Assembly: GCF_900188425.1 (NCBI RefSeq)
Contig: NZ_FZON01000032.1
Location: 1 to 54,935 of the forward strand
Direction: 5' to 3'
Origin: Antarctobacter heliothermus
GTDB taxonomy: Bacteria > Pseudomonadota > Alphaproteobacteria > Rhodobacterales > Rhodobacteraceae
Length of the DNA: 54,935 nucleotides
Below, one piece after another: positions 1 through 54,935 of this stretch. The number at the start of each line of letters is the position of its first letter. Position 1 is the stretch's first letter. Made by a program: the position numbers and the translations under genes. The notes beneath the pieces are model-generated. The model made no database searches. It had not been told where the DNA came from and worked only from the letters and a program-made list of their open reading frames with translations.

Positions 1-284
1 CAGTGAAGCTGACACTTCATCATCGGACCGAAATCCTAGAAGCGTTGATATACAGAAGCTTGATCCATCGATCAGGACCAGAGCCGTCCGCATATCTCTT
101 CAGATATTAGCAATGTCAAATAACGCAGAGACAAATACCGAACAGGTGCGCCCTAACTTCTTGGCGCGCCCGCCCGTCAATGCCTCAATTTTCTTCGCCT
201 TACTTCCCTTCATGACCACCTCGCAGCGACCCGTCCGTTCCGTCCGACTTCCCGTCCTGCGCCTCAGCGCCGCCGGTGAAGGGG
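1..284 (-). other. 5' leader of a rRNA operon (16S gene off the left edge)
   Basis: Read on the minus strand, this stretch matches the leader I recall upstream of 16S rRNA in Roseobacter-group genomes: a segment with ATCGATGGATCAAGCTT, then CGCTTCTAGGATTTCGGTCC, then GATGAAGTGTCAGCTTCACTG at the window edge. The mature 16S sequence itself is not in the window, so the rRNA gene is inferred. The family knowledge is from memory, not a search. Any ORF drawn here is an accident of a conserved non-coding RNA leader. Confidence 0.8.
92..124 (-). promoter_or_regulatory. boxA-like antitermination element and hairpin in the rrn leader
   Basis: At 112-124 the minus strand reads GTTATTTGACATT, close to the boxA consensus of rRNA leaders (TGCTCTTTGACA). 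Directly after it, 92-107 forms a perfect 6-bp hairpin, ATATCT with AGATAT around a 4-nt loop. In rRNA leaders a boxA followed by a stem is where the Nus antitermination complex loads. The position between promoter and 16S fits; the assignment is by similarity only. Confidence 0.5.
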
Positions 285-313
285 GTTCTACGGATACTAC
301 ATCAGACCCGCAA
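285..313 (-). promoter_or_regulatory. Candidate rrn promoter
   Basis: The minus strand shows TTGCGG (308-313), a 17-bp spacer and TAGAAC (285-290). This is sigma70-like spacing, directly before the conserved leader block that starts with CCCCCTTCACCGGCG. Upstream is an A/T-rich tract (314-360) that could act as an UP element. Alternative hexamer registers are possible because the hexamers are imperfect. Confidence 0.55.
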
Positions 314-686
314 GCAGTTTTTTCACTTCTCTACACCTTTTTCCAAAAAAACCAAAATTATCACATGAAAACAATGCACTACCCAAAGAACCCCTGCCCA
401 AAATCCACCCAGCCCACCCCAGAAACCCCCAAAACCCAACGACTCAATTTCCAAACCAAGACTTACCCACAGGCTTATCCCCGACTCAAAATCCAAACCC
501 AAACGTGAATCACTTCAAAGTCATGCCAACCACTCAACCCAACCCCAAAACCGCCGTCCCAAAGCGTGCGCAACATACCTAGAAAACGAACCGGCTAGGC
601 AGATCAACCGATTGGATCACGACCTGACCCGTCAACATCCCCACTTTGGGACATTCCCCGCACGGCAACCGCCAAAGCGGTTTCTT
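314..686. other. Non-coding, strongly strand-asymmetric spacer upstream of rrn
   Basis: No convincing gene. From about 318 to 561 the plus strand has very few G (about 17 in 244 bases by eye) and is rich in C and A, so the minus strand is G/T rich. At 463-482 there are two imperfect DnaA-box-like words (TTACCCACA and TTATCCCC). Two poor matches are not enough to call an origin. The rest, to the end of the GntR gene at 687, shows nothing I can name. Confidence 0.5.
391..437 (-). other. Potential G-quadruplex motif upstream of the rrn promoter
   Basis: The minus strand carries a run of at least seven G-tracts of three to five G separated by loops of 1-8 bases (C-tracts at 391-394, 396-398, 408-410, 413-415, 417-420, 426-430 and 435-437 on the plus strand). 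Any four suffice for an intramolecular quadruplex. It lies about 80-125 bp upstream of the candidate rrn promoter, on its non-template strand. Confidence 0.5.
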
Positions 687-1364
687 TCAGATGTCGTCCA
701 TTCTGCGGTCGCGTTCGCGCAGTGTCCTTATGCGTATTCGCTGCGATGCTTCGATATGGGCGCGCATGGCGGCCTCTGCCCCCCCACCGTCTCGGGCAAC
801 AAGCACGTCGAGCAGGCGTCGGTGCTCCTCGACCGCCTCGTCGGCGCGGGTGCTTTCATTCAGTTGTGACGGTCCCAGGATCAGCAGCGCCCGTTGCAAC
901 GACAACATTGAGCGAGAGAGAAACCGGTTCTTGGCAGCGTCGAGCAAGGTTGCGTGAAAAATCCGGTTTAGGCGCGACGCCTCCGGTCCGGTGCCCGCTC
1001 TGGCCAGTTGCTGATTCAGGGTTTCCAGCTCCTGCAACTCCACGTCGGACGCAGCGCGCGCCGCCAGCCGGGCTGCGGTGCCTTCCAGCACCGCGCGCAT
1101 TTCATATAGTTCCATGACCTCTGCATAGTCCAGCTTGCGCACGCTGGCACCGATGCGCGGCACATGGGCAACCAAGCCATCCGCCTCAAGCTGACGGATC
1201 GCTTCGCGCACCGGAGTGCGGCTGACTCCCAACCGTTCCGCCAATTCGGTCTCGCGCAAACGCTCACCGGGCATCAGTCGGCCTTCGCGGATCTCGTCCA
1301 ATAGCCTCTGGTAGGTCGCATTGCCCTGCGAGGCGCTTGCAGGGGCTTCGTCGTTCGTGGTCAT
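687..1364 (-). CDS. GntR family (FCD/FadR-type) transcriptional regulator
   Basis: 225-aa DNA-binding repressor or activator. Residues about 15-80 are a winged helix-turn-helix with the family signature 'LGVSRTPVREAIRQLEADGL'. Residues about 85-215 form an FCD helical ligand domain (EMRAVLEGTAARLAA, a metal- or acid-binding fold). It is divergent from the AbrB-type membrane protein, with a perfect inverted repeat just upstream of its start, so autoregulation and control of the transporter are likely. It might also control the gentisate genes on the far side of the transporter, whose promoter region has weaker palindromes at 5701-5712. The effector is not evident. The family assignment is secure, the target inferred. 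Confidence 0.9.
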   Translation of the reverse strand: MTTNDEAPASASQGNATYQRLLDEIREGRLMPGERLRETELAERLGVSRTPVREAIRQLEADGLVAHVPRIGASVRKLDYAEVMELYEMRAVLEGTAARLAARAASDVELQELETLNQQLARAGTGPEASRLNRIFHATLLDAAKNRFLSRSMLSLQRALLILGPSQLNESTRADEAVEEHRRLLDVLVARDGGGAEAAMRAHIEASQRIRIRTLRERDRRMDDI

Positions 1365-1380
1365 TCACATCCCCTTGCAA

Positions 1381-1402
1381 ATTGTATGCATATGGATACA
1401 AT
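1381..1402. promoter_or_regulatory. Palindromic operator between gntR and the AbrB-type gene
   Basis: ATTGTAT (1381-1387), 8 bp, ATACAAT (1396-1402): perfect 7-bp inverted arms. This is typical of FCD-type GntR operators, whose cores often read TNGTATACNA. It sits 17 bp upstream of the gntR start and 40 bp upstream of the transporter start. Confidence 0.6.
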
Positions 1403-1441
1403 TCACCAAACATCGAGTCAAACGTTTCGAGGAACCATTCC

Positions 1442-2503
1442 TTGCCTCCTGCCCTCTTATCCTTGGGCCCTAACGGTCGCCGCGCCCTGACCTTCGGTCT
1501 CGCCGCATCTGGAACTGCGGCGTTCTGGCTGCTTGGGCTGCCGCTGCCGTTTTTGTTTGGACCGATGGCGTTCTGCCTGTTCGCGGCCCTGGCACATTTA
1601 CCGCTGAAGGGCTTCGGTCAAGTGTCGGTCGGTGCGCGCACGATCCTTGGGGTTGCCGTCGGCGCTTCCATCACGCCGGAACTGTTTGGCGAATTGCCCC
1701 GCATGGCGCTGTCCATCGCGCTGGTTCCGGTCTTCATCGCGCTGATCGGGCTGGTTGGCGTCCCGTTCTTTCGCAGGGTCTGGGGATTTGACGCGCCGAC
1801 AGCGTATTACGCCGCAATGCCCGGTGGCCTACAGGATATGGTGATTTTCGGCACAGAGGCCGGGGCTAATCCACGCGCCTTGTCGCTGATCCACGGAACC
1901 CGGGTGCTGATCATTGTGACGCTGGCCCCCTTTCTCCTGACGCATTTCTACGGCGCAGCCCTGACCAACCCCATCGGTGCGCCCGCCGCCGAACTCCCGC
2001 CGCATGAACTGGTATTGATGGTCGTGGCCGCCCTTGTCGGCTGGAAAGGCGGCGAACGGATCAAGCTGTTCGGCGCATCCATACTGGGTCCAATGATCGT
2101 GACAGCGGTCCTGTCGCTAAGCGGTTTCATCCATTCGCGTCCCCCGGCAGAGGCGATCCTGCTGGCGCAGTTCTTCATTGGGGCGGGCATCGGCGTGCAG
2201 TTTACCGGTGTCACCTGGGGTGAACTGACCCGTGTGGTCTTGGCAGGCGTTGCCTATGTCATGTTGTTGGCGGTGCTGGCGGCCGGGTTTTCCGGTCTGG
2301 TGACATGGATAGGCCTTGGCCGCCCGATTGACGCCTTTCTGGCCTTTGCGCCGGGCGGTCAGGCCGAAATGACGGTGCTTGCCATCGTCACCGGCGCCGA
2401 TCTTGGATACGTCATCACACACCACCTGACGCGCATCGTGCTGGTGATCGTCGGCGCGCCGGTTGTGGCAGGGATCATCCGTCGATCCCGGCCTCGGGAA
2501 TAG
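1442..2503 (+). CDS. AbrB family membrane protein (putative transporter)
   Basis: Polytopic inner-membrane protein of the AbrB/'ammonia monooxygenase' duplication family (Gneg_AbrB_dup). It has two homologous halves of about 160 aa, each with hydrophobic helices and a conserved Gly-rich loop ('AAMPGGLQDMVIFG' in the first half, 'FAPGGQAEMTVLA' in the second). The name is historical: this is not the AbrB DNA-binding fold. Transport is the usual assumption. I start it at the TTG at 1442 (353 aa), because GAGGA lies 8 nt upstream. An ORF-longest start at 1337 would run through the operator and into gntR. Its neighbour GntR probably regulates it. The substrate is unknown; an aromatic or other organic acid would fit the adjacent catabolic genes, but that is inference. 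Confidence 0.8.
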   Translation: MPPALLSLGPNGRRALTFGLAASGTAAFWLLGLPLPFLFGPMAFCLFAALAHLPLKGFGQVSVGARTILGVAVGASITPELFGELPRMALSIALVPVFIALIGLVGVPFFRRVWGFDAPTAYYAAMPGGLQDMVIFGTEAGANPRALSLIHGTRVLIIVTLAPFLLTHFYGAALTNPIGAPAAELPPHELVLMVVAALVGWKGGERIKLFGASILGPMIVTAVLSLSGFIHSRPPAEAILLAQFFIGAGIGVQFTGVTWGELTRVVLAGVAYVMLLAVLAAGFSGLVTWIGLGRPIDAFLAFAPGGQAEMTVLAIVTGADLGYVITHHLTRIVLVIVGAPVVAGIIRRSRPRE

Positions 2504-2522
2504 CAAGGCAGGGCGCGGCACC

Positions 2523-3107
2523 TCAACTGTGGGCGCTTGCGTCAAGCCGTGGCGCGATCTCTGCCGGAACATCGGCAAGCCGACCGCCATTCCCCAGATC
2601 AAGCGCGGCTTGCCACACCAAACGCGCCCGCAGAAGTGGAGTCGCGCGCGCCAATATCGTCGCACCGCCCGACAGTGGCACGCACATGTCCCAATCCGCA
2701 TCACTCAAATCGCGCCATTCCACGTCCAGATGAATGGCCGCGTGTTGGACAAGACTGCGCAAGGCCCGTGCAGGCAGCGTCGCACCCAGTGCAATTTCCG
2801 CGCGCCGCACATCCACTGACAGAACTGACGGATGGTCGGTCCCGTTTCGCAGACAGGCCAGCACTTCTGCCAAGGCCCGTGCGTGATAGCCTACTGTTGC
2901 GATCACCTCGGCTCGGCTACTCCCGGTCTGCAGAGATGGGTCCGCAAGACAGTCATCCGGCAATTCCCCCAGCTTGCGTGCAAAATTGGCGGTGCCTCGG
3001 CGCGCAAGCAATAGATCTTCGGCAGGCGCGGATGGCGCATCATACCGCGCACCCGCCCCTTGCCGCGCCCTGAGCGCTGCGCGCGCCGCGTCGGTTGTCA
3101 GGCTCAA
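2523..3107 (-). CDS. Putative maleylpyruvate isomerase, DinB/MDMPI type
   Basis: 194 aa, with features of the maleylpyruvate isomerase family that is mycothiol-dependent in actinobacteria (DinB-like four-helix bundle). Candidate metal ligands are His75 in 'VGYHARAL' and His122/His126 in 'QHAAIHLDVEW'. The canonical family has His, Glu, His, so the Glu position appears to be His here. The expected reaction is isomerising maleylpyruvate, the product of gentisate ring cleavage, to fumarylpyruvate. The start ATG overlaps the gentisate dioxygenase stop by 4 bp, so the two are translationally coupled, which supports the role. Proteobacteria do not make mycothiol, so the cofactor is probably glutathione or none. 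Function is inferred from fold plus neighbour. Confidence 0.7.
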   Translation of the reverse strand: MSLTTDAARAALRARQGAGARYDAPSAPAEDLLLARRGTANFARKLGELPDDCLADPSLQTGSSRAEVIATVGYHARALAEVLACLRNGTDHPSVLSVDVRRAEIALGATLPARALRSLVQHAAIHLDVEWRDLSDADWDMCVPLSGGATILARATPLLRARLVWQAALDLGNGGRLADVPAEIAPRLDASAHS

Positions 3108-4204
3108 CCGCCGTCAACCATCGTACGCATGAAGTTCAGCCGCTCCATGATCGGCGCATCGGAAAAGCGGAACAGGTCGAACTGTGTCTCCGCCTCTAAC
3201 GACCACGACACCCAGGACGGGATCACGAACATGTCGCCCTTTTCCAGAGTATGGCGGACGCCTGACATCACCACTGCCCCCTGGCCGTCGAACACCTGAA
3301 AGACGGTCGATCCGACCTCACGCCGCTCCGGCGTCTGCGCACCGGCGCGCAGCCGGTGAAACTCGCACCGGATCGTCGGCATCACGTCGTCGCCCGTCGT
3401 CGGATTCACATAGCGGATCGCGGCGTGCCCCTGCTCGACGGTTGCGGGCTGGCCCTCATCCTCCAGCAACAGCTGTTCCGTCAGCGCACGGTCGGTGTGC
3501 TCCCACCGATAGGCCCCGATGGGTGACGCCACGGTGTCTTGCAACTGGGACAGAGGGCGTAGGCCGGGATGACACCACAGCCGTTCACCGCGCGAATAAT
3601 TCGGCGTGGCATAGTCAGTCACCCGATCCGATCCGAACTCGAAAAAGCCGACATCCATCTGCTGGCTGAACGGGATGTCCAGCCCGTCGATCCAGGCCAT
3701 GGGGGCATCGCGGTCGTTGTGATGACCATGAAACCGCCAGCCAGGAGTCAGCAACAGATCGCCCCGCGACATGCGCACCGGGTCGCCATCGACCACGGTC
3801 CAGACCCCCTCCCCCTCGACCACAAAGCGAAAGGCATTTTGCGCGTGGCGATGTTCCGGCGCGGTTTCGCGCGGGCCAAGATACTGGATCGCCGCCCAGA
3901 GCGTGGGCGAGACATAGGCCTTGCCCCCCAGCCCCGGATTGGCCAGCCCGATGGCACGGCGCTCTCCGCCCCGCCCGACTGGCACCAACTTGCCCGATTG
4001 TTCGGCCAATGGCAGCAGATCCGCCCATCTCCAGACGTGCGGCACCGCCTGCGGTTTGGGATGCATGGGCATCAGGTCGCCGGTCTGGGTCCAGAGCGGG
4101 TTCAGGTGATTGTCCTTGAACCCTTGATACAGTGCGCGCAATTCCGGCGTGTCCTCGGGCGTCATGCCGTGGGCGACATTGTCGTGATCAAGATCCTGTG
4201 TCAT
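3104..4204 (-). CDS. Gentisate 1,2-dioxygenase
   Basis: 366-aa bicupin Fe(II) ring-cleavage enzyme that opens gentisate (2,5-dihydroxybenzoate) to maleylpyruvate. The N-terminal cupin has the metal motif 'PEHRHAQNAFRFVVEGEG' and the later His in 'WRFHGHHNDRD'. The C-terminal cupin is about residues 265-350 ('FQVFDGQGAVV', 'VIPSWVSWSLEA'). Length is near the family norm of 340-380. GGGAGGAG lies 6 nt before the ATG. It lies between the flavin hydroxylase that would make gentisate and the isomerase that would take maleylpyruvate. Alternatives in the family (salicylate or 1-hydroxy-2-naphthoate dioxygenase) are less likely in this context. Confidence 0.9.
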   Translation of the reverse strand: MTQDLDHDNVAHGMTPEDTPELRALYQGFKDNHLNPLWTQTGDLMPMHPKPQAVPHVWRWADLLPLAEQSGKLVPVGRGGERRAIGLANPGLGGKAYVSPTLWAAIQYLGPRETAPEHRHAQNAFRFVVEGEGVWTVVDGDPVRMSRGDLLLTPGWRFHGHHNDRDAPMAWIDGLDIPFSQQMDVGFFEFGSDRVTDYATPNYSRGERLWCHPGLRPLSQLQDTVASPIGAYRWEHTDRALTEQLLLEDEGQPATVEQGHAAIRYVNPTTGDDVMPTIRCEFHRLRAGAQTPERREVGSTVFQVFDGQGAVVMSGVRHTLEKGDMFVIPSWVSWSLEAETQFDLFRFSDAPIMERLNFMRTMVDGG

Positions 4205-4381
4205 GGGTCTCCTCCCTCGTCAGGCTGCATCCGGCTGCGCGCCCGGCGCGGCACGGGAAAAGGCGGGCATTTTCCAGCATCGCAAAGAACCGCATGGTGG
4301 CCGCCTTTGCTATCCACCACGGCAACACTGGTGCGGCAGCGGGCCAAATACACCGCACCGGTGGATGATCCATTGTACGGG

Positions 4382-5593
4382 TCATGGATCGGCGTTGCCA
4401 GCGGACACACCGCTTTCCAGCCCGTTCGACCCGTAGAGCCATTTCAGTTGTCTGTACCAGTCGTCGGGGCTCATCCCGCGCATGACGCTGTTGCGCACCG
4501 CCGCCTTGGCGTCGTCGGGATGATAGATGTATTCACCGATCAGCCGCGAGTTCATCTGTACCCGCGCGGTGCGCACCCGGCGCATGTCCTGATACCGCTG
4601 CAGCGCGCCTTCGTCGGACGCTCCGAAATGCTCGACACAATGCGACAGCGCCACCGCATCCTCCATCGCCATGCAGGCACCCTGCGCGAAGTATTGCAAC
4701 ATCGGGTGGGCGGCGTCGCCCAACAAGGCCACACGCCCGTCCACCCAGTTCGAAATCGGCTCGCGGTCGCACAGCACCCAGAGCTTCCAGTTGTCGCCAT
4801 GTTCGATGACCTGTCGTGCCTTTGGATGAATATGGTCAAACCCCTGCGCCACTTCCTCGCGCGGCACCGAACGGCCAGCAATCGCCTCCTGAACATCCCG
4901 GTGATAGGTGACGACCAGATTATAGACCTTTCCGCCTTTCAGCGGGTAGTGCACGATGTGACACTTGGGCCCCGCCCAAAGCGTCGCCGCGTTCCAGCGC
5001 AGATCCTCGGGCATCTGCTCGGTCGGAATGACGCTGCGATAGGTGGTGTGCCCCGAAACCCGCGGCTCGCCATCGCCAATCATCTGCGCCCGGATGGGCG
5101 AGCGCAGGCCATCGGCCCCGATCAACAAACGGCCCTTGATCGGGTCGCGCCCGTCCAACAGCAAGCTGGCGCTGCTCCCGTCCTGCGTGTAGCCAAGAAC
5201 CCGGTGATCGGTCCGCAGGTCGATCAGCGGGCTGTCCACACAGTATTTTAACAGGACGCCATGCAAATCGGCCCGATGCACCACCGCGTAGGGATTGCCA
5301 TAAAACGCGCGAAACGGCGCATCCAGAGGGATCGAAGTGATGTCCTCGGCGGTCTGGGCATCCATCAGGCGCAACTGGTCAATATAGACGGCACAGGACC
5401 GCGCCTGATCGCCAACGCCCAGATAGTCAAAGCAATGAAAGGCGTTTGGCCCGATCTGGATGCCCGCGCCGATTTCCCCCAACTGCGAGGCTTGCTCGAC
5501 AACTATACAGCGCTGCCCCTTGCGTGCCAGGCCGCAGGCAGCCGCCAGCCCGCCGATGCCACCGCCAGCGATTATGAAAGGCAGATCAGTCAT
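4382..5593 (-). CDS. 3-hydroxybenzoate 6-hydroxylase (FAD monooxygenase)
   Basis: 403-aa group A flavoprotein hydroxylase. It has an N-terminal GxGxxG Rossmann motif ('IAGGGIGGLAAACGLA'), the NAD(P)H/FAD DG region ('LLIGADGLRSPIR') and the FAD ribityl-binding GD motif ('RVALLGDAAHPMLQYFAQGA'). The last is followed by 'CMAMEDAVAL', the form seen in salicylate/3-hydroxybenzoate hydroxylases. Next to gentisate dioxygenase the best call is para-hydroxylation of 3-hydroxybenzoate to gentisate; salicylate 5-hydroxylation is normally done by another enzyme class. I use the inner ATG (5593), preceded by AAGGGA at 8 nt, rather than 5632. A 177-bp gap separates it from the dioxygenase gene. That gap contains no gene I believe in. 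Confidence 0.82.
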   Translation of the reverse strand: MTDLPFIIAGGGIGGLAAACGLARKGQRCIVVEQASQLGEIGAGIQIGPNAFHCFDYLGVGDQARSCAVYIDQLRLMDAQTAEDITSIPLDAPFRAFYGNPYAVVHRADLHGVLLKYCVDSPLIDLRTDHRVLGYTQDGSSASLLLDGRDPIKGRLLIGADGLRSPIRAQMIGDGEPRVSGHTTYRSVIPTEQMPEDLRWNAATLWAGPKCHIVHYPLKGGKVYNLVVTYHRDVQEAIAGRSVPREEVAQGFDHIHPKARQVIEHGDNWKLWVLCDREPISNWVDGRVALLGDAAHPMLQYFAQGACMAMEDAVALSHCVEHFGASDEGALQRYQDMRRVRTARVQMNSRLIGEYIYHPDDAKAAVRNSVMRGMSPDDWYRQLKWLYGSNGLESGVSAGNADP

Positions 5594-5914
5594 GGCCCTG
5601 GTCCCTTTTTCTTGACGCCCAACCCTTGGCAAATTGCCGACCCCTGCCCCGCAGGGTCAGCATACCCGTTTCGGATACATCGCACCCCCAGCAATTTTCG
5701 TATGTAGACATATCATTTTCAGACGTGCCATTTTTCGTCAAGAAAAAGGTGCGTATACATATCAAAATCCGCAGTCATGGCAGATGTTGCGCAATGAGGC
5801 AGGCACATGGCAGCCGACGCAAAGGCAAGATTTTGCCAAAGCGCTGCGGAATTAACACCCCGTTAAGAGGAAAGTGTCATTTTGATGGAAAAAATCGAGC
5901 GGTAAGGAAGCAAC
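5594..5914. promoter_or_regulatory. Intergenic promoter region upstream of the gentisate genes
   Basis: A 321-bp gene-free stretch, more A/T rich than its surroundings. It contains a perfect short palindrome TATGTAGACATA-like repeat at 5701-5712 (5-bp arms, 2-bp spacer) and GTATAC at 5753-5758 within GTGCGTATACATATC. Both resemble GntR or other dimeric regulator half-sites and are well placed to control the minus-strand gentisate operon starting at 5593. Which regulator binds is unknown. Confidence 0.4.
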
Positions 5915-6100
5915 ATGTACCCTGATGATCTGATCGAACGCGCCGTCCATTCTGCATCGCGCTGCGAGGCGCAAGGCTTTCATGAGACAGCCAAATCCCT
6001 GCGCGCCCTGGCCGAGGAAATGCGCCTTGTGGCCACTACGCCCATGATGTCGCCGGGATTCGGCGAACACCCGGTTGCCGCATTTCAGCAGCGCTCTTAA
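5915..6100 (+). CDS. Small hypothetical protein
   Basis: 61 aa, no signal peptide or membrane segment. The N-terminal half is a plausible amphipathic helix ('LIERAVHSASRCEAQGFHETAKSL'-like, short excerpt only) and then a Pro/Gly-rich tail. It has AAGGA 6 nt upstream of ATG and no competing gene on the other strand, which is why I keep it. I do not recognise a family. It might form a transcription unit with the next small ORF (55-bp gap). Confidence 0.5.
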   Translation: MYPDDLIERAVHSASRCEAQGFHETAKSLRALAEEMRLVATTPMMSPGFGEHPVAAFQQRS

Positions 6101-6155
6101 CCCGGCCTTTACGACAGCAGCATAGCCATTCGCTGGACGATCCTCGGGGGCGATC

Positions 6156-6446
6156 ATGGACGACCTTTATGCTGAAGTCATGAGTTTGCTGCACGATACC
6201 GGCGCTTTCGCCGATTGGCAGAGGGATAAACGGTTGTCGCAGGCGGTGTCGGACACGCACTATGTGGCCGTCGGCGACTTGCCTCCACCTGCCAACGACC
6301 ATGATCGGCTTTCGGGCGGATTGCAGGCGTCGCGCGATCCGGGCGGTCCGCCGCCCGGTCACTCGCCCGGTCACTCGCCCGCCGCGAACAATTCCAGCGC
6401 CCGAAGACTGCCGCGTCCGATGTCACCGTCTATTGCGCCGGAATAG
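6156..6446 (+). CDS. Small hypothetical protein, 3' end overlaps the opposite gene
   Basis: 96 aa. The first 45 residues (MDDLYAEVMSLLHDTGAF...) look like real coding sequence. The C-terminal part is Pro/Gly/Ser-rich and runs 76 bp into the 3' end of the convergent propeller gene, where a 12-bp unit (CCCGGTCACTCG) is tandemly duplicated at about 6356-6379. A GGGGG tract precedes ATG by about 6 nt. The opposite-strand ORF at 6036-6374 competes for the same bases. Low confidence that it is expressed at full length. Confidence 0.3.
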   Translation: MDDLYAEVMSLLHDTGAFADWQRDKRLSQAVSDTHYVAVGDLPPPANDHDRLSGGLQASRDPGGPPPGHSPGHSPAANNSSARRLPRPMSPSIAPE

Positions 6447-9400
6447 AACTCCGCTGACTTGAGCTGGCGCTGCACCTCGCGGCGAAACTCCAGATCAAAG
6501 GCCAGCCCACGACCCTCGACCAGCAAGAGACGGGCATCAGCCTCCCCCGCACGCAATCGGTCCAGCAAATCGGTAACCTGTTCTGCCAGCGGCAGATCGG
6601 TTGGCACAAAGTCCGGCAACCCGTCGCGCAAAATCTGCAGCGCGGGCATCAACATCCCATCTGGCAGGCGCACCGCCACCCGGTCCAGCAAAGCAGGGTC
6701 TGATAGGAACAATGTCGCGCCAACCTGCGCCAGTGTCCCTTCCGCAAATGGCGCCAGCCGCGCCTTGACCTGCCCGTCGATCATGTCCCACAGCACCACG
6801 CCCGCAGGCGCCAGTCCCGCCGCAATGCGCAATCCGTCGGGCGCAAATGCCAGCGCCCGCACCTCGGCAGCGCCGGTCTCCAGCCGCCATAAAAAGCGAT
6901 CCACCGCGATGTCCCACAGCAGGACATGCGCGGCCCCGTCTTCGGCCACAGCAACAAAGCGCCCGTCCGGGCTGACCGCCATGGTGCGCGGCGCGCCATC
7001 CAGTTCCCCGAACCGACGCAGCAACCGGCCATCTTCGGCGCTCCATAGAGCAAGGATCCAAATATCGGGTGTGTCGAGGGGCTGAACAAGGCCAAGGATT
7101 TCGGCGTCTTCGCCCCGATAGGCCAGTGGCCCGATACGGGCAAAGGGCATCTCCAGCGCCAAACGCTCCGTGCCCGTGGAGGGATCTACCAGAATGATCT
7201 CGGGGGTTGGCGCATTGCGTCCAATCGCCAATTCCGTTCCGTTGGGGGATAGGGCGGCAAAGTCGCCGGGCCACGACCGACGCAACGCACCGGATCGCAC
7301 ATCCAGCAATGCCACCAGGCCCTCTTTGCTGACCCGGATCAGCGATGCGCCATTCTCACCAAAGGCCAGCGAGACCGCGTCCGAGGCGTCGCCCAACTCG
7401 CGCGACATCACCTCTGCAGCAAAGTCATGCAAGCGCAGCGCAACACCCGCCCCCTGCACGGCCAAGGCAGATCCGTCCGACCGCCACGCCATGGCAACCG
7501 GCCCCTTGGGTCCGTAGCCATCGCTGGCAAAGGTGACCTGCCCGTCCTGCCACGACCAGATCTGCAACTGCTGTTCGGCACTGCCGCCGGACCAACCGGA
7601 TCCGGCCAATGCAAGCCGCGTGCTGTCGGGGCTGAAGGCCAACGCGGATACAAACTCGCCATCGCGTTTCAAAACAGAATGTGCCACCCCATTGACCGGA
7701 TCTGCCAGGATCAGCCCCGGTGCCGCGCCACCGACAAGTCCCATCAGCCGGATGCCATCGGGTGTCAGCGCCACATCTGTAAACTCGTGCGCGTCCAATC
7801 CCCGCCGCAGCCCCCCGCCATCGAGGTCGAAAACCTGAACGCCACCGCCGGACTTCGATACGAAGACCGCAGCATCGCCCGCCGCACTCACCCCCAGCAA
7901 CCGCCCGCCCATCGCAGGGCCGATCCGTCCGGTCAGCGTGCCAGAGTCCAACTGCCAGTGCAGACCGAATGTGTCCGCTGCCCCGGCGATCAACCCGCTG
8001 CCGTCGCGGGTAAAGGCCAATCCCGAGATCGCGGCAGGCGCGTCCCCGGCCGGTTCCATTCCGCGCAGATACGCGCCAGTTTCCGCGACATGCACCGCAA
8101 CGGACCCTGTGATCGCGAAGGCCAGCGTACCTCCGTCAGAGCTGTACATCAGCGCGCTGACAGGTTCGTCGGTGGCCATGCGCCACTGCCGTTCGCCGGT
8201 CTCACCCCGCAGACCCGAAACCGCCGACACCTTGCCCGATTGCGCCACGGCGAGCCACGTTCCATCGGGTGAGAACGCCAGCGCGCTCGCCGGACCGTCC
8301 TCATTCAGCGCAACAGAGAACAGCGGACCCAGCGTGGGCAGCGTGAACACCTCGACCAACCGCGCGCCGACTGCCCCGTTTTGCCTGACAACAGCCAGGC
8401 GTCGGCCATCGGGACTTAACGCGATGCCCTCTGCGCCAGACCCGATGTAGCGCCGTGCCGCCAGTGTTCCCTCTGTCCCCCGCCAAAGGGACAAGGCCGC
8501 GTGACGGCCTTCTAACCGGGTGACGGTCGCGGCATAGTCCGTGGTTCCGGCGATCAACACCGCCTTGGGCCCCGTCAGATCACCTACCGGACCGGTGACC
8601 AGTTCCACGCCCGTGCCGGGCGGTAAATAGGGCAAGGCAATCCCATAGATCGCGGGTCCTGCATCGCCGATGCCAACCGGAAAAGCGGCCGTGGGGTCGT
8701 CTTTTGCCTCGACGCTGCCCGTGTCGCGCTGGTCTGGGTCAGGGTCCGCAGTTGGGTCGGGTGACGCGGCCATCGGGTTTGGTGTCGCCAAAGCGGCCTT
8801 TGGGTCACCCGCAGACGGCGGCAGACCGCAACGCTCTGCCGAGGCGCCGACACAGGTTTCGCCTTCCGACAAGGCCCACAGCAGCCTGGACTGAGCAATG
8901 AGGTGGGCCGACAACACACCGCGCCCGCCTTGACCCCGGTCTTCAAGGTGCATGGCAATCACGCGGCCTTGCATGTCCAGCACCGGCGCTCCGGCGCTGC
9001 CTGGCAACGTCGCGCACCCATGCGACAATCGCCCCCCCGGTTCGTCCGAACCGCGCAGGGCACATCCGTCGCGCACCACAAACAGCGACTCCCCAAACGG
9101 GTGCGTGAGGATCATCAATGGCGTCCCTGTCGACGGCGACGCGTCCTTGGACAGGGGCAGCGCCGTTCCCACAACCCCTTTCAGGCGCAACACCGCGTAA
9201 CCGGATTCGGCATCCGCCTCGACTGGTGTGACCTCGACCGGCAGGCGCGTCCCCTGATCCGTTTCGCGGGGCGCGTCGTACCCGGCGATAAAGTCCATGC
9301 GCGCAATGCTGACAGGTTTGCGGGTGGCCAATGCCGGATCGTCCAACACCCCCGGACCGCAGCGGTGCGCTGTCAGAATCAAGGTCGGCGCCACAAGGAA

Positions 9401-9706
9401 TCCCGTGCAGGTCACCACAAAAGGGCCGCTGTCAGACGTGATCTGCAACCTTAGCTGCCCGACGCCTCGCGCGGCCTGGCGCGCCACGGTTGCCTGCGTA
9501 TAACGGATGATCGGCTTGGCGACGCTGTCCTTGATCCGGGCACGGTTACGCGCGACCACGCGGGCCGGTGCCTCCATCACAAGGCGGTCGAACTCCGACC
9601 CATCAAAGACCGGCAGCCCCTGCCCCGAGGCGGCCCCGCCAAGGGCCAAGACACAGAGCAGCCCAAGACCGAAACGCGGACCCAACAGGCGCCGAACCCA
9701 AGTCAT
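6371..9706 (-). CDS. Exported trypsin-fold/WD40 propeller protein with degenerate protease site
   Basis: 1111 aa from the ATG at 9706, which has AAGGGGG 5-6 nt upstream; an earlier ATG at 9724 has no good site. Residues about 1-29 are a signal peptide ('LGLLCVLALGGAASG'). Residues about 80-285 are a chymotrypsin-fold domain with the C42-C58-type cysteines (C100, C116). About 340-1000 carry at least ten WD40/TolB-like strands with 'SPDG'-type turns ('ALSPDGRRLAVV', 'AFSPDGTWLAVA', 'AVSPDGRFVAVA'). The last 35 residues resemble a peptidoglycan-binding repeat ('YSGAIDGDIGRGSLRAL'). The catalytic positions look changed: His57 is Arg115 (His114 precedes it), Asp102 is Gly169, Ser195 is Ala238 in 'PGSAGAPV'. 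This suggests a periplasmic scaffold or sensor rather than an active protease. Function unknown. Confidence 0.85.
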   Translation of the reverse strand: MTWVRRLLGPRFGLGLLCVLALGGAASGQGLPVFDGSEFDRLVMEAPARVVARNRARIKDSVAKPIIRYTQATVARQAARGVGQLRLQITSDSGPFVVTCTGFLVAPTLILTAHRCGPGVLDDPALATRKPVSIARMDFIAGYDAPRETDQGTRLPVEVTPVEADAESGYAVLRLKGVVGTALPLSKDASPSTGTPLMILTHPFGESLFVVRDGCALRGSDEPGGRLSHGCATLPGSAGAPVLDMQGRVIAMHLEDRGQGGRGVLSAHLIAQSRLLWALSEGETCVGASAERCGLPPSAGDPKAALATPNPMAASPDPTADPDPDQRDTGSVEAKDDPTAAFPVGIGDAGPAIYGIALPYLPPGTGVELVTGPVGDLTGPKAVLIAGTTDYAATVTRLEGRHAALSLWRGTEGTLAARRYIGSGAEGIALSPDGRRLAVVRQNGAVGARLVEVFTLPTLGPLFSVALNEDGPASALAFSPDGTWLAVAQSGKVSAVSGLRGETGERQWRMATDEPVSALMYSSDGGTLAFAITGSVAVHVAETGAYLRGMEPAGDAPAAISGLAFTRDGSGLIAGAADTFGLHWQLDSGTLTGRIGPAMGGRLLGVSAAGDAAVFVSKSGGGVQVFDLDGGGLRRGLDAHEFTDVALTPDGIRLMGLVGGAAPGLILADPVNGVAHSVLKRDGEFVSALAFSPDSTRLALAGSGWSGGSAEQQLQIWSWQDGQVTFASDGYGPKGPVAMAWRSDGSALAVQGAGVALRLHDFAAEVMSRELGDASDAVSLAFGENGASLIRVSKEGLVALLDVRSGALRRSWPGDFAALSPNGTELAIGRNAPTPEIILVDPSTGTERLALEMPFARIGPLAYRGEDAEILGLVQPLDTPDIWILALWSAEDGRLLRRFGELDGAPRTMAVSPDGRFVAVAEDGAAHVLLWDIAVDRFLWRLETGAAEVRALAFAPDGLRIAAGLAPAGVVLWDMIDGQVKARLAPFAEGTLAQVGATLFLSDPALLDRVAVRLPDGMLMPALQILRDGLPDFVPTDLPLAEQVTDLLDRLRAGEADARLLLVEGRGLAFDLEFRREVQRQLKSAEFYSGAIDGDIGRGSLRALELFAAGE

Positions 9707-9873
9707 TGCCGCCCCCTTTTTCAATATCTGAAAACAACCTCTCCGGTCAGGACGCTAGAGGGATTCGCCTGCCCGGTCGACCCGTGCCGGAAAACGCCGC
9801 ACGGCAGGCCACCCAAAGCTGTTCTTGCATTCGGTCCGGTTCGGGCGCTTGGGGGCACAGCTTTAACGCGTCG

Positions 9874-10491
9874 CTAGTGCAGGGTCCGGTCCGGGTGCGC
9901 GGCGACAAAGGCCGGATTATGGGCAAACGTCGCCGCGATCCGCCGGATCTTGGGCATCGCGGACAGGTCCACGCCCCAGCGATCAGCGTTGTACAACTGC
10001 GGGACAAGGCAGAGATCCGCAAGGCTGACGCTGGCCCCGTGGCAGTAGTCACCCCCCTCCAGCGTCGTTTCAACCGCCTCCAGCGCCGGTCCGATAAAGG
10101 CCCGCATCCAGCCTTCCATCGTGATCACTCCTCCCGACTCTGTAACCGCATGTCTCGCGACCCGCAGATTGCACACCGGATGGATATCGACCGCGATAGC
10201 CTGCGCAATTGCCCGAACTCGCGCCCGACCGGCCGGATCGGCAGGCAACAGCCTCAAAGCCCGTGTTTCGTTCAGGTATTCGACAATCGCCAGCGACTGC
10301 GTCAATCGCAGCCCGTCAATCTCCAGCACCGGGACCAGCCCTTGGGGGTTACGCTCCAGATGCTCGGGCGCGCGTTGTGCGCCGTCTATCAGGTTTACCG
10401 GCACGCTGCGCCACTCCAGTCCGGCCAGTTCCAGCGCGATGCGCACCCGATAGCTGGCCGTCGAACGCCAGTAGTCGAACAATTGGATCAT
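9874..10491 (-). CDS. maiA: Maleylacetoacetate isomerase (zeta-class GST)
   Basis: 205-aa glutathione-dependent isomerase that converts maleylacetoacetate, the homogentisate cleavage product, to fumarylacetoacetate. The N-terminal thioredoxin-like domain has the zeta-class motif 'YWRSTASYRVRIALE' (catalytic Ser at residues 9-13) and the cis-Pro region 'NPQGLVPVLEIDG'. The all-helical C-terminal domain ends with 'ADLCLVPQLYNADRWGVDL', diagnostic of the family. It is divergent from hmgA across a 138-bp region with a perfect palindrome. The reading frame stays open far upstream (to 11778), but that is an accident of the hmgA antisense; the ATG at 10491 fits the family N-terminus. Confidence 0.92.
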   Translation of the reverse strand: MIQLFDYWRSTASYRVRIALELAGLEWRSVPVNLIDGAQRAPEHLERNPQGLVPVLEIDGLRLTQSLAIVEYLNETRALRLLPADPAGRARVRAIAQAIAVDIHPVCNLRVARHAVTESGGVITMEGWMRAFIGPALEAVETTLEGGDYCHGASVSLADLCLVPQLYNADRWGVDLSAMPKIRRIAATFAHNPAFVAAHPDRTLH

Positions 10492-10558
10492 GTTTTTTCT
10501 CCCAGACAGGCCAACAAGAGGACCGCTCTCTTGTTTCACCTGCAACGATAAACTTGAC

Positions 10559-10578
10559 TTCATTGCAAGTGCAATGAA
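10559..10578. promoter_or_regulatory. Palindromic operator in the maiA-hmgA divergent promoter
   Basis: TTCATTGCA, AG, TGCAATGAA: perfect 9-bp inverted arms. A TTGACT hexamer (10554-10559) abuts its left end and could be the -35 of the hmgA promoter. The site form (TTGCA around a 2-bp centre) suits a MarR dimer, and a MarR gene lies at the end of the same cluster (17071-17550). Binding is inferred. Confidence 0.65.
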
Positions 10579-10629
10579 TATTACCCGCAAGTCCGAATCC
10601 GGTTCAGACCGACATCTGGGAGGAACAGT

Positions 10630-11985
10630 ATGACCCGTCACGACCTGCCGCAGGGCATGATCCGCGCGACCAGCACCACCGGCACCCATGAGGGATATAT
10701 GCCCGGCTGGGCCAATGACTTTGAGACAGAGGCCCTGCCCGGCGCGCTGCCGCAGGGCATGAACAGCCCGCAAAAATGTGAATACGGCCTCTACGGCGAA
10801 CAGCTGTCCGGCACTGCGTTTACCGATGTCCGGCCAGAGCGGACCTGGTGTTACCGCATCCGCCCTTCGGTCAAACACTCTGCCCGCTACACCAAGATCG
10901 ACCTGCCCAACTGGAAATCCGCACCCAACGTGGACCCCGATGTCATCAGCCTGGGTCAGTACCGCTGGGATCCGGTGCCTGTGGGTGAGACCGGCCAGAC
11001 ATGGCTGACCGGCATGCGCACCATGACCACCGCCGGGGATGTGAACACGCAGGTCGGCATGGCCAGCCACATCTACACGGTCACGGAGTCGATGCAGGAT
11101 GCCTATTTCTTTTCCGCCGACAGCGAATTGCTGGTGATCCCGCAAGAAGGCCGCCTGCGGTTCTGCACCGAACTGGGCATCATCGACGTCGAGCCCAAGG
11201 AAATCGCCATCCTGCCGCGCGGTCTGGTCTACCGGGTCGAGGTGCTGGAGGGCCCCTGCCGCGGTTTCGTCTGCGAAAACTACGGCCAGAAGTTCGCCCT
11301 GCCCGGCCGCGGTCCCATCGGCGCCAACTGCATGGCCAACCCGCGCGACTTCAAGGCCCCCGTCGCCGCCTATGAGGACCGCGAGGTGCCGTCGACCCTG
11401 ACGATCAAATGGTGCGGGCAGTTCCATGAGACGACAATCGGGCAAAGCCCATTGGACGTGGTCGCATGGCACGGCAACTATGCGCCCTACAAATACGACC
11501 TGCGCACCTACTGCCCGGTCGGCGCGATCCTGTTCGATCACCCCGATCCGTCGATCTTTACCGTGCTGACCGCGCCTTCGGGTGTGCCGGGGACGGCGAA
11601 CATCGACTTCGTGCTGTTCCGCGAACGCTGGATGGTGGCGGAAAACACCTTCCGCCCACCGTGGTATCACAAGAACATCATGTCCGAACTGATGGGCAAC
11701 ATCTATGGCCAGTACGATGCCAAGCCGCAGGGCTTTGTCCCCGGTGGCATGTCGCTGCACAACATGATGATCCCGCACGGCCCGGACCGGAATGCGTTCG
11801 AGGGCGCGTCAAACGCCAACCTTGGCCCCGACAAGCTGGACAATACCATGTCCTTCATGATCGAAACCCGGTTCCCGCAGCACCTGACGCAGTTCGCCGG
11901 CCAAGAGGCGCCGTTGCAGGATGACTACATCGACTGCTGGGAAAGCCTGGAGAAGAAGTTCGACGGAACACCGGGCAAGAAGTAA
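10630..11985 (+). CDS. hmgA: Homogentisate 1,2-dioxygenase
   Basis: 451-aa Fe(II) dioxygenase, the usual length, that cleaves homogentisate to maleylacetoacetate in tyrosine/phenylalanine degradation. Conserved N-terminus '[18 protein letters not shown]' with '[21 protein letters not shown]'. The active-site segment '[20 protein letters not shown]' supplies the first His and the Glu ligand, and the later '[10 protein letters not shown]' the other His. GGGAGGAAC lies before ATG. It begins the plus-strand catabolic run hmgA-fahA, with maiA divergent. Confidence 0.97.
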
Positions 11986-11993
11986 CGGACGAC

Positions 11994-12009
11994 GGGGGCC
12001 CCGGCCCCC
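11994..12009 (+). other. GC-rich hairpin between hmgA and fahA
   Basis: GGGGGCC CC GGCCCCC: a near-perfect palindrome 9 bp after the hmgA stop, without a following T-tract. It may stabilise the hmgA 3' end or partly attenuate fahA; it is not a classical terminator. Confidence 0.45.
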
Positions 12010-12052
12010 GCGTATCCGCCACACGAAACACCAGACGACCGGAGCCTCCAGA

Positions 12053-13318
12053 ATGCCGCTTCTCAAATCATGGGTGGAGAGTGCAAACTCCGCCGAAACC
12101 GATTTCCCACTGAACAACCTGCCCTACGGCAGCTTTGTTGCCGAGGATGGCGAGGCGCATTGCGGTGTTGCCATCGGCGACATGGTTTTGGACGTCACCG
12201 CGTTGGAGGCCGAAGGCCTGATCCAGATGGATGATGAGGACGCGGTCTTTGCCTTTGGCGACTGGACCGAGTTCATGTCGCTGGGCGCCGCCGCATGGGC
12301 CGCTTTTCGCACCACGGTGACAGAGATGCTGGCCGAGGGCGCGCCGGATGCCGGGGCCATGACCGCCTTTTTGGTGCCGCAGGCGGACGCAAAGATGCTG
12401 ATGCCCTTCATGGTGGCCGAATATACCGACTTCTACGCCTCCAAGAACCACGCCACCAATGTCGGCACCATGTTCCGAGGGGCGGAAAACGCGCTGCCGC
12501 CAAACTGGCTATCGATCCCGATTGGCTACAACGGGCGGGCGTCATCGGTTGTCGTCTCGGGCACCGACGTGCGCCGCCCCTGGGGCCAGTTGAAAGGCCC
12601 GGATGACGACCTGCCTCGCTTTGCCCCCTGCGCGCGCTTTGATCTGGAACTGGAGATGGGCGCCATTGTCGGCACCCCCTCCGAAGGGCCGGTCACGGTG
12701 GCAGAGGCCGACGCGATGATCTTTGGCTATGTGCTGCTGAACGACTGGTCGGCGCGTGACATCCAGGCGTGGGAGTACCAGCCACTCGGCCCGTTCCAGG
12801 CCAAGGCCACCGCCACCTCGATCAGCCCGTGGATTGTGCCCAAGGCCGCGTTGGAGCCGTTCCGCGTCTCGACGCCAGAGCGGGAGCGCGTCCTGCTGGA
12901 CTACCTCAAGGAACCCGGCCCGATGCTGTACGACATCGCGCTGGAAGTGGGCCTTGCGCCTGCGGGCAAGTCTGAGACGGTCATCGCGCAAACGAACTAC
13001 CGCGAGATGTACTATTCCTCGGCGCAGCAACTGGCGCATCACACCACCAGCGGCTGCCCGATGTCGGTGGGTGATTTGCTGGGATCCGGCACCATCTCCG
13101 GCCCGGGCAAGGACGCGCGCGGCGCGCTGCTGGAACTAGCGTGGGGTGGCAAGGAGCCGGTCACGCTGGACAGCGGAGAGACGCGCGCCTTTCTGGAGGA
13201 CGGCGATACGCTGACCCTGCGGGGCGCGGCGCAGGGCGACGGCTATCGCGTGGGCTTTGGCGATTGCACTGGCACGGTGCTGCCGGCGCTGGACGATCCC
13301 TATGGGGGCCGGGGATGA
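12053..13318 (+). CDS. fahA: Fumarylacetoacetase
   Basis: 421-aa hydrolase that splits fumarylacetoacetate to fumarate and acetoacetate, the last step of homogentisate breakdown. The active-site signature 'EYTDFYASKNHATNVGTMFRG' region carries the catalytic Asp/His. The metal ligands are in 'LELEMGAIVG' (two Glu) and 'LLNDWSARDIQAWEYQPLG' (Asp). The start at 12053 is chosen for GGAG at 8 nt and the typical N-terminus; the frame is open upstream into hmgA. Because no fumarylpyruvate hydrolase is visible in the gentisate cluster, this enzyme or a distant FAH homologue might serve that step, but that is speculation. Confidence 0.95.
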   Translation: MPLLKSWVESANSAETDFPLNNLPYGSFVAEDGEAHCGVAIGDMVLDVTALEAEGLIQMDDEDAVFAFGDWTEFMSLGAAAWAAFRTTVTEMLAEGAPDAGAMTAFLVPQADAKMLMPFMVAEYTDFYASKNHATNVGTMFRGAENALPPNWLSIPIGYNGRASSVVVSGTDVRRPWGQLKGPDDDLPRFAPCARFDLELEMGAIVGTPSEGPVTVAEADAMIFGYVLLNDWSARDIQAWEYQPLGPFQAKATATSISPWIVPKAALEPFRVSTPERERVLLDYLKEPGPMLYDIALEVGLAPAGKSETVIAQTNYREMYYSSAQQLAHHTTSGCPMSVGDLLGSGTISGPGKDARGALLELAWGGKEPVTLDSGETRAFLEDGDTLTLRGAAQGDGYRVGFGDCTGTVLPALDDPYGGRG

Positions 13319-13320
13319 CC

Positions 13321-13884
13321 CTAGCCGCCCTGCTGCCACTGAAGGACCGCCTCGGAGGGCCAGAACAGCATCAGCACGTTCAGCGCCAGCCCGTCGCGGA
13401 TCAGGTAGGCGGTCAGCATCTCAAGGCCGATCACGATGGCCACGCTGACCCAGACCGGCAGTGCGCGCGCAAGGTAGAACCCGATCACCATGGCGATCAC
13501 ATCAAAGACGGAATTGATCACGCTGTCGCCGTTGTAGTCGAGCGAGACAGTCACCGCGCGATAGCGTTCGATCACCATGGGCGTGTTTTCGAGGATCTCC
13601 CAACCCGCCTCGACGATCAGCGCGATGCCAAACCGCAGGTTCATGCTCAGCCGTCGGGCGACCAACGCAAGCGCGCCGAAGAACAGCAGCCCGTGGATCA
13701 GGTGACTGGGCGAGTAGAGATCGAACAGATGCTGGCTGCCCTCACGCGGCGGCGCACCCGGTCCAGTCCAGAACGAGACATAGCCGCAGGGGCAGATCAG
13801 ATCACGCCCCATGAACAACAGCACCGTCGCCATCGCGGCAGTGATGAACAGAAAGATCAGCGCAGGTTTCAGGCCATGGGTCAT
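13321..13884 (-). CDS. DUF2585 (UPF0314) membrane protein
   Basis: 187 aa with about five membrane helices. It carries the family signature 'GRDLICPCGYVSFWTG' (Cys-x-Cys just outside the first helix), 'SQHLFDLYSPSHLIHG' and 'EAGWEILENTPMVIERYR'. The biochemical role of the family is unknown; the conserved His, Glu and Cys suggest metal or lipid chemistry. The ATG at 13884 is chosen over 13959, which would overlap the divergent MBL gene. It is convergent with fahA (2 bp apart) and oriented against the catabolic genes, so not necessarily functionally linked. Confidence 0.85.
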   Translation of the reverse strand: MTHGLKPALIFLFITAAMATVLLFMGRDLICPCGYVSFWTGPGAPPREGSQHLFDLYSPSHLIHGLLFFGALALVARRLSMNLRFGIALIVEAGWEILENTPMVIERYRAVTVSLDYNGDSVINSVFDVIAMVIGFYLARALPVWVSVAIVIGLEMLTAYLIRDGLALNVLMLFWPSEAVLQWQQGG

Positions 13885-13940
13885 AACCTGCAATGGAATC
13901 ACAAAGACGCGATTGCGTCCAGAGACTTGAAAGGGATCAC

Positions 13941-14891
13941 ATGACAAAGGCCTTTGCATCCGCCGGAGACATGGAAGAAAAAAAGACCAGCTTTACCCAG
14001 GTGGGTGACGGTCTGTACGCCTTCACCGCCGAGGGCGACCCCAACACCGGAGTTATCATCGGCGACGACAGCGTGATGATCGTCGAGGCGCAGGCCACCC
14101 CGCGCCTTGCCCGCAAGGTGATGGAACATGTGCGTTCGGTGACGGACAAACCCATCAGCCACCTTGTCCTGACCCATTACCATGCGGTTCGCGTTTTGGG
14201 TGCCTCGGCCTATGGCGCGCGGGAAATCATCATGTCCGACGTGGCCCGTTCAATGGTGGCCGAACGCGGGCAAGAGGACTGGGACAGCGAGTTCGACCGT
14301 TTTCCGCGCCTGTTTCAGGGCCATGAGGAAATCCCCGGCCTGACATGGCCCACCACGACTTTTTCGGACTCGATGACCGTCTACTTGGGCAACCGCAAGG
14401 TCGAGATCATGCATCTGGGCCGCGCGCATACGGCAGGCGACGCCGTGGTCTGGGTACCCGATCAGGAGGTCATGTTCACCGGCGATATCGTGGAATACCA
14501 CTCGGCCTGCTATTGCGGCGACGGGCATTTCAGCGATTGGGAAGACACGCTGGCCAATATCGCGATGTTCGATCCCAAGAGCATCGCACCGGGACGCGGT
14601 GATGCGCTGGTCGGCGAGGAAATGGTCGCACGCGCCATCGCGGCAACAGCGGATTTCGTAAACTCGACTTACAAACCGGTGGCCAAGGTCGTCGCAAGGG
14701 GCGGGTCGCTGAAAGAGGCATGGGACGCGTGTCGCGCAGAATGTGACCCGAAATTCTCGGACTATGCGATCTACGAACACTGCCTGCCCTTCAACGTCGC
14801 TCGCGCCTATGACGAGGCCCGTGGCATCGACACGCCGCGCGTCTGGACCGCGCAACGGGACAAGGACATGTGGGCGGAATTGCAGGGGTGA
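13941..14891 (+). CDS. MBL-fold metallo-hydrolase with atypical metal motif
   Basis: 316 aa. Beta-lactamase fold with strand and loop motifs 'VIIGDDSVMIVEAQATP', 'LTHYHAVRVLGASAYGA', 'LGRAHTAGDAVVWVP' and 'VMFTGDIVEYHSA'. In the usual HxHxDH metal motif the last two ligands (Asp, His) are replaced by Val and Arg here (His-Tyr-His-Ala-Val-Arg), while the later His ('GRAHTAGD') and Asp ('FTGDIV') remain. A one-metal site or altered chemistry is likely. AAGGGA lies 6 nt before ATG 13941. It lies inside the homogentisate cluster in the same orientation, so a linked hydrolytic or detoxifying role is plausible but unproven. Confidence 0.85.
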   Translation: MTKAFASAGDMEEKKTSFTQVGDGLYAFTAEGDPNTGVIIGDDSVMIVEAQATPRLARKVMEHVRSVTDKPISHLVLTHYHAVRVLGASAYGAREIIMSDVARSMVAERGQEDWDSEFDRFPRLFQGHEEIPGLTWPTTTFSDSMTVYLGNRKVEIMHLGRAHTAGDAVVWVPDQEVMFTGDIVEYHSACYCGDGHFSDWEDTLANIAMFDPKSIAPGRGDALVGEEMVARAIAATADFVNSTYKPVAKVVARGGSLKEAWDACRAECDPKFSDYAIYEHCLPFNVARAYDEARGIDTPRVWTAQRDKDMWAELQG

Positions 14892-14894
14892 GCA

Positions 14895-15188
14895 ATGCTG
14901 GCAATCGGGCTCACCCTCGTCATAGTTGGAGTGGTATCCCTCGCGCTGGCTTTCGTCGTTTTCTTCGTTTTATCGCTGCGCGGTCAGTTTCGATACGGCG
15001 AATGGGGGCAGTGCGGAACACTGGAACAACGCGGTGAACGCACCGCCGGTGGTCTGAACGAAACCAGCAAATTGATTGCCACTACGCGAACTGGGCGGTT
15101 GTTTCAGTGGCTTGTGCTTCTCGGTTTGTCGGGCCTCATCGTCGGCAGCATGCTTTGCTTCACTTCGCTGATCGCCGACAACACGTAG
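14895..15188 (+). CDS. Small two-helix membrane protein, unknown
   Basis: 97 aa, with TM1 at about residues 2-29 ('LAIGLTLVIVGVVSLALAFV') and TM2 at about 68-92 ('LFQWLVLLGLSGLIVGSML'), joined by a 38-aa hydrophilic loop with one Cys. It starts 3 bp after the MBL gene stop with a GGGGTGAG ribosome-binding site overlapping that stop, so it is likely co-transcribed. I do not recognise a family. No strong antisense competitor exists. Confidence 0.6.
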   Translation: MLAIGLTLVIVGVVSLALAFVVFFVLSLRGQFRYGEWGQCGTLEQRGERTAGGLNETSKLIATTRTGRLFQWLVLLGLSGLIVGSMLCFTSLIADNT

Positions 15189-15197
15189 GGTGCTCAA

Positions 15198-16853
15198 ATG
15201 AACCGCCTTCTCTGGGAGAAAGAGAACAACATGATCCACGACCGTTACCAACTGGCGTTCAAACTCTACCCCTACGAACGCTCCACCGATCAGGACGCTG
15301 ACGCCCCCGTCCGGCACCCGGTTGTCGTCATGGGCGGTGGGCCCATCGGCGTCGCCACGGCGCTGGACCTTGGCCTACAGGGCATCCCGGTTGTCGTTCT
15401 GGACGACCATGAGGGGATTGGTATGGGCAGCCGGGCGATCTGTTTTGCCAAGCGCTGCCTTGAGATCGCCGACCGCTATGGCTGTGGTCAGCCGATGCTG
15501 GACAAGGGCGTGATCTGGAACCTCGGCAAGGTGTTTCATGACGACCGCAAGGTTTTCGAGTTCAACCTGCTGCCAGAGGAAGGACACAAGTTCCCTGCCT
15601 TCATCAACCTGCAACAGCCCTATTTCGAACGCTTCCTCGTCGAGCGCGTGCGCGAGGCGCAGGCCAGTGGTGCGCCGATCGAATTGCGTGGCAAGAACCG
15701 CGTCGACGATGTCACCGTGCATGACGATCACGTCACGCTGGAGATCACCACGCCCGAGGGGCCGTACACCATCGAGGCCGACTGGCTGATCGGTTGTGAT
15801 GGTGCCTCCAGCCCGTTGCGCGGCATGATGGGGCTGGATTTTGAGGGCCGCGTCTTTGAGGACAGCTTCCTCATCGCCGACATCAAGATGGTCAACGACA
15901 CCTTCCCGACGGAACGCTGGTTCTGGTTTGAGCCCTATTTCAAATCCGGTGCCTCGACCCTTTTGCACAAGCAGCCCGATGGCGTCTGGCGGGTCGATTT
16001 CCAGATCGGCTGGGACATCGACCGCAAGACCGAACTGCAAGAGGAAAACGTCCGCGCCCGGCTGGACGCCATGCTGGGGGAAGTGGACTATGAAATCGTC
16101 TGGACCTCGATCTATACCTTCCAGTGTCGCCGGATGAAGAAATTCCGCCATGGGCGCGTGCTCTTTGCCGGGGACGCGGCACATCAGGTGTCGCCCTTTG
16201 GCGCGCGCGGTGCGAACTCTGGCATGCAGGACGTCGACAACCTTGGCTGGAAACTGGGGCTGGTGATCGACGGCAAGGCCCCCGCCTCCCTGCTGGACAC
16301 CTACGACACAGAGCGTGTTTTCGGTGCGGATGAAAACATCCTCAATTCCACCCGCGCAACCGATTTCATCACGCCGAAATCAAAGATCAGCCACATCTTC
16401 CGCAACGCCGTGCTGGATCTGGCGGAACAGTATGACTTTGCCCGCCCGCTGGTAAACTCTGGCCGCCTGTCAGTGCCCTGCGTCTATGACGGCGGGCCAC
16501 TGAACGGGGCCGATGCCCTGCCCGGTGGACCGTCGCGCACCCGTCCCGGCAGCCCCTGCCCCGACGCACCACTGGACGACGGCTATCTGTTGGATCAACT
16601 GGGCGGCAGCTTTGTCCTGCTGACCATTGATGCAGAGGCCCCGGACGGTTTGGAGGAGTCAGGCATCGCCCTGCGCCGGGTTGCCTTGTCGACCTCCGGG
16701 GCGGCCAGCGGCGTTCTGGCCGAACGCTATCTGGGGGAGGCCGCAACAGGCGTCTACCTGATCCGCCCTGACCAGCATGTCGCCGCACGCTGGGCGACAT
16801 TTGACGACACCGCCACCCGCACGGACCTGCGCCACGCTATCGGACTGGAGTAA
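15198..16853 (+). CDS. FAD-dependent aromatic hydroxylase (MhpA/MhaA-like)
   Basis: 551 aa (540 if the ATG at 15231 is used; both starts have modest ribosome-binding sites). Group A flavoprotein monooxygenase of the PheA/TfdB/MhpA branch: GxGxxG 'VVMGGGPIGVATALDLGLQ', substrate-side motif 'GMGSRAICFAKRCLEI', DG motif 'WLIGCDGASSPLRG' and GD motif 'RVLFAGDAAHQVSPFGARG'. The C-terminal thioredoxin-like domain is present but short. Inside a homogentisate operon the most attractive role is 6-hydroxylation of 3-hydroxyphenylacetate to homogentisate, as done by MhaA with a small partner MhaB in Pseudomonas putida U. The next gene could be that partner. Substrate is inferred. Confidence 0.85.
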   Translation: MNRLLWEKENNMIHDRYQLAFKLYPYERSTDQDADAPVRHPVVVMGGGPIGVATALDLGLQGIPVVVLDDHEGIGMGSRAICFAKRCLEIADRYGCGQPMLDKGVIWNLGKVFHDDRKVFEFNLLPEEGHKFPAFINLQQPYFERFLVERVREAQASGAPIELRGKNRVDDVTVHDDHVTLEITTPEGPYTIEADWLIGCDGASSPLRGMMGLDFEGRVFEDSFLIADIKMVNDTFPTERWFWFEPYFKSGASTLLHKQPDGVWRVDFQIGWDIDRKTELQEENVRARLDAMLGEVDYEIVWTSIYTFQCRRMKKFRHGRVLFAGDAAHQVSPFGARGANSGMQDVDNLGWKLGLVIDGKAPASLLDTYDTERVFGADENILNSTRATDFITPKSKISHIFRNAVLDLAEQYDFARPLVNSGRLSVPCVYDGGPLNGADALPGGPSRTRPGSPCPDAPLDDGYLLDQLGGSFVLLTIDAEAPDGLEESGIALRRVALSTSGAASGVLAERYLGEAATGVYLIRPDQHVAARWATFDDTATRTDLRHAIGLE

Positions 16854-16856
16854 GAC

Positions 16857-17054
16857 ATGGCAGAGCTGACACTGACCCCGAATCTTGACCGGCCAGACGA
16901 TTTCTATGCCGAATTGATCGCTGCCCATGACGGGTTGAGCGAAGACGAAAGCGCCGCCTTCAACGCGCGCCTGATCCTGATCCTTGCCAACCAGATTGGC
17001 AACACTCAGGTCATCAGCGCAGCGCTGAGGGCCGCCACAAAACCCGACCGATAA
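16857..17054 (+). CDS. DUF2783 small protein, putative hydroxylase partner
   Basis: 65 aa, soluble, with the DUF2783 pattern 'DDFYAELIAAHDGLSEDES' followed by 'NARLILILANQIG'. It starts 3 bp after the hydroxylase stop and is followed 16 bp later by the MarR gene. The constant pairing with an FAD hydroxylase makes a small coupling or regulatory subunit likely. No catalytic residues are obvious. Family assignment is good; function is inference. Confidence 0.85.
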   Translation: MAELTLTPNLDRPDDFYAELIAAHDGLSEDESAAFNARLILILANQIGNTQVISAALRAATKPDR

Positions 17055-17070
17055 ACCAGGCCGCGCCCTA

Positions 17071-17550
17071 ATGGACAAACTGACCCGACAGCTGGAGACG
17101 TTCTTTCCCTACCGCCTTGCAGTCGCGGCCGAAGGGTTTTCGCGCAACCTGGTCGAAGTTTACGGGCGCGGCTATGGACTCAGCCGCGAGGAATGGCGGC
17201 TGCTGTTCCTGCTGGCCGGTGAGGATCAGGTCACGTCGCGCGACCTCAGCCGCCGATCCACGCTGGACCGGGTGCAGGTCAGTCGCGCCTCGCAAAAACT
17301 GGAAGACAAAGGGTTGATCACGCGCAACATCGCCCCGGACGACAGACGGCTGCGGGTCTATGCCTGCACGGAAAAGGGACGCGACCTGTTCGCCAATGCA
17401 TTGCCGCAGGTCGAAGCGCGGTCAACCGAGATCCTGCACGCCATGACCCCGGAGGACCGCGCCGCACTGGAGCGCGGGCTTGCCGCGCTCACCGATGCAA
17501 TCGCAAAACGCATCGGTCTGCCCGAAAATGACGACGCCCCCCTGCCCTAG
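17071..17550 (+). CDS. MarR family transcriptional regulator
   Basis: 159-aa winged-helix dimer of the MarR type. Core motifs: 'LSREEWRLLFLLAGEDQVTSR', recognition region 'RSTLDRVQVSRASQKLEDKG' and the wing 'PDDRRLRVYACTEKGRDLF'. As the last gene of the homogentisate run it is the best candidate to bind the perfect palindrome at 10559-10578, with homogentisate or a related aromatic acid as ligand, like HpaR/HmgR-type regulators. Its 3' end overlaps the convergent VOC gene by 4 bp. Confidence 0.9.
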   Translation: MDKLTRQLETFFPYRLAVAAEGFSRNLVEVYGRGYGLSREEWRLLFLLAGEDQVTSRDLSRRSTLDRVQVSRASQKLEDKGLITRNIAPDDRRLRVYACTEKGRDLFANALPQVEARSTEILHAMTPEDRAALERGLAALTDAIAKRIGLPENDDAPLP

Positions 17551-18146
17551 TATGGGTTCTTTGCCGCGCGGTCGGACGACAACGACTGTTGACGTCGCGC
17601 CACCAGCCGTTCGATGGCATCGGCCAGATGCTCACGATCAATGTGGTGGTCGCCGCGCGCGACACGGATGCGGTGCGCCTCGATCATCACATCCGCATGG
17701 CGGCAGCCCTCGGGTGGCTCAAACCGATAGCTCGCCAGCTCGATGCGCAGACCCAGCGGATCGCGGAAATAGATCGAATCCATGAACCCCCGGTCCACCG
17801 GCCCCGAATGCTTCACCCCGCGTGCATCCAGCTGCGCCGCGACCCGCCAAAAGCTGGCCTGACTGACGTTCAGCGCAAGATGGTGCAGCGACCCGGTCGC
17901 CTCAGGCACAGCGCTGGCATCGGCATTGCGGGTTTCATTGGTGAATATCGTGATCAGGCGCCCGTCGCCGGGATCGAAATAAAGGTGACCCTCATTCGGA
18001 TCATCCAGATTTGGCTGGTCAAAGATGAAGGGCATCCCCAAGACACCTTCCCAGAAATCGATCGAGGTTTGCCGGTCCGCCCCGATCAGTGTGATATGGT
18101 GCACACCCTGTGTCTGGATCTTACGGAAATTGTCTGGCTGGCTCAT
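17547..18146 (-). CDS. VOC family metalloprotein (glyoxalase/extradiol dioxygenase-like)
   Basis: 199 aa with two betaalphabetabetabeta modules. Metal-ligand positions: His in 'GVHHITLIG', His in 'GSLHHLALNV' and Glu in 'GLRIELASY', the 2-His-1-Glu set of type I extradiol dioxygenases and glyoxalases. After the metal Glu there is an unusual C-terminal extension of about 60 residues rich in Arg and His. The start at 18146 has AAGGGG at 9 nt; the frame is open to 18260 without a better start. Convergent with marR. Substrate unknown; an aromatic-derived one is suggested by location only. The 157-bp spacer behind it carries no further gene. Confidence 0.8.
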   Translation of the reverse strand: MSQPDNFRKIQTQGVHHITLIGADRQTSIDFWEGVLGMPFIFDQPNLDDPNEGHLYFDPGDGRLITIFTNETRNADASAVPEATGSLHHLALNVSQASFWRVAAQLDARGVKHSGPVDRGFMDSIYFRDPLGLRIELASYRFEPPEGCRHADVMIEAHRIRVARGDHHIDREHLADAIERLVARRQQSLSSDRAAKNPY

Positions 18147-18303
18147 GATGGTATCCCCTTGGCGTTTCACATGACGCGCACCGCGCCCTTCGCAGGATGG
18201 TGTCGTTTGCGAAAAGGTCAAATACCGCAAGCAGCACAACCGGACCCTATGCGATGTCACGCACTGTCAGATGCGGCTGAACCGAAGAGGCGTCAGGTGC
18301 CGT

Positions 18304-19812
18304 TCAGAACATCATGGTCGCCTGAACCGCCCGCTGCCAGGCCGCGTATTTTTCGCTCCGGGCGTCGTCCGACATATCTGCCACAAAGCTGCGGTCCAAA
18401 GCCCATTGTGCCGCGAACGTCTTCTGGTCCGGGTAAAGGCCCGCTCTTTGTCCAGCAAGCCAGGCCGCGCCCATGGCCGTGGTTTCCTGCACCAACGGGC
18501 GATCGACACGGGCACCAACGATGTCGGCCAGAAACTGCATGGCCCAGTCCGACGCGCTCATTCCGCCATCTACCCGCAGCGTGGCCGCGCGGGCTTGGCG
18601 CGCCAGCGCCTCACCCGCGTCATGCATGTCGGCCTGCATCGCCGCCAACAGATCGCGGGTCTGGAACCCCACGCTTTCCAGCGCGGCGCGGGCAAATTCG
18701 GCCGGGCCAGAGTTGCGCGTCAGGCCAAAGATCGCGCCCCGGCAATCCGGCCGCCAATAGGGCGCGCCCAACCCAGTAAAGGCAGGCACCATGATCAAGT
18801 TTTGCCCCGAGTCCGCCGACTCGGCCAGCGGCTGCGTCTCACCCGCATCGCGGATGATCCGCAATCCGTCGCGCAGCCATTGCACCACCGCGCCCGCGAT
18901 AAAGATCGACCCTTCAAGGGCATAGGTCGGCTTGCCGTCCAGTTGATATGCAATGGTGGTCAGCAGCCGGTTTTGCGACACAACGGGCGTGTCGCCGGTG
19001 TTCAGCAGGGCAAAACACCCGGTCCCATAGGTGGATTTCATCATCCCAGGTTGGAAACAGGCCTGCCCGATGGCGGCTGCCTGCTGGTCACCCGCAATGC
19101 CAAGGATCGGAATCGCACGACCAAAGAGATCGGGCCGCGTCAATCCGAAATCGGCGGCGCAGTCGCGAACCTCTGGCAGCATCGCCATGGGAATACCCAG
19201 TCTGTCGCAAATGGTCTGCGACCAGCGCCCCTTGCGGATGTCGAACAGCATCGTGCGGGCGGCGTTGGTGGCGTCGGTCACATGCACCGCCCCGCCGGTC
19301 AGGTTCCAGACAAGCCATGTGTCGACGGTGCCGAACACCAATTCCCCGGCCTCTGCCCGCGCGCGGGCGCCTTCGACGTTGTCCAGAGTCCAGGCCAGTT
19401 TTGTCCCCGAAAAATACGGGTCCAGCAACAGGCCGGTGCTGTCTGTCACAATCGCCTCAAAGCCGTCGTCCTTGAGCGCCTTGCACAGCGCAGCGGTGCG
19501 CCGGTCCTGCCAGACAATGGCGTTATGGATCGGTTTGCCGGTCTTGCGGTCCCAGACCAACGTGGTTTCGCGCTGATTGGTGATGCCGATGGCGGCAATG
19601 TCACCTGCACCGATCCCCGCCTTTTCGATGGCAGCACGGCAGGTTGCGGCCGTTGTGGACCACAGATCAACCGGATCGTGTTCTACCCAGCCGCTTGCGG
19701 GAAAATGCTGGTCGAATTCTTCCTGAGCGCTGCCGACGACCGTCATGGACTCATCAAACATGAGCGCACGGGTGGATGTCGTTCCCTGATCAATGGCCAG
19801 AACATGAGTCAT
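18304..19812 (-). CDS. glpK: Glycerol kinase
   Basis: 502-aa ATP-dependent kinase of the FGGY family, the usual length, making sn-glycerol 3-phosphate in the cytosol. Motifs: N-terminal phosphate loop '[16 protein letters not shown]', '[19 protein letters not shown]', '[14 protein letters not shown]' and adenosine-binding '[18 protein letters not shown]'. The start at 19812 is chosen for GAGGAGA at 8 nt. It is the last gene of the glp operon, 110 bp after glpV, with a hairpin in between. Confidence 0.96.
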
Positions 19813-19882
19813 GGACCGCGTCTCCTCAGAGCGATGTGTGGTGTGCCCCAAAGGAGCCTGTCATGTCATGATGAAATAAGGT

Positions 19883-19910
19883 GGCCGAGGCCCCCGTAGG
19901 GGCCCCGGCC
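19883..19910 (-). other. Strong hairpin between glpV and glpK
   Basis: 12-bp stem with one mismatch (GGCCGGGGCCCC with GGGGCCTCGGCC on the minus strand) and a 4-nt loop, 13 bp after the glpV stop. It lacks a T-tract. The likely effect is mRNA stabilisation of the abundant binding-protein message and partial attenuation of glpK. Confidence 0.5.
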
Positions 19911-19922
19911 GGGGAGGAAGGC

Positions 19923-21635
19923 TTATTGCCAGGACTTGATCAGCTCATCGTAGCTGACGGTCTTGGGCTCTTCGTCTTCTTCAGCCAGCTTGGCATAGGG
20001 CGCGCCGGGCTGGGCGAACCAGTATTCGGCGTCACGCTCTTCGTTCAGCTTGGGACCGATGTCGCCCTGGATACCGGCACGCTCCAGACGCTCCAACACC
20101 CGCTCCTGATCGGCGCAGAGCGCGTCGAGGGCTTGCTGAGGTGTCTTGGCACCGGACATGGCGTCACCGATGTTCTGCCACCACAGCTGTGCCAGCTTGG
20201 GGTAGTCAGGCACGTTGGTGCCGGTCGGCGACCATGCCACGCGGGCCGGCGAGCGGTAGAACTCGACCAGGCCACCCAGCTTGTCCGCACGCTCGGTAAA
20301 GCTGTCGTGCTGCACGGTAGATTCGCGGATGAAGGTCAGGCCCACGTGGGACTTCTTCACATCCACGGTCTTTGAGGTGACGAACTGGGCATAGAGCCAG
20401 GCCGCCTTGGCACGATCCTCGGGCGTGGATTTCATCAGCGTCCAGGACCCGGCATCCTGATAGCCGACCTTTTGGCCTTCTTTCCAGTAGACGCCATGCG
20501 GGCTGGGCGCCATGCGCCACTTGGGTGTGCCGTCCTCGTTCATGACCGGCAGACCGGGCTTGACCGTGTCGGCGGTAAAGGCGGTGTACCAGAACATCTG
20601 CTGGGCGATATTGCCCTGCGCCGGGATCGGACCCGCCTCGGAGAAGGTCATGCCTGCGGCGGCGGGCGGCGTGTATTTCTCCAGCCACTCGATCGCCTTG
20701 GTCACGGCATAAACCGCCGCCGGGGCATTGGTGGCCCCGCCGCGCGCGACACAGGAACCGACAGGCTGGCTCTGATCGTTGACGCGGATCCCCCATTCGT
20801 CGACCGGCAGGCCGTTGGGTTCACCGACGTCTCCCATGCCAGCCATGGACATCCACGCATCGGTGTAGCGCCAGCCAAGGCTGGGGTCTTTCTTGCCGTA
20901 GTCCATGTTGCCGAAGATGTCGCCATCCACGCCCATGTGGCTCAAGTCACGCCCGGTAAAGAACTCCGCGATGTCCTCGTAGGCAGACCAGTTGACCGGA
21001 ACGCCCAGCTCATAACCGAACTGGTCCATGAAGTCGGCCTTGTTCTTTTCGTCGTTGAACCAGTCATACCGGAACCAGTAAAGGTTCGCGAACTGCTGGG
21101 TCGGCAGCTGGTAGACCTTGTCATCCGGCCCGGTGGTAAAGCTGAGGCCGATGAAATCGTCGAGGTCCAACGTCGGCGACGTCACGTCCGCGCCTTCGTT
21201 CGCGATCCAGTCGGTCAGGTTGCGCACCTGCTGATAGCGCCAGTGGGTGCCGATCAGGTCAGAGTCGTTGATGTAGGCGTCATAGATGTTCTGACCGGAC
21301 TGCATTTGCGTTTGCAGCTTTTCGACCACGTCGCCTTCGCCGATCAGGTCATGCGTGACCTTGATGCCGGTGATCGCGGTGAACGCCGCCGCCAACACCT
21401 GCGATTCATATTCGTGCGTGGTGATGGTCTCGGAGACGACCTTGATCTCCATGCCTTCAAAAGGCTTGGCCGCGTCGACGAAGAACTGCATCTCCGCCTC
21501 TTGCGCGTCACGCGGAAGCGTCGAAAGATCGCCGATCTCCGCGTCCAGGAACGCGCGCGCCGCGTCCATGTCGGCAAAGGCCGGACCCGCAAGGATCAGC
21601 AGCGCCGCCGTAGTGGATCTGAGTTTATGTTTCAT
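19923..21635 (-). CDS. glpV: Glycerol ABC transporter substrate-binding protein
   Basis: 570-aa periplasmic binding protein, longer than most of its class, as is known for GlpV of rhizobia. Signal peptide 'KLRSTTAALLILAGPAFA' (cleavage near residue 21). Body motifs 'FEGMEIKVVSETITTHEYES', 'GWRYTDAWMSMAGMG' and 'SPARVAWSPTGTNVPDYP'. The ATG at 21635 has GGGAGG at 6 nt; the ORF's upstream part is not signal-like. It sits in the order glpD-S-T-P-Q-U-V-K, matching the glycerol operon of Rhizobium leguminosarum. Confidence 0.92.
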   Translation of the reverse strand: MKHKLRSTTAALLILAGPAFADMDAARAFLDAEIGDLSTLPRDAQEAEMQFFVDAAKPFEGMEIKVVSETITTHEYESQVLAAAFTAITGIKVTHDLIGEGDVVEKLQTQMQSGQNIYDAYINDSDLIGTHWRYQQVRNLTDWIANEGADVTSPTLDLDDFIGLSFTTGPDDKVYQLPTQQFANLYWFRYDWFNDEKNKADFMDQFGYELGVPVNWSAYEDIAEFFTGRDLSHMGVDGDIFGNMDYGKKDPSLGWRYTDAWMSMAGMGDVGEPNGLPVDEWGIRVNDQSQPVGSCVARGGATNAPAAVYAVTKAIEWLEKYTPPAAAGMTFSEAGPIPAQGNIAQQMFWYTAFTADTVKPGLPVMNEDGTPKWRMAPSPHGVYWKEGQKVGYQDAGSWTLMKSTPEDRAKAAWLYAQFVTSKTVDVKKSHVGLTFIRESTVQHDSFTERADKLGGLVEFYRSPARVAWSPTGTNVPDYPKLAQLWWQNIGDAMSGAKTPQQALDALCADQERVLERLERAGIQGDIGPKLNEERDAEYWFAQPGAPYAKLAEEDEEPKTVSYDELIKSWQ

Positions 21636-21720
21636 TGGTATCCTCCCATTGGTACCATTTTTTCGAGGACGTTCAGTACGTTGCCCGGGCTCCTCTCCCT
21701 TCCCGGACACGCAGGCTGAC

Positions 21721-21993
21721 CTACACCCAGCGAAAAACCGCAGCGGCGTAGATCAGGCAAACGACAAGAGCCAGGGGTTGCTGGACACCCACGAGTCCAA
21801 GCCAGGCCAGATTGATAAAGGCCGAGCCGAGAAGCGTAATGAACAGACGGTCCCCCCGGGTGGTTTCGATCCTCAGAATGCCCGTTCGGGGCGTTTCCGG
21901 GAATTTGATCGCCAGAACGGTGAACGTGATCAGCAGCGTGGCGATCACCATAAAGAAGATCGCGGTCGGCCAGGTCCATGCCATCCAATCCAT
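21721..21993 (-). CDS. glpU: GlpU, small DUF2160 membrane protein
   Basis: 90 aa with three predicted helices ('PTAIFFMVIATLLITFTVLA', 'RLFITLLGSAFINLAWLGL', 'QPLALVVCLIYAAAVFRW'). DUF2160 proteins are found only within glycerol ABC operons between glpQ and glpV. The role is unknown but transporter-linked. The start at 21993 has AAGGAGA at 7 nt. Confidence 0.88.
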   Translation of the reverse strand: MDWMAWTWPTAIFFMVIATLLITFTVLAIKFPETPRTGILRIETTRGDRLFITLLGSAFINLAWLGLVGVQQPLALVVCLIYAAAVFRWV

Positions 21994-22015
21994 TGAAACG
22001 TCTCCTTTTTCAGGC

Positions 22016-22867
22016 TTACACGCGGCCCAGGGCAAAGCCCTTGGCGATGTAGTTGCGGACAAAGTAGATCACCAACGCGCCGGGCACGATGGTCAGGATG
22101 CCGGCTGCGGCCAGCACTCCCCAATCGATGCCGCTGGCACCTTGGGTGCGGGTCATGATCGCGGAAATCGGCTTGGCGTCGACGGTGGTCAGGGTGCGGC
22201 TCAGCAGCAGTTCCACCCATGAGAACATGAAGCAGAAGAAGGCCGCGACCCCGATGCCGCTGGCTATCAGTGGCATGAAGATCTTGACGAAAAACCGGCC
22301 AAACCCGTAGCCGTCGATATAGGCGGTCTCGTCGATTTCCTTGGGCACACCGCGCATGAACCCCTCAAGGATCCAGACCGCCAGCGGCACGTTGAACAGG
22401 CAATGCGCCAGCGCCACCGCGATATGCGTGTCGAACAGGCCTACGCTCGAATACAGCTGAAAGAACGGCAGCGCAAAGACTGCGGGCGGCGCCATGCGGT
22501 TGGTGAGCAGCCAGAAGAACAGGTGCTTGTCGCCCATGAAGTGATAGCGCGAAAAGGCGTAGGCCGCAGGCAGGGCCACAGCCAGCGAAATCACCGTGTT
22601 CATCACCACATAGATCAGCGAGTTGACGTACCCCATGTACCAGGCCGGATCGCTCAGGATGGTCGCATAGTTTGCAAAGGTCAGATCGCGCGGCCACAGA
22701 GTAAAGGAATTCAGGATTTCAGTGTTGGTCTTCAGGCTCATGTTCAGCAGCCAGTAGATCGGCAGCAACAAGAACATCAGGTACAGCGTCATGACGACGG
22801 CGCGGCTGTTGACCTTTGGCAGGCGCATCCCGCGGGTTGTGGATCGGTTTACGGAGGTATCCGCCAT
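22016..22867 (-). CDS. glpQ: Glycerol ABC transporter permease
   Basis: 283-aa inner-membrane permease of the carbohydrate-uptake (MalG) type, six helices. The EAA loop that docks on the ATPase is 'EGFMRGVPKEIDETAYIDG' followed by 'FFVKIFMPLIASGIGV'. The helix 1 segment is 'VVMTLYLMFLLLPIYWLLNM'. Three bases separate it from glpP, so coupling is likely. Works with GlpP as the heteromeric pore. Confidence 0.93.
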   Translation of the reverse strand: MADTSVNRSTTRGMRLPKVNSRAVVMTLYLMFLLLPIYWLLNMSLKTNTEILNSFTLWPRDLTFANYATILSDPAWYMGYVNSLIYVVMNTVISLAVALPAAYAFSRYHFMGDKHLFFWLLTNRMAPPAVFALPFFQLYSSVGLFDTHIAVALAHCLFNVPLAVWILEGFMRGVPKEIDETAYIDGYGFGRFFVKIFMPLIASGIGVAAFFCFMFSWVELLLSRTLTTVDAKPISAIMTRTQGASGIDWGVLAAAGILTIVPGALVIYFVRNYIAKGFALGRV

Positions 22868-22870
22868 GGC

Positions 22871-23740
22871 TCAGGTCTCCCGCTTTTCTAGGGTGGTCAT
22901 CACGGTGTAGAACACCCAGCTCACCAGCAGGATCACCAGGAAATACATCAACGAGAACGCCGCCGCCGGTCCAAGGTCGAACTGTCCCAGCGCCATTTTC
23001 ACAAGGTCGATCGACAGCATCGTGGTGGCGTTGCCCGGTCCGCCACCGGTGACGACGAATGGCTCTGTGTAGATCATGAAGCTGTCCATGAACCGCAGCA
23101 GCACGGCGATCATCAGCACGCCCGCCATCTTGGGCAGTTCGATGTAGCGGAACACCTTCCAACGGCTGGCCTGATCAATCTTGGCCGCCTGATAATAGGC
23201 GTCGGGGATCGACTTCAGCCCGGCAAAGGCCAAGAGGGCCACCAGCGAGGTCCAGTGCCAGACATCCATCACCACGATTGTGATCCAGGCAGCAAGCGTG
23301 TCCTGCGTGTAGTTGTAGTTGATGCCCAGCGCATCCAGCGTATAGCCCAGCAGGCCAATGTCGACGCGACCAAAGATCTGCCAGATTGTCCCGACCACGT
23401 TCCACGGGATCAGCAGCGGCAGCGACATCAGCACAAGGCAAAGTGACGACCAAAAGCCCGACTTGGGCATGTTCAGCGCCACGAAGATTCCCAGCGGCAC
23501 CTCGATCGCAAGGATGATGAGCGAAAACAACAACTGCCGCCCCAGCGCATCCCACATCCGCTCGGACGCGAGCATTTCCTCGAACCACTCAAGCCCCGCC
23601 CAGAAGAACTGGTTGTTCCCAAAGGTGTCCTGAACGGAATAGTTGACCACCGTCATCAACGGGATCACCGCCGAAAAGGCCACCAGCAGCAGGACCGGCA
23701 GCACGAGGAACCATGCCTTTTGGTTGACAGTCTTTTCCAT
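22871..23740 (-). CDS. glpP: Glycerol ABC transporter permease
   Basis: 289-aa permease of the MalF/UgpA type with six helices. N-terminal 'AWFLVLPVLLLVAFSAVIPL'; EAA-like loop 'AFAGLKSIPDAYYQAAKID' followed by 'WKVFRYIELPKM'. The start ATG overlaps the glpT stop by 1 bp. Pairs with GlpQ. Confidence 0.93.
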   Translation of the reverse strand: MEKTVNQKAWFLVLPVLLLVAFSAVIPLMTVVNYSVQDTFGNNQFFWAGLEWFEEMLASERMWDALGRQLLFSLIILAIEVPLGIFVALNMPKSGFWSSLCLVLMSLPLLIPWNVVGTIWQIFGRVDIGLLGYTLDALGINYNYTQDTLAAWITIVVMDVWHWTSLVALLAFAGLKSIPDAYYQAAKIDQASRWKVFRYIELPKMAGVLMIAVLLRFMDSFMIYTEPFVVTGGGPGNATTMLSIDLVKMALGQFDLGPAAAFSLMYFLVILLVSWVFYTVMTTLEKRET

Positions 23741-24816
23741 TACGCAACCGCTCCCTGAACGCGCCAGTCGTTGGCGTAAACGTTGACGTGGTTGGCATCA
23801 AAGGCGACGCGGTTCATGTCCGCACTGATGTGATCGTCTTCGCCGGCGATGATATTGATGTCGTGTCCGAAAAATTCGGCACGAATGATCTTGTGGCGGC
23901 CCACGTCCTCGACACGGCGCACCTTGACTGGCAGACCTTCGGTCTGGCTCAGCCGCACGAATTCCGGACGCACCCCGATCTCAACCTTGCCGTCGAGCGG
24001 TTGGTACGCCTGTGCCAGATCGACATGTGCGCCACTGATGAGGGCCTTGTTGCCGTCGATCTGCGCCGGGATCACGTTCATACCGGGTGATCCGATGAAA
24101 TAGCCGACAAAGGTGTGCTCTGGCCGCTCGAACAGTTCTTCGGGCGTGCCAATCTGCACAACGCGGCCGTCGTACATCACCACCACCTTGTCGGCAAAGG
24201 TCAGCGCCTCTGTCTGGTCATGGGTCACATAGATCATCGTATGACCGAAATCATGGTGCAGCTTTTTCAGCTGAGTGCGCAGTTCCCATTTCATGTGTGG
24301 GTCGATCACGGTCAGCGGTTCATCGAACAGCAGCGCGTTCACGTCCTTGCGCACCATGCCACGGCCAAGGCTGATTTTCTGCTTGGCGTCCGCTGTCAGG
24401 CCGCGCGCCTTTTTGTTCAGCATCTCTTCCATGCCAATCATGCGGGCGATTTCCTGCACACGTTCCGCCACATAGGTCTCATCCCGGCCACGATTGCGCA
24501 GCGGAAAGGCCAGATTGTCGCGCACGGTCATGGTGTCGTAGACCACCGGAAACTGGAACACCTGTGCGATGTTGCGTTCAGCCGTCGGCGCGTCGGTCAC
24601 GTCCTTGTCGCCGAACAGGATACGCCCCTGGCTGGGATGCAGCAGGCCTGAGATGATGTTGAGCAATGTGGACTTCCCACAGCCCGATGATCCGAGCAGC
24701 GCATAGGCCGCGCCGTCGTCCCAGACGTGGTTCAACTCTTTCAGCGCGAAATCATCTTCGGACTTCGGCGCTGGGAAGTAGGAATGTGCTAGGTTGTCGA
24801 GTGTGATCTTGGCCAT
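23740..24816 (-). CDS. glpT: Glycerol ABC transporter ATPase with degenerate signature motif
   Basis: 358-aa nucleotide-binding subunit with a C-terminal TOBE region. Walker A 'LGSSGCGKST' (residues 41-50), Walker B 'ALLFDEP' (161-167) and the H-loop His199 in 'IYVTHDQTEAL' are intact. But the ABC signature LSGGQ is replaced by 'LTADAKQ' (140-146) and the D-loop is 'LTVIDPH'. GlpS has the opposite defects, so the pair should form one canonical and one dead ATP site. The ATG at 24816 has GAGGGGG at 6 nt. Confidence 0.93.
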   Translation of the reverse strand: MAKITLDNLAHSYFPAPKSEDDFALKELNHVWDDGAAYALLGSSGCGKSTLLNIISGLLHPSQGRILFGDKDVTDAPTAERNIAQVFQFPVVYDTMTVRDNLAFPLRNRGRDETYVAERVQEIARMIGMEEMLNKKARGLTADAKQKISLGRGMVRKDVNALLFDEPLTVIDPHMKWELRTQLKKLHHDFGHTMIYVTHDQTEALTFADKVVVMYDGRVVQIGTPEELFERPEHTFVGYFIGSPGMNVIPAQIDGNKALISGAHVDLAQAYQPLDGKVEIGVRPEFVRLSQTEGLPVKVRRVEDVGRHKIIRAEFFGHDINIIAGEDDHISADMNRVAFDANHVNVYANDWRVQGAVA

Positions 24817-24826
24817 CGGTTCCCCC

Positions 24827-25915
24827 TCAGGCGGCCAGCGCGTAGGCAGCTGGTGCAACCAGCTTGCCGTCTTCGCCGAAGATGTAGACGTGGCGCGGGT
24901 CCAGCCAGACAGCCAGCTCTGCGCCCAGTTTCAGGTCGTGAACCCCGTGGATCAGACCCACCCAGCGTTCGCCGTGGTGATCGAGGTGGACAAAGGTTTC
25001 CGACCCGGTCAGCTCTGTCACGTTCAGGATGGATTTGAATTCCATCGCGTCGGCTGCGTGTTTGCCAATCTCCAGATGGTTCGGACGGAACCCGGCCGTA
25101 TAGCGGCCATCCCCCAGTTCCGCGAGCTTGCCGGTCGCCTCGGCGCTCTGGCCGTCACCGAACATGATCCGGTTGCCAGTCTTGGAGATTTTCAGAAAGT
25201 TCATCGGCGGATCGCTGAACACGCGCGCGGTCGTGGCATCCACCGGCTGGCGGTAGACGCGTGGTGTCAGGTCGAACTGGGTCACCCGCCCTTCCCACAG
25301 CGCAGCGGTGTTGCCACCCAATAGCAGCGCCTCCTCGGGTTCCGTCGTGGCGTAGACAAAGATCGCGCCCGAGGCCTCAAAGATCTTCGGGATCTCGACC
25401 CGCAGTTCCTCGCGCAACTTGTAGTCCAGATTGGCCAGCGGTTCATCCAGCAGCACCAGACCGGCGTTCTTGACCAAAGCACGGGCCAGCGCGCAGCGTT
25501 GCTGCTGACCACCGGACAGTTCCAGCGGCTTGCGGTCCAGCATCGGGGTCAGTTTCATCAGCTCGGCGCTTTCGCGCACACGCCGGTCAATCTCGGCTTT
25601 GTCGATACCCAACAGCTTCATCGGGGAGGCGATGTTTTCGTAGACGGTCATCGACGGGTAATTGATAAATTGCTGGTACACCATCGCGACCTTGCGGTCC
25701 TGGACGCGCATGCCGGTGACATCTTCGCCCTGCCAGAACACCTGCCCGCTGTTGGGCGCATCCAGCCCCGCCATCAGACGCATCAGGGATGTCTTGCCCG
25801 ACAGGGTCGGCCCTAGCAGCACGTTCATCGTCCCGTTTTCCAGCGTAAGATCGGTGGGGTGAATGTGCGTCACCCCGTCAACGATCTTTGAAACGCCCCT
25901 CAGTTCCAGCGTCAT
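24827..25915 (-). CDS. glpS: Glycerol ABC transporter ATPase lacking the H-loop histidine
   Basis: 362-aa ATPase with TOBE-type C-terminus. Walker A 'LGPTLSGKTS' (34-43), signature 'LELSGGQQQRCALA' (131-144) and Walker B 'GLVLLDEPLANLD' are good. The switch region reads 'FVYATTEPEEAL': the H-loop His is Thr191. It complements GlpT (see there). AGGAGGAGG precedes ATG 25915. glpD lies 13 bp upstream in the transcript. Confidence 0.93.
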   Translation of the reverse strand: MTLELRGVSKIVDGVTHIHPTDLTLENGTMNVLLGPTLSGKTSLMRLMAGLDAPNSGQVFWQGEDVTGMRVQDRKVAMVYQQFINYPSMTVYENIASPMKLLGIDKAEIDRRVRESAELMKLTPMLDRKPLELSGGQQQRCALARALVKNAGLVLLDEPLANLDYKLREELRVEIPKIFEASGAIFVYATTEPEEALLLGGNTAALWEGRVTQFDLTPRVYRQPVDATTARVFSDPPMNFLKISKTGNRIMFGDGQSAEATGKLAELGDGRYTAGFRPNHLEIGKHAADAMEFKSILNVTELTGSETFVHLDHHGERWVGLIHGVHDLKLGAELAVWLDPRHVYIFGEDGKLVAPAAYALAA

Positions 25916-25928
25916 TGCGTCCTCCTCC

Positions 25929-27527
25929 TTATTCCGCGGCCGCAGCGGCGGATTGGCGACGACGCGCCATCCAGTTGTCCAGCACGCCAATCTGATCGTC
26001 CGTCAATCGCAGCCCAAGTTTGCTGCGCCGCCAGACCACATCATGCGCCGTGCGCGCGTATTCGTTGTTCATCAGCCAGGTGATCTCGGCCTCCGTCAGG
26101 GTCGCGCCGAAATCCTGACCCAGATCACCGGCCTCCCTGGCATCGCCAAGGATGCCCGCAGCCTGCGTGCCATAGGCCCGCACCAGCCGCAGCGCCCAGA
26201 AATCCGTCAGGAACGAAAACCCCGCCTTCAGGTTGGCGACCAGCGCTGCAACGCCGTCCACCGGGAAATCGCCCCCCGGCAGCGCGACGCCTGCGGTCCA
26301 CTTGCCCTGTCTCATTTCCAGATGCTCAGCCACCTTCTCCAGCGCGCTTTCCGCAAGACGCCGATAGGTGGTGATCTTGCCGCCAAAGATGTTCAGCAGC
26401 GGCGCGCCACTGCTGGTATCGACCTTGAGCGTGTAGTCCCGCGTGGCCGCTGTCGCGCTGCTGGCCCCGTCGTCATACAGCGGGCGCACACCGGAGTAGG
26501 TCCAGACGATATCGCCGCGGCTCAGCTGGTTCTTGAAATACTGATTGGCAAAGTTCAGCAGGTAGTCCTGCTCTTCGGGCGTGCATTCCGGTTTCTGCGA
26601 CGGATCGGCGTGGTCGGCATCGGTTGTGCCGATCAAGGTGAAATCCGTCTCATAGGGAATGGCAAAGATGATCCGCCCGTCGGTGCCCTGAAAGAAGTAG
26701 CACTTTCCGTGATCATACAGCTTGCGGGTCACGATATGGCTGCCGCGCACCAGCCTGACACCTTCGCGCGAATTCAGCCGCACCTTGGTCTGGATGATGT
26801 CGCCAACCCAAGGCCCACCGGCATTGATCAGCATCCTGGCGGAAAACGTCTTTTTCTCCCCGTTTTCGGTATTTTGCGTTTCGACGCGCCACAGCCCATT
26901 TTCGGCAGTTGCGTTCAGCACCTTGGTGCGCGTCATGATCTGCGCACCACGCGCCTCGGCGTCTCGGGCGTTCAGCACGACAAGCCGGGAATCCTCGACC
27001 CAGCAGTCGGAATATTCGTAGGCCTTGGCAAACCGATCCTGTAACGGCGCGCCCTCTGGCGACCCCGCCAAAGCACGGGTCGTGGTGCCAGGCAGGATCT
27101 TGCGACCGCCAAGGTGGTCATACATGAACAGGCCCAACCGGATCAGCCATGCGGGCCTGCGCCCTTTCATCCATGGCATGAACAGGCTCAACAGCTTGGA
27201 GGTCGGCGTGTCCGACTCGAACCTCATATCCTTATGATAAGGCAGGATAAAACGCATAGGCCAGCTGATGTGCGGCATGGCACGCAGCAGCACTTCGCGC
27301 TCTATTAACGCCTCGCGGACGAGGCGAAACTCGAAGTATTCAAGATAGCGCAACCCACCGTGAAACAGCTTGGTCGAGGACGAAGATGTGGCAGAGGCCA
27401 GATCGTTCATCTCTGCCAGGGCAACGCTTGCACCACGCCCTGCGGCGTCCCGGGCGATTCCGCACCCATTGATTCCCCCCCCAATGACAAAGAGGTCAAT
27501 CGTGTTGCTGTCAGTCGGGTCTGCCAC
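25929..27527 (-). CDS. glpD: Aerobic glycerol-3-phosphate dehydrogenase
   Basis: 532-aa FAD flavoprotein at the inner membrane that oxidises glycerol 3-phosphate to dihydroxyacetone phosphate and passes electrons to quinone. FAD motif 'DLFVIGGGINGCGIARDAAG' and 'SSSSTKLFHGGLRYLEYFEF' define the family; the C-terminal helical domain (about 400-530) is complete. I use the GTG start at 27527 because GGAGGAG lies exactly 6 nt upstream. First gene of the glp operon and divergent from glpR. Confidence 0.95.
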   Translation of the reverse strand: MADPTDSNTIDLFVIGGGINGCGIARDAAGRGASVALAEMNDLASATSSSSTKLFHGGLRYLEYFEFRLVREALIEREVLLRAMPHISWPMRFILPYHKDMRFESDTPTSKLLSLFMPWMKGRRPAWLIRLGLFMYDHLGGRKILPGTTTRALAGSPEGAPLQDRFAKAYEYSDCWVEDSRLVVLNARDAEARGAQIMTRTKVLNATAENGLWRVETQNTENGEKKTFSARMLINAGGPWVGDIIQTKVRLNSREGVRLVRGSHIVTRKLYDHGKCYFFQGTDGRIIFAIPYETDFTLIGTTDADHADPSQKPECTPEEQDYLLNFANQYFKNQLSRGDIVWTYSGVRPLYDDGASSATAATRDYTLKVDTSSGAPLLNIFGGKITTYRRLAESALEKVAEHLEMRQGKWTAGVALPGGDFPVDGVAALVANLKAGFSFLTDFWALRLVRAYGTQAAGILGDAREAGDLGQDFGATLTEAEITWLMNNEYARTAHDVVWRRSKLGLRLTDDQIGVLDNWMARRRQSAAAAAE

Positions 27528-27595
27528 GCGAATCTCCTCCAAGTTCGCAGTACCCGTGTTATGCCGCTCAGCACGGCGTGACGCAAGGTGATTTT

Positions 27596-27656
27596 TTTCG
27601 TTTTCTTTCGCTTTTCCGTCACGCTCGAAGATTTCGCGCCATTCGTATTTTCGAAT
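27596..27656. promoter_or_regulatory. GlpR operator candidates in the glpD-glpR promoter
   Basis: TTTCG repeats with 10-bp phase at 27596-27600 and 27606-27610, another at 27632-27636, and an inverted pair ATTCG-6-CGAAT at 27641-27656. Helically phased TTTCG words and CGAA partners are the pattern described for GlpR (DeoR) sites in alphaproteobacteria. The stretch is also the most A/T rich part of the 262-bp divergent spacer. Confidence 0.55.
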
Positions 27657-27789
27657 GCGTCAAATCCGGCAGGCCTGCGACGCATAATTTGTGTTTCTGG
27701 TTGCCATCTTGAACCGTGACCGCAACTGTGTCGGGACTGTAGCCCGCCAAGGCCATGAACGCCCGCAACCAGCCGGACCTCGCCAACTG

Positions 27790-28557
27790 ATGTCTCAAAC
27801 CTTTCGCCACCCCGAGATCCTTGAAATCGCCCGCCGCGATGGCAAGGTGACGGTCGATGATCTGGCCGACCATTTTGGCGTCACACTCCAGACCATCCGC
27901 CGCGATCTGACCGATCTTGCCGAAGCCGGGCGGCTGGAGCGTGTTCACGGCGGCGCTGTTCTGCCCTCCGGCACCACCAATATCGGCTATGAAGAGCGCC
28001 GCTCACTGAACGCCGGGGCCAAGCAATCCATCGCGCAGGCCTGCGCCGCACAGATCCCCAACGGCATTTCGCTGTTTCTCAATATCGGCACCTCGACAGA
28101 GGCGGTGGCGCGGGAGCTTTTGCATCATGAGCACTTGATGGTGGTGACCAACAACATGAACGTCGCCAATATCCTTGTCGCCAACCCGACCTGCGAGATC
28201 CTTGTGACCGGCGGACAGTTGCGCCGGTCCGATGGCGGGCTGATCGGCAATCTGGCGGCAGAGACGATCCGGCAGTTCAAGTTCGATCTGGCGGTGATCG
28301 GCTGTTCCGCACTGGACCGCGATGGGGATCTGCTGGATTTCGACATCCGCGAGGTCAGCGTCAGCCGGACAATCCTGCGCCAATCGCGCAAGACCTACCT
28401 TGTGGCCGATCACACCAAATTTGCCCGCAGCGCACCGGCACGGATTGCCTCGCTTGCCGATGTCGATGTCTTCTTTACCGATGACACCCCTCCCCCCGAC
28501 CTGCCGTCACAGTGCGACAGCTGGGGGACTGAGATTGTTCTGGCTCAGACCAAATAA
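27790..28557 (+). CDS. glpR: DeoR family glycerol regulon repressor
   Basis: 255 aa. N-terminal helix-turn-helix 'VTVDDLADHFGVTLQTIRRD' and 'RVHGGAV', then a DeoR sugar-phosphate sensor domain ('LFLNIGTSTEAVARELL', 'VTGGQLRRSDGGLIG', 'LVADHTKFARSAPARI'). The expected ligand is glycerol 3-phosphate, which relieves repression. Divergent from the operon it should control. The ATG at 27790 matches the family start 'MSQTFRHPEIL' although its ribosome-binding site is weak. Confidence 0.92.
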   Translation: MSQTFRHPEILEIARRDGKVTVDDLADHFGVTLQTIRRDLTDLAEAGRLERVHGGAVLPSGTTNIGYEERRSLNAGAKQSIAQACAAQIPNGISLFLNIGTSTEAVARELLHHEHLMVVTNNMNVANILVANPTCEILVTGGQLRRSDGGLIGNLAAETIRQFKFDLAVIGCSALDRDGDLLDFDIREVSVSRTILRQSRKTYLVADHTKFARSAPARIASLADVDVFFTDDTPPPDLPSQCDSWGTEIVLAQTK

Positions 28558-28572
28558 GGCCGCCCTGTCCAC

Positions 28573-29421
28573 CTAGCGGCGCTGGAACAGGATCACCACA
28601 AGCGCCAGCAGCGATGAGCCCAGCATCAGCAACAACGACACCGCGTTCAGCAGCGGCGTGGACCCCTCTTTCAGGCGGTCGAACATGGCAATCGTCAGAG
28701 GCGCATCCGAGCCCACCAGCATCAGCGTAGTGTTGAAGTTCTCAAAGCTCATCAGAAAGGCCACGACAACCGCGCCGATCATGGCCGGCATCAGGAACGG
28801 GATGGTGATGGTCCGCACCGCCGTCAGCCGCGTGGCCCCCAGGTTCAGCGCAGCGTCTTCCAGTGTGCGGTCGAACTTTTGCAGGCGCGCGGTGATGACC
28901 AGCGTGGCGATGGTGGTGATGAATGAGAACTGGCCAAGGATCACCAGCAACAGGCCGGGGCGCAGTGCCTGAATGTCCATCTGCGCCAGATCCCACATGC
29001 CATTCGCCAGCGTCGAGGAAAACACAAGGATCGAGATGCCCAGAACGATGCCCGGTACGACCAGCGGCAGCAGCATCAGCACATACAACGCGCCCTTGCC
29101 GCGGAATTCATAGCGGTTGAACAGAAAGGCATTCGTCGTGCCGACGCTGACCGACAGCAGCGCCACACAGGCCGCGACAAACCCTGAGGTGCCAACAGCG
29201 CGCAGGATGCCGCGTTCATGAAAGACGCCGATCTGCGGACGCGTGTCGCCAAAGAACCAGTTCCAGGTGAACCCTTCCCAAGGGAGAGAGGGGAACTGGC
29301 TGTCGTTGAAGGCAAAGACCGCAACCACGGTCAGCGGCAGCGCAAGGTAGAGAAAGAACAGCAGCACATAACCGCCATAGATCAGGCGAAAGCTGCGGGA
29401 ACTGGGGATGGTGGGGATCAT
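28573..29421 (-). CDS. Polyamine-type ABC transporter permease (PotC-like)
   Basis: 282-aa permease with six helices. First helix 'GYVLLFFLYLALPLTVVAVF'; EAA loop 'EDAALNLGATRLTAVRTITI' followed by 'PFLMPAMIGAVVVAF'. The segment 'AFNDSQFPSLPWEGFTWNWF' is typical of PotC/PotI proteins. Last gene of a four-gene transporter; 4 bp after the PotB-like gene. The substrate may be putrescine/spermidine or a related cation. Confidence 0.88.
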   Translation of the reverse strand: MIPTIPSSRSFRLIYGGYVLLFFLYLALPLTVVAVFAFNDSQFPSLPWEGFTWNWFFGDTRPQIGVFHERGILRAVGTSGFVAACVALLSVSVGTTNAFLFNRYEFRGKGALYVLMLLPLVVPGIVLGISILVFSSTLANGMWDLAQMDIQALRPGLLLVILGQFSFITTIATLVITARLQKFDRTLEDAALNLGATRLTAVRTITIPFLMPAMIGAVVVAFLMSFENFNTTLMLVGSDAPLTIAMFDRLKEGSTPLLNAVSLLLMLGSSLLALVVILFQRR

Positions 29422-29425
29422 GGCC

Positions 29426-30283
29426 TTATCCCATCGTTTCTTGCAGGGTGCGGCCCGTCAGGCGCAACATGCCCCAGACGATCACCGAGGACAGAACCAG
29501 CAACATGAAACCAAAGGTCGCCCCCAGTTCCCAGTTCGAGCGCACGATGAACTGGTTATAGATCATCTCGGTAAACCACAGGCTGTCCTTGCCGCCCAGC
29601 ATGGTGGGCGTCAGGTAGTTGCCCAGCGACAGCATAAAGACAACGATACAGCCCGACACGATGCCGGGCATGGCATGCGGAATGATGATTTCGCGCAGCA
29701 CCGACAGACCGTTGCCGCCCAGATCATAGCCCGCCTCAACCACGCTGTCGTCCAGGCTTTCAAGTGTTGTGACCAGCGGCACCACCATGAACAGCATGGA
29801 GGTGTAGACAAGGCCAACCATCATCGCGGCATCGGTGTACAGCATCTCAACCGGCTGATCGGCCAGACCGGCCCATTGCAGCAGGTTCGAAATCAGTCCG
29901 GTTTCCCGCAGCAGGATCATCCAGCCAAAGGTGCGTACCAGCTCAGAGACGTAAAACGGGATCAGGCACAGCATGAACAGCACCTGCTGCAACCGGCCCT
30001 TGGCCATCTTGGCGATGTAATAAGCCACCGGAAAGGCGATCAGCAGGGTAATGGCCGTGGCCAGCACCGACATGACGGCCGTGCGCCAGAACGTCCGCAG
30101 ATACAGCGGCTCTGTCAGCGCCTTTTGATAGTGCGTCGTGCTGGTTTCATAGACGCCAAAGCTGATGCGTTCGCGCAGCGAAATCAGCAGCATGTCGATA
30201 TGCGGAATGACAATCAGCAGTCCCAGCCACAGCACCAGCGGTGTCAAAAGCAGGATGAATCCGATCCGGGCATGCAGGCGCAT
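29426..30283 (-). CDS. Polyamine-type ABC transporter permease (PotB-like)
   Basis: 285 aa from the ATG at 30283, which shares one base with the ATPase stop (TGATG). The longer ORF start at 30325 would overlap the ATPase by 43 bp. Six helices; EAA loop 'VVEAGYDLGGNGLSVLREII' then 'IPHAMPGIVSGCIVVF'. Pairs with the next permease. Confidence 0.88.
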   Translation of the reverse strand: MRLHARIGFILLLTPLVLWLGLLIVIPHIDMLLISLRERISFGVYETSTTHYQKALTEPLYLRTFWRTAVMSVLATAITLLIAFPVAYYIAKMAKGRLQQVLFMLCLIPFYVSELVRTFGWMILLRETGLISNLLQWAGLADQPVEMLYTDAAMMVGLVYTSMLFMVVPLVTTLESLDDSVVEAGYDLGGNGLSVLREIIIPHAMPGIVSGCIVVFMLSLGNYLTPTMLGGKDSLWFTEMIYNQFIVRSNWELGATFGFMLLVLSSVIVWGMLRLTGRTLQETMG

Positions 30284-31374
30284 CAGGCAGCCACCGCGAA
30301 ACAGGTCGCCTGCGCCGCGCCCCAACCGATGTGCAGCGTGTCACCGCGTTTCAGGTTCGCAAACTCCCCCGACTGGGGCAAGGTGACCTCCAGCGTTTCG
30401 CCCACGCTGTCCTGCACCAGCACCCGAGAGGCCGCGCCGTTGAACAGGATACTGGTGACGGTGCCCTGCAACTGGTTGTCAAATGCACTCAGCGCCTCGG
30501 CAGTGGCGGCAAGGCGGATCGACTCGGGCCGGACGAAAATCTCGGCGGTGTCACCGGGGGACAGCGTCCCGGTAGCCGTCGCGCGCATCGCAAGACCCGT
30601 CTCCGTGCGCATTTCCAGCGCAGAGCCCTCTGCGCGCTCGATCCGGCCCTTCCAGCGGTTCGCCTCGCCGATGAAACCGGCCACAAAGGGCGTGTCGGGG
30701 CGATAGTACAGATCCTGCCCGGTGCCGACCTGCTCAAACCGTCCAGCGTTCATGACGGCGATCTGGTCGGACATCACCAGCGCCTCGGACTGGTCATGGG
30801 TGATATAGACAAAGGTGGTGTCAAAAGCCGCCTGAAGCGCTTTCAGCTCTACCTTCATGTGTTCGCGCAGTTTCAGATCCAGCGCGCCCAGCGGTTCGTC
30901 CAGCAGCAAAACGTCCGGTTCCAGAACCATGCACCGCGCGATGGCGACGCGTTGTTTTTGCCCGCCAGACAGTTCATCCACCTTGCGCCCGCCGATCCCC
31001 GGCAGGCCGATCCGGTCCAGCGCCTCATCGACCTTGCGGGCGATCTGGTCCTTGGGCATCTTCTGTCGCCGCAGCCCGTAGCCGATGTTGTCTGCAATGG
31101 TCATCATCGGGAACAACGCCAGATGCTGGAACACCATGTTCACCGGGCGCTTGTTGGGGGGCGTGTCCAGAACCGAGCCGCCCTTGATGCGAATATCGCC
31201 GGATGTGGGGTCCAGAAACCCCGCGATCATCCGCATGATCGTCGTCTTGCCACAGCCCGACGGTCCGAGGATCGAAAAGAAACTGCCCGGCGGCACCGAA
31301 AAAGAGACGTTGTCTACGGCAGTCGTGTCACCAAACCGCTTAACAAGGTCGGCGCATTCAAGATCAGGGGTCAT
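30283..31374 (-). CDS. Polyamine-type ABC transporter ATPase (PotA-like)
   Basis: 363 aa with all motifs intact: Walker A 'LGPSGCGKTT' (about 35-44), Q-loop 'VFQHLALFPMM', signature 'DELSGGQKQRVAIARCM', Walker B 'VLLLDEPLGALD', and H-loop 'YITHDQSEAL'. Residues about 240-363 form the TOBE/MOP-like regulatory domain of this subfamily ('AEIFVRPESIRLA'). Follows the binding-protein gene after an intrinsic terminator, so it is expected at lower level than the binding protein. Confidence 0.9.
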   Translation of the reverse strand: MTPDLECADLVKRFGDTTAVDNVSFSVPPGSFFSILGPSGCGKTTIMRMIAGFLDPTSGDIRIKGGSVLDTPPNKRPVNMVFQHLALFPMMTIADNIGYGLRRQKMPKDQIARKVDEALDRIGLPGIGGRKVDELSGGQKQRVAIARCMVLEPDVLLLDEPLGALDLKLREHMKVELKALQAAFDTTFVYITHDQSEALVMSDQIAVMNAGRFEQVGTGQDLYYRPDTPFVAGFIGEANRWKGRIERAEGSALEMRTETGLAMRATATGTLSPGDTAEIFVRPESIRLAATAEALSAFDNQLQGTVTSILFNGAASRVLVQDSVGETLEVTLPQSGEFANLKRGDTLHIGWGAAQATCFAVAA

Positions 31375-31415
31375 GCAGAGGTCCGTTCAAGGCGTTTCAG
31401 GGTCTGTCCGAAACG

Positions 31416-31447
31416 AAAAAGGCGGCACCGGGAATCCCGATGCCGCC
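31416..31447 (-). terminator. Intrinsic terminator between the binding-protein gene and the ATPase gene
   Basis: Minus strand: GGCGGCA stem (31441-31447), inner CGGGAT/TCCCGG stem, TGCCGCC (31421-31427), then TTTTT (31416-31420). A classical rho-independent shape 14 bp after the stop of the binding-protein gene. Inside one operon it should act as partial terminator. Confidence 0.75.
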
Positions 31448-31461
31448 CGTGTCAAAAGTGA

Positions 31462-32526
31462 TCAGTTGGCGGCCTGAACGCGGTCCAGAACGTCACCTTC
31501 GATGGCTTCCAGACCGGCGGGGACCGGCGGATACCACTTGATGTTGTCGATCGCCTCTTGCGAAAAGCTGGCCTGGTACTTGGCCTTCAGCGCGTCCTCG
31601 GCGAACTCATCCGCCCCGGCAGAGGCGGTGAAGTTGCCAGCCGCCGCGGTGATCTTGGCCGCGACTTCGGGCTGCATGACAAAGTTGATCCACGCATAGG
31701 CCGCGTCGTCGGCCTGCCCCTTGGCGGGCAGAACAAACGTGTCGATCCAGCCCAGCGCACCGGATGCGGGCGCGACAAAGGTGATGTCGGCGTTGTCTTC
31801 GTTCAGCTTCCAACCGCCGGTGTCCCATGCCATCGACGCGGTAACCTCGCCCGACCGCACAAGGTTCATCAACTCATCGCCGCCACCCCAGTAGGTTTTG
31901 ACGTTGGGTTTGCACTCGGTCAGCTTGGCCTCGACCTTGCTCATGATTTCCTTGTACTTCGCTTCGTCGTCGTAGGCGGCAAAGGGATCTTCGCCCATGG
32001 CGAAGGCAAAGCCGATCAGCGTCGGACGTTTCAGGCGGTAGGACACCTTGCCCGCGACTGCCGGATCGCACAGGTCGGTGTAATCCTTCACCGTGTCGCC
32101 CGCCATGGCGGTGTTCATCACCAGACCGGAGGTGCCCCAGACGTGCGGCACGCCATAGACTTCGCCGCCGACGGTGGTGTTGGCCATGGTCGCCAACAGC
32201 ATCGAGGGAATGAACTGCGACTGGTCCAGCTTAGTGATGTCGATGGGCTTGTAGATGCCGAATTCCATCTGCGGACCCATGACACGGTCCTGCGAAGGCT
32301 GCACAAGGTCAAAGCCGCCGCCACCTGTGGCGCGCAATTTGGCAATCATTTCCTCGTTGTTGGACTTGGTCACTTCAACGGTGTGGCCTGTTTCGGCCTC
32401 GAACATCTCGATGACGTCGTCGGGGGCATAGCCGCCCCAGGTCAACAGCCGAAGCGTGTCGGCCGAGGCCGTCTGTGCCAGGCCCATCAAGGCCAGGCAG
32501 GTCGTGGCGAGCAGTGTTTTGGTCAT
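31462..32526 (-). CDS. Polyamine-type ABC substrate-binding protein (PotD-like)
   Basis: 354 aa. Signal peptide 'LLATTCLALMGLAQTASA' (cleavage near 22). PotD/PotF fold: 'LRLLTWGGYAPDDVIEMFE', 'PSQDRVMGPQMEFGIYKPID', 'GVPHVWGTSGLVMNT' and 'AWDTGGWKLNEDNADITFV'. Two Cys. First gene of the transporter operon; it delivers ligand to the two permeases. The exact polyamine or amino-organic ligand cannot be read from the sequence. Confidence 0.88.
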   Translation of the reverse strand: MTKTLLATTCLALMGLAQTASADTLRLLTWGGYAPDDVIEMFEAETGHTVEVTKSNNEEMIAKLRATGGGGFDLVQPSQDRVMGPQMEFGIYKPIDITKLDQSQFIPSMLLATMANTTVGGEVYGVPHVWGTSGLVMNTAMAGDTVKDYTDLCDPAVAGKVSYRLKRPTLIGFAFAMGEDPFAAYDDEAKYKEIMSKVEAKLTECKPNVKTYWGGGDELMNLVRSGEVTASMAWDTGGWKLNEDNADITFVAPASGALGWIDTFVLPAKGQADDAAYAWINFVMQPEVAAKITAAAGNFTASAGADEFAEDALKAKYQASFSQEAIDNIKWYPPVPAGLEAIEGDVLDRVQAAN

Positions 32527-32588
32527 GGTCTTCCCCTGTTTTTGTTCGGATCGTGTTTTGCCACAGGATGCGCAGCGTTTACCGAATG

Positions 32589-32604
32589 GTCAAACTTTTT
32601 TGAC
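32589..32604. promoter_or_regulatory. Inverted repeat upstream of the PotD-like gene
   Basis: GTCAAA-CTTT-TTTGAC, perfect 6-bp arms, 63 bp upstream of the binding-protein start and overlapping a TTGACC hexamer on the minus strand. Candidate repressor site in the 266-bp spacer between the transporter operon and the dehydrogenase gene; nothing else is evident in that spacer. Confidence 0.4.
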
Positions 32605-32792
32605 GAACCTCGGCCTTATGGGCGAAGTTCTTGTCAGTTATGTGAACACTTGGTTTCTACGCGGCCTTGCCGCCGCTGTCTGAACCGCCGTCGCAGACAG
32701 TTTGCTAGGCGCACCGCCGTCGTCAGGGAAAACGGTTGTTGAGGGTCACGGACACTGGCAAGGATGGTCGTCGATCAGACTGGAGGCCGAAC

Positions 32793-34082
32793 ATGGAATT
32801 TATCGCAAAGGCGACCGCTGTGGTGGGGGGTGCCGTGGCGCTGCTGCGTCGCGTAGGCGCGCCGTCACATCAAGCCATGGGCGCAAGCCCGCAGATCCCG
32901 GATGCCCGGAAACAAGGGATCATGACACTGAAAATGCCTGTCGCCCAGGGCTGGAAGGCGGGCCACGTCCCTACATGCGCGCCCGGGCTCAAGGTCAACG
33001 CCTTTGCATCCGGACTGGAACACCCCCGCTGGATCGAGGTTCTGCCGAACGGCGACGTCCTGGTGGCGGAATCGAAAGAACAGGCAGGCCCGCCCAAGAC
33101 GCTGATGGATCACGCGGCTCAGGCGACAATGCGACGGGCCAAGGCAATCGGCGTCAGCGCCAACCGCGTGACCCTGTGGCGCGATGCGGACGGCGACGGG
33201 GTGGCCGAAATCCGCGAGGTATTTGTCGAGAACCAGAACCAGCCCTTTGGCATGGCGCTGATCGGCAGCCGGTTCTACCTTGGCAATACCGACGGCATTG
33301 TGGCGTTTGACTATACCCCTGATGCCACATCCCTGTCCGGCACCGGGCAAAAGCTGGTTGATTTCAAACCGCATGGCCACTGGACCCGCAGCCTGATCGT
33401 GTCGTCCGATGGCAAGAGGATCTATGCCGGCGTCGGGTCGCTGTCGAATATCGGCGATCAGGGCATGGAGGCAGAACAGGGCCGCGCCGCAATCTGGGAA
33501 CTGGATGTCGAAACCGGGAATGCTCGTATCTTTGCCTCTGGATTGCGCAATGCCGTCGGCATGGCGTGGGAGCCGACGGCCGGCGCGCTTTGGACTGTCG
33601 TCAATGAACGCGACGGGCTGGGGGATGAAACCCCACCGGACTACCTGACCTCTGTGCAAGACGGCGGCTTTTACGGCTGGCCCTATTGCTATTGGGGCGA
33701 CACCGTGGACGACAGGGTTCCGCAGGACGCCGCATTGGTCGCACGCGCGATCACGCCGGATTACGCCTTGGGCGGGCACACCGCGTCGCTGGGTCTGTGC
33801 TGGATGCCCGCAGGGACGTTGCCGGGGTTCGGCGATGGCATGGTGATCGGGCAACACGGATCGTGGAATCGCTCAAAGCTGAGCGGCTACAAGCTGATCT
33901 TTGTGCCATTCGAGAACGGCGCGCCCAGCGGCCCACCGCGTGACATCCTCAGTGGTTTCCTGTCCGACGACGAAAAGATCGCCTACGGACGCCCTGTCGG
34001 CGTGACAGTTGGTGCGGACAAGAAGTCGCTCCTGATGGCGGATGATGTGGGTGACATCATCTGGCGCGTCACCGGCGCATAG
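32793..34082 (+). CDS. Sorbosone dehydrogenase family PQQ-type propeller enzyme
   Basis: 429 aa from ATG 32793 (GGAGG at 6 nt). N-terminal hydrophobic segment (residues 2-19) may export it. Beta-propeller of the glucose/sorbosone dehydrogenase type: 'GLEHPRWIEVLPNGDVLVAE', 'VTLWRDADGDGVAEIREVF', 'QPFGMALIG', 'IFASGLRNAVGMAWEP', 'DGGFYGWPYCYWG' and 'GQHGSWNRSKLSGYKLIFV'. The His, Arg and Trp of these motifs line the quinone or calcium site in the family. Likely periplasmic sugar/aldose oxidation; no dedicated electron acceptor is adjacent. Monocistronic. Confidence 0.85.
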   Translation: MEFIAKATAVVGGAVALLRRVGAPSHQAMGASPQIPDARKQGIMTLKMPVAQGWKAGHVPTCAPGLKVNAFASGLEHPRWIEVLPNGDVLVAESKEQAGPPKTLMDHAAQATMRRAKAIGVSANRVTLWRDADGDGVAEIREVFVENQNQPFGMALIGSRFYLGNTDGIVAFDYTPDATSLSGTGQKLVDFKPHGHWTRSLIVSSDGKRIYAGVGSLSNIGDQGMEAEQGRAAIWELDVETGNARIFASGLRNAVGMAWEPTAGALWTVVNERDGLGDETPPDYLTSVQDGGFYGWPYCYWGDTVDDRVPQDAALVARAITPDYALGGHTASLGLCWMPAGTLPGFGDGMVIGQHGSWNRSKLSGYKLIFVPFENGAPSGPPRDILSGFLSDDEKIAYGRPVGVTVGADKKSLLMADDVGDIIWRVTGA

Positions 34083-34126
34083 TCGGCTGACCACAGGGCC
34101 ACGCGCATCCAGATCAGACGCGTACC

Positions 34127-34163
34127 GCGCAGCGCAGATCGGTTACTGACCGTTGCGCTGCGC
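34127..34163. terminator. Bidirectional hairpin between convergent genes
   Basis: Perfect 10-bp arms GCGCAGCGCA (34127-34136) and TGCGCTGCGC (34154-34163), with a nested CGGT/ACCG stem in the loop. It lies 45 bp after the dehydrogenase stop and 27 bp from the convergent glycosylase stop. No T-tract, so termination is probable rather than certain. Confidence 0.5.
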
Positions 34164-34189
34164 ACCCCATCCGCCGGGCCAACGCGCCT

Positions 34190-34861
34190 TTAGCCGTCGA
34201 TGCTCTGCGCCAGCACGCGGCTGATCACCGTCAGGCTCTCGCCGCTCTCTTCCTTCCAAGTGTTAAAGGCCGCCTGCACCGCCGCCATCGCCTTTTTGGA
34301 GGTCGGTTCCTTGTCGATCACGCCCTCTTCCTCCAGCCGCGCCACCACGGAGGGCGACAGCACATAGCTTTCCTTGCCCAGAAACCGCAGCGCATAGGCC
34401 CCGGTTCCCCCGCCCAGCCGCGACCCGTTCTTTTTCAGCCACTCCAGCAATCCGGCGAAATCCTCGGCGGGCCAATCGCCGATCTTGCGCCCGAAACTGC
34501 CCGCCTCGGCGGCGACCTCCTGAATAAAGGCGGCGTTGTGCTGGATCGCCTCCACCTTGGGCGGACTGCGCACGATGCGCGGGTCGTCTAGCAATTCGTC
34601 GAACCAGTCTTCGGACATCACCGCCACACGCCCGACGTCAAAGTTGTAAAACGCCTCTTCGATGCCCGCCCATTTGTTTTCGACAACCTGCCAACTGATC
34701 CCGGCCTGAAAGATGCCGCGCGCCATCTGCGCCAGCCAGCGGTCATCCGGAATGGCGGCCAGCGCGTCCGCGTCCAGTACCTTGGGCATATCCGCCAGCA
34801 CCGCGTCCTCGCCGCCTTTGCGGGCAGCCGCGATGGTCAGGATCTCTTGATATGTCTGCAT
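34190..34861 (-). CDS. DNA-3-methyladenine glycosylase I (Tag) family protein
   Basis: 223 aa, related to Tag base-excision glycosylases that remove 3-methyladenine: 'MARGIFQAGISWQVVENKW' and 'GIEEAFYNFDVGRVAVMSED' align with the Tag active-site helix and following FD motif; 'IGDWPAEDF' and 'FLGKESYVLSPSVVARLEEE' are also family-like. The zinc-snap residues of E. coli Tag (two Cys, two His) are not apparent; the protein has no Cys. It may be a structural homologue with changed specificity. Monocistronic on the minus strand. Confidence 0.75.
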   Translation of the reverse strand: MQTYQEILTIAAARKGGEDAVLADMPKVLDADALAAIPDDRWLAQMARGIFQAGISWQVVENKWAGIEEAFYNFDVGRVAVMSEDWFDELLDDPRIVRSPPKVEAIQHNAAFIQEVAAEAGSFGRKIGDWPAEDFAGLLEWLKKNGSRLGGGTGAYALRFLGKESYVLSPSVVARLEEEGVIDKEPTSKKAMAAVQAAFNTWKEESGESLTVISRVLAQSIDG

Positions 34862-34910
34862 GGTTCCCTCCGGATGTGACCGGCCAGACAGTGGCAGAGC
34901 CCGCTAGGTC

Positions 34911-35282
34911 ATGAAAGCCCTCATTGAGCGAGGCCGCGCCCGGCGCTACGCTCACAACGCGATCACAGCAGGGCATGGGCTGATGGACCCCGATTTCTCA
35001 CTGACGGACTTCAGGATGCGCGACGGGACGCGGAACTTTCTGACCCTGCCGATCGTGAAATCGCCCGGCCAGCTTTGGCGCAGCCTGTGGCGTCTCAAAC
35101 ACGTCACGCGCAAGGCAAACGTCCAATCCGTCACCGATGCATGGATCACCTTTTCCTGGCATGGCTGGGAGATCGCCATTCACGACCCCTACGGCGAATA
35201 CTGGTTCTTTGCAGAAGATCCCCAAACCCCCGACGACGTGCTCGAAGAGATCCGTCAGCATTTCCTGAAAGCCGGGCTATAG
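34911..35282 (+). CDS. Conserved-looking hypothetical protein
   Basis: 123 aa (or 99 from the ATG at 34983, residue 25, which could be the real start). Acidic, with many aromatic residues ('TDAWITFSWHGWEIAIHD', 'YGEYWFFAEDPQTPDDV'); the C-terminus is a plausible helix. No signal or membrane segment. I do not recognise a family. It is divergent from the glycosylase gene and 115 bp upstream of thrS. Confidence 0.65.
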   Translation: MKALIERGRARRYAHNAITAGHGLMDPDFSLTDFRMRDGTRNFLTLPIVKSPGQLWRSLWRLKHVTRKANVQSVTDAWITFSWHGWEIAIHDPYGEYWFFAEDPQTPDDVLEEIRQHFLKAGL

Positions 35283-35397
35283 GGCCGGACCCGACACAAC
35301 TTGACAGGCCCCGTCGACAGGCGCAAAAGCAGGCCCGCAAAACATAACCCGCAACCGGGCGTTCCGTGGGCGCCAAACTGACGAGGAGTTGAGGCTG

Positions 35398-37380
35398 ATG
35401 GCCCAGATTTCCCTGACCTTTCCCGATGGCTCTAAACGTGACTTCGACAAGGGCGTGACCCCTGCCGACGTGGCGGCGAGCATCTCCAAATCGCTTGGCA
35501 AGAAAGCGATTTCCGCCACCGTGGGCGATGCCCACTGGGATCTGCAATGGCCCATCGAGGTTGACGCAGACATCGCGATCAACACCTTGGCCGATGACGC
35601 GCCGGCGCTGGAACTGATCCGGCACGACCTTGCGCACATCATGGCGCGCGCGGTGCAGGAACTTTGGCCCGGCGTCAAAGTGACCATCGGCCCGGTGATC
35701 GACAACGGCTGGTACTACGACTTTGACCGGGCTGAGCCGTTCACGCCCGAAGACCTCGGCGCGATCGAAAAGAAGATGAAAGAGATCATCAACCGCCGCG
35801 ATCCGGTCACCACCGAAATCTGGGACCGTGCCCGCGCGGTGGCCTTTTACGAGGCCAACAACGAACCCTACAAGGTCGAGCTGATCGAATCGATCCCCGG
35901 CGATGAGCCGCTGCGCATGTATTGGCACGGCCACTGGCAGGATCTGTGCCGTGGGCCGCACCTGCAACACACCGGCCAGGTGCCGGGGGATGCGTTCAAA
36001 CTGATGAGCGTGGCGGGCGCCTATTGGCGCGGCGACAGCAAACGCCAGATGCTGCAACGCATCTACGGCGTCGCCTTCAAGAACAAGGAAGACCTCAAAA
36101 AGCATCTGCACATGCTCGAAGAGGCGGCCAAACGCGACCACCGCAAGCTGGGCCGCGAAATGGACCTGTTCCACATGCAGGAAGAGGCCCCCGGTCAGGT
36201 GTTCTGGCATCCCAACGGCTGGACCATCTACACCCAGCTGCAGGACTACATGCGCCGCAAGCAGCGCGCTGGCGGGTATCAAGAGATCAACACCCCGCAG
36301 GTCGTGGACCGCAAACTGTGGGAGGCGTCAGGCCACTGGGACAAGTACCAGCACCACATGTTCCTCGTCGAAGTCGACGAGAGCCGGGATGGCGAAAACG
36401 ACGACGCCAGCGCCAAGAACCGCGACCAGACCCGGATCAACGCGCTAAAGCCGATGAACTGCCCCTGCCACGTTCAGGTGTTCAATCAGGGTCTGAAATC
36501 CTACCGCGACCTGCCCCTGCGGCTGGCCGAATTCGGCTCTTGCGCTCGGTTTGAACCCTCGGGCGCGCTGCATGGTATCATGCGCGTGCGTGGGTTCACG
36601 CAGGACGATGCGCATATCTTCTGCACCGAGGACCAGATCCAGGAGGAATGCGCCCGCTTCATCGACTTTCTGGCCGACATCTACCGCGAGCTTGGCTTCC
36701 CCGAGTTCGAGATCCGCTTTGCCACCCGCCCAGAAAAGCGCGTCGGCACCGAGGAAAGCTGGGACTATGTCGAAAACGCGTTGGAAAACGCGATCAAGGC
36801 CGTGGGCCGCGACTATGTGCTGGAACCGGGCGATGGCGCCTTTTATGGCCCCAAGCTGGACTTCTACCTGACCGACGCCATCGGGCGGATCTGGCAGTGC
36901 GGCACCTTTCAGGTCGATCCCAACCTGCCGGAACGGCTGGGCGCGTCCTACATCGCGCAAAGCGGCGACAAGACGCGGCCCTTTATGTTGCACCGCGCGA
37001 CGCTGGGATCTTTTGAACGCTTCATCGGCATCCTGATCGAGGAACACGCCGGCAAGCTGCCGTTCTGGCTGGCCCCGCGCCAGGTGGTTGTCGCCTCGAT
37101 CACGTCCGAGGCGGATGACTATGTGGCAGAGGTGGTGGCCCAATTGACCGCCGCCGGTGTCCGCGCAGAGGCCGACATCCGCAACGAAAAGATCAACTAC
37201 AAGGTGCGCGAACATTCGGTCGGCAAGGTGCCGGTGATCCTGGCCGTCGGACACCGCGAGGTTGAAGAGCGCACTGTGACCGTCCGCCGCCTTGGCGAAA
37301 AGCAGACGCAGGTGGCCGCGCTGGACGACATCGTGGCGCACTTGACCGCGGACGCAACTGCCCCGGACCTGCGCGACTGA
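35398..37380 (+). CDS. thrS: Threonyl-tRNA synthetase
   Basis: 660-aa class II synthetase charging tRNA-Thr. Domains in order: N-terminal TGS-like (1-60, '[19 protein letters not shown]'), editing domain (about 70-230, '[16 protein letters not shown]' with the HxxxH and later Cys-His site), catalytic core (about 260-545: motif 1 near 'QINTPQ'-type residues, motif 2 '[24 protein letters not shown]', motif 3 '[19 protein letters not shown]') and anticodon-binding domain (about 550-650). ATG 35398 has GAGGAG at 9 nt. An intrinsic terminator follows 25 bp downstream. Confidence 0.97.
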
Positions 37381-37405
37381 TCCCAAAGATCAAACGCGAT
37401 TTTGC

Positions 37406-37438
37406 GGGCCGCCCACATCGGGCGGCCCGATTTTCTTT
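37406..37438 (+). terminator. Intrinsic terminator of thrS
   Basis: GGGCCGCCC, loop ACATC, GGGCGGCCC: perfect 9-bp stem, then GATTTTCTTT. Placed 25 bp after the thrS stop. Confidence 0.9.
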
Positions 37439-37775
37439 GCAAAACCTGCGACGGAAACGACGGGCTGCTGCGTTACACGGCTGACAGTTTGCGTGATATA
37501 CCGTGTCCGGACTCCCGGACCGAACGGGATATCTGTAACATTCTGCCCCGCAGCATGATTTGAATCGCAACATTCGTTACACCATCACCTATTCCCCCGC
37601 TGAAATCGCACCCTACCCCGCTGGAAGGTTCACGCCCGCGACACGCCGCCTGACGGCCGCGTGATGCACAGGCCCGTGAATGGTTTGGGGCCGTGTCTCG
37701 GCGCACTGTGGTGTCACCGCAGGGCAAATCGCCCTCGGCCAAGTTTCAAACTCAGAAACCCGGAGGAAATTCTAC
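37439..37775 (+). promoter_or_regulatory. Gene-free region upstream of the bufferin operon
   Basis: 337 bp with no credible gene. GTTACA occurs at 37472-37477 and 37576-37581, and its inverse TGTAAC at 37534-37539, so half-sites flank the zone where a promoter should lie. In Caulobacter, bufferin operons answer to an ECF sigma factor; I cannot fit a clear consensus here. CGGAGGA (37761-37767) is the ribosome-binding site of bufA1. Confidence 0.4.
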
Positions 37776-38141
37776 ATGTCCACCACTCTCAAAACAGCCG
37801 CCCTCGTTGGCATCGTCGCCGCTGCCGTGTCCGCCTCGGGCGTACAGGCCATGGATCAGGAAAAATGCTACGGCGTCAGCCTTGCCGGTGAAAACGACTG
37901 CGCCGCAGGACCCGGCACCACCTGCGCCGGCACCTCGAATGTCGACTATCAGGGCAACGCCTGGACCCTGGTCGATGCAGGCACCTGCGCAGAGATCGAC
38001 CTGCCGGATGGCCGCATGGGCATGACAGCGGCCGCTCTCAAGGACAAGGGCTTTGAAGGCATCAAGCGCGACCTGCCCGAAGGCCTGGCCGAAGATGTTC
38101 AGGCCAAGTATTACGACCCGTCCATGATGTCCGACAGCTGA
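37776..38141 (+). CDS. bufA1: Bufferin precursor peptide (BufA1, DUF2282)
   Basis: 121 aa. Signal peptide residues 1-25 ('[19 protein letters not shown]'). The mature part carries four Cys in the DUF2282 pattern: Cys31 in '[14 protein letters not shown]', Cys42, Cys50 in 'GTTCAG' and Cys71 in 'AGTCAEID'. In bufferins, MNIO enzymes convert core Cys to thiol-bearing oxazole-type rings that bind copper in the periplasm. Residues about 78-121 ('[20 protein letters not shown]' and acid tail) extend beyond the compact DUF2282 core I know and are odd. CGGAGGA precedes ATG; other in-frame starts upstream are not signal-like. Followed by a hairpin, then bufB. Family and context sure; the modification in this strain is inferred. 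Confidence 0.93.
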
Positions 38142-38161
38142 TCGTCAAGGTCTGACAAGCC

Positions 38162-38183
38162 GGATGGGCATGCGTGCCCATCC
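38162..38183 (+). other. Hairpin between bufferin precursor and enzyme genes
   Basis: GGATGGGCA, loop TGCG, TGCCCATCC: perfect 9-bp stem 20 bp after the bufA1 stop and 26 bp before the bufB start, no T-tract. Suits differential expression (more precursor than enzyme) by mRNA protection or partial attenuation. Confidence 0.6.
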
Positions 38184-38209
38184 CACCACCGCCCCAAGCC
38201 GGAAGTCCC

Positions 38210-39130
38210 ATGTTCGACACACCCAGCCCCCTCCCCCCCTTGCCCGGCGTCGGCTACAAACCGCAGCATTATTCGGCCATCCTGAACGATCCCGCGCCGG
38301 TGGGCTGGCTAGAGGTCCACGCCGAGAACTACATGGGCGATGGCGGCAGGCCGCTGGCACAACTGCGGGCTCTGGCCGAGCGTTTTCCGATCTCTGTTCA
38401 CGGTGTCGGACTGTCCATCGGCGGCCCTGAACGGTTGGACCCTGATCATCTGGCGCGGCTGACGCATCTTGTCGGCTGGCTGAACCCGGCCAGCTTTTCC
38501 GAACACCTCGCCTGGTCGACCCATGACAGCCATTTCCTGAACGACCTGCTGCCGCTGCCCTATACGCTCACCACGCTGGAGCGCATCTGCGATCACATTG
38601 ATGAGGTCCAGGAGGCGCTTGGGCGACCCATGCTGCTGGAAAACCCGTCCAGCTATCTGGCCTTTGCCGAAAGCACGATGTCAGAGACCGATTTCCTGCG
38701 CGAGGTGACCCGCCGCACTGGCTGTGGCCTGTTGCTGGATGTCAACAATGTCTTCGTCTCCTCGGTGAACCTTGGGTACAGCCCGCAAGACTATATCACC
38801 GCCTTCCCGATGGACGCGGTAGGAGAGATCCATCTGGCCGGGCACGATGAGGATGAGGACGATTTCGGCGCGCCCTTGCTGATCGACAGCCACGGGCGCG
38901 AAGTGGCCGAGCCGGTCTGGGCGCTGCTGGATCAGGTGTTGAAGCAGTCCGGACCGCGTCCGTTGCTGATCGAATGGGACAATGACGTGCCAGACTGGCC
39001 GGTGTTGGCCGCAGAGGCGCAGCGGGCGCAAGCGGCGCTGTCGCAGGGGGCGCTGCCCCCGTCTCCCTCCGGTCGACTCCCCCGGGATATTTTTGGCCAG
39101 AAGAAACCCGGAGGCGGCGCGCATGCCTGA
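38210..39130 (+). CDS. bufB: Multinuclear non-heme iron oxidase (MNIO, DUF692), BufB
   Basis: 306-aa TIM-barrel iron oxidase that modifies Cys of the BufA precursor. Ligand-type residues of the family are visible: Glu36/His38 zone '[11 protein letters not shown]', His64 '[12 protein letters not shown]', His99 'FSEHLAW', Glu144 '[10 protein letters not shown]', Asp178/Asn179 '[12 protein letters not shown]', His208/His212 '[10 protein letters not shown]' and Glu255/Asp257 'LIEWDND'. The last 25 residues ('[20 protein letters not shown]') are encoded by a repeat found twice more in the window, so they are a late addition. The start is placed at 38210 by family N-terminus. The 3' end overlaps bufC by 8 bp. 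Confidence 0.94.
39046..39106 (-). repeat. REP-like repeat copy A, inside the bufB 3' end
   Basis: Minus strand: CTTCTGGCCAAAAATATCCC, GGGGGAGTCGAC, then a GACGGGGGCAGCGCCCCC end with its own small hairpin. The same order of words occurs at 48015-48072 and 53646-53695. Here it supplies the bufB tail codons and ends 17 bp before the bufC start. Confidence 0.75.
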
Positions 39131-39875
39131 GGCCAGCACCACTGAGGCCGCGTTTCGTGTGGGATTGCTGCGTGCCGATGGAGCCATCCCCGAAGGGGTG
39201 ACCGATGGCGCCGGCCGTCCCGCCGGGCGACGCTATGATGTCTATCGCAACAACGTGGCGGTGGCGCTGCGCGAGGCGTTGGAGACCGGCTTTCCTGCGG
39301 TCGCCAAGCTGATCGGGCCGGAGAATTTCGCGCGGGCGGCGGGTCTGTATCTGCGCCGCGATCCGCCTGAAACGCCCTTGATGATGCAGTACGGCGCGAG
39401 CTTTGCGGCCTTTCTGGAGCAGATCGACGCCCTGCGTGGCATCGGCTATCTGGGCGATGTGGCGCGGTTGGAACTGGCCATGCGGCGCAGCTATCACGCT
39501 GCAGATGCAGTGCCTTTTGACGCCGGGCGGTTGGCGGCACTTGAGGACAGCACGCTGAGGGCCGCGCGTCTGATCCTTGCGCCCTCCGTGCAGGTCGTGC
39601 GTTCGCCTTGGCCGGTTCTGTCTGTCTATCGCTATACCATGCTGCCGGATCAGCCCAAGCCGCAGGCGCGCGCCGAGGATGTGCTGATCACCCGACCGGA
39701 GTTTGATCCCGCGCCGCATCTGTTGCCGCAAGGTGGCGCGGCATTCATCGACGCGCTCAGGCGCGGGCTGACCTTTGGGGCAGCGCTCACGGCTGCCGGT
39801 GCCGATTTCGACCTGCCCGCGACCCTGACGCTGCTGTTGCAGCAGGGCGCGATTTCCGACCTCCAGACCGCCTGA
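39123..39875 (+). CDS. bufC: BufC, DUF2063 partner of the MNIO enzyme
   Basis: 250 aa. N-terminal DUF2063 helical region: '[20 protein letters not shown]' then '[20 protein letters not shown]' and '[23 protein letters not shown]', the pattern annotated as putative DNA-binding but shown in MNIO systems to bind precursor and enzyme. Overlaps bufB by 8 bp, so the two are made together. C-terminal half is less conserved. Confidence 0.9.
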
Positions 39876-39886
39876 GGATGCTTGCC

Positions 39887-40453
39887 ATGGACCGCCTTCT
39901 TTCCCTGCACCACGCGATCTTTGCCCCTGTCGAGCGGCTGGGGGGGTCATTGATCCCGCTGCTGGCTCGGCTCGTCTTTGCCGCGACCTTGTTGCGGTAC
40001 TATTGGAACTCGGCGGGCACCAAGGTCTGGGACCGCAAGGGTGAGGAAGGCATCTTTGACTTCTTCACGCTGGAACCGGGGACCTATGCGCAGATGTTCC
40101 CCAAGGCCTTTGAGGCGGCGGGGTATAATCCGGCCAAGATGGGTGTCCTGTATGACATCGTCGCCTATGCCGGAACCTATGCGGAATGGGTGCTGCCGCT
40201 GCTGATCGTGATCGGACTGTTCACCCGGTTGGCAGCCTTGGGCATGATCGGCTTTGTCGTGGTGCAGACCTTTGTCGATGTGACTGGACATGGCGGCGAA
40301 CCGGGTATGCTGTTCGACACGCGGTATGAGCTGATCGACGAGCGGACGCTTTGGATCTTCGGGTTTGTGGTGTTGGTGATCAAGGGTGCTGGTGTGCTGT
40401 CCATCGACCGGCTGCTGGGCCTGAACATAGCGCCGCGCGGCGTCAAGGTCTGA
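39887..40453 (+). CDS. bufD: BufD, DoxX-family membrane protein
   Basis: 188 aa, about four helices ('LIPLLARLVFAATLLRYYW', 'WVLPLLIVIGLFTRLAALGM', 'IGFVVVQTFVDVTGHGG', 'LWIFGFVVLVIKGAGVLSI'). DoxX proteins accompany bufferin genes and may pass electrons to the periplasm or help quinone chemistry. The ATG at 39887 is preferred to 39878, since GAGG abuts the latter. Last gene of the operon. Confidence 0.9.
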   Translation: MDRLLSLHHAIFAPVERLGGSLIPLLARLVFAATLLRYYWNSAGTKVWDRKGEEGIFDFFTLEPGTYAQMFPKAFEAAGYNPAKMGVLYDIVAYAGTYAEWVLPLLIVIGLFTRLAALGMIGFVVVQTFVDVTGHGGEPGMLFDTRYELIDERTLWIFGFVVLVIKGAGVLSIDRLLGLNIAPRGVKV

Positions 40454-40532
40454 GCACTCTGGTGGGACGGCGGGCGGGGCGATGTTGCCGAAGGCAACCA
40501 GCGGCGCCCCCGTCCCTGCCTGTGGTAACATC

Positions 40533-40901
40533 TCAGAAATGCGCCTTGGGTTCGTCTGGTTTGCCCGCGGCGAGCGCCAGCACCCCGGCCAGACCGGCAA
40601 AGGCGATGGGGAACATGGTAAACACGTTGAACCCGAAGGCGTGGAACATCGCCGCCGCCGAGGCCAGCAGCAGCAGGCCACCCCACAACGCACGCGCCTT
40701 GGCCATGGCTCCGCCCGCGATGGCCAAAAGAGGCGCCAGGATGGACACCGTGCGCACCGTCGCGGGATCATCGAACATGCCGAACATTTCTTCGACTTCG
40801 CCGACGTTCTTGACCAGCTCGGTATAGCCGAAGCCGAAAAAACCCACGATCATGCCGATCACCCCGGCGATGATCCCCAGCGTCAAGGCTGCGTTTCTCA
40901 T
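40533..40901 (-). CDS. Small hydrophobic membrane protein, unknown
   Basis: 122 aa with three or four helices ('LTLGIIAGVIGMIVGFFGFG', 'SILAPLLAIAGGAMA', 'WGGLLLLASAAAMFHAFG', 'MFPIAFAGLAGVLALAAG'). The start at 40901 overlaps the ArsC-like stop by 4 bp and has AGGAGA at 8 nt. Family not recognised with certainty. It faces the bufferin operon 79 bp away; no clear link. Confidence 0.75.
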   Translation of the reverse strand: MRNAALTLGIIAGVIGMIVGFFGFGYTELVKNVGEVEEMFGMFDDPATVRTVSILAPLLAIAGGAMAKARALWGGLLLLASAAAMFHAFGFNVFTMFPIAFAGLAGVLALAAGKPDEPKAHF

Positions 40902-41233
40902 GTCCCTGTCTCCTGCCCTGTCACGCCCAGCGCCGCCTGTGCAGCTTTGTCCCAACCCAGCACCATCCGCGCGCCGTCCACGACCAAGGGCCGCTTCATG
41001 ACGGTCGGATGTCGTCTGATCAGGTCTGCTGGTGGCAGCGCGCGGGCCGCGTCATCCAGTCCGCGCCAGGTCGTCGACCGTGTGTTGAGCAATTTTTCGC
41101 CGAACTGCGCCAGCGCGTCGTCCAGAACGTCGCCGGGTAGCCCGTCGTCACGGACATCCACAAAAGCCGCTCCCGGCAAGGCTTTGCGCGCCTTTCTGCA
41201 AGTATCGCAAGTCTTCAGCCCGTAGATGATCAT
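40898..41233 (-). CDS. ArsC/Spx family thiol reductase-like protein
   Basis: 111 aa. Thioredoxin-like ArsC fold with 'MIIYGLKTCDTCRKARKAL' (CxxC, residues 9-12), 'RSTTWRGL' in the loop and 'LIRRHPTVMKRPLVVDGARM', which hold the arsenate-reductase Arg and cis-Pro region (PLV). This YffB-like branch is not necessarily an arsenate reductase. AAGGA lies before ATG 41233; the longer frame has no site. Confidence 0.85.
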   Translation of the reverse strand: MIIYGLKTCDTCRKARKALPGAAFVDVRDDGLPGDVLDDALAQFGEKLLNTRSTTWRGLDDAARALPPADLIRRHPTVMKRPLVVDGARMVLGWDKAAQAALGVTGQETGT

Positions 41234-41475
41234 GCGTATTCCTTTGGCAGTTGCTCTCAATTTGCGGTGAGATAGGCCACCTTTCGACGAAATGCGAGGG
41301 CGGGACTCTTGTATTTCGCTCATACACGATAATCTGGGGCGTGTGACTTTCGGCGACCAGAGGGCGGGGGCGCGCGCTGTTCGCGTGCGGTTGTCGTTGC
41401 CCTCAACGCCGGATGTGATCGTCCTGACCGGCGTGTCGGGATGTCCGGAAGAACAGGAACAGGAGCACGGGAATC

Positions 41476-41682
41476 ATGCCAACGGGCACCGTGAAGTGGT
41501 TCAACACCACAAAGGGATTTGGGTTCATCGCACCGGACGACGGCGGACAAGACGTCTTTGTCCATATTTCGGCGGTGGAAAGGTCTGGCTTGACCGGGCT
41601 CGCGGACAACCAGAAGATCAGCTTTGAGCTGCGCGAAGGCCGCGACGGGCGCTCGATGGCGGCGGATTTGCAACTGCTCTGA
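41476..41682 (+). CDS. cspA: Cold-shock domain protein
   Basis: 68-aa single-stranded nucleic acid chaperone. RNP1 'KGFGFIAPDD' and RNP2 'VFVHISAVE' are complete, with 'GTVKWFNTTK' at the start. GGAG lies 11 nt before ATG. A 242-bp spacer upstream has no gene and may hold a long cold-responsive 5' leader. Confidence 0.95.
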   Translation: MPTGTVKWFNTTKGFGFIAPDDGGQDVFVHISAVERSGLTGLADNQKISFELREGRDGRSMAADLQLL

Positions 41683-41850
41683 CCGACGGGCCGCGTGCGG
41701 CGCGGGTGCGCGATGTCGAACCAGAACCCGCGTCTCTGTGTCCACGGCATTTGCCGATAATTCAAAGGGCTCGGCGCTTCGTCGCCGGGGGTGGTTGCTG
41801 TACCCTGACGGCAGGCCGACATATGGTGTTGGCCTTTGCCGGAGGCAGAC

Positions 41851-42156
41851 ATGCCGCTCAAGTGGATCACCTATGCCGCGATTCTGGCGACCGTCGCCTT
41901 GTTGGTTGCGGGGGTCAGCACGTTGCCGCCACTGACAGAGGGTGGTTTGCCGCGCAGCGGTCCGCCGCCTTACGGTGCCGCCTCGGCCCCGGCGGACCCG
42001 GAGGCGTTTTGCCGGGCCAGCATGACCGGCGTCAATTGCGCCTGTTTTGCCCAGAAAGCCGCCGAGGTTATGAGCGCACCGCACAGGCCGGTGCACGGAA
42101 TCACCTATGCCAACCGTTGGGATCTCGCCCGCGCGCAGGCCGGGGAAAGCTGTTGA
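41851..42156 (+). CDS. Small exported or membrane-anchored protein, unknown
   Basis: 101 aa. N-terminal hydrophobic helix ('ITYAAILATVALLVAGVS') that could be a signal anchor, a Pro-rich linker ('LTEGGLPRSGPPPYG'), then four Cys ('FCRASMTGVNCACFAQKA' and 'GESC'). The Cys set suggests disulfides or a metal in the periplasm. GGAGG lies 7 nt before ATG. Ends 1 bp before the convergent metR stop. No family recognised. Confidence 0.7.
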   Translation: MPLKWITYAAILATVALLVAGVSTLPPLTEGGLPRSGPPPYGAASAPADPEAFCRASMTGVNCACFAQKAAEVMSAPHRPVHGITYANRWDLARAQAGESC

Positions 42157-43062
42157 TCACGCGTTCTGCAAACGTCGCGCCTCGTCACCCGCAAGCTGAA
42201 CCAGCAACTTCATATAAGGTTTTTCCAGATCCTCGGTCCGCACCGCCGCATACAGCCGCCGCGTCAGCCCCTGTTCCGTAAGCGGGCGCGTTACATAGTC
42301 TGAGCTGTATTTGACCTCGCGCACCACCCAATCGGGCAGCACCGACACCCCCCGGTTCGACGCCACCAGCAACAGGATCACCGCCGTCAGTTCGACCTGT
42401 CGGATCGCCGCCGGTTCCACCTTGGCGGGCGTCAAAAGCTGGCTGAAGATATCCAGCCGCGAGCGTTCCACCGGATAGGTGATCAGGGTCTGACCGCGAA
42501 AATCCTCTGCCTCGATAAACGGCTTGTCCGCCAGCGGGTGCGTGGCCGAGGCCACAAAGACCGGGCTGTAGTCGAACAGCGGTACAAAGGTCACGCCGGC
42601 CAGGTTCTCGGGGTCCGAGGAGATCACCACATCCACCTCTTCCTTCATCAACGCGGGCAGCGCGTCAAAGGCAAGACCGGGGCGAATGTCCACATCCACA
42701 TCGCCAAATTTCTTGCGGAACCCTTCCAGCACCGGGAACAGCCATTCGAAACAGGCGTGGCATTCGATGGCGATGTGCAGCCGCCCGGCCTTGCCCGACC
42801 GCAGCCCCTCGAACTCATCCTGCAAGGCCTCGACCTGCGGGAGGACCTGTTCGGCCAGCCGCAGAAGGCGCATCCCGGCCGCCGACAGCTTCATCGGTTT
42901 TGAGCGCCGCACAAACAGCTCGACCCCTGCCTGATCCTCCAGCCCCTTGATCTGATGGCTCAGCGCGGATTGGGTGATGTTCAGCTGCTCCGCCGCGCGC
43001 GCGACCCCACCCGCGTCATGAATCGCCTTGATGGTCCGGAGGTGCCGGAATTCGATATGCAT
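42157..43062 (-). CDS. metR: LysR family regulator MetR
   Basis: 301 aa. N-terminal HTH 'GVARAAEQLNITQSALSHQIKGLE' and 'LFVRRSKPMKLSAAGMRLL', then 'LHIAIECHACFEWLFPVLE' and 'FDYSPVFVASATHPLA', which resemble E. coli MetR closely (its homocysteine-sensing region). Divergent from metF, the classical arrangement, so it most likely activates metF and other methionine genes with homocysteine as co-effector. Confidence 0.88.
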   Translation of the reverse strand: MHIEFRHLRTIKAIHDAGGVARAAEQLNITQSALSHQIKGLEDQAGVELFVRRSKPMKLSAAGMRLLRLAEQVLPQVEALQDEFEGLRSGKAGRLHIAIECHACFEWLFPVLEGFRKKFGDVDVDIRPGLAFDALPALMKEEVDVVISSDPENLAGVTFVPLFDYSPVFVASATHPLADKPFIEAEDFRGQTLITYPVERSRLDIFSQLLTPAKVEPAAIRQVELTAVILLLVASNRGVSVLPDWVVREVKYSSDYVTRPLTEQGLTRRLYAAVRTEDLEKPYMKLLVQLAGDEARRLQNA

Positions 43063-43092
43063 GGGAAACCCGTGTCCGCCTCATGTTGATCT

Positions 43093-43114
43093 TGAGATTT
43101 ATGAGTTTGTCTCA
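43093..43114. promoter_or_regulatory. Candidate MetR box in the metR-metF spacer
   Basis: TGAGA (43093-43097), 12 bp, TCTCA (43110-43114): LysR-type dyad near the middle of the 103-bp divergent spacer. E. coli MetR sites read TGAA-5-TTCA, so the fit is partial. Confidence 0.5.
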
Positions 43115-43165
43115 CAATGCCGCATGTGCGACAAGGGTGGCAACTCAACACAGGACTTGTCCAAC

Positions 43166-44035
43166 ATGCAGCGCCCAGAGATCTCATTCGAATTCTTCCC
43201 GCCCAAAAACATCGAAGCCACCTTTCGCCTCTGGGACGCGGTGCAGGTTCTGTCGCCGCTGGCGCCGCGCTTTGTCTCTGTCACCTACGGCGCGGGCGGC
43301 ACAACCCGTGACTTGACCCGCGATGTGGTTGCGACCCTGCACAAACATTCCGGCCTGCGCACGGCGGCGCACCTGACCTGCGTGAACGCCACCCGCGCCG
43401 AAACCCTTGCCATCGCCGAAGGCTTTGCCGAGGCCGGTGTGACCGACATCGTATCGCTGCGCGGCGACCCGCCCAAAGGCTCCAACGGGTTTGAGGCGCA
43501 TCCCGACGGTTTTGCCAATTCCATCGAGCTGATCGAGGCGCTGGCCGAAACCGGCAAGTTCACCCAGCGCGTCGGCGCCTACCCCGACCGTCACCCGGAG
43601 GCCGCCAGCCAGCAGGCCAGCATCGAGTGGCTCAAGCGCAAGCTGGACGCCGGCGCGACGGAGGCCCTGACCCAGTTCTTTTTCGAGGCGGACACGTTTT
43701 TCCGCTTCCGCGACGACTGCGCCAAGGCGGGCATCGACACCACGAAACTGGTGCCGGGCATACTGCCGATCGAAAACTGGAACGGCGCGCGCCGCTTTGC
43801 CGAAAGCTGCGGCACGCATATTCCCGCATGGGTGTCGGACGCGTTCGACAAGGCCCAGCGCGACGGGCGTGAGGATCTGCTGGCCACGGCCATCTGCTCT
43901 GAACTCTGCACCAACCTGATCGAGGGCGGCGTGGACAAGCTGCATTTCTACACGCTCAACCGCCCGGAGCTGACCCGCGACGTCTGTTTCGCGCTGGGTG
44001 TCACACCCGACGTCAGCCTGGAACAGGTGGCCTGA
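43166..44035 (+). CDS. metF: Methylenetetrahydrofolate reductase
   Basis: 289-aa FAD barrel that reduces 5,10-methylene-THF to 5-methyl-THF for methionine synthesis. Motifs: 'ISFEFFPPKNIEATFRLW', 'PRFVSVTYGAGGTTRDLTRD', 'AHLTCVNATRAETLAIAEGF', 'VSLRGDPPKG', 'RVGAYPDRHPEA' and 'QFFFEADTFFRFRDDC'. ATG 43166 fits the family N-terminus. Regulated by the divergent metR. Confidence 0.95.
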   Translation: MQRPEISFEFFPPKNIEATFRLWDAVQVLSPLAPRFVSVTYGAGGTTRDLTRDVVATLHKHSGLRTAAHLTCVNATRAETLAIAEGFAEAGVTDIVSLRGDPPKGSNGFEAHPDGFANSIELIEALAETGKFTQRVGAYPDRHPEAASQQASIEWLKRKLDAGATEALTQFFFEADTFFRFRDDCAKAGIDTTKLVPGILPIENWNGARRFAESCGTHIPAWVSDAFDKAQRDGREDLLATAICSELCTNLIEGGVDKLHFYTLNRPELTRDVCFALGVTPDVSLEQVA

Positions 44036-44060
44036 GCGCACACCGCGCCGTATGCCCCCC

Positions 44061-44081
44061 GCCCCGGGCCTGACCCGGGGC
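44061..44081. terminator. Palindromic hairpin between convergent metF and dehydrogenase genes
   Basis: GCCCCGGG, loop CCTGA, CCCGGGGC: perfect 8-bp stem. No T-tract either side. The CCGGGCCTGACCCGGG word also looks like a dispersed palindrome common in Rhodobacteraceae, so it may be a repeat serving as a terminator. Confidence 0.5.
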
Positions 44082-44093
44082 CTCCCCTCTCCC

Positions 44094-45251
44094 TTACCGG
44101 AACATCGGCGGACGGGCATCCATCCAGACGCCCTGATCCTTGCCGCTTTGCGCCACGGCAAAGACCGCCGCCATAGACCGCAATCCGTCCTCGGCGCGCG
44201 GGTACAGATCCGCCGCCGGGCCCATATCGCGGCCCTCCTTGCGGGCGCGGATCGCCTCTGCCAGATCGGCGTAGATATTGGCAAAGGCCAGCGGCATCCC
44301 CTCCGCATGGCCCATCGTCACCCGGCTGGCGCGGTCCGCCTCGGGCGACAGCCCCGGCCCGCCCCGTTCCATCACCTCCAGCCGACCGCCCAGCGGCATC
44401 CAGTACAGCTGGTTCGGCTGCTCCTGCGCCCAGCGCAGCCCGCCCTTTTCGCCAAACACCTGCAGGGTCAGCCCGTGCTGCCGCCCCAAGGCAATGGACG
44501 AGGTCCACAAACGCCCCGCAGCCCCGCCGTCAAACCGCAGGTTGACCTGCGCGTCATCCTCCAGCACGCGGCTCTCGATACAAGACACCGTATCCGCCGA
44601 CAGCCGGTCCAGCTCTTGCCCGATGACAAAGCTCGCCATGTGCAGCGCATGAATGCCGCAATCGGCAAACTGCGCCGACACGCCCGCCTGAGCCGGATCA
44701 TAGCGCCAGCGCACGCGCGGGTTGTCCGCATCCGCCGCATCGGCGTGATGGCCATGGGCGAACTCAGCGACCACCATGCGCACCCGGCCCAGATCTCCGC
44801 GCGCCACCATCGCCCGCATGTGCCGCACCAACGCATAGCCGGTGTAGCCATAGTTCACCGCGCAGATCCGCCCGGTTTCCCGCGCAAGGCCGACAATCTC
44901 TTCGCCCTCTTCAACCGTCATGGTCATGGGCTTTTCGCACAGCACATGAAAGCCTGCCTTCAGATAGGCCTTGGTGATCTCGAAATGGGTGGCATTCGGC
45001 GTCGCCACCGTCACCAGATCAATCCGGTCGTCGCGCCCCTGCTCGCCCGCCAGCATCTCGCGCCAGTCGCCATAGGCGCGATCAGACGCCAGCCCCAACC
45101 GCTGACCATAGGCCCGCCCCGCCTCTGCCCGATGATCCAGCGCACCGGCGACAAAATCAAACGCCCCGTCCAGCCCCGATCCCAGCCGGTGCGCCGGGCC
45201 GATCTGACTGCCCTCACCGCCACCGATCATGCCCCACATCAGTTTCGCCAT
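44094..45251 (-). CDS. Gfo/Idh/MocA family oxidoreductase
   Basis: 385 aa. Rossmann GGGEGSQIG motif at residues 8-16 ('MIGGGEGSQIGPAHRLG'), dinucleotide and EKP motif 'GFHVLCEKPMTMTVEEG', and the C-terminal sheet with active-site 'DCGIHALHMASFVIG' (Asp and His of the family). Likely NAD-linked oxidation of an inositol- or sugar-type substrate. GGGAGGAG before ATG 45251. A second paralogue starts 1.1 kb upstream in the same operon, which suggests sequential steps or substrates; identity unknown. Confidence 0.88.
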   Translation of the reverse strand: MAKLMWGMIGGGEGSQIGPAHRLGSGLDGAFDFVAGALDHRAEAGRAYGQRLGLASDRAYGDWREMLAGEQGRDDRIDLVTVATPNATHFEITKAYLKAGFHVLCEKPMTMTVEEGEEIVGLARETGRICAVNYGYTGYALVRHMRAMVARGDLGRVRMVVAEFAHGHHADAADADNPRVRWRYDPAQAGVSAQFADCGIHALHMASFVIGQELDRLSADTVSCIESRVLEDDAQVNLRFDGGAAGRLWTSSIALGRQHGLTLQVFGEKGGLRWAQEQPNQLYWMPLGGRLEVMERGGPGLSPEADRASRVTMGHAEGMPLAFANIYADLAEAIRARKEGRDMGPAADLYPRAEDGLRSMAAVFAVAQSGKDQGVWMDARPPMFR

Positions 45252-45293
45252 GCTCTCTCCTCCCGCCATGCCCCCCGCATGACCTGTCGTTTT

Positions 45294-46394
45294 TCAAAAT
45301 TCGGCGACCTGCGCCCATCCGCCCGACACAGCAGAGGCCCGCGCCGCCGCAATGACCCGGTGCACCTCGACCCCGTCCGCAAACGTCGGCCAGACCGGCG
45401 CGCCGCTGTCGATGGCGGCCAGAAAATCCTTTGTCTCGATGATGATCTGGTCCTGATAGCCGGTGCCATGACCGGGTCCGAGGCAAAACGGTTTGTAATC
45501 CGGATGCGCCGGGCCGGTCAGCACCTTGGTGAATCCCGCCCGCTCTGCCGGGGCGTCGCCATCGCAAACCCACAGCGCGTTCTGATCCTCTTGATCAAAT
45601 CGCACAGCGCCCTTTTCCCCTGTCACCTCATAGGCATAGCCCATCTTCTTGCCCGTCGCCACGCGGCTGGCAAACAGCTGCCCGCTGGCCCCACTGGCAA
45701 AGCGCAGCGTCATCAGAACCTGATCGTCATTGGTCACCGTCACGCCATTGCGCTGCGGGAACACCGTCTCCATCACCGCAAAGACCTGCGCGATCGGCCC
45801 GCCCAGCGCCAGGGCGGCATTGATCGGATGCGGTGCCAGATCCCCCAGACAGCCGTTGGCGTCCCCCTGCGACCGCCACGGCGGCAGGATCGAGGTCAGG
45901 TGAAAATCCTCTGTATGCTCAATGCGCAGATGATGGACCCGGCCCAATTCCCCCCGGGAAATCAACTGCCGCGCGAACTGCGTCGCAGGTGTCCGGCTGT
46001 AATTATACGCCACCGAATGCACTACACCGGCTTGCTCCGCCGCCGCCAGCATGGCCCGCGCCTCGGCCAGATCCAGCCCCATGGGCTTTTCGCAAAGCAC
46101 CGACTTGCCCGCCGCAAACGCCGCCTTCGCAATCTCCAGATGGGTGGACTGCGGTGAGGCGATCACAACCGCCTCCACCTCGGGATCATCGACCAGCGCC
46201 CGCCAATCCCGCGCGCCGCGCTCAAAGCCGTAAGCCTCGGCATAGCGCGCGCCGCTCTCAGGCGACGCCCCCGCGATGGCCACCAACCGGGGCTTCAAAC
46301 GCGTCTCGAACACCGTGCCTACGGCGGCAAAAGCTGCGGAATGCGCCTTGCCCATATAGCCGCCGCCGACAATGCCAATCCCGATCCGGGCCAT
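45294..46394 (-). CDS. Gfo/Idh/MocA family oxidoreductase (second paralogue)
   Basis: 366 aa. 'IGIGIVGGGYMGKAHSAAFA' nucleotide motif, 'GKSVLCEKPMGLDLAEARAM' (EKP), 'YNYSRTPATQFARQLISRG' and 'GDLAPHPINAALALGG' where the usual Asp-x-x-x-His catalytic pair would be. GGGGAGGGG before ATG 46394; the longer ORF start is unsupported. The linker to the next gene is 42 bp, so co-transcription is likely. Function inferred to be sugar or polyol dehydrogenation. Confidence 0.88.
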   Translation of the reverse strand: MARIGIGIVGGGYMGKAHSAAFAAVGTVFETRLKPRLVAIAGASPESGARYAEAYGFERGARDWRALVDDPEVEAVVIASPQSTHLEIAKAAFAAGKSVLCEKPMGLDLAEARAMLAAAEQAGVVHSVAYNYSRTPATQFARQLISRGELGRVHHLRIEHTEDFHLTSILPPWRSQGDANGCLGDLAPHPINAALALGGPIAQVFAVMETVFPQRNGVTVTNDDQVLMTLRFASGASGQLFASRVATGKKMGYAYEVTGEKGAVRFDQEDQNALWVCDGDAPAERAGFTKVLTGPAHPDYKPFCLGPGHGTGYQDQIIIETKDFLAAIDSGAPVWPTFADGVEVHRVIAAARASAVSGGWAQVAEF

Positions 46395-46456
46395 AACGTC
46401 CCCTCCCCCCATGCGCGTCCAGCAACCCTTGCGCCCGCGCTGACAGGGGACAAGAG

Positions 46457-47368
46457 CTATTTCGGCGCGCGCTTGGTCAGGCCCAGTTTTTCTCTCACCG
46501 CTGAGGGACCAATCACCTTCGCCCCCATGTTTTCGATGATGCCCACGGCCCGCTCGACCAGTTGCGCATTCGTCGCCAGCACGCCCTTGTCCAGCCACAG
46601 GTTGTCCTCCAGCCCGACCCGCACATTGCCGCCCGCCAAAACGCTTGCCGCCACATAGGCCATCTGGTTCCGGCCCAGCGCAAAGGCGCTGAACGTCCAG
46701 TCATCGGGCACGTTGTTAACCATGGCCATCAGCGTATTCAGATCATCCGGCGCGCCCCAAGGCACGCCCATGCACAGCTGCACCAGCGCCGGACCGTCCA
46801 GAACACCCTCCTTCACCAGTTGTTTGGCAAACCACAGATGCCCGGTGTCAAAGGCCTCGATCTCGGGCTTGACCCCCAGCGCGGTCATCCGCGCGCCCAT
46901 GTCGCGCAACATCCCCGGCGTGTTGGTCATGACGTAATCGGCCTCGGCAAAGTTCATCGTGCCGCAGTCCAGCGTGCAGATCTCGGGCAGGCACTCGGCA
47001 ATATGCGCCACACGCTCTGCCGCACCGATCATGTCGGTGCCTGCCGCGTTCACCGGCAAAGGCGCATCGGTCGACCCAAAGGTGATGTCCCCGCCCATTC
47101 CAGCGGTCAGGTTCAGCACCACGTCTACCTCGGCGTCGCGGATGCGCTCCGTCACCTCACGGTAATAGGCCAGATCGCGCGAGGGCGCGCCGCTTTCGGG
47201 ATCGCGCACATGGCAATGCACCACCGCCGCGCCCGCCTTGGCGGCGTCAATCGCGCTCTCGGCGATTTGCTGCGGCGAGCGTGGCACATGCGGGCTGCGG
47301 TCCTGCGTGCCGCCCGATCCGGTCACCGCGCAGGTGATACAGACCTCTTTGTTTATCTCAAGCGGCAT
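46457..47368 (-). CDS. Beta-keto acid cleavage enzyme (BKACE, DUF849)
   Basis: 303-aa TIM barrel of the family of 3-keto-5-aminohexanoate cleavage enzyme: it condenses a beta-keto acid with acetyl-CoA and releases acetoacetate and a new CoA ester. Metal ligands His51 and His53 in 'GAAVVHCHVRDPESG', plus the distal Glu in 'VRVGLEDNLWLDKGV'. 'SGGTQDRSPHVPRSPQQIAE' is the acid-binding N-terminal loop. The start overlaps the acyl-CoA synthetase stop by 11 bp. Substrate could be dehydrocarnitine or an amino-keto acid; the lack of a carnitine dehydrogenase nearby weakens the carnitine idea. Confidence 0.9.
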   Translation of the reverse strand: MPLEINKEVCITCAVTGSGGTQDRSPHVPRSPQQIAESAIDAAKAGAAVVHCHVRDPESGAPSRDLAYYREVTERIRDAEVDVVLNLTAGMGGDITFGSTDAPLPVNAAGTDMIGAAERVAHIAECLPEICTLDCGTMNFAEADYVMTNTPGMLRDMGARMTALGVKPEIEAFDTGHLWFAKQLVKEGVLDGPALVQLCMGVPWGAPDDLNTLMAMVNNVPDDWTFSAFALGRNQMAYVAASVLAGGNVRVGLEDNLWLDKGVLATNAQLVERAVGIIENMGAKVIGPSAVREKLGLTKRAPK

Positions 47369-49472
47369 CTTCGCCTCCCTCTATGTCAGTATCGCGCAAA
47401 CGGATCAGCGCATCCGCCGCCACCGCCCGGTCAGGCATGCATAGCAACGGGTTGATCTCAACCTCTTCGATCCTCTCGGCATGGCCCGCGACCAAAGCCT
47501 GCACCGCCAGAACCGCCCCGGCAATGGCCGCCATGTCCGCCCCCGCCGCGCCACGATATCCCGCCAGCAGCGGCGCAATCCGCAACCGGCCCAGCGCGCC
47601 GCGCACATCCCCCTCCGTCACCGGCAGCAACAGCGACTGTGTATCGCCCAAAATCTCGGTCCAAACCCCGCCCGCGCCCAGCGTCAAAACAAACCCGTGC
47701 GCCGGATCACGCACCACGCCGACCAGCAGCTCAACAACCGCCCCGGCGACCATCTCTTCAACCAGATAGCCAGACGCCCCCATACCCCCGGCCGCCTCCT
47801 CGACTTCCGCCACGGACATCAGGTTCAACCGGACCGCCCCAGCCTCGCTCTTGTGGGCAAACCCCTCGCCCTTCACCACAACCGGAAAACCGATCCGCGC
47901 CGCCGCCTGCCCCGCCGCCGCAGGCGTCGCGACCTGCTCCAGCCCCGGCACCCTCACGCCCGCCCGCGCCAAAGCCTGCTTCGCGGCACCTTCGCTCAAC
48001 ACGCCACCATGCGCTTCTTCTGGCCGAAAATATCCCGGGGGAGGCGCCGCAGGCGACGGGGGCAGCGCCCCCTCCCCGCTCTCCAACAGCACCGGCCACG
48101 CCGCCACGTCCCGCCCCAGAAACGCCGCCGCCGCCACTGCCTCCAGGGCCGAGGGCACATCACACAGCGGCACAATCCCCAGGGCCACCAACCTCTCTGC
48201 CACCGCCTCTGGCAGGGTCTCGACCAGGCTCGACAGGATCGCCATCGGCACGCTGCTGCCCAGCCCAGCCAAAGCCTCGATCACCAAATCCCAATCCGCC
48301 ACGGAACATCGGTCGCCGCGCGGAAAATCCAACACCACAACCCCAAGGCCCAGATCCGCCCCCTCGATCATCGCACCGAAACAGGCCCGCATCGCCGCCA
48401 CATCGCCCCAGATATAGGTATGGTAATCCAACGGGTTGGCCAGCGCCACCTTCGCCCCCAATGCCGCGCGCAATCCCTCACGCTGCGCTGCGCCCAACGG
48501 TGGGAACTCGACGTCGTAGCCCAGCCCGGTGTCCGCCATCAGGCTGGCCTCGCCGCCCGAACAGGAGGCCGACACCACCCGGTTCGACCGCAATGGCCCG
48601 GCCACATGCAGGATCTTCAACACCTCCAGCAGCGCCGACAGCGACGTGACCTGCGCCACCCCGATCCGCCGTAAAAACGCCCGCGCGCCCGCGTCGTTGC
48701 CGGTCAGCGACGCCGTATGCGACACCGCCGCCGCCCCCGCCTGCTCTGACGCACCCAGCTTCAACGCCACAATCCGCTTGCCCAAATTCCGCGCCCGCGC
48801 CGCCAGCGCCTCAAAGCCGCGGACATCCTTGATGCCCTCGATATACAGGCCCAGCGCGGTGATCCGGTCGTCCTCCAGCAACGCCATGCCCAGCGCGCTC
48901 AGATCCACCTGCGCCTGATTGCCAACAGTGCCCAGAAACCCGATCGGCAGGCCCCGCCGTTGCATGGTCAGGTTCAACGCCACGTTAGAGCTTTGCGACA
49001 GGATCGCCACGCCGCGCTCGACCGGCACCATCCCGTGCTGGTCCGGCCACAACGCCACCCGGTCCAGCGCGTTGAGAAAGCCGTAACAATTCGGCCCCAG
49101 CACCGGCATGTCGCCTGCCGCCGCAGACAGCGCCGCCTGCAAATCCGCGCCATCGGCCAGTTCCGCCCGCGCTTCGGCAAAGCCGGAGGCAAAGCAGATC
49201 GCCCCCCCAGCGCCGCGTGCCGACAACACCCGCACCGCCGCGACCGTGGCCTCACGGTTGATGCCGATAAACACCGCATCGGGCGCTTCCGGCAGATCCT
49301 CGATCCGCGCGAAAGCAGGCAAACCCCCAACCTCGTCTCGCCGCGGATGCACCGGCCAGACCGGTCCGTCAAAGCCCATCTTGCGACCCTCGCGGATCAC
49401 GTTTTCGCACCACGCCCCGCCACCGATCACGGCGATGGAACGCGGGTGCAACAGGCGCGACAGATCGCGCAT
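47358..49472 (-). CDS. NDP-forming acyl-CoA synthetase (acetate-CoA ligase family)
   Basis: 704 aa starting at the ATG fused to the acyl-CoA dehydrogenase stop (TGATG). Domains in order: CoA-binding (about 1-130, 'LLHPRSIAVIGGGAWCENVI'), ligase-CoA (about 145-430, with the phospho-His candidate in 'VSHTASLTGNDAGARAFLRR') and ATP-grasp (about 490-700, 'GFPVVVKGEGFAHKSEAGAV', 'VEEMVAGAVVELLVGVVRD', 'EEVEINPLL'). Residues about 466-488 ('LPPSPAAPPPGYFRPEEA') are encoded by a dispersed repeat (copy B) forming the interdomain linker. Activates a carboxylic acid to its CoA ester. A single fused alpha-beta chain is normal for this class. Confidence 0.88.
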   Translation of the reverse strand: MRDLSRLLHPRSIAVIGGGAWCENVIREGRKMGFDGPVWPVHPRRDEVGGLPAFARIEDLPEAPDAVFIGINREATVAAVRVLSARGAGGAICFASGFAEARAELADGADLQAALSAAAGDMPVLGPNCYGFLNALDRVALWPDQHGMVPVERGVAILSQSSNVALNLTMQRRGLPIGFLGTVGNQAQVDLSALGMALLEDDRITALGLYIEGIKDVRGFEALAARARNLGKRIVALKLGASEQAGAAAVSHTASLTGNDAGARAFLRRIGVAQVTSLSALLEVLKILHVAGPLRSNRVVSASCSGGEASLMADTGLGYDVEFPPLGAAQREGLRAALGAKVALANPLDYHTYIWGDVAAMRACFGAMIEGADLGLGVVVLDFPRGDRCSVADWDLVIEALAGLGSSVPMAILSSLVETLPEAVAERLVALGIVPLCDVPSALEAVAAAAFLGRDVAAWPVLLESGEGALPPSPAAPPPGYFRPEEAHGGVLSEGAAKQALARAGVRVPGLEQVATPAAAGQAAARIGFPVVVKGEGFAHKSEAGAVRLNLMSVAEVEEAAGGMGASGYLVEEMVAGAVVELLVGVVRDPAHGFVLTLGAGGVWTEILGDTQSLLLPVTEGDVRGALGRLRIAPLLAGYRGAAGADMAAIAGAVLAVQALVAGHAERIEEVEINPLLCMPDRAVAADALIRLRDTDIEGGEDAA
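48015..48072 (+). repeat. REP-like repeat copy B, inside the acyl-CoA synthetase gene
   Basis: TTCTTCTGGCCGAAAATATC, CCGGGGGAGGCGCCGCAGGCG, ACGGGGGCAGCGCCCCC: same word order as copies A and C. It is antisense to the gene and adds a Pro-rich linker between the ligase and ATP-grasp domains without breaking the frame. Confidence 0.75.
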
Positions 49473-50632
49473 CACGCGCCCAGTGGCCGGAACAACTCCC
49501 GACCGATGATGTGGCGCTGGATCTCTGACGTGCCGTCCCAGATGCGTTCCACCCGCGCGTCGCGCCAGAACCGCTCGATCGGGAAATCGTCCATCAGGCC
49601 CATGCCGCCAAAGATCTGCAACGTGGTGTCCGTCACCCGCGCCAGCATCTCTGTCGCGTACAACTTGGCCGAGGCAATCTCGCGGTTTGCAGCCAGCCCC
49701 TGATCCAGTCGCCAGGCCCCCGCCAGCGTCAGCCAATCGGCGGCGTCGATCTCCGTCACCATATCGGCAACCTGAAACGACACGCCCTGAAACTTGGCAA
49801 TCGCCTGCCCGAACTGCTTGCGCTGCGCGGCGTACTCCACCGCCATGTCAAAACACCGCCGCGCCCGGCCCACACTGAACGCCGCAACGGTCAGACGCGT
49901 GGCATAGAGCCATTCGTTCATCACCTCGAACCCGCCATCAACCGCGCCCAGAACCTGCGCATCCGGCAGGCGGCAATCGCTGAATTCAAGGATGCAGTTG
50001 TTGTAGCCGCGATGGCTGACGGACCGGTATCCATCGCGCACCGCAAACCCCGGATGCCCACGGTCCACCAGAAAACAGGTGATCCGCTTTTTCGGTCCTT
50101 TCGGCGTCTCATCCACCCCCGTGGCGATGAAGACGATAAAGAAATCCGCATGGTCCGCGCCGGAAATGAAATGTTTGGAGCCATTGACCACCCAATCGCC
50201 CCCCTCCCGCACGGCACTGCATTTCATGGCGCGCACGTCTGACCCGGCATCGGGTTCGGTCATCGCCAGTGCATCCATCCGCTCACCGCGCACCGCAGGC
50301 AGCAGATAGCGTTCCTTCTGTTCACCCTCGCAGGCCATCAGGATGTTCTGCGGGCGGCCAAAGAAATGCGTCAGCGCCATCGACCCGCGCCCCAATTCCC
50401 GCTCGACCAACGTGAAATCAAGGTGGCTTAGCCCCGCGCCACCGACCTCTTCGGGGAAGTTGCAGGCGTAAAATCCCAGGTCGATCACCTTGCGCTTGAT
50501 CTCGTCGCCCAGCCCCTCGGGCACCGCGCCGGTGCGCTCGACCTCCGCCTCATACGGATAGATCTCTTTCTCGACAAAACTCCGCACGGTGGAGACGATC
50601 ATCTCCTGCTCATCGCTCAACCCGAACTGCAT
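49472..50632 (-). CDS. Acyl-CoA dehydrogenase (CaiA-like)
   Basis: 386-aa FAD dehydrogenase, family length. N-terminal helices 'LSDEQEMIVSTVRSFVEKEI'; middle 'ALAMTEPDAGSDVRAMKC' and 'NGSKHFISGADHADFFIVFI' (FAD loop); C-terminal 'YAAQRKQFGQAIAKFQGVSF', 'QIFGGMGLMDDFPIERFWRD' and 'IWDGTSEIQRHIIGRELF'. The base position near 'GMGLMDD' lacks the usual Glu of short-chain dehydrogenases as I read it, so CaiA-like or another variant is possible. AGGGAGAG before ATG. Operon head; divergent from an AraC regulator. Confidence 0.9.
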   Translation of the reverse strand: MQFGLSDEQEMIVSTVRSFVEKEIYPYEAEVERTGAVPEGLGDEIKRKVIDLGFYACNFPEEVGGAGLSHLDFTLVERELGRGSMALTHFFGRPQNILMACEGEQKERYLLPAVRGERMDALAMTEPDAGSDVRAMKCSAVREGGDWVVNGSKHFISGADHADFFIVFIATGVDETPKGPKKRITCFLVDRGHPGFAVRDGYRSVSHRGYNNCILEFSDCRLPDAQVLGAVDGGFEVMNEWLYATRLTVAAFSVGRARRCFDMAVEYAAQRKQFGQAIAKFQGVSFQVADMVTEIDAADWLTLAGAWRLDQGLAANREIASAKLYATEMLARVTDTTLQIFGGMGLMDDFPIERFWRDARVERIWDGTSEIQRHIIGRELFRPLGA

Positions 50633-50680
50633 CGCGCTCTCCCTTGCCAGTCGAGGTCACTAGACTGTAGATCGGCACAA

Positions 50681-51640
50681 ATGAGTATGCAGAACACAGC
50701 GCAAACCCGGCAGGACGCGACACGCACCGTCGCGGTTCTGCTGTTTCCCAATTTCTCCAATCTCTGTCTGGCCAATGCGGTCGAACCGCTGCGCGCCGCC
50801 AATACGCTGGCGCGGCGGCCGCTGTATCGCTGGCAGTACATCGGCCTGACACAAGACACGCTGACCTCGTCCTCCGGGCTGCCGGTGACGCCAGAGGAAA
50901 CGCTGGCCCGCCATCCGGGCGGCGACTATCTGCTGCTCTTGCCCAGCTACGACTACCAGGCGCAGGCCACACCGGACACCCTGCGGGCGCTGCGCGCCGC
51001 CCGGCGGCGGTTTGGCACGCTGGCCGGTCTGGACATGGGCAGTTGGCTGCTTGCGGCGGCGGGTCTGCTGGACGGGCGACATGCCACCCTGCACTGGGAT
51101 GAACTGGACCGTTTTGCCGAAACCTTTCCAGAGGTTGGGGCGCACTCTGAACGGACCGTCAACGACGGCGACATCCTGAGTTGCGGCGGCGGAACCACCG
51201 CCTTTGAACTGATGCTGGACCTGGTGGGACAGCACCACGGCCCGATGCTGCGGCTAGAGGTGGCGGCGCTTTTCATGCACGGCGAACACCCCGCCCAGTC
51301 CGACCTGCCGCCACGCCTCAGCGACGATCAACTGGTCAATGCGGCGGTCGCCATCATGCGCCGCAATATCGAGGCCCCATTGCCGGTCGCCGCCGTGGCG
51401 CGGCGTCTGAACGTCACGCTCCGCGCGCTGGAGCGCCGCTTTCGTGACGTCCTCGGCGGCGGACCGGGCGCTACCTACCGTGCGCTCCGCCTGAACGCGG
51501 CCCATCGGCTGGTTGAACAGACCACCCTGTCGGTGAATGAGATCGCCACCCGCTGCGGGTATGAGGACGCCTCGGCCCTGACCCGCGCCTTTCGTCTCAG
51601 CTTTGGCACAACGCCCCGCACCCTGCGAAAGACATCGTAA
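50681..51640 (+). CDS. GATase1/DJ-1 domain AraC regulator (GlxA/CdhR type)
   Basis: 319 aa. Residues about 15-185 are a DJ-1/PfpI-like domain; the nucleophile elbow reads 'LAGLDMGSWLLAAAGLLDGR', with Met where the Cys of the enzymes is found, so it is a ligand sensor. About 215-319 are two HTH of AraC: 'VAAVARRLNVTLRALERRF' and 'VNEIATRCGYEDASALTRAF'. Family members CdhR, GbdR and ArgR sense carnitine, betaine or arginine-type ligands, which would suit the divergent acyl-CoA genes 48 bp away. It is also upstream of the transketolase genes. Confidence 0.9.
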   Translation: MSMQNTAQTRQDATRTVAVLLFPNFSNLCLANAVEPLRAANTLARRPLYRWQYIGLTQDTLTSSSGLPVTPEETLARHPGGDYLLLLPSYDYQAQATPDTLRALRAARRRFGTLAGLDMGSWLLAAAGLLDGRHATLHWDELDRFAETFPEVGAHSERTVNDGDILSCGGGTTAFELMLDLVGQHHGPMLRLEVAALFMHGEHPAQSDLPPRLSDDQLVNAAVAIMRRNIEAPLPVAAVARRLNVTLRALERRFRDVLGGGPGATYRALRLNAAHRLVEQTTLSVNEIATRCGYEDASALTRAFRLSFGTTPRTLRKTS

Positions 51641-51725
51641 GGTTGTCTTGGCGCTTGCACTTGGGCGGGTTCGCGGTATGACAGATCTCAAACACTAATA
51701 TATCAGATGCGGGTGAGGGGATGTC
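51641..51725 (+). promoter_or_regulatory. Candidate promoter/operator of the transketolase genes
   Basis: An 85-bp spacer with a near-palindrome TAATATATCA (51696-51705), an A/T island in GC-rich DNA that would supply a -10 or a GntR-like half-site, 21 bp before the ATG. GAGGGG (51716-51721) is the ribosome-binding site. Confidence 0.4.
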
Positions 51726-52568
51726 ATGATGCTCCACGACGGCTCAAACATGAGCCTTGCGCGCCGCGCATGGTCGATCCGCAAACTGGCCCTGCGCATG
51801 GCCGAGGTGCAGGGACAGGGCTACATCGGGCAGGCGCTTGGCGTGGCCGACGTGCTGGCGGTCAGCTATTTCCACGCCCTGACCTACCGCCCCGAAGACC
51901 CCGCGTGGGAGGGGCGCGACCGATTTTACCTGTCCATCGGCCACTACGCCATCGCGCTCTATTCCGCGATGATCGAGGCCGGCATCCTGCCCGAGGATGA
52001 ATTGGGCACCTACGGCATGGACGACAGCCGGATGCCGATGTCCGGCATGGCCGCCTACACGCCGGGGATGGAGATCACCGGCGGCTCGCTGGGCCACGGG
52101 CTTGGCATCGCCGTCGGTGCCGCGCTGGGGCTGAAACGCAAGAAAAACCCTGCCTTTGTCTACAATCTGATGTCGGACGGCGAACTGGGCGAAGGATCGA
52201 CCTGGGAGGCGGTCATGTCCGCCCGCGCGCACGCATTGGACAACCTGATATGCGTCGTGGATTTCAACGACCAGCAGGCCGACGGGCCGACAACACAGGC
52301 ACTGGCCCAAGGCGACGAGGCCCCGAAATGGGCCGCCTTCGGCTGGCACGCGCAAGAGGTCGACGGCAACGACATGGACGCGCTGGTCGCGGCCTTCGAC
52401 ACCGCCCGTACCCTGACCGATCCCCGCCCCCGCGTCATCATCTGCCGCACCCGGATGTGCAAAGGCGTGCCCTTTCTTGAGGACCGCGAGATCACCCACT
52501 TCGTGCGCGTGGACCCGTCGGAATGGGCCCGCGCCCTCGCCCATCTCGACGCCAACGTCCCGGACTGA
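51726..52568 (+). CDS. Split transketolase, N-terminal subunit
   Basis: 280 aa, corresponding to the ThDP pyrophosphate-binding half. Motifs: 'DRFYLSIGHYAIALYSAM', 'GMEITGGSLGHGLGIAVGAA' and the GDGxxN-type metal/ThDP motif 'LMSDGELGEGSTWEAVMSAR' with 'VVDFNDQQ'. 'GYIGQALGVADVLAVSYFHA' at the start. Pairs with the next gene, 14 bp downstream, to form the enzyme that transfers two-carbon ketol units. Confidence 0.92.
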   Translation: MMLHDGSNMSLARRAWSIRKLALRMAEVQGQGYIGQALGVADVLAVSYFHALTYRPEDPAWEGRDRFYLSIGHYAIALYSAMIEAGILPEDELGTYGMDDSRMPMSGMAAYTPGMEITGGSLGHGLGIAVGAALGLKRKKNPAFVYNLMSDGELGEGSTWEAVMSARAHALDNLICVVDFNDQQADGPTTQALAQGDEAPKWAAFGWHAQEVDGNDMDALVAAFDTARTLTDPRPRVIICRTRMCKGVPFLEDREITHFVRVDPSEWARALAHLDANVPD

Positions 52569-52582
52569 ACAGGAGCACCGCC

Positions 52583-53638
52583 ATGCCAGACGCCCCCATC
52601 GGCGCGCACTCCCGCCGCAAACCCAAATCCACCCCGCGCACCCTTCCCACCTCGGACAGCGGCGCACGCCTGACCACCTCGGCCATGATTGCCTCGCTGG
52701 ACGCCGAGGGGCGGCAAACCGTCGCCGCGCCCTTTGGCCATGCGCTCTGCGAACTGGCGAAAACCCGGCAGGACATTGTCGGCCTGACGGCGGACCTGTC
52801 GAAATACACCGACCTGCACGTCTTCGCCAAACAATACCCCGACCGCTTTTACCAGATGGGCATGGCCGAACAGGTGATGATCTCCGCCGCCGCAGGCCTC
52901 GCGCGCGAAGGCTTTACCCCCTTCGCCACCACCTACGCGGTTTTCGCCTCGCGCCGCGCCTATGACTTCATCTGCATGGCCATCGCCGAGGAAAACCTGC
53001 CGGTCAAGATCGTCTGCGCCCTGCCCGGCCTGACCACCGGCTACGGCCCCAGCCATCAAGCGACCGAAGATATCGCCATCTTGCGCGGCATGCCCAACCT
53101 GACCATCGTCGACCCGTGCTGCGCCACAGAGATCACCCAGGCCACCCACGCCATCGCCAACCATCCCGGCCCGGTCTACATGCGCCTGCTGCGCGGACAG
53201 GTGCCCGACGTCTTGGGCGACTACGGCTACACTTTCCAGCTGGGCAAGGCACAGGTCATCCATGGCGGCAGCGACGTGCTGTTCATCTCCACCGGCTTCA
53301 TGACCATGCGCGCGCTGGACGCCGCCCGCGCCCTCAAGGCAGACGGCACCGACTGCGCCGTCCTCCATGTGCCGACGATCAAACCCCTCGATACAGACAC
53401 CATCCGCACCGAGGCCGCCAAAACCGGCCGCCTTGTCGTCACGCTGGAAAACCACTCCATCACCGGCGGTCTGGGAGAGGCGGTCGCCGCCGACCTGATG
53501 CGCGCAGGCATCCACCCCACCTTTCACAGCATCGCGCTGCCGGATGAATTCCTTGACGCAGGCGCCCTGCCCACGCTGCACGACCAATACGGCCTTTCGG
53601 TCAATTCCATCACCACCCGGGTCAAATCCTGGCTCTGA
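52583..53638 (+). CDS. Split transketolase, C-terminal subunit
   Basis: 351 aa, the pyrimidine-binding and C-terminal domains. 'DIVGLTADLSKYTDLHVFAK', 'FYQMGMAEQVMISAAAGLAR' (the Glu that activates ThDP), 'GYGPSHQATEDIAILRGMPN' and 'HVPTIKPLDTDTIRTEAAKT'. The first 40 residues (Arg/Thr/Ser-rich) precede the fold and look extended. CAGGAG before ATG 52583. The pair may act on an unusual pentulose (apulose-type or polyol-derived), as stand-alone split transketolases often do; inference. Confidence 0.92.
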   Translation: MPDAPIGAHSRRKPKSTPRTLPTSDSGARLTTSAMIASLDAEGRQTVAAPFGHALCELAKTRQDIVGLTADLSKYTDLHVFAKQYPDRFYQMGMAEQVMISAAAGLAREGFTPFATTYAVFASRRAYDFICMAIAEENLPVKIVCALPGLTTGYGPSHQATEDIAILRGMPNLTIVDPCCATEITQATHAIANHPGPVYMRLLRGQVPDVLGDYGYTFQLGKAQVIHGGSDVLFISTGFMTMRALDAARALKADGTDCAVLHVPTIKPLDTDTIRTEAAKTGRLVVTLENHSITGGLGEAVAADLMRAGIHPTFHSIALPDEFLDAGALPTLHDQYGLSVNSITTRVKSWL

Positions 53639-53645
53639 CCCGCCC

Positions 53646-53711
53646 TTTTTTCTGTCCAAAAATATCCCGGGGGAGTCGTCCGCAGGCGACGGGGGTCATG
53701 CTGAAAGCATG
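53646..53711 (+). repeat. REP-like repeat copy C with attached hairpin
   Basis: TTTTTTCTGTCCAAAAATAT, CCCGGGGGAGTCGTCCGC, AGGCGACGGGGG; then CATGCT-GAA-AGCATG (53697-53711), a perfect 6-bp hairpin. Located in the spacer between the transketolase and the SDR gene, the intergenic setting expected of the ancestral repeat. Confidence 0.75.
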
Positions 53712-53758
53712 CCCCTGGCATGATGCCCCCTCACCGACCAAAACACGGAACAACAGCC

Positions 53759-54511
53759 ATGCTCCTGAACCACAAGACCGCCCTCATCACCGGTGCCGCC
53801 AGCGCGCGGGGCCTGGGCAAGGCCACCGCCAAACTCTTTGCCGAACACGGCGCGCGTATCGCCATCCTCGACCTGAACGCCGAGGCCGCCCGCACCGCCG
53901 CCGCCGACCTGCCCGGTGAGGGCCACATCGGCCTGCCCTGCGATGTCACCAGCAAAGCCCAGTGTGAGGCCGCCGCGCAGGCCGCCATCGATGGGTTTGG
54001 TCAGATTGACATCCTGATCAACAACGCCGGCATCACCCAGCCGCTGAAACTGATGCAGATCGAACCGGAAAACTACGACGCGGTGACAGACGTGAACCTG
54101 CGCGGCACGCTCTACATGTCTCAGGCGCTGATCCCGCACATGCGCGCCCGCAAGACCGGGGCCATCGTCAACATCTCCTCCGTCTCCGCCCAGCGCGGCG
54201 GCGGCATCTTTGGCGGGCCGCATTATTCGGCGGCCAAGGCGGGCATCCTTGGGCTGACCAAGGCGATGGCGCGCGAACTGGCCCCCGACGGCATCCGCGC
54301 CAACGCGGTCTGCCCCGGCTTCATCGCCACCGACATCACCGAAGGCAAACTGACAGACGAGATGATGCAGCAGATCCTGTCCGGCATCCCCATGGGCCGC
54401 GCCGGGGTGGCCAGCGACGTGGCGGGCTGCTGCCTGTTTCTTGCCTCGGATCTCTCGGCCTATGTCACCGGGTCAGAGGTCGACGTAAATGGCGGGTCTC
54501 TGATCCACTGA
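53759..54511 (+). CDS. SDR family oxidoreductase
   Basis: 250-aa classical short-chain dehydrogenase. NAD(P) motif 'TALITGAASARGLGKATAKL' (TGxxxGxG form), 'NNAG' in 'ILINNAGITQPLKLM', and catalytic Ser-Tyr-Lys in 'NISSVSAQRGGGIFGGPHYSAAKAG'. C-terminal 'GSEVDVNGGSLIH'. Annotated FabG-like in many genomes; here it sits behind a split transketolase, so a sugar or polyol dehydrogenase is likely. The ATG at 53759 matches the family start (weak ribosome-binding site). Confidence 0.88.
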   Translation: MLLNHKTALITGAASARGLGKATAKLFAEHGARIAILDLNAEAARTAAADLPGEGHIGLPCDVTSKAQCEAAAQAAIDGFGQIDILINNAGITQPLKLMQIEPENYDAVTDVNLRGTLYMSQALIPHMRARKTGAIVNISSVSAQRGGGIFGGPHYSAAKAGILGLTKAMARELAPDGIRANAVCPGFIATDITEGKLTDEMMQQILSGIPMGRAGVASDVAGCCLFLASDLSAYVTGSEVDVNGGSLIH

Positions 54512-54608
54512 CGCGAAAAGGCCCCCGCGTCGGCCAGCCCCTACCCTTCGCAGTGCAGCATTCGGCGCAACCGCTTGCGAGCGCGAAGGCATGTCGGGCC
54601 AAGGCTCC

Positions 54609-54935
54609 GGCTTTGTTGCGCAAAGGCTGGTTGAGGGATTCATCTCGTGAATCCAGCGTGGTAGCTGTCCTGCATGAGCAGACCGATCCCGCCGAGCTAC
54701 AAGACCAAGAACTGGCCGGCCTACAACGAAGCGCTGAAGCAGCGCGGCTCCCTGACGATCTGGTTCGACCCGGACATGGTCTGGGTGCCACCGCCGACCG
54801 GCAAGCGAGGCCGGCAGCCGCTCTATAGCGACGCCGCGATCCAGGCATGCCTGACGATGAAAGTCCTTTTCGGCATGGCGCTCCGGCAGACGACCGGGTT
54901 CGTTGAAAGCCTACTGAGCCTGGTCGGCCTCGACT
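54609..54935 (+). mobile_element. Left end of an IS5-family (IS903/IS427-like) element
   Basis: The left terminal inverted repeat probably begins at 54609 with GGCTTTGTTGCGCAAAGG, close to the GGCTTTGTTG end of IS903-type elements. The transposase starts 65 bp inside. The right part is missing because the window ends. A short inverted pair (CCTTCGC 54545-54551, GCGAAGG 54583-54589) lies just outside, without clear meaning. Target duplication cannot be checked. Confidence 0.75.
54674..54935 (+). CDS. IS5 family transposase, N-terminal fragment
   Basis: First 87 residues of a transposase: 'SYKTKNWPAYNEALKQRGSL' then 'IWFDPDMVW' and 'KRGRQPLYSDAAIQACLTMK', the DUF4096-like N-terminus of IS5-type DDE enzymes. 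The catalytic DDE domain is off the window. Truncated only by the window edge. Confidence 0.9.
   Translation, partial: MSRPIPPSYKTKNWPAYNEALKQRGSLTIWFDPDMVWVPPPTGKRGRQPLYSDAAIQACLTMKVLFGMALRQTTGFVESLLSLVGLD

Follow-up and report, generated by a model that had tools for sequence, protein, structure and literature searches.

What switches on a bufferin operon in a bacterium that has no sigma/anti-sigma pair next to it? The question is raised by four genes in a 54,935-nt stretch of the genome of the marine roseobacter Antarctobacter heliothermus (the window), in which a preliminary description had recognized a bufferin operon while leaving its control open; the upstream sequence now allows a specific prediction on that point, namely control by CenR. 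Bufferins are reported to constitute the largest families of MNIO-made peptides, and the control of Buf1 clusters described in the relevant sections of the same paper (PMC12452194) consists of a sigma factor (sigma-F) and NrsF, with no other mentioned in those sections, yet most of the sampled genomes of the family Rhodobacteraceae lack an NrsF match. The new part of the present analysis concerns the control of bufA, where what looks like a tandem CenR-like operator takes the place of the sigma-factor switch of Caulobacter.

The bufferin operon and its products

The genes bufA1 (bufA, 37776..38141), bufB (38210..39130), bufC (39123..39875), and bufD (39878..40453) are all present on the + strand in the order first reported, and the profile search that the preliminary description called for places each product above its curated Pfam cut-off. 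BufA, the 121-aa bufferin precursor, matches PF10048 (DUF2282) with 81.6 bits against a cut-off of 22.4 (E 3.9e-23) and is the only DUF2282 match genome-wide; BufB, an MNIO (DUF692) peptide-modifying iron enzyme of 306 aa counted from its ATG, matches PF05114 (MbnB_TglH_ChrH) with 355 bits (cut-off 25); the DUF2063 partner protein BufC (250 aa) matches PF09836 with 74.9 bits (cut-off 27.2), and the DoxX-family membrane protein BufD (191 aa) matches PF07681 with 32.0 bits (cut-off 23.6). Among the NCBIfam models, BufB exceeds the cut-off of the equivalog NF050167 “MNIO family bufferin maturase” (379 bits vs 310), BufC and BufD hit the HvfC and HvfX models, respectively, below cut-off, and BufA has no match. 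The Pfam matches and the equivalog together bear out the assignment to a bufferin operon, and the finer details first read from the sequence are equally sound: the precursor cysteines are at positions 31, 42, 50, and 71, bufB (end 39130) and bufC (start 39123) overlap by 8 bp, and the His/Asp/Glu set of BufB is borne out by an alignment in which all nine Fe-ligand positions named for TglH (PMC10880893) are kept, as H64, H99, E144, D177, N180, H208, D226, H228, and E255. An in-frame GTG 36 bp upstream of the ATG is also a possible start of bufB.

Judged from these matches, the four genes are clearly a Buf1 bufferin operon of the ordinary type. The same series of four families (DUF2282, DUF692, DUF2063, DoxX) makes up CC3254-CC3257 (bufA1-bufB-bufC-bufD) of Caulobacter crescentus, and the core of precursor, MNIO, DUF2063, and DoxX with four conserved cysteines is the one given for Buf1 clusters in general in the pertinent part of PMC12452194. 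As DUF2282 is present in 211 of 295 sampled Rhodobacteraceae genomes, the operon as such is a common Buf1 cluster. The GIG operons of Cupriavidus and Legionella, which belong to other bacterial classes, represent a related cluster with a response to gold/copper reported in the passages concerned (PMC5413113, PMC8224329).

By analogy with the published relatives, the product of bufA would be a thiooxazole peptide binding periplasmic copper: BufB and BufC would oxidize the two central cysteines to thiooxazoles prior to export, which is likely to proceed via Sec (the N-terminal 25 residues, ending in VQA, resemble a Sec signal peptide by eye), the outer two cysteines would form a disulfide, and the modified BufA would then hold excess copper in the periplasm. 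It is unlikely that the main ligand or role of the peptide here is instead another metal, sulfur, or envelope redox stress: bufferins and captophorins are reported, in the sections drawn upon, to bind or detoxify copper (PMC12452194, PMC13097082), and Caulobacter reportedly becomes copper-sensitive upon sigF loss, even though the homologous operon of that bacterium is reported to answer not only copper but also cadmium and chromate (PMC3511200, PMC8224329) and envelope-stress control of the kind proposed below would not be copper-specific.

Upstream of the operon lies thrS (35389-37380, Pfam), followed on the + strand by an intrinsic-terminator-like stem (37405..37429; a 10-pair G+C stem with a T-rich tail) by which thrS would be set apart from the buf operon. 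With three terminator-like sites in the scanned region vs a mean of 2.1 in shuffles, this stem is supportive only. An Rfam scan of the window gave no match.

The region upstream of bufA

In Caulobacter, CC3254-3257 is under sigma-F control as described in the relevant portion of PMC3511200, and C. crescentus has sigF-nrsF as well as a GTAACC-N16-CGAA promoter; A. heliothermus differs in lacking an NrsF match and such a promoter and in having the tandem CenR-like operator. The reported lack of an adjacent sigma/anti-sigma pair stands and can be widened for NrsF: a search with PF06532 gave 0 matches across all 5.17 Mb of the genome but detected NrsF in the Caulobacter control. Likewise, GTAAC-N15-19-CGW, which resembles the Caulobacter promoter, does not occur upstream of bufA on the + strand. 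Both results argue against the operon being driven by sigma-F with an unrecognized anti-sigma factor, which we consider highly improbable despite a gene order identical to that of the sigma-F-controlled Caulobacter operon.

What is found upstream of bufA is a pair of contiguous 15-bp units at 37651-37680. The first (37651..37665, +; TGACGGCCGCGTGAT) has the form TSACG-N4-CGTGA, i.e., TSA-N8-TGA, scores 11.6 bits, and is largely conserved across six genomes of the genus, whereas the second (37666..37680, +; GCACAGGCCCGTGAA), which abuts it directly, starts with G where T is expected and at 6.0 bits is weak alone. As a tandem, the two score 17.6 vs a 99% shuffle limit of 9.8. All these scores were obtained with a matrix based on the 31 CenR sites published for Rhodobacter sphaeroides, and the same operator is seen in the bufA promoter of Ruegeria pomeroyi (L263; TGACGGGAATGTGAG ACACGGGGTCGTGAA). 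The units match the published sites of the R. sphaeroides CenKR regulon, which are 15-bp TGA-N8-TGA elements, many of them TSACG-N4-YGTGA, that precede the −35 region where a gene is activated, as exemplified by TGACGCGGGCGTGAA at an L,D-transpeptidase gene (PMC9275681). Many of the CenR targets are envelope or periplasmic proteins; the published table lists one site per gene, in contrast to the two contiguous units at bufA, and contains no gene named bufferin, DUF2282, or DUF692 (PMC9275681).

A scan of 37300-40700 revealed no sigma-70 consensus promoter. The putative place of the −10 element is 37704..37709 (+; CACTGT), a poor match situated 20 bp after the TGG behind unit 2, at which columns C-T-A...T show raised conservation in an 81-promoter matrix; the two units would be placed just upstream of a weak promoter of the sigma-70 type.

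Promoters across the Rhodobacteraceae

The 81-promoter matrix, the first to be made, is circular, its training set and the promoters scored being the same, so that the tandem claim rests on the matrix derived exclusively from the 31 R. sphaeroides sites, which is independent of the bufA promoters. The promoter set was not random, being composed of the 30 best family DUF2282 loci, the loci from a search of relatives (with repeats of one genome omitted), and 60 places from a printed list, some entries of which were skipped by hand, NrsF genomes among them. In two of the 114 mapped loci (L060, L066), bufA was not parsed.

NrsF matches occur in 45 of the 295 sampled genomes, 40 of them above cut-off, and it is with these that the sigma-F promoter is associated: 16 of 19 NrsF genomes vs 5 of 93 others have GTAAC-N16/17-CGW no more than 300 bp from bufA, the 93 including two loci from outside the family (L062, L065) that were dropped before the scan with the CenR matrix. 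The tandem pair shows the opposite distribution and is widely conserved: of the 91 promoters counted as NrsF-less, 81 have it above the 99% shuffle level, vs 2 of 19 from NrsF genomes. It has to be noted that the count of 91 includes a genome whose NrsF match stays below threshold (G228, locus L083) and five congeners (G295-G299, all with the tandem) that, like L062 and L065, were outside the NrsF search; with the congeners left out, the tandem is found in 76 of 86. Two of the ten NrsF-less promoters without it fall just short of the limit of 9.8 (L020, 9.6; L113, 9.7). The CenR motif is degenerate, and single units fail to separate the two sets, being above the 99% shuffle level in 35 of 91 NrsF-less and 10 of 19 NrsF promoters. 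When the parsed, named loci were compared by promoter pattern only, irrespective of NrsF status, 69 of 76 had the tandem (four of these with a sigma-F-type pattern as well) and six of the other seven had a sigma-F promoter, which further argues against a role of sigma-F in A. heliothermus. A single CenR unit precedes the −35 box by 3-5 bp in 21 of 24 sigma-F-type promoters.

On the scale of genomes, the tandem pattern with up to two mismatches occurs in 109 of the 295 family members, the reversed control giving one match. Use of the element throughout the class was considered and rejected, as three of 337 genomes contain it with up to one mismatch, two of these being Rhodobacteraceae, and none of the 28 bufA loci parsed from the 30 best hits across the class has it.

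CenR as the candidate regulator

The CenR reading gains from tandem sites elsewhere. Eighteen places matching the pattern but with no obvious assignment to one of the listed bufA genes were fetched, of which 6 proved to have bufA and 12 did not. Three of the 12 precede msrA, one a CenR-like regulator gene, and one an L,D-transpeptidase gene, and as the published table (PMC9275681) includes an msrA, an L,D-transpeptidase, and cenR itself among its targets, five of the 12 precede gene types of the CenR regulon. A further site precedes a gene for a secreted protein with no Pfam match, YHS-like by eye only, and the remaining six (L146, L147, L149, L150, L157, and L160) gave no recognized target, the surrounding genes being inspected for the first five. 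In A. heliothermus, the CenR-matrix scan found no tandem at its own msrA.

Dimer sites of CRP/FNR-type regulators also have a 5-4-5 layout, and the half-site TSACG/CGTGA is short, so the tandem could be the operator of a different activator, either of this type or another member of the OmpR family (e.g., a metal-sensing one), with the likeness to CenR sites reflecting a shared half-site. The regulator query finds 31 matches in the genome (E up to 0.001), and the tandem without mismatch occurs just once in its 5.17 Mb, as would be expected for a dedicated, operon-specific regulator, CenR having many targets. This alternative deserves to be taken seriously but remains the less probable one: the tandem is detected by a matrix built from CenR ChIP-derived sites only, five of the 12 off-bufA sites lie before gene types of the CenR regulon, a CenR-like regulator included, and a scan of six neighboring genes on the flanks of the operon revealed no OmpR- or CRP/FNR-type regulator, one of the six coding for a cold-shock protein.

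The best explanation, which we regard as probable, is therefore a Buf1 operon that makes a copper-holding peptide and is activated by CenR via the tandem units and not by sigma-F/NrsF. CenR, the OmpR-type response regulator of the CenK-CenR envelope-stress system, is predicted from the sequence to bind both contiguous units and to activate the buf operon, and we infer a copper response at bufA. Transcription in A. heliothermus and most sampled family members would then proceed without sigma-F/NrsF, the NrsF-keeping minority having a composite promoter in which one CenR unit would act beside the sigma-F −35 box. A broader proposal, which we favor with somewhat more reserve, makes the roseobacter-family bufferin operon a direct CenK-CenR target: lineages having lost sigma-F/NrsF would have retained one CenR box from their ancestor and added another, the tandem operator replacing the sigma-F promoter, and metal buffering, methionine-sulfoxide repair, and cell-wall remodeling would come under one essential envelope regulator. 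We propose that the CenKR envelope-stress regulon includes the bufferins of the Rhodobacteraceae. Should CenR prove to be the switch, many marine bacteria would have their copper buffering tied to envelope stress and not to a metal-linked sigma factor, CenKR would acquire a possible connection with copper damage in the periplasm, and the promoters would offer a clear case of rewiring, with one box kept and the sigma factor exchanged.

The regulator encoded behind the off-bufA site shares D11-13, D51, and D56 with the published description of CenR, and the OmpR-type regulator of A. heliothermus itself (G000:C116:11582-12253) is 87% identical to it, reading VDDEED where the former reads VDDDDD. 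Compared with NCBIfam, the CenR-like regulator reaches no model at cut-off among the 25 best, the best scores being those of MtrA, PhoB, and YycF. At the cenR-like gene of A. heliothermus, the self-site, ACACGAGGACGTGAG, which lies 96 bp before the matched stretch, is outscored by another unit in the scan with the CenR matrix. In 23 of 30 relatives, A. heliothermus included, the 200 bp upstream of the CenR-like regulator contain ACACG-N4-CGTGA, which is also how the cenR self-site reads in the published work (PMC9275681).

The bufferin operon and its kind

The four genes bufA (37776-38141), bufB (38210-39130), bufC (39123-39875) and bufD (39878-40453) lie on the forward strand, and gene calls together with Pfam and NCBIfam searches bore out the coordinates, precursor cysteines, gene overlap and gene order put forward in the preliminary description. 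In Pfam, all four products score above the cut-off, BufA with DUF2282, BufB with MbnB_TglH_ChrH, BufC with DUF2063 and BufD with DoxX; in NCBIfam, BufB exceeds the cut-off of the bufferin maturase equivalog, BufC and BufD match HvfC and HvfX only below cut-off, and BufA has no match. Alignment of BufB to chain 8hci shows all nine TglH iron-ligand positions listed in PMC10880893 to be kept, and its closest named relatives are from Mameliella (L221, with 87% identity, and L267 from Mameliella sediminis).

DUF2282 has a single match in the 5.17-Mb genome and is present in 211 of the 295 family genomes, a sample of one genome per genus. Because the gene set is identical to the Buf1 core described in PMC12452194 and DUF2282 is common in the family, the operon is regarded as a further member of the known Buf1 kind, in whose precursors the central two cysteines are modified and the first and last form a disulphide (PMC12452194). 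The C-terminal tail of BufA (window about 37990-38141; 40 residues, not shown) is longer than in the five congeners; tails resembling it by eye are scattered over other genera (L014, L026, L039, L069, L087, L100, L102).

Sigma-F promoters and the tandem element upstream of bufA

The Caulobacter bufferin operon is driven by sigma-F, which is restrained by NrsF, from the promoter GTAACC-N16-CGAA (PMC3511200); it is among the few genes copper-induced in every condition tried, and mutation of sigF makes the bacterium sensitive to copper (PMC8224329). According to PMC12452194, genes for sigma factors and NrsF occur in Buf1 clusters but not in Buf2 clusters. In contrast to Caulobacter, which has NrsF and a sigma-F promoter at the operon, the genome studied here has no NrsF match anywhere in its 5.17 Mb, by a search that was positive in the Caulobacter control, and its bufA has no such promoter: across the window GTAAC-N15-19-CGW has just two matches, one on the + strand at 9197 and one on the minus strand at 37476, neither of which suits bufA. 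NrsF matches were found in 45 of the 295 family genomes, in 40 of them above cut-off. The bufA start could be parsed at 112 loci; the 300 bp upstream of it contain a sigma-F promoter at 16 of the 19 loci from NrsF genomes versus 5 of the 93 others. The 93 include seven loci outside the NrsF search (five congeners and two non-family), and all seven belong to those without a sigma-F promoter.

The promoters of the set without NrsF share a strongly conserved element upstream of bufA. In the window it consists of two directly abutting CenR-like units, TGACGGCCGCGTGAT and GCACAGGCCCGTGAA (37651-37680, + strand, 96-125 bp before the bufA ATG), both fitting TSACG-N4-CGTGA, the second only loosely; upstream of it, behind thrS, lies a terminator-like stem (37405-37429). 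The tandem pattern has one match without mismatch in the window's genome, the next ones appearing only at 3 mismatches, where it totals 22 places and its reversed control 16. Allowing up to 2 mismatches, 109 of the 295 family genomes have it (one match for the reversed control). In a class-wide draw of 337 genomes, with no more than 1 mismatch allowed, it is found in 3, two of which belong to this family. More conserved blocks occur in the thrS-bufA spacer across six genomes of the genus, at 37471-37496 (CGTTACA..TGAC-N6-CGTGA), at 37534-37546 (TGTAACATTCTGC, one place without mismatch in the window's genome) and, conserved in part, at 37575-37581 (CGTTACA); they may mark another control site or the start of a small RNA.

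A matrix made from 31 published CenR sites only was scored as two contiguous units between -180 and -20, with the 99% level of dinucleotide shuffles as the limit. By this measure, the tandem is present in 81 of the 91 promoters counted as NrsF-less (76 of 86 without the five congeners, which were outside the NrsF search) versus 2 of the 19 NrsF promoters (L013, L074); ten NrsF-less promoters are without it (L010, L020, L025, L046, L051, L053, L061, L097, L099, L113), two of which miss by a hair. Single CenR units are far less telling, exceeding the 99% level in 35/91 and 10/19 promoters, respectively. Among the named loci, bufA was parsed in 76 of 80 and the tandem found in 69 of the 76, a count not independent of the genome-set one, as the two sets overlap in part. 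Of the seven named loci without a tandem, six show a sigma-F promoter instead and L276 has neither, and a sigma-F-type pattern stands besides the tandem in four of the 69 (L230, L242, L258, L297). L159, from genome G007, carries two consecutive bufA copies, neither with a tandem operator by the matrix, and L278 (JAHVJD010000002.1), titled Nocardioides marinus, has a roseobacter-like bufferin locus with a tandem operator; the record looks mislabelled.

A slightly looser sigma-F pattern yielded 24 promoters, from 18 of the 19 NrsF genomes and 6 named loci. In 21 of these (L002, L004-L009, L011, L013, L018, L021, L023, L024, L057, L071, L238, L254, L260, L273, L279, L282), one CenR unit ends 3-5 bp before the GTAA of the -35 box, above the 99% level of the shuffled null, which makes these composite promoters. 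The 28 bufA loci parsed from the best 30 of a class-wide search, none from this family, include no tandem; a sigma-F-type match is found in nine, three of which (L309, L312, L331) have a CenR-like unit 3-4 bp upstream. The simplest reading, drawn from the promoters rather than from a tree, is that the ancestral arrangement may have been a CenR box beside a sigma-F promoter, and that lineages losing NrsF would have exchanged the sigma-F portion for a further box.

Tandem sites away from bufA and a proposed link to CenR

CenR is suggested as the regulator by the genes behind pattern matches distant from bufA, whose families were assigned by Pfam. Twelve tandem sites without bufA were fetched, three of which (L142, L145, L153) lie about 35-115 bp, varying with the start codon chosen, upstream of a secreted-looking msrA; at L155 the gene 50-90 bp downstream of the site encodes an OmpR-type response regulator, and at L141 the site lies upstream of an L,D-transpeptidase gene. 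The remaining seven comprise six without a recognised target, one being a secreted protein with no Pfam match, and L160, where neither bufA nor thrS is found. The R. sphaeroides CenR table of PMC9275681 includes cenR itself, an msrA and an L,D-transpeptidase, and the sites of that paper include ACACGAGCGCGTGAG and TGACGCGGGCGTGAA. The msrA of this table, which is without a signal peptide, is at most a possible orthologue of the secreted-looking ones found here.

The L155 regulator has aspartates at 11-13, 51 and 56, matching the description of CenR in the available text of PMC9275681, and is 87% identical to its counterpart in the window's genome; no NCBIfam model above cut-off names the regulator among the 25 best matches. 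ACACG-N4-CGTGA occurs within 200 bp upstream of the best-matching regulator gene in 23 of 30 relatives' loci, two of the 30 (L172 and L188) being partial, and reads ACACGAGGACGTGAG in the window's genome. The CenR table in the available text of PMC9275681 names no bufferin gene and a term search of that text returned no 'copper', which in the available text of the CenKR paper PMC10470753 appears only as grid material; among the papers listed by a literature search, none links CenR or CenKR with DUF692, DUF2282 or bufferin.

In the model proposed here, CenK would detect an envelope disturbance and phosphorylate CenR, which, by predicted binding to the two units of the tandem immediately 5' of a weak sigma-70-type promoter, would recruit RNA polymerase; BufB and BufC would then modify BufA, which after export would hold copper in the periplasm. 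CenR-activated genes have the site upstream of the -35 element (PMC9275681). The candidate for the weak promoter is a set of conserved C-T-A...T columns in the bufA promoter alignment, at which position the window has merely CACTGT (37704-37709). The coupling to msrA would parallel Caulobacter, where sigma-F unites bufferins and an MsrPQ-like system (PMC8224329).

Two of the tandem sites without a recognised target have neighbours worth recording. The site of L144 (2276-2306) is followed by a small protein that looks secreted, has no Pfam match and is YHS-domain-like by eye. At L150 (2214-2244), a cytochrome b561 gene lies some 580 bp beyond the site, and next to it comes one for a molybdopterin oxidoreductase; the two recall MsrQ-MsrP, with the site too distant for them to count as a target.
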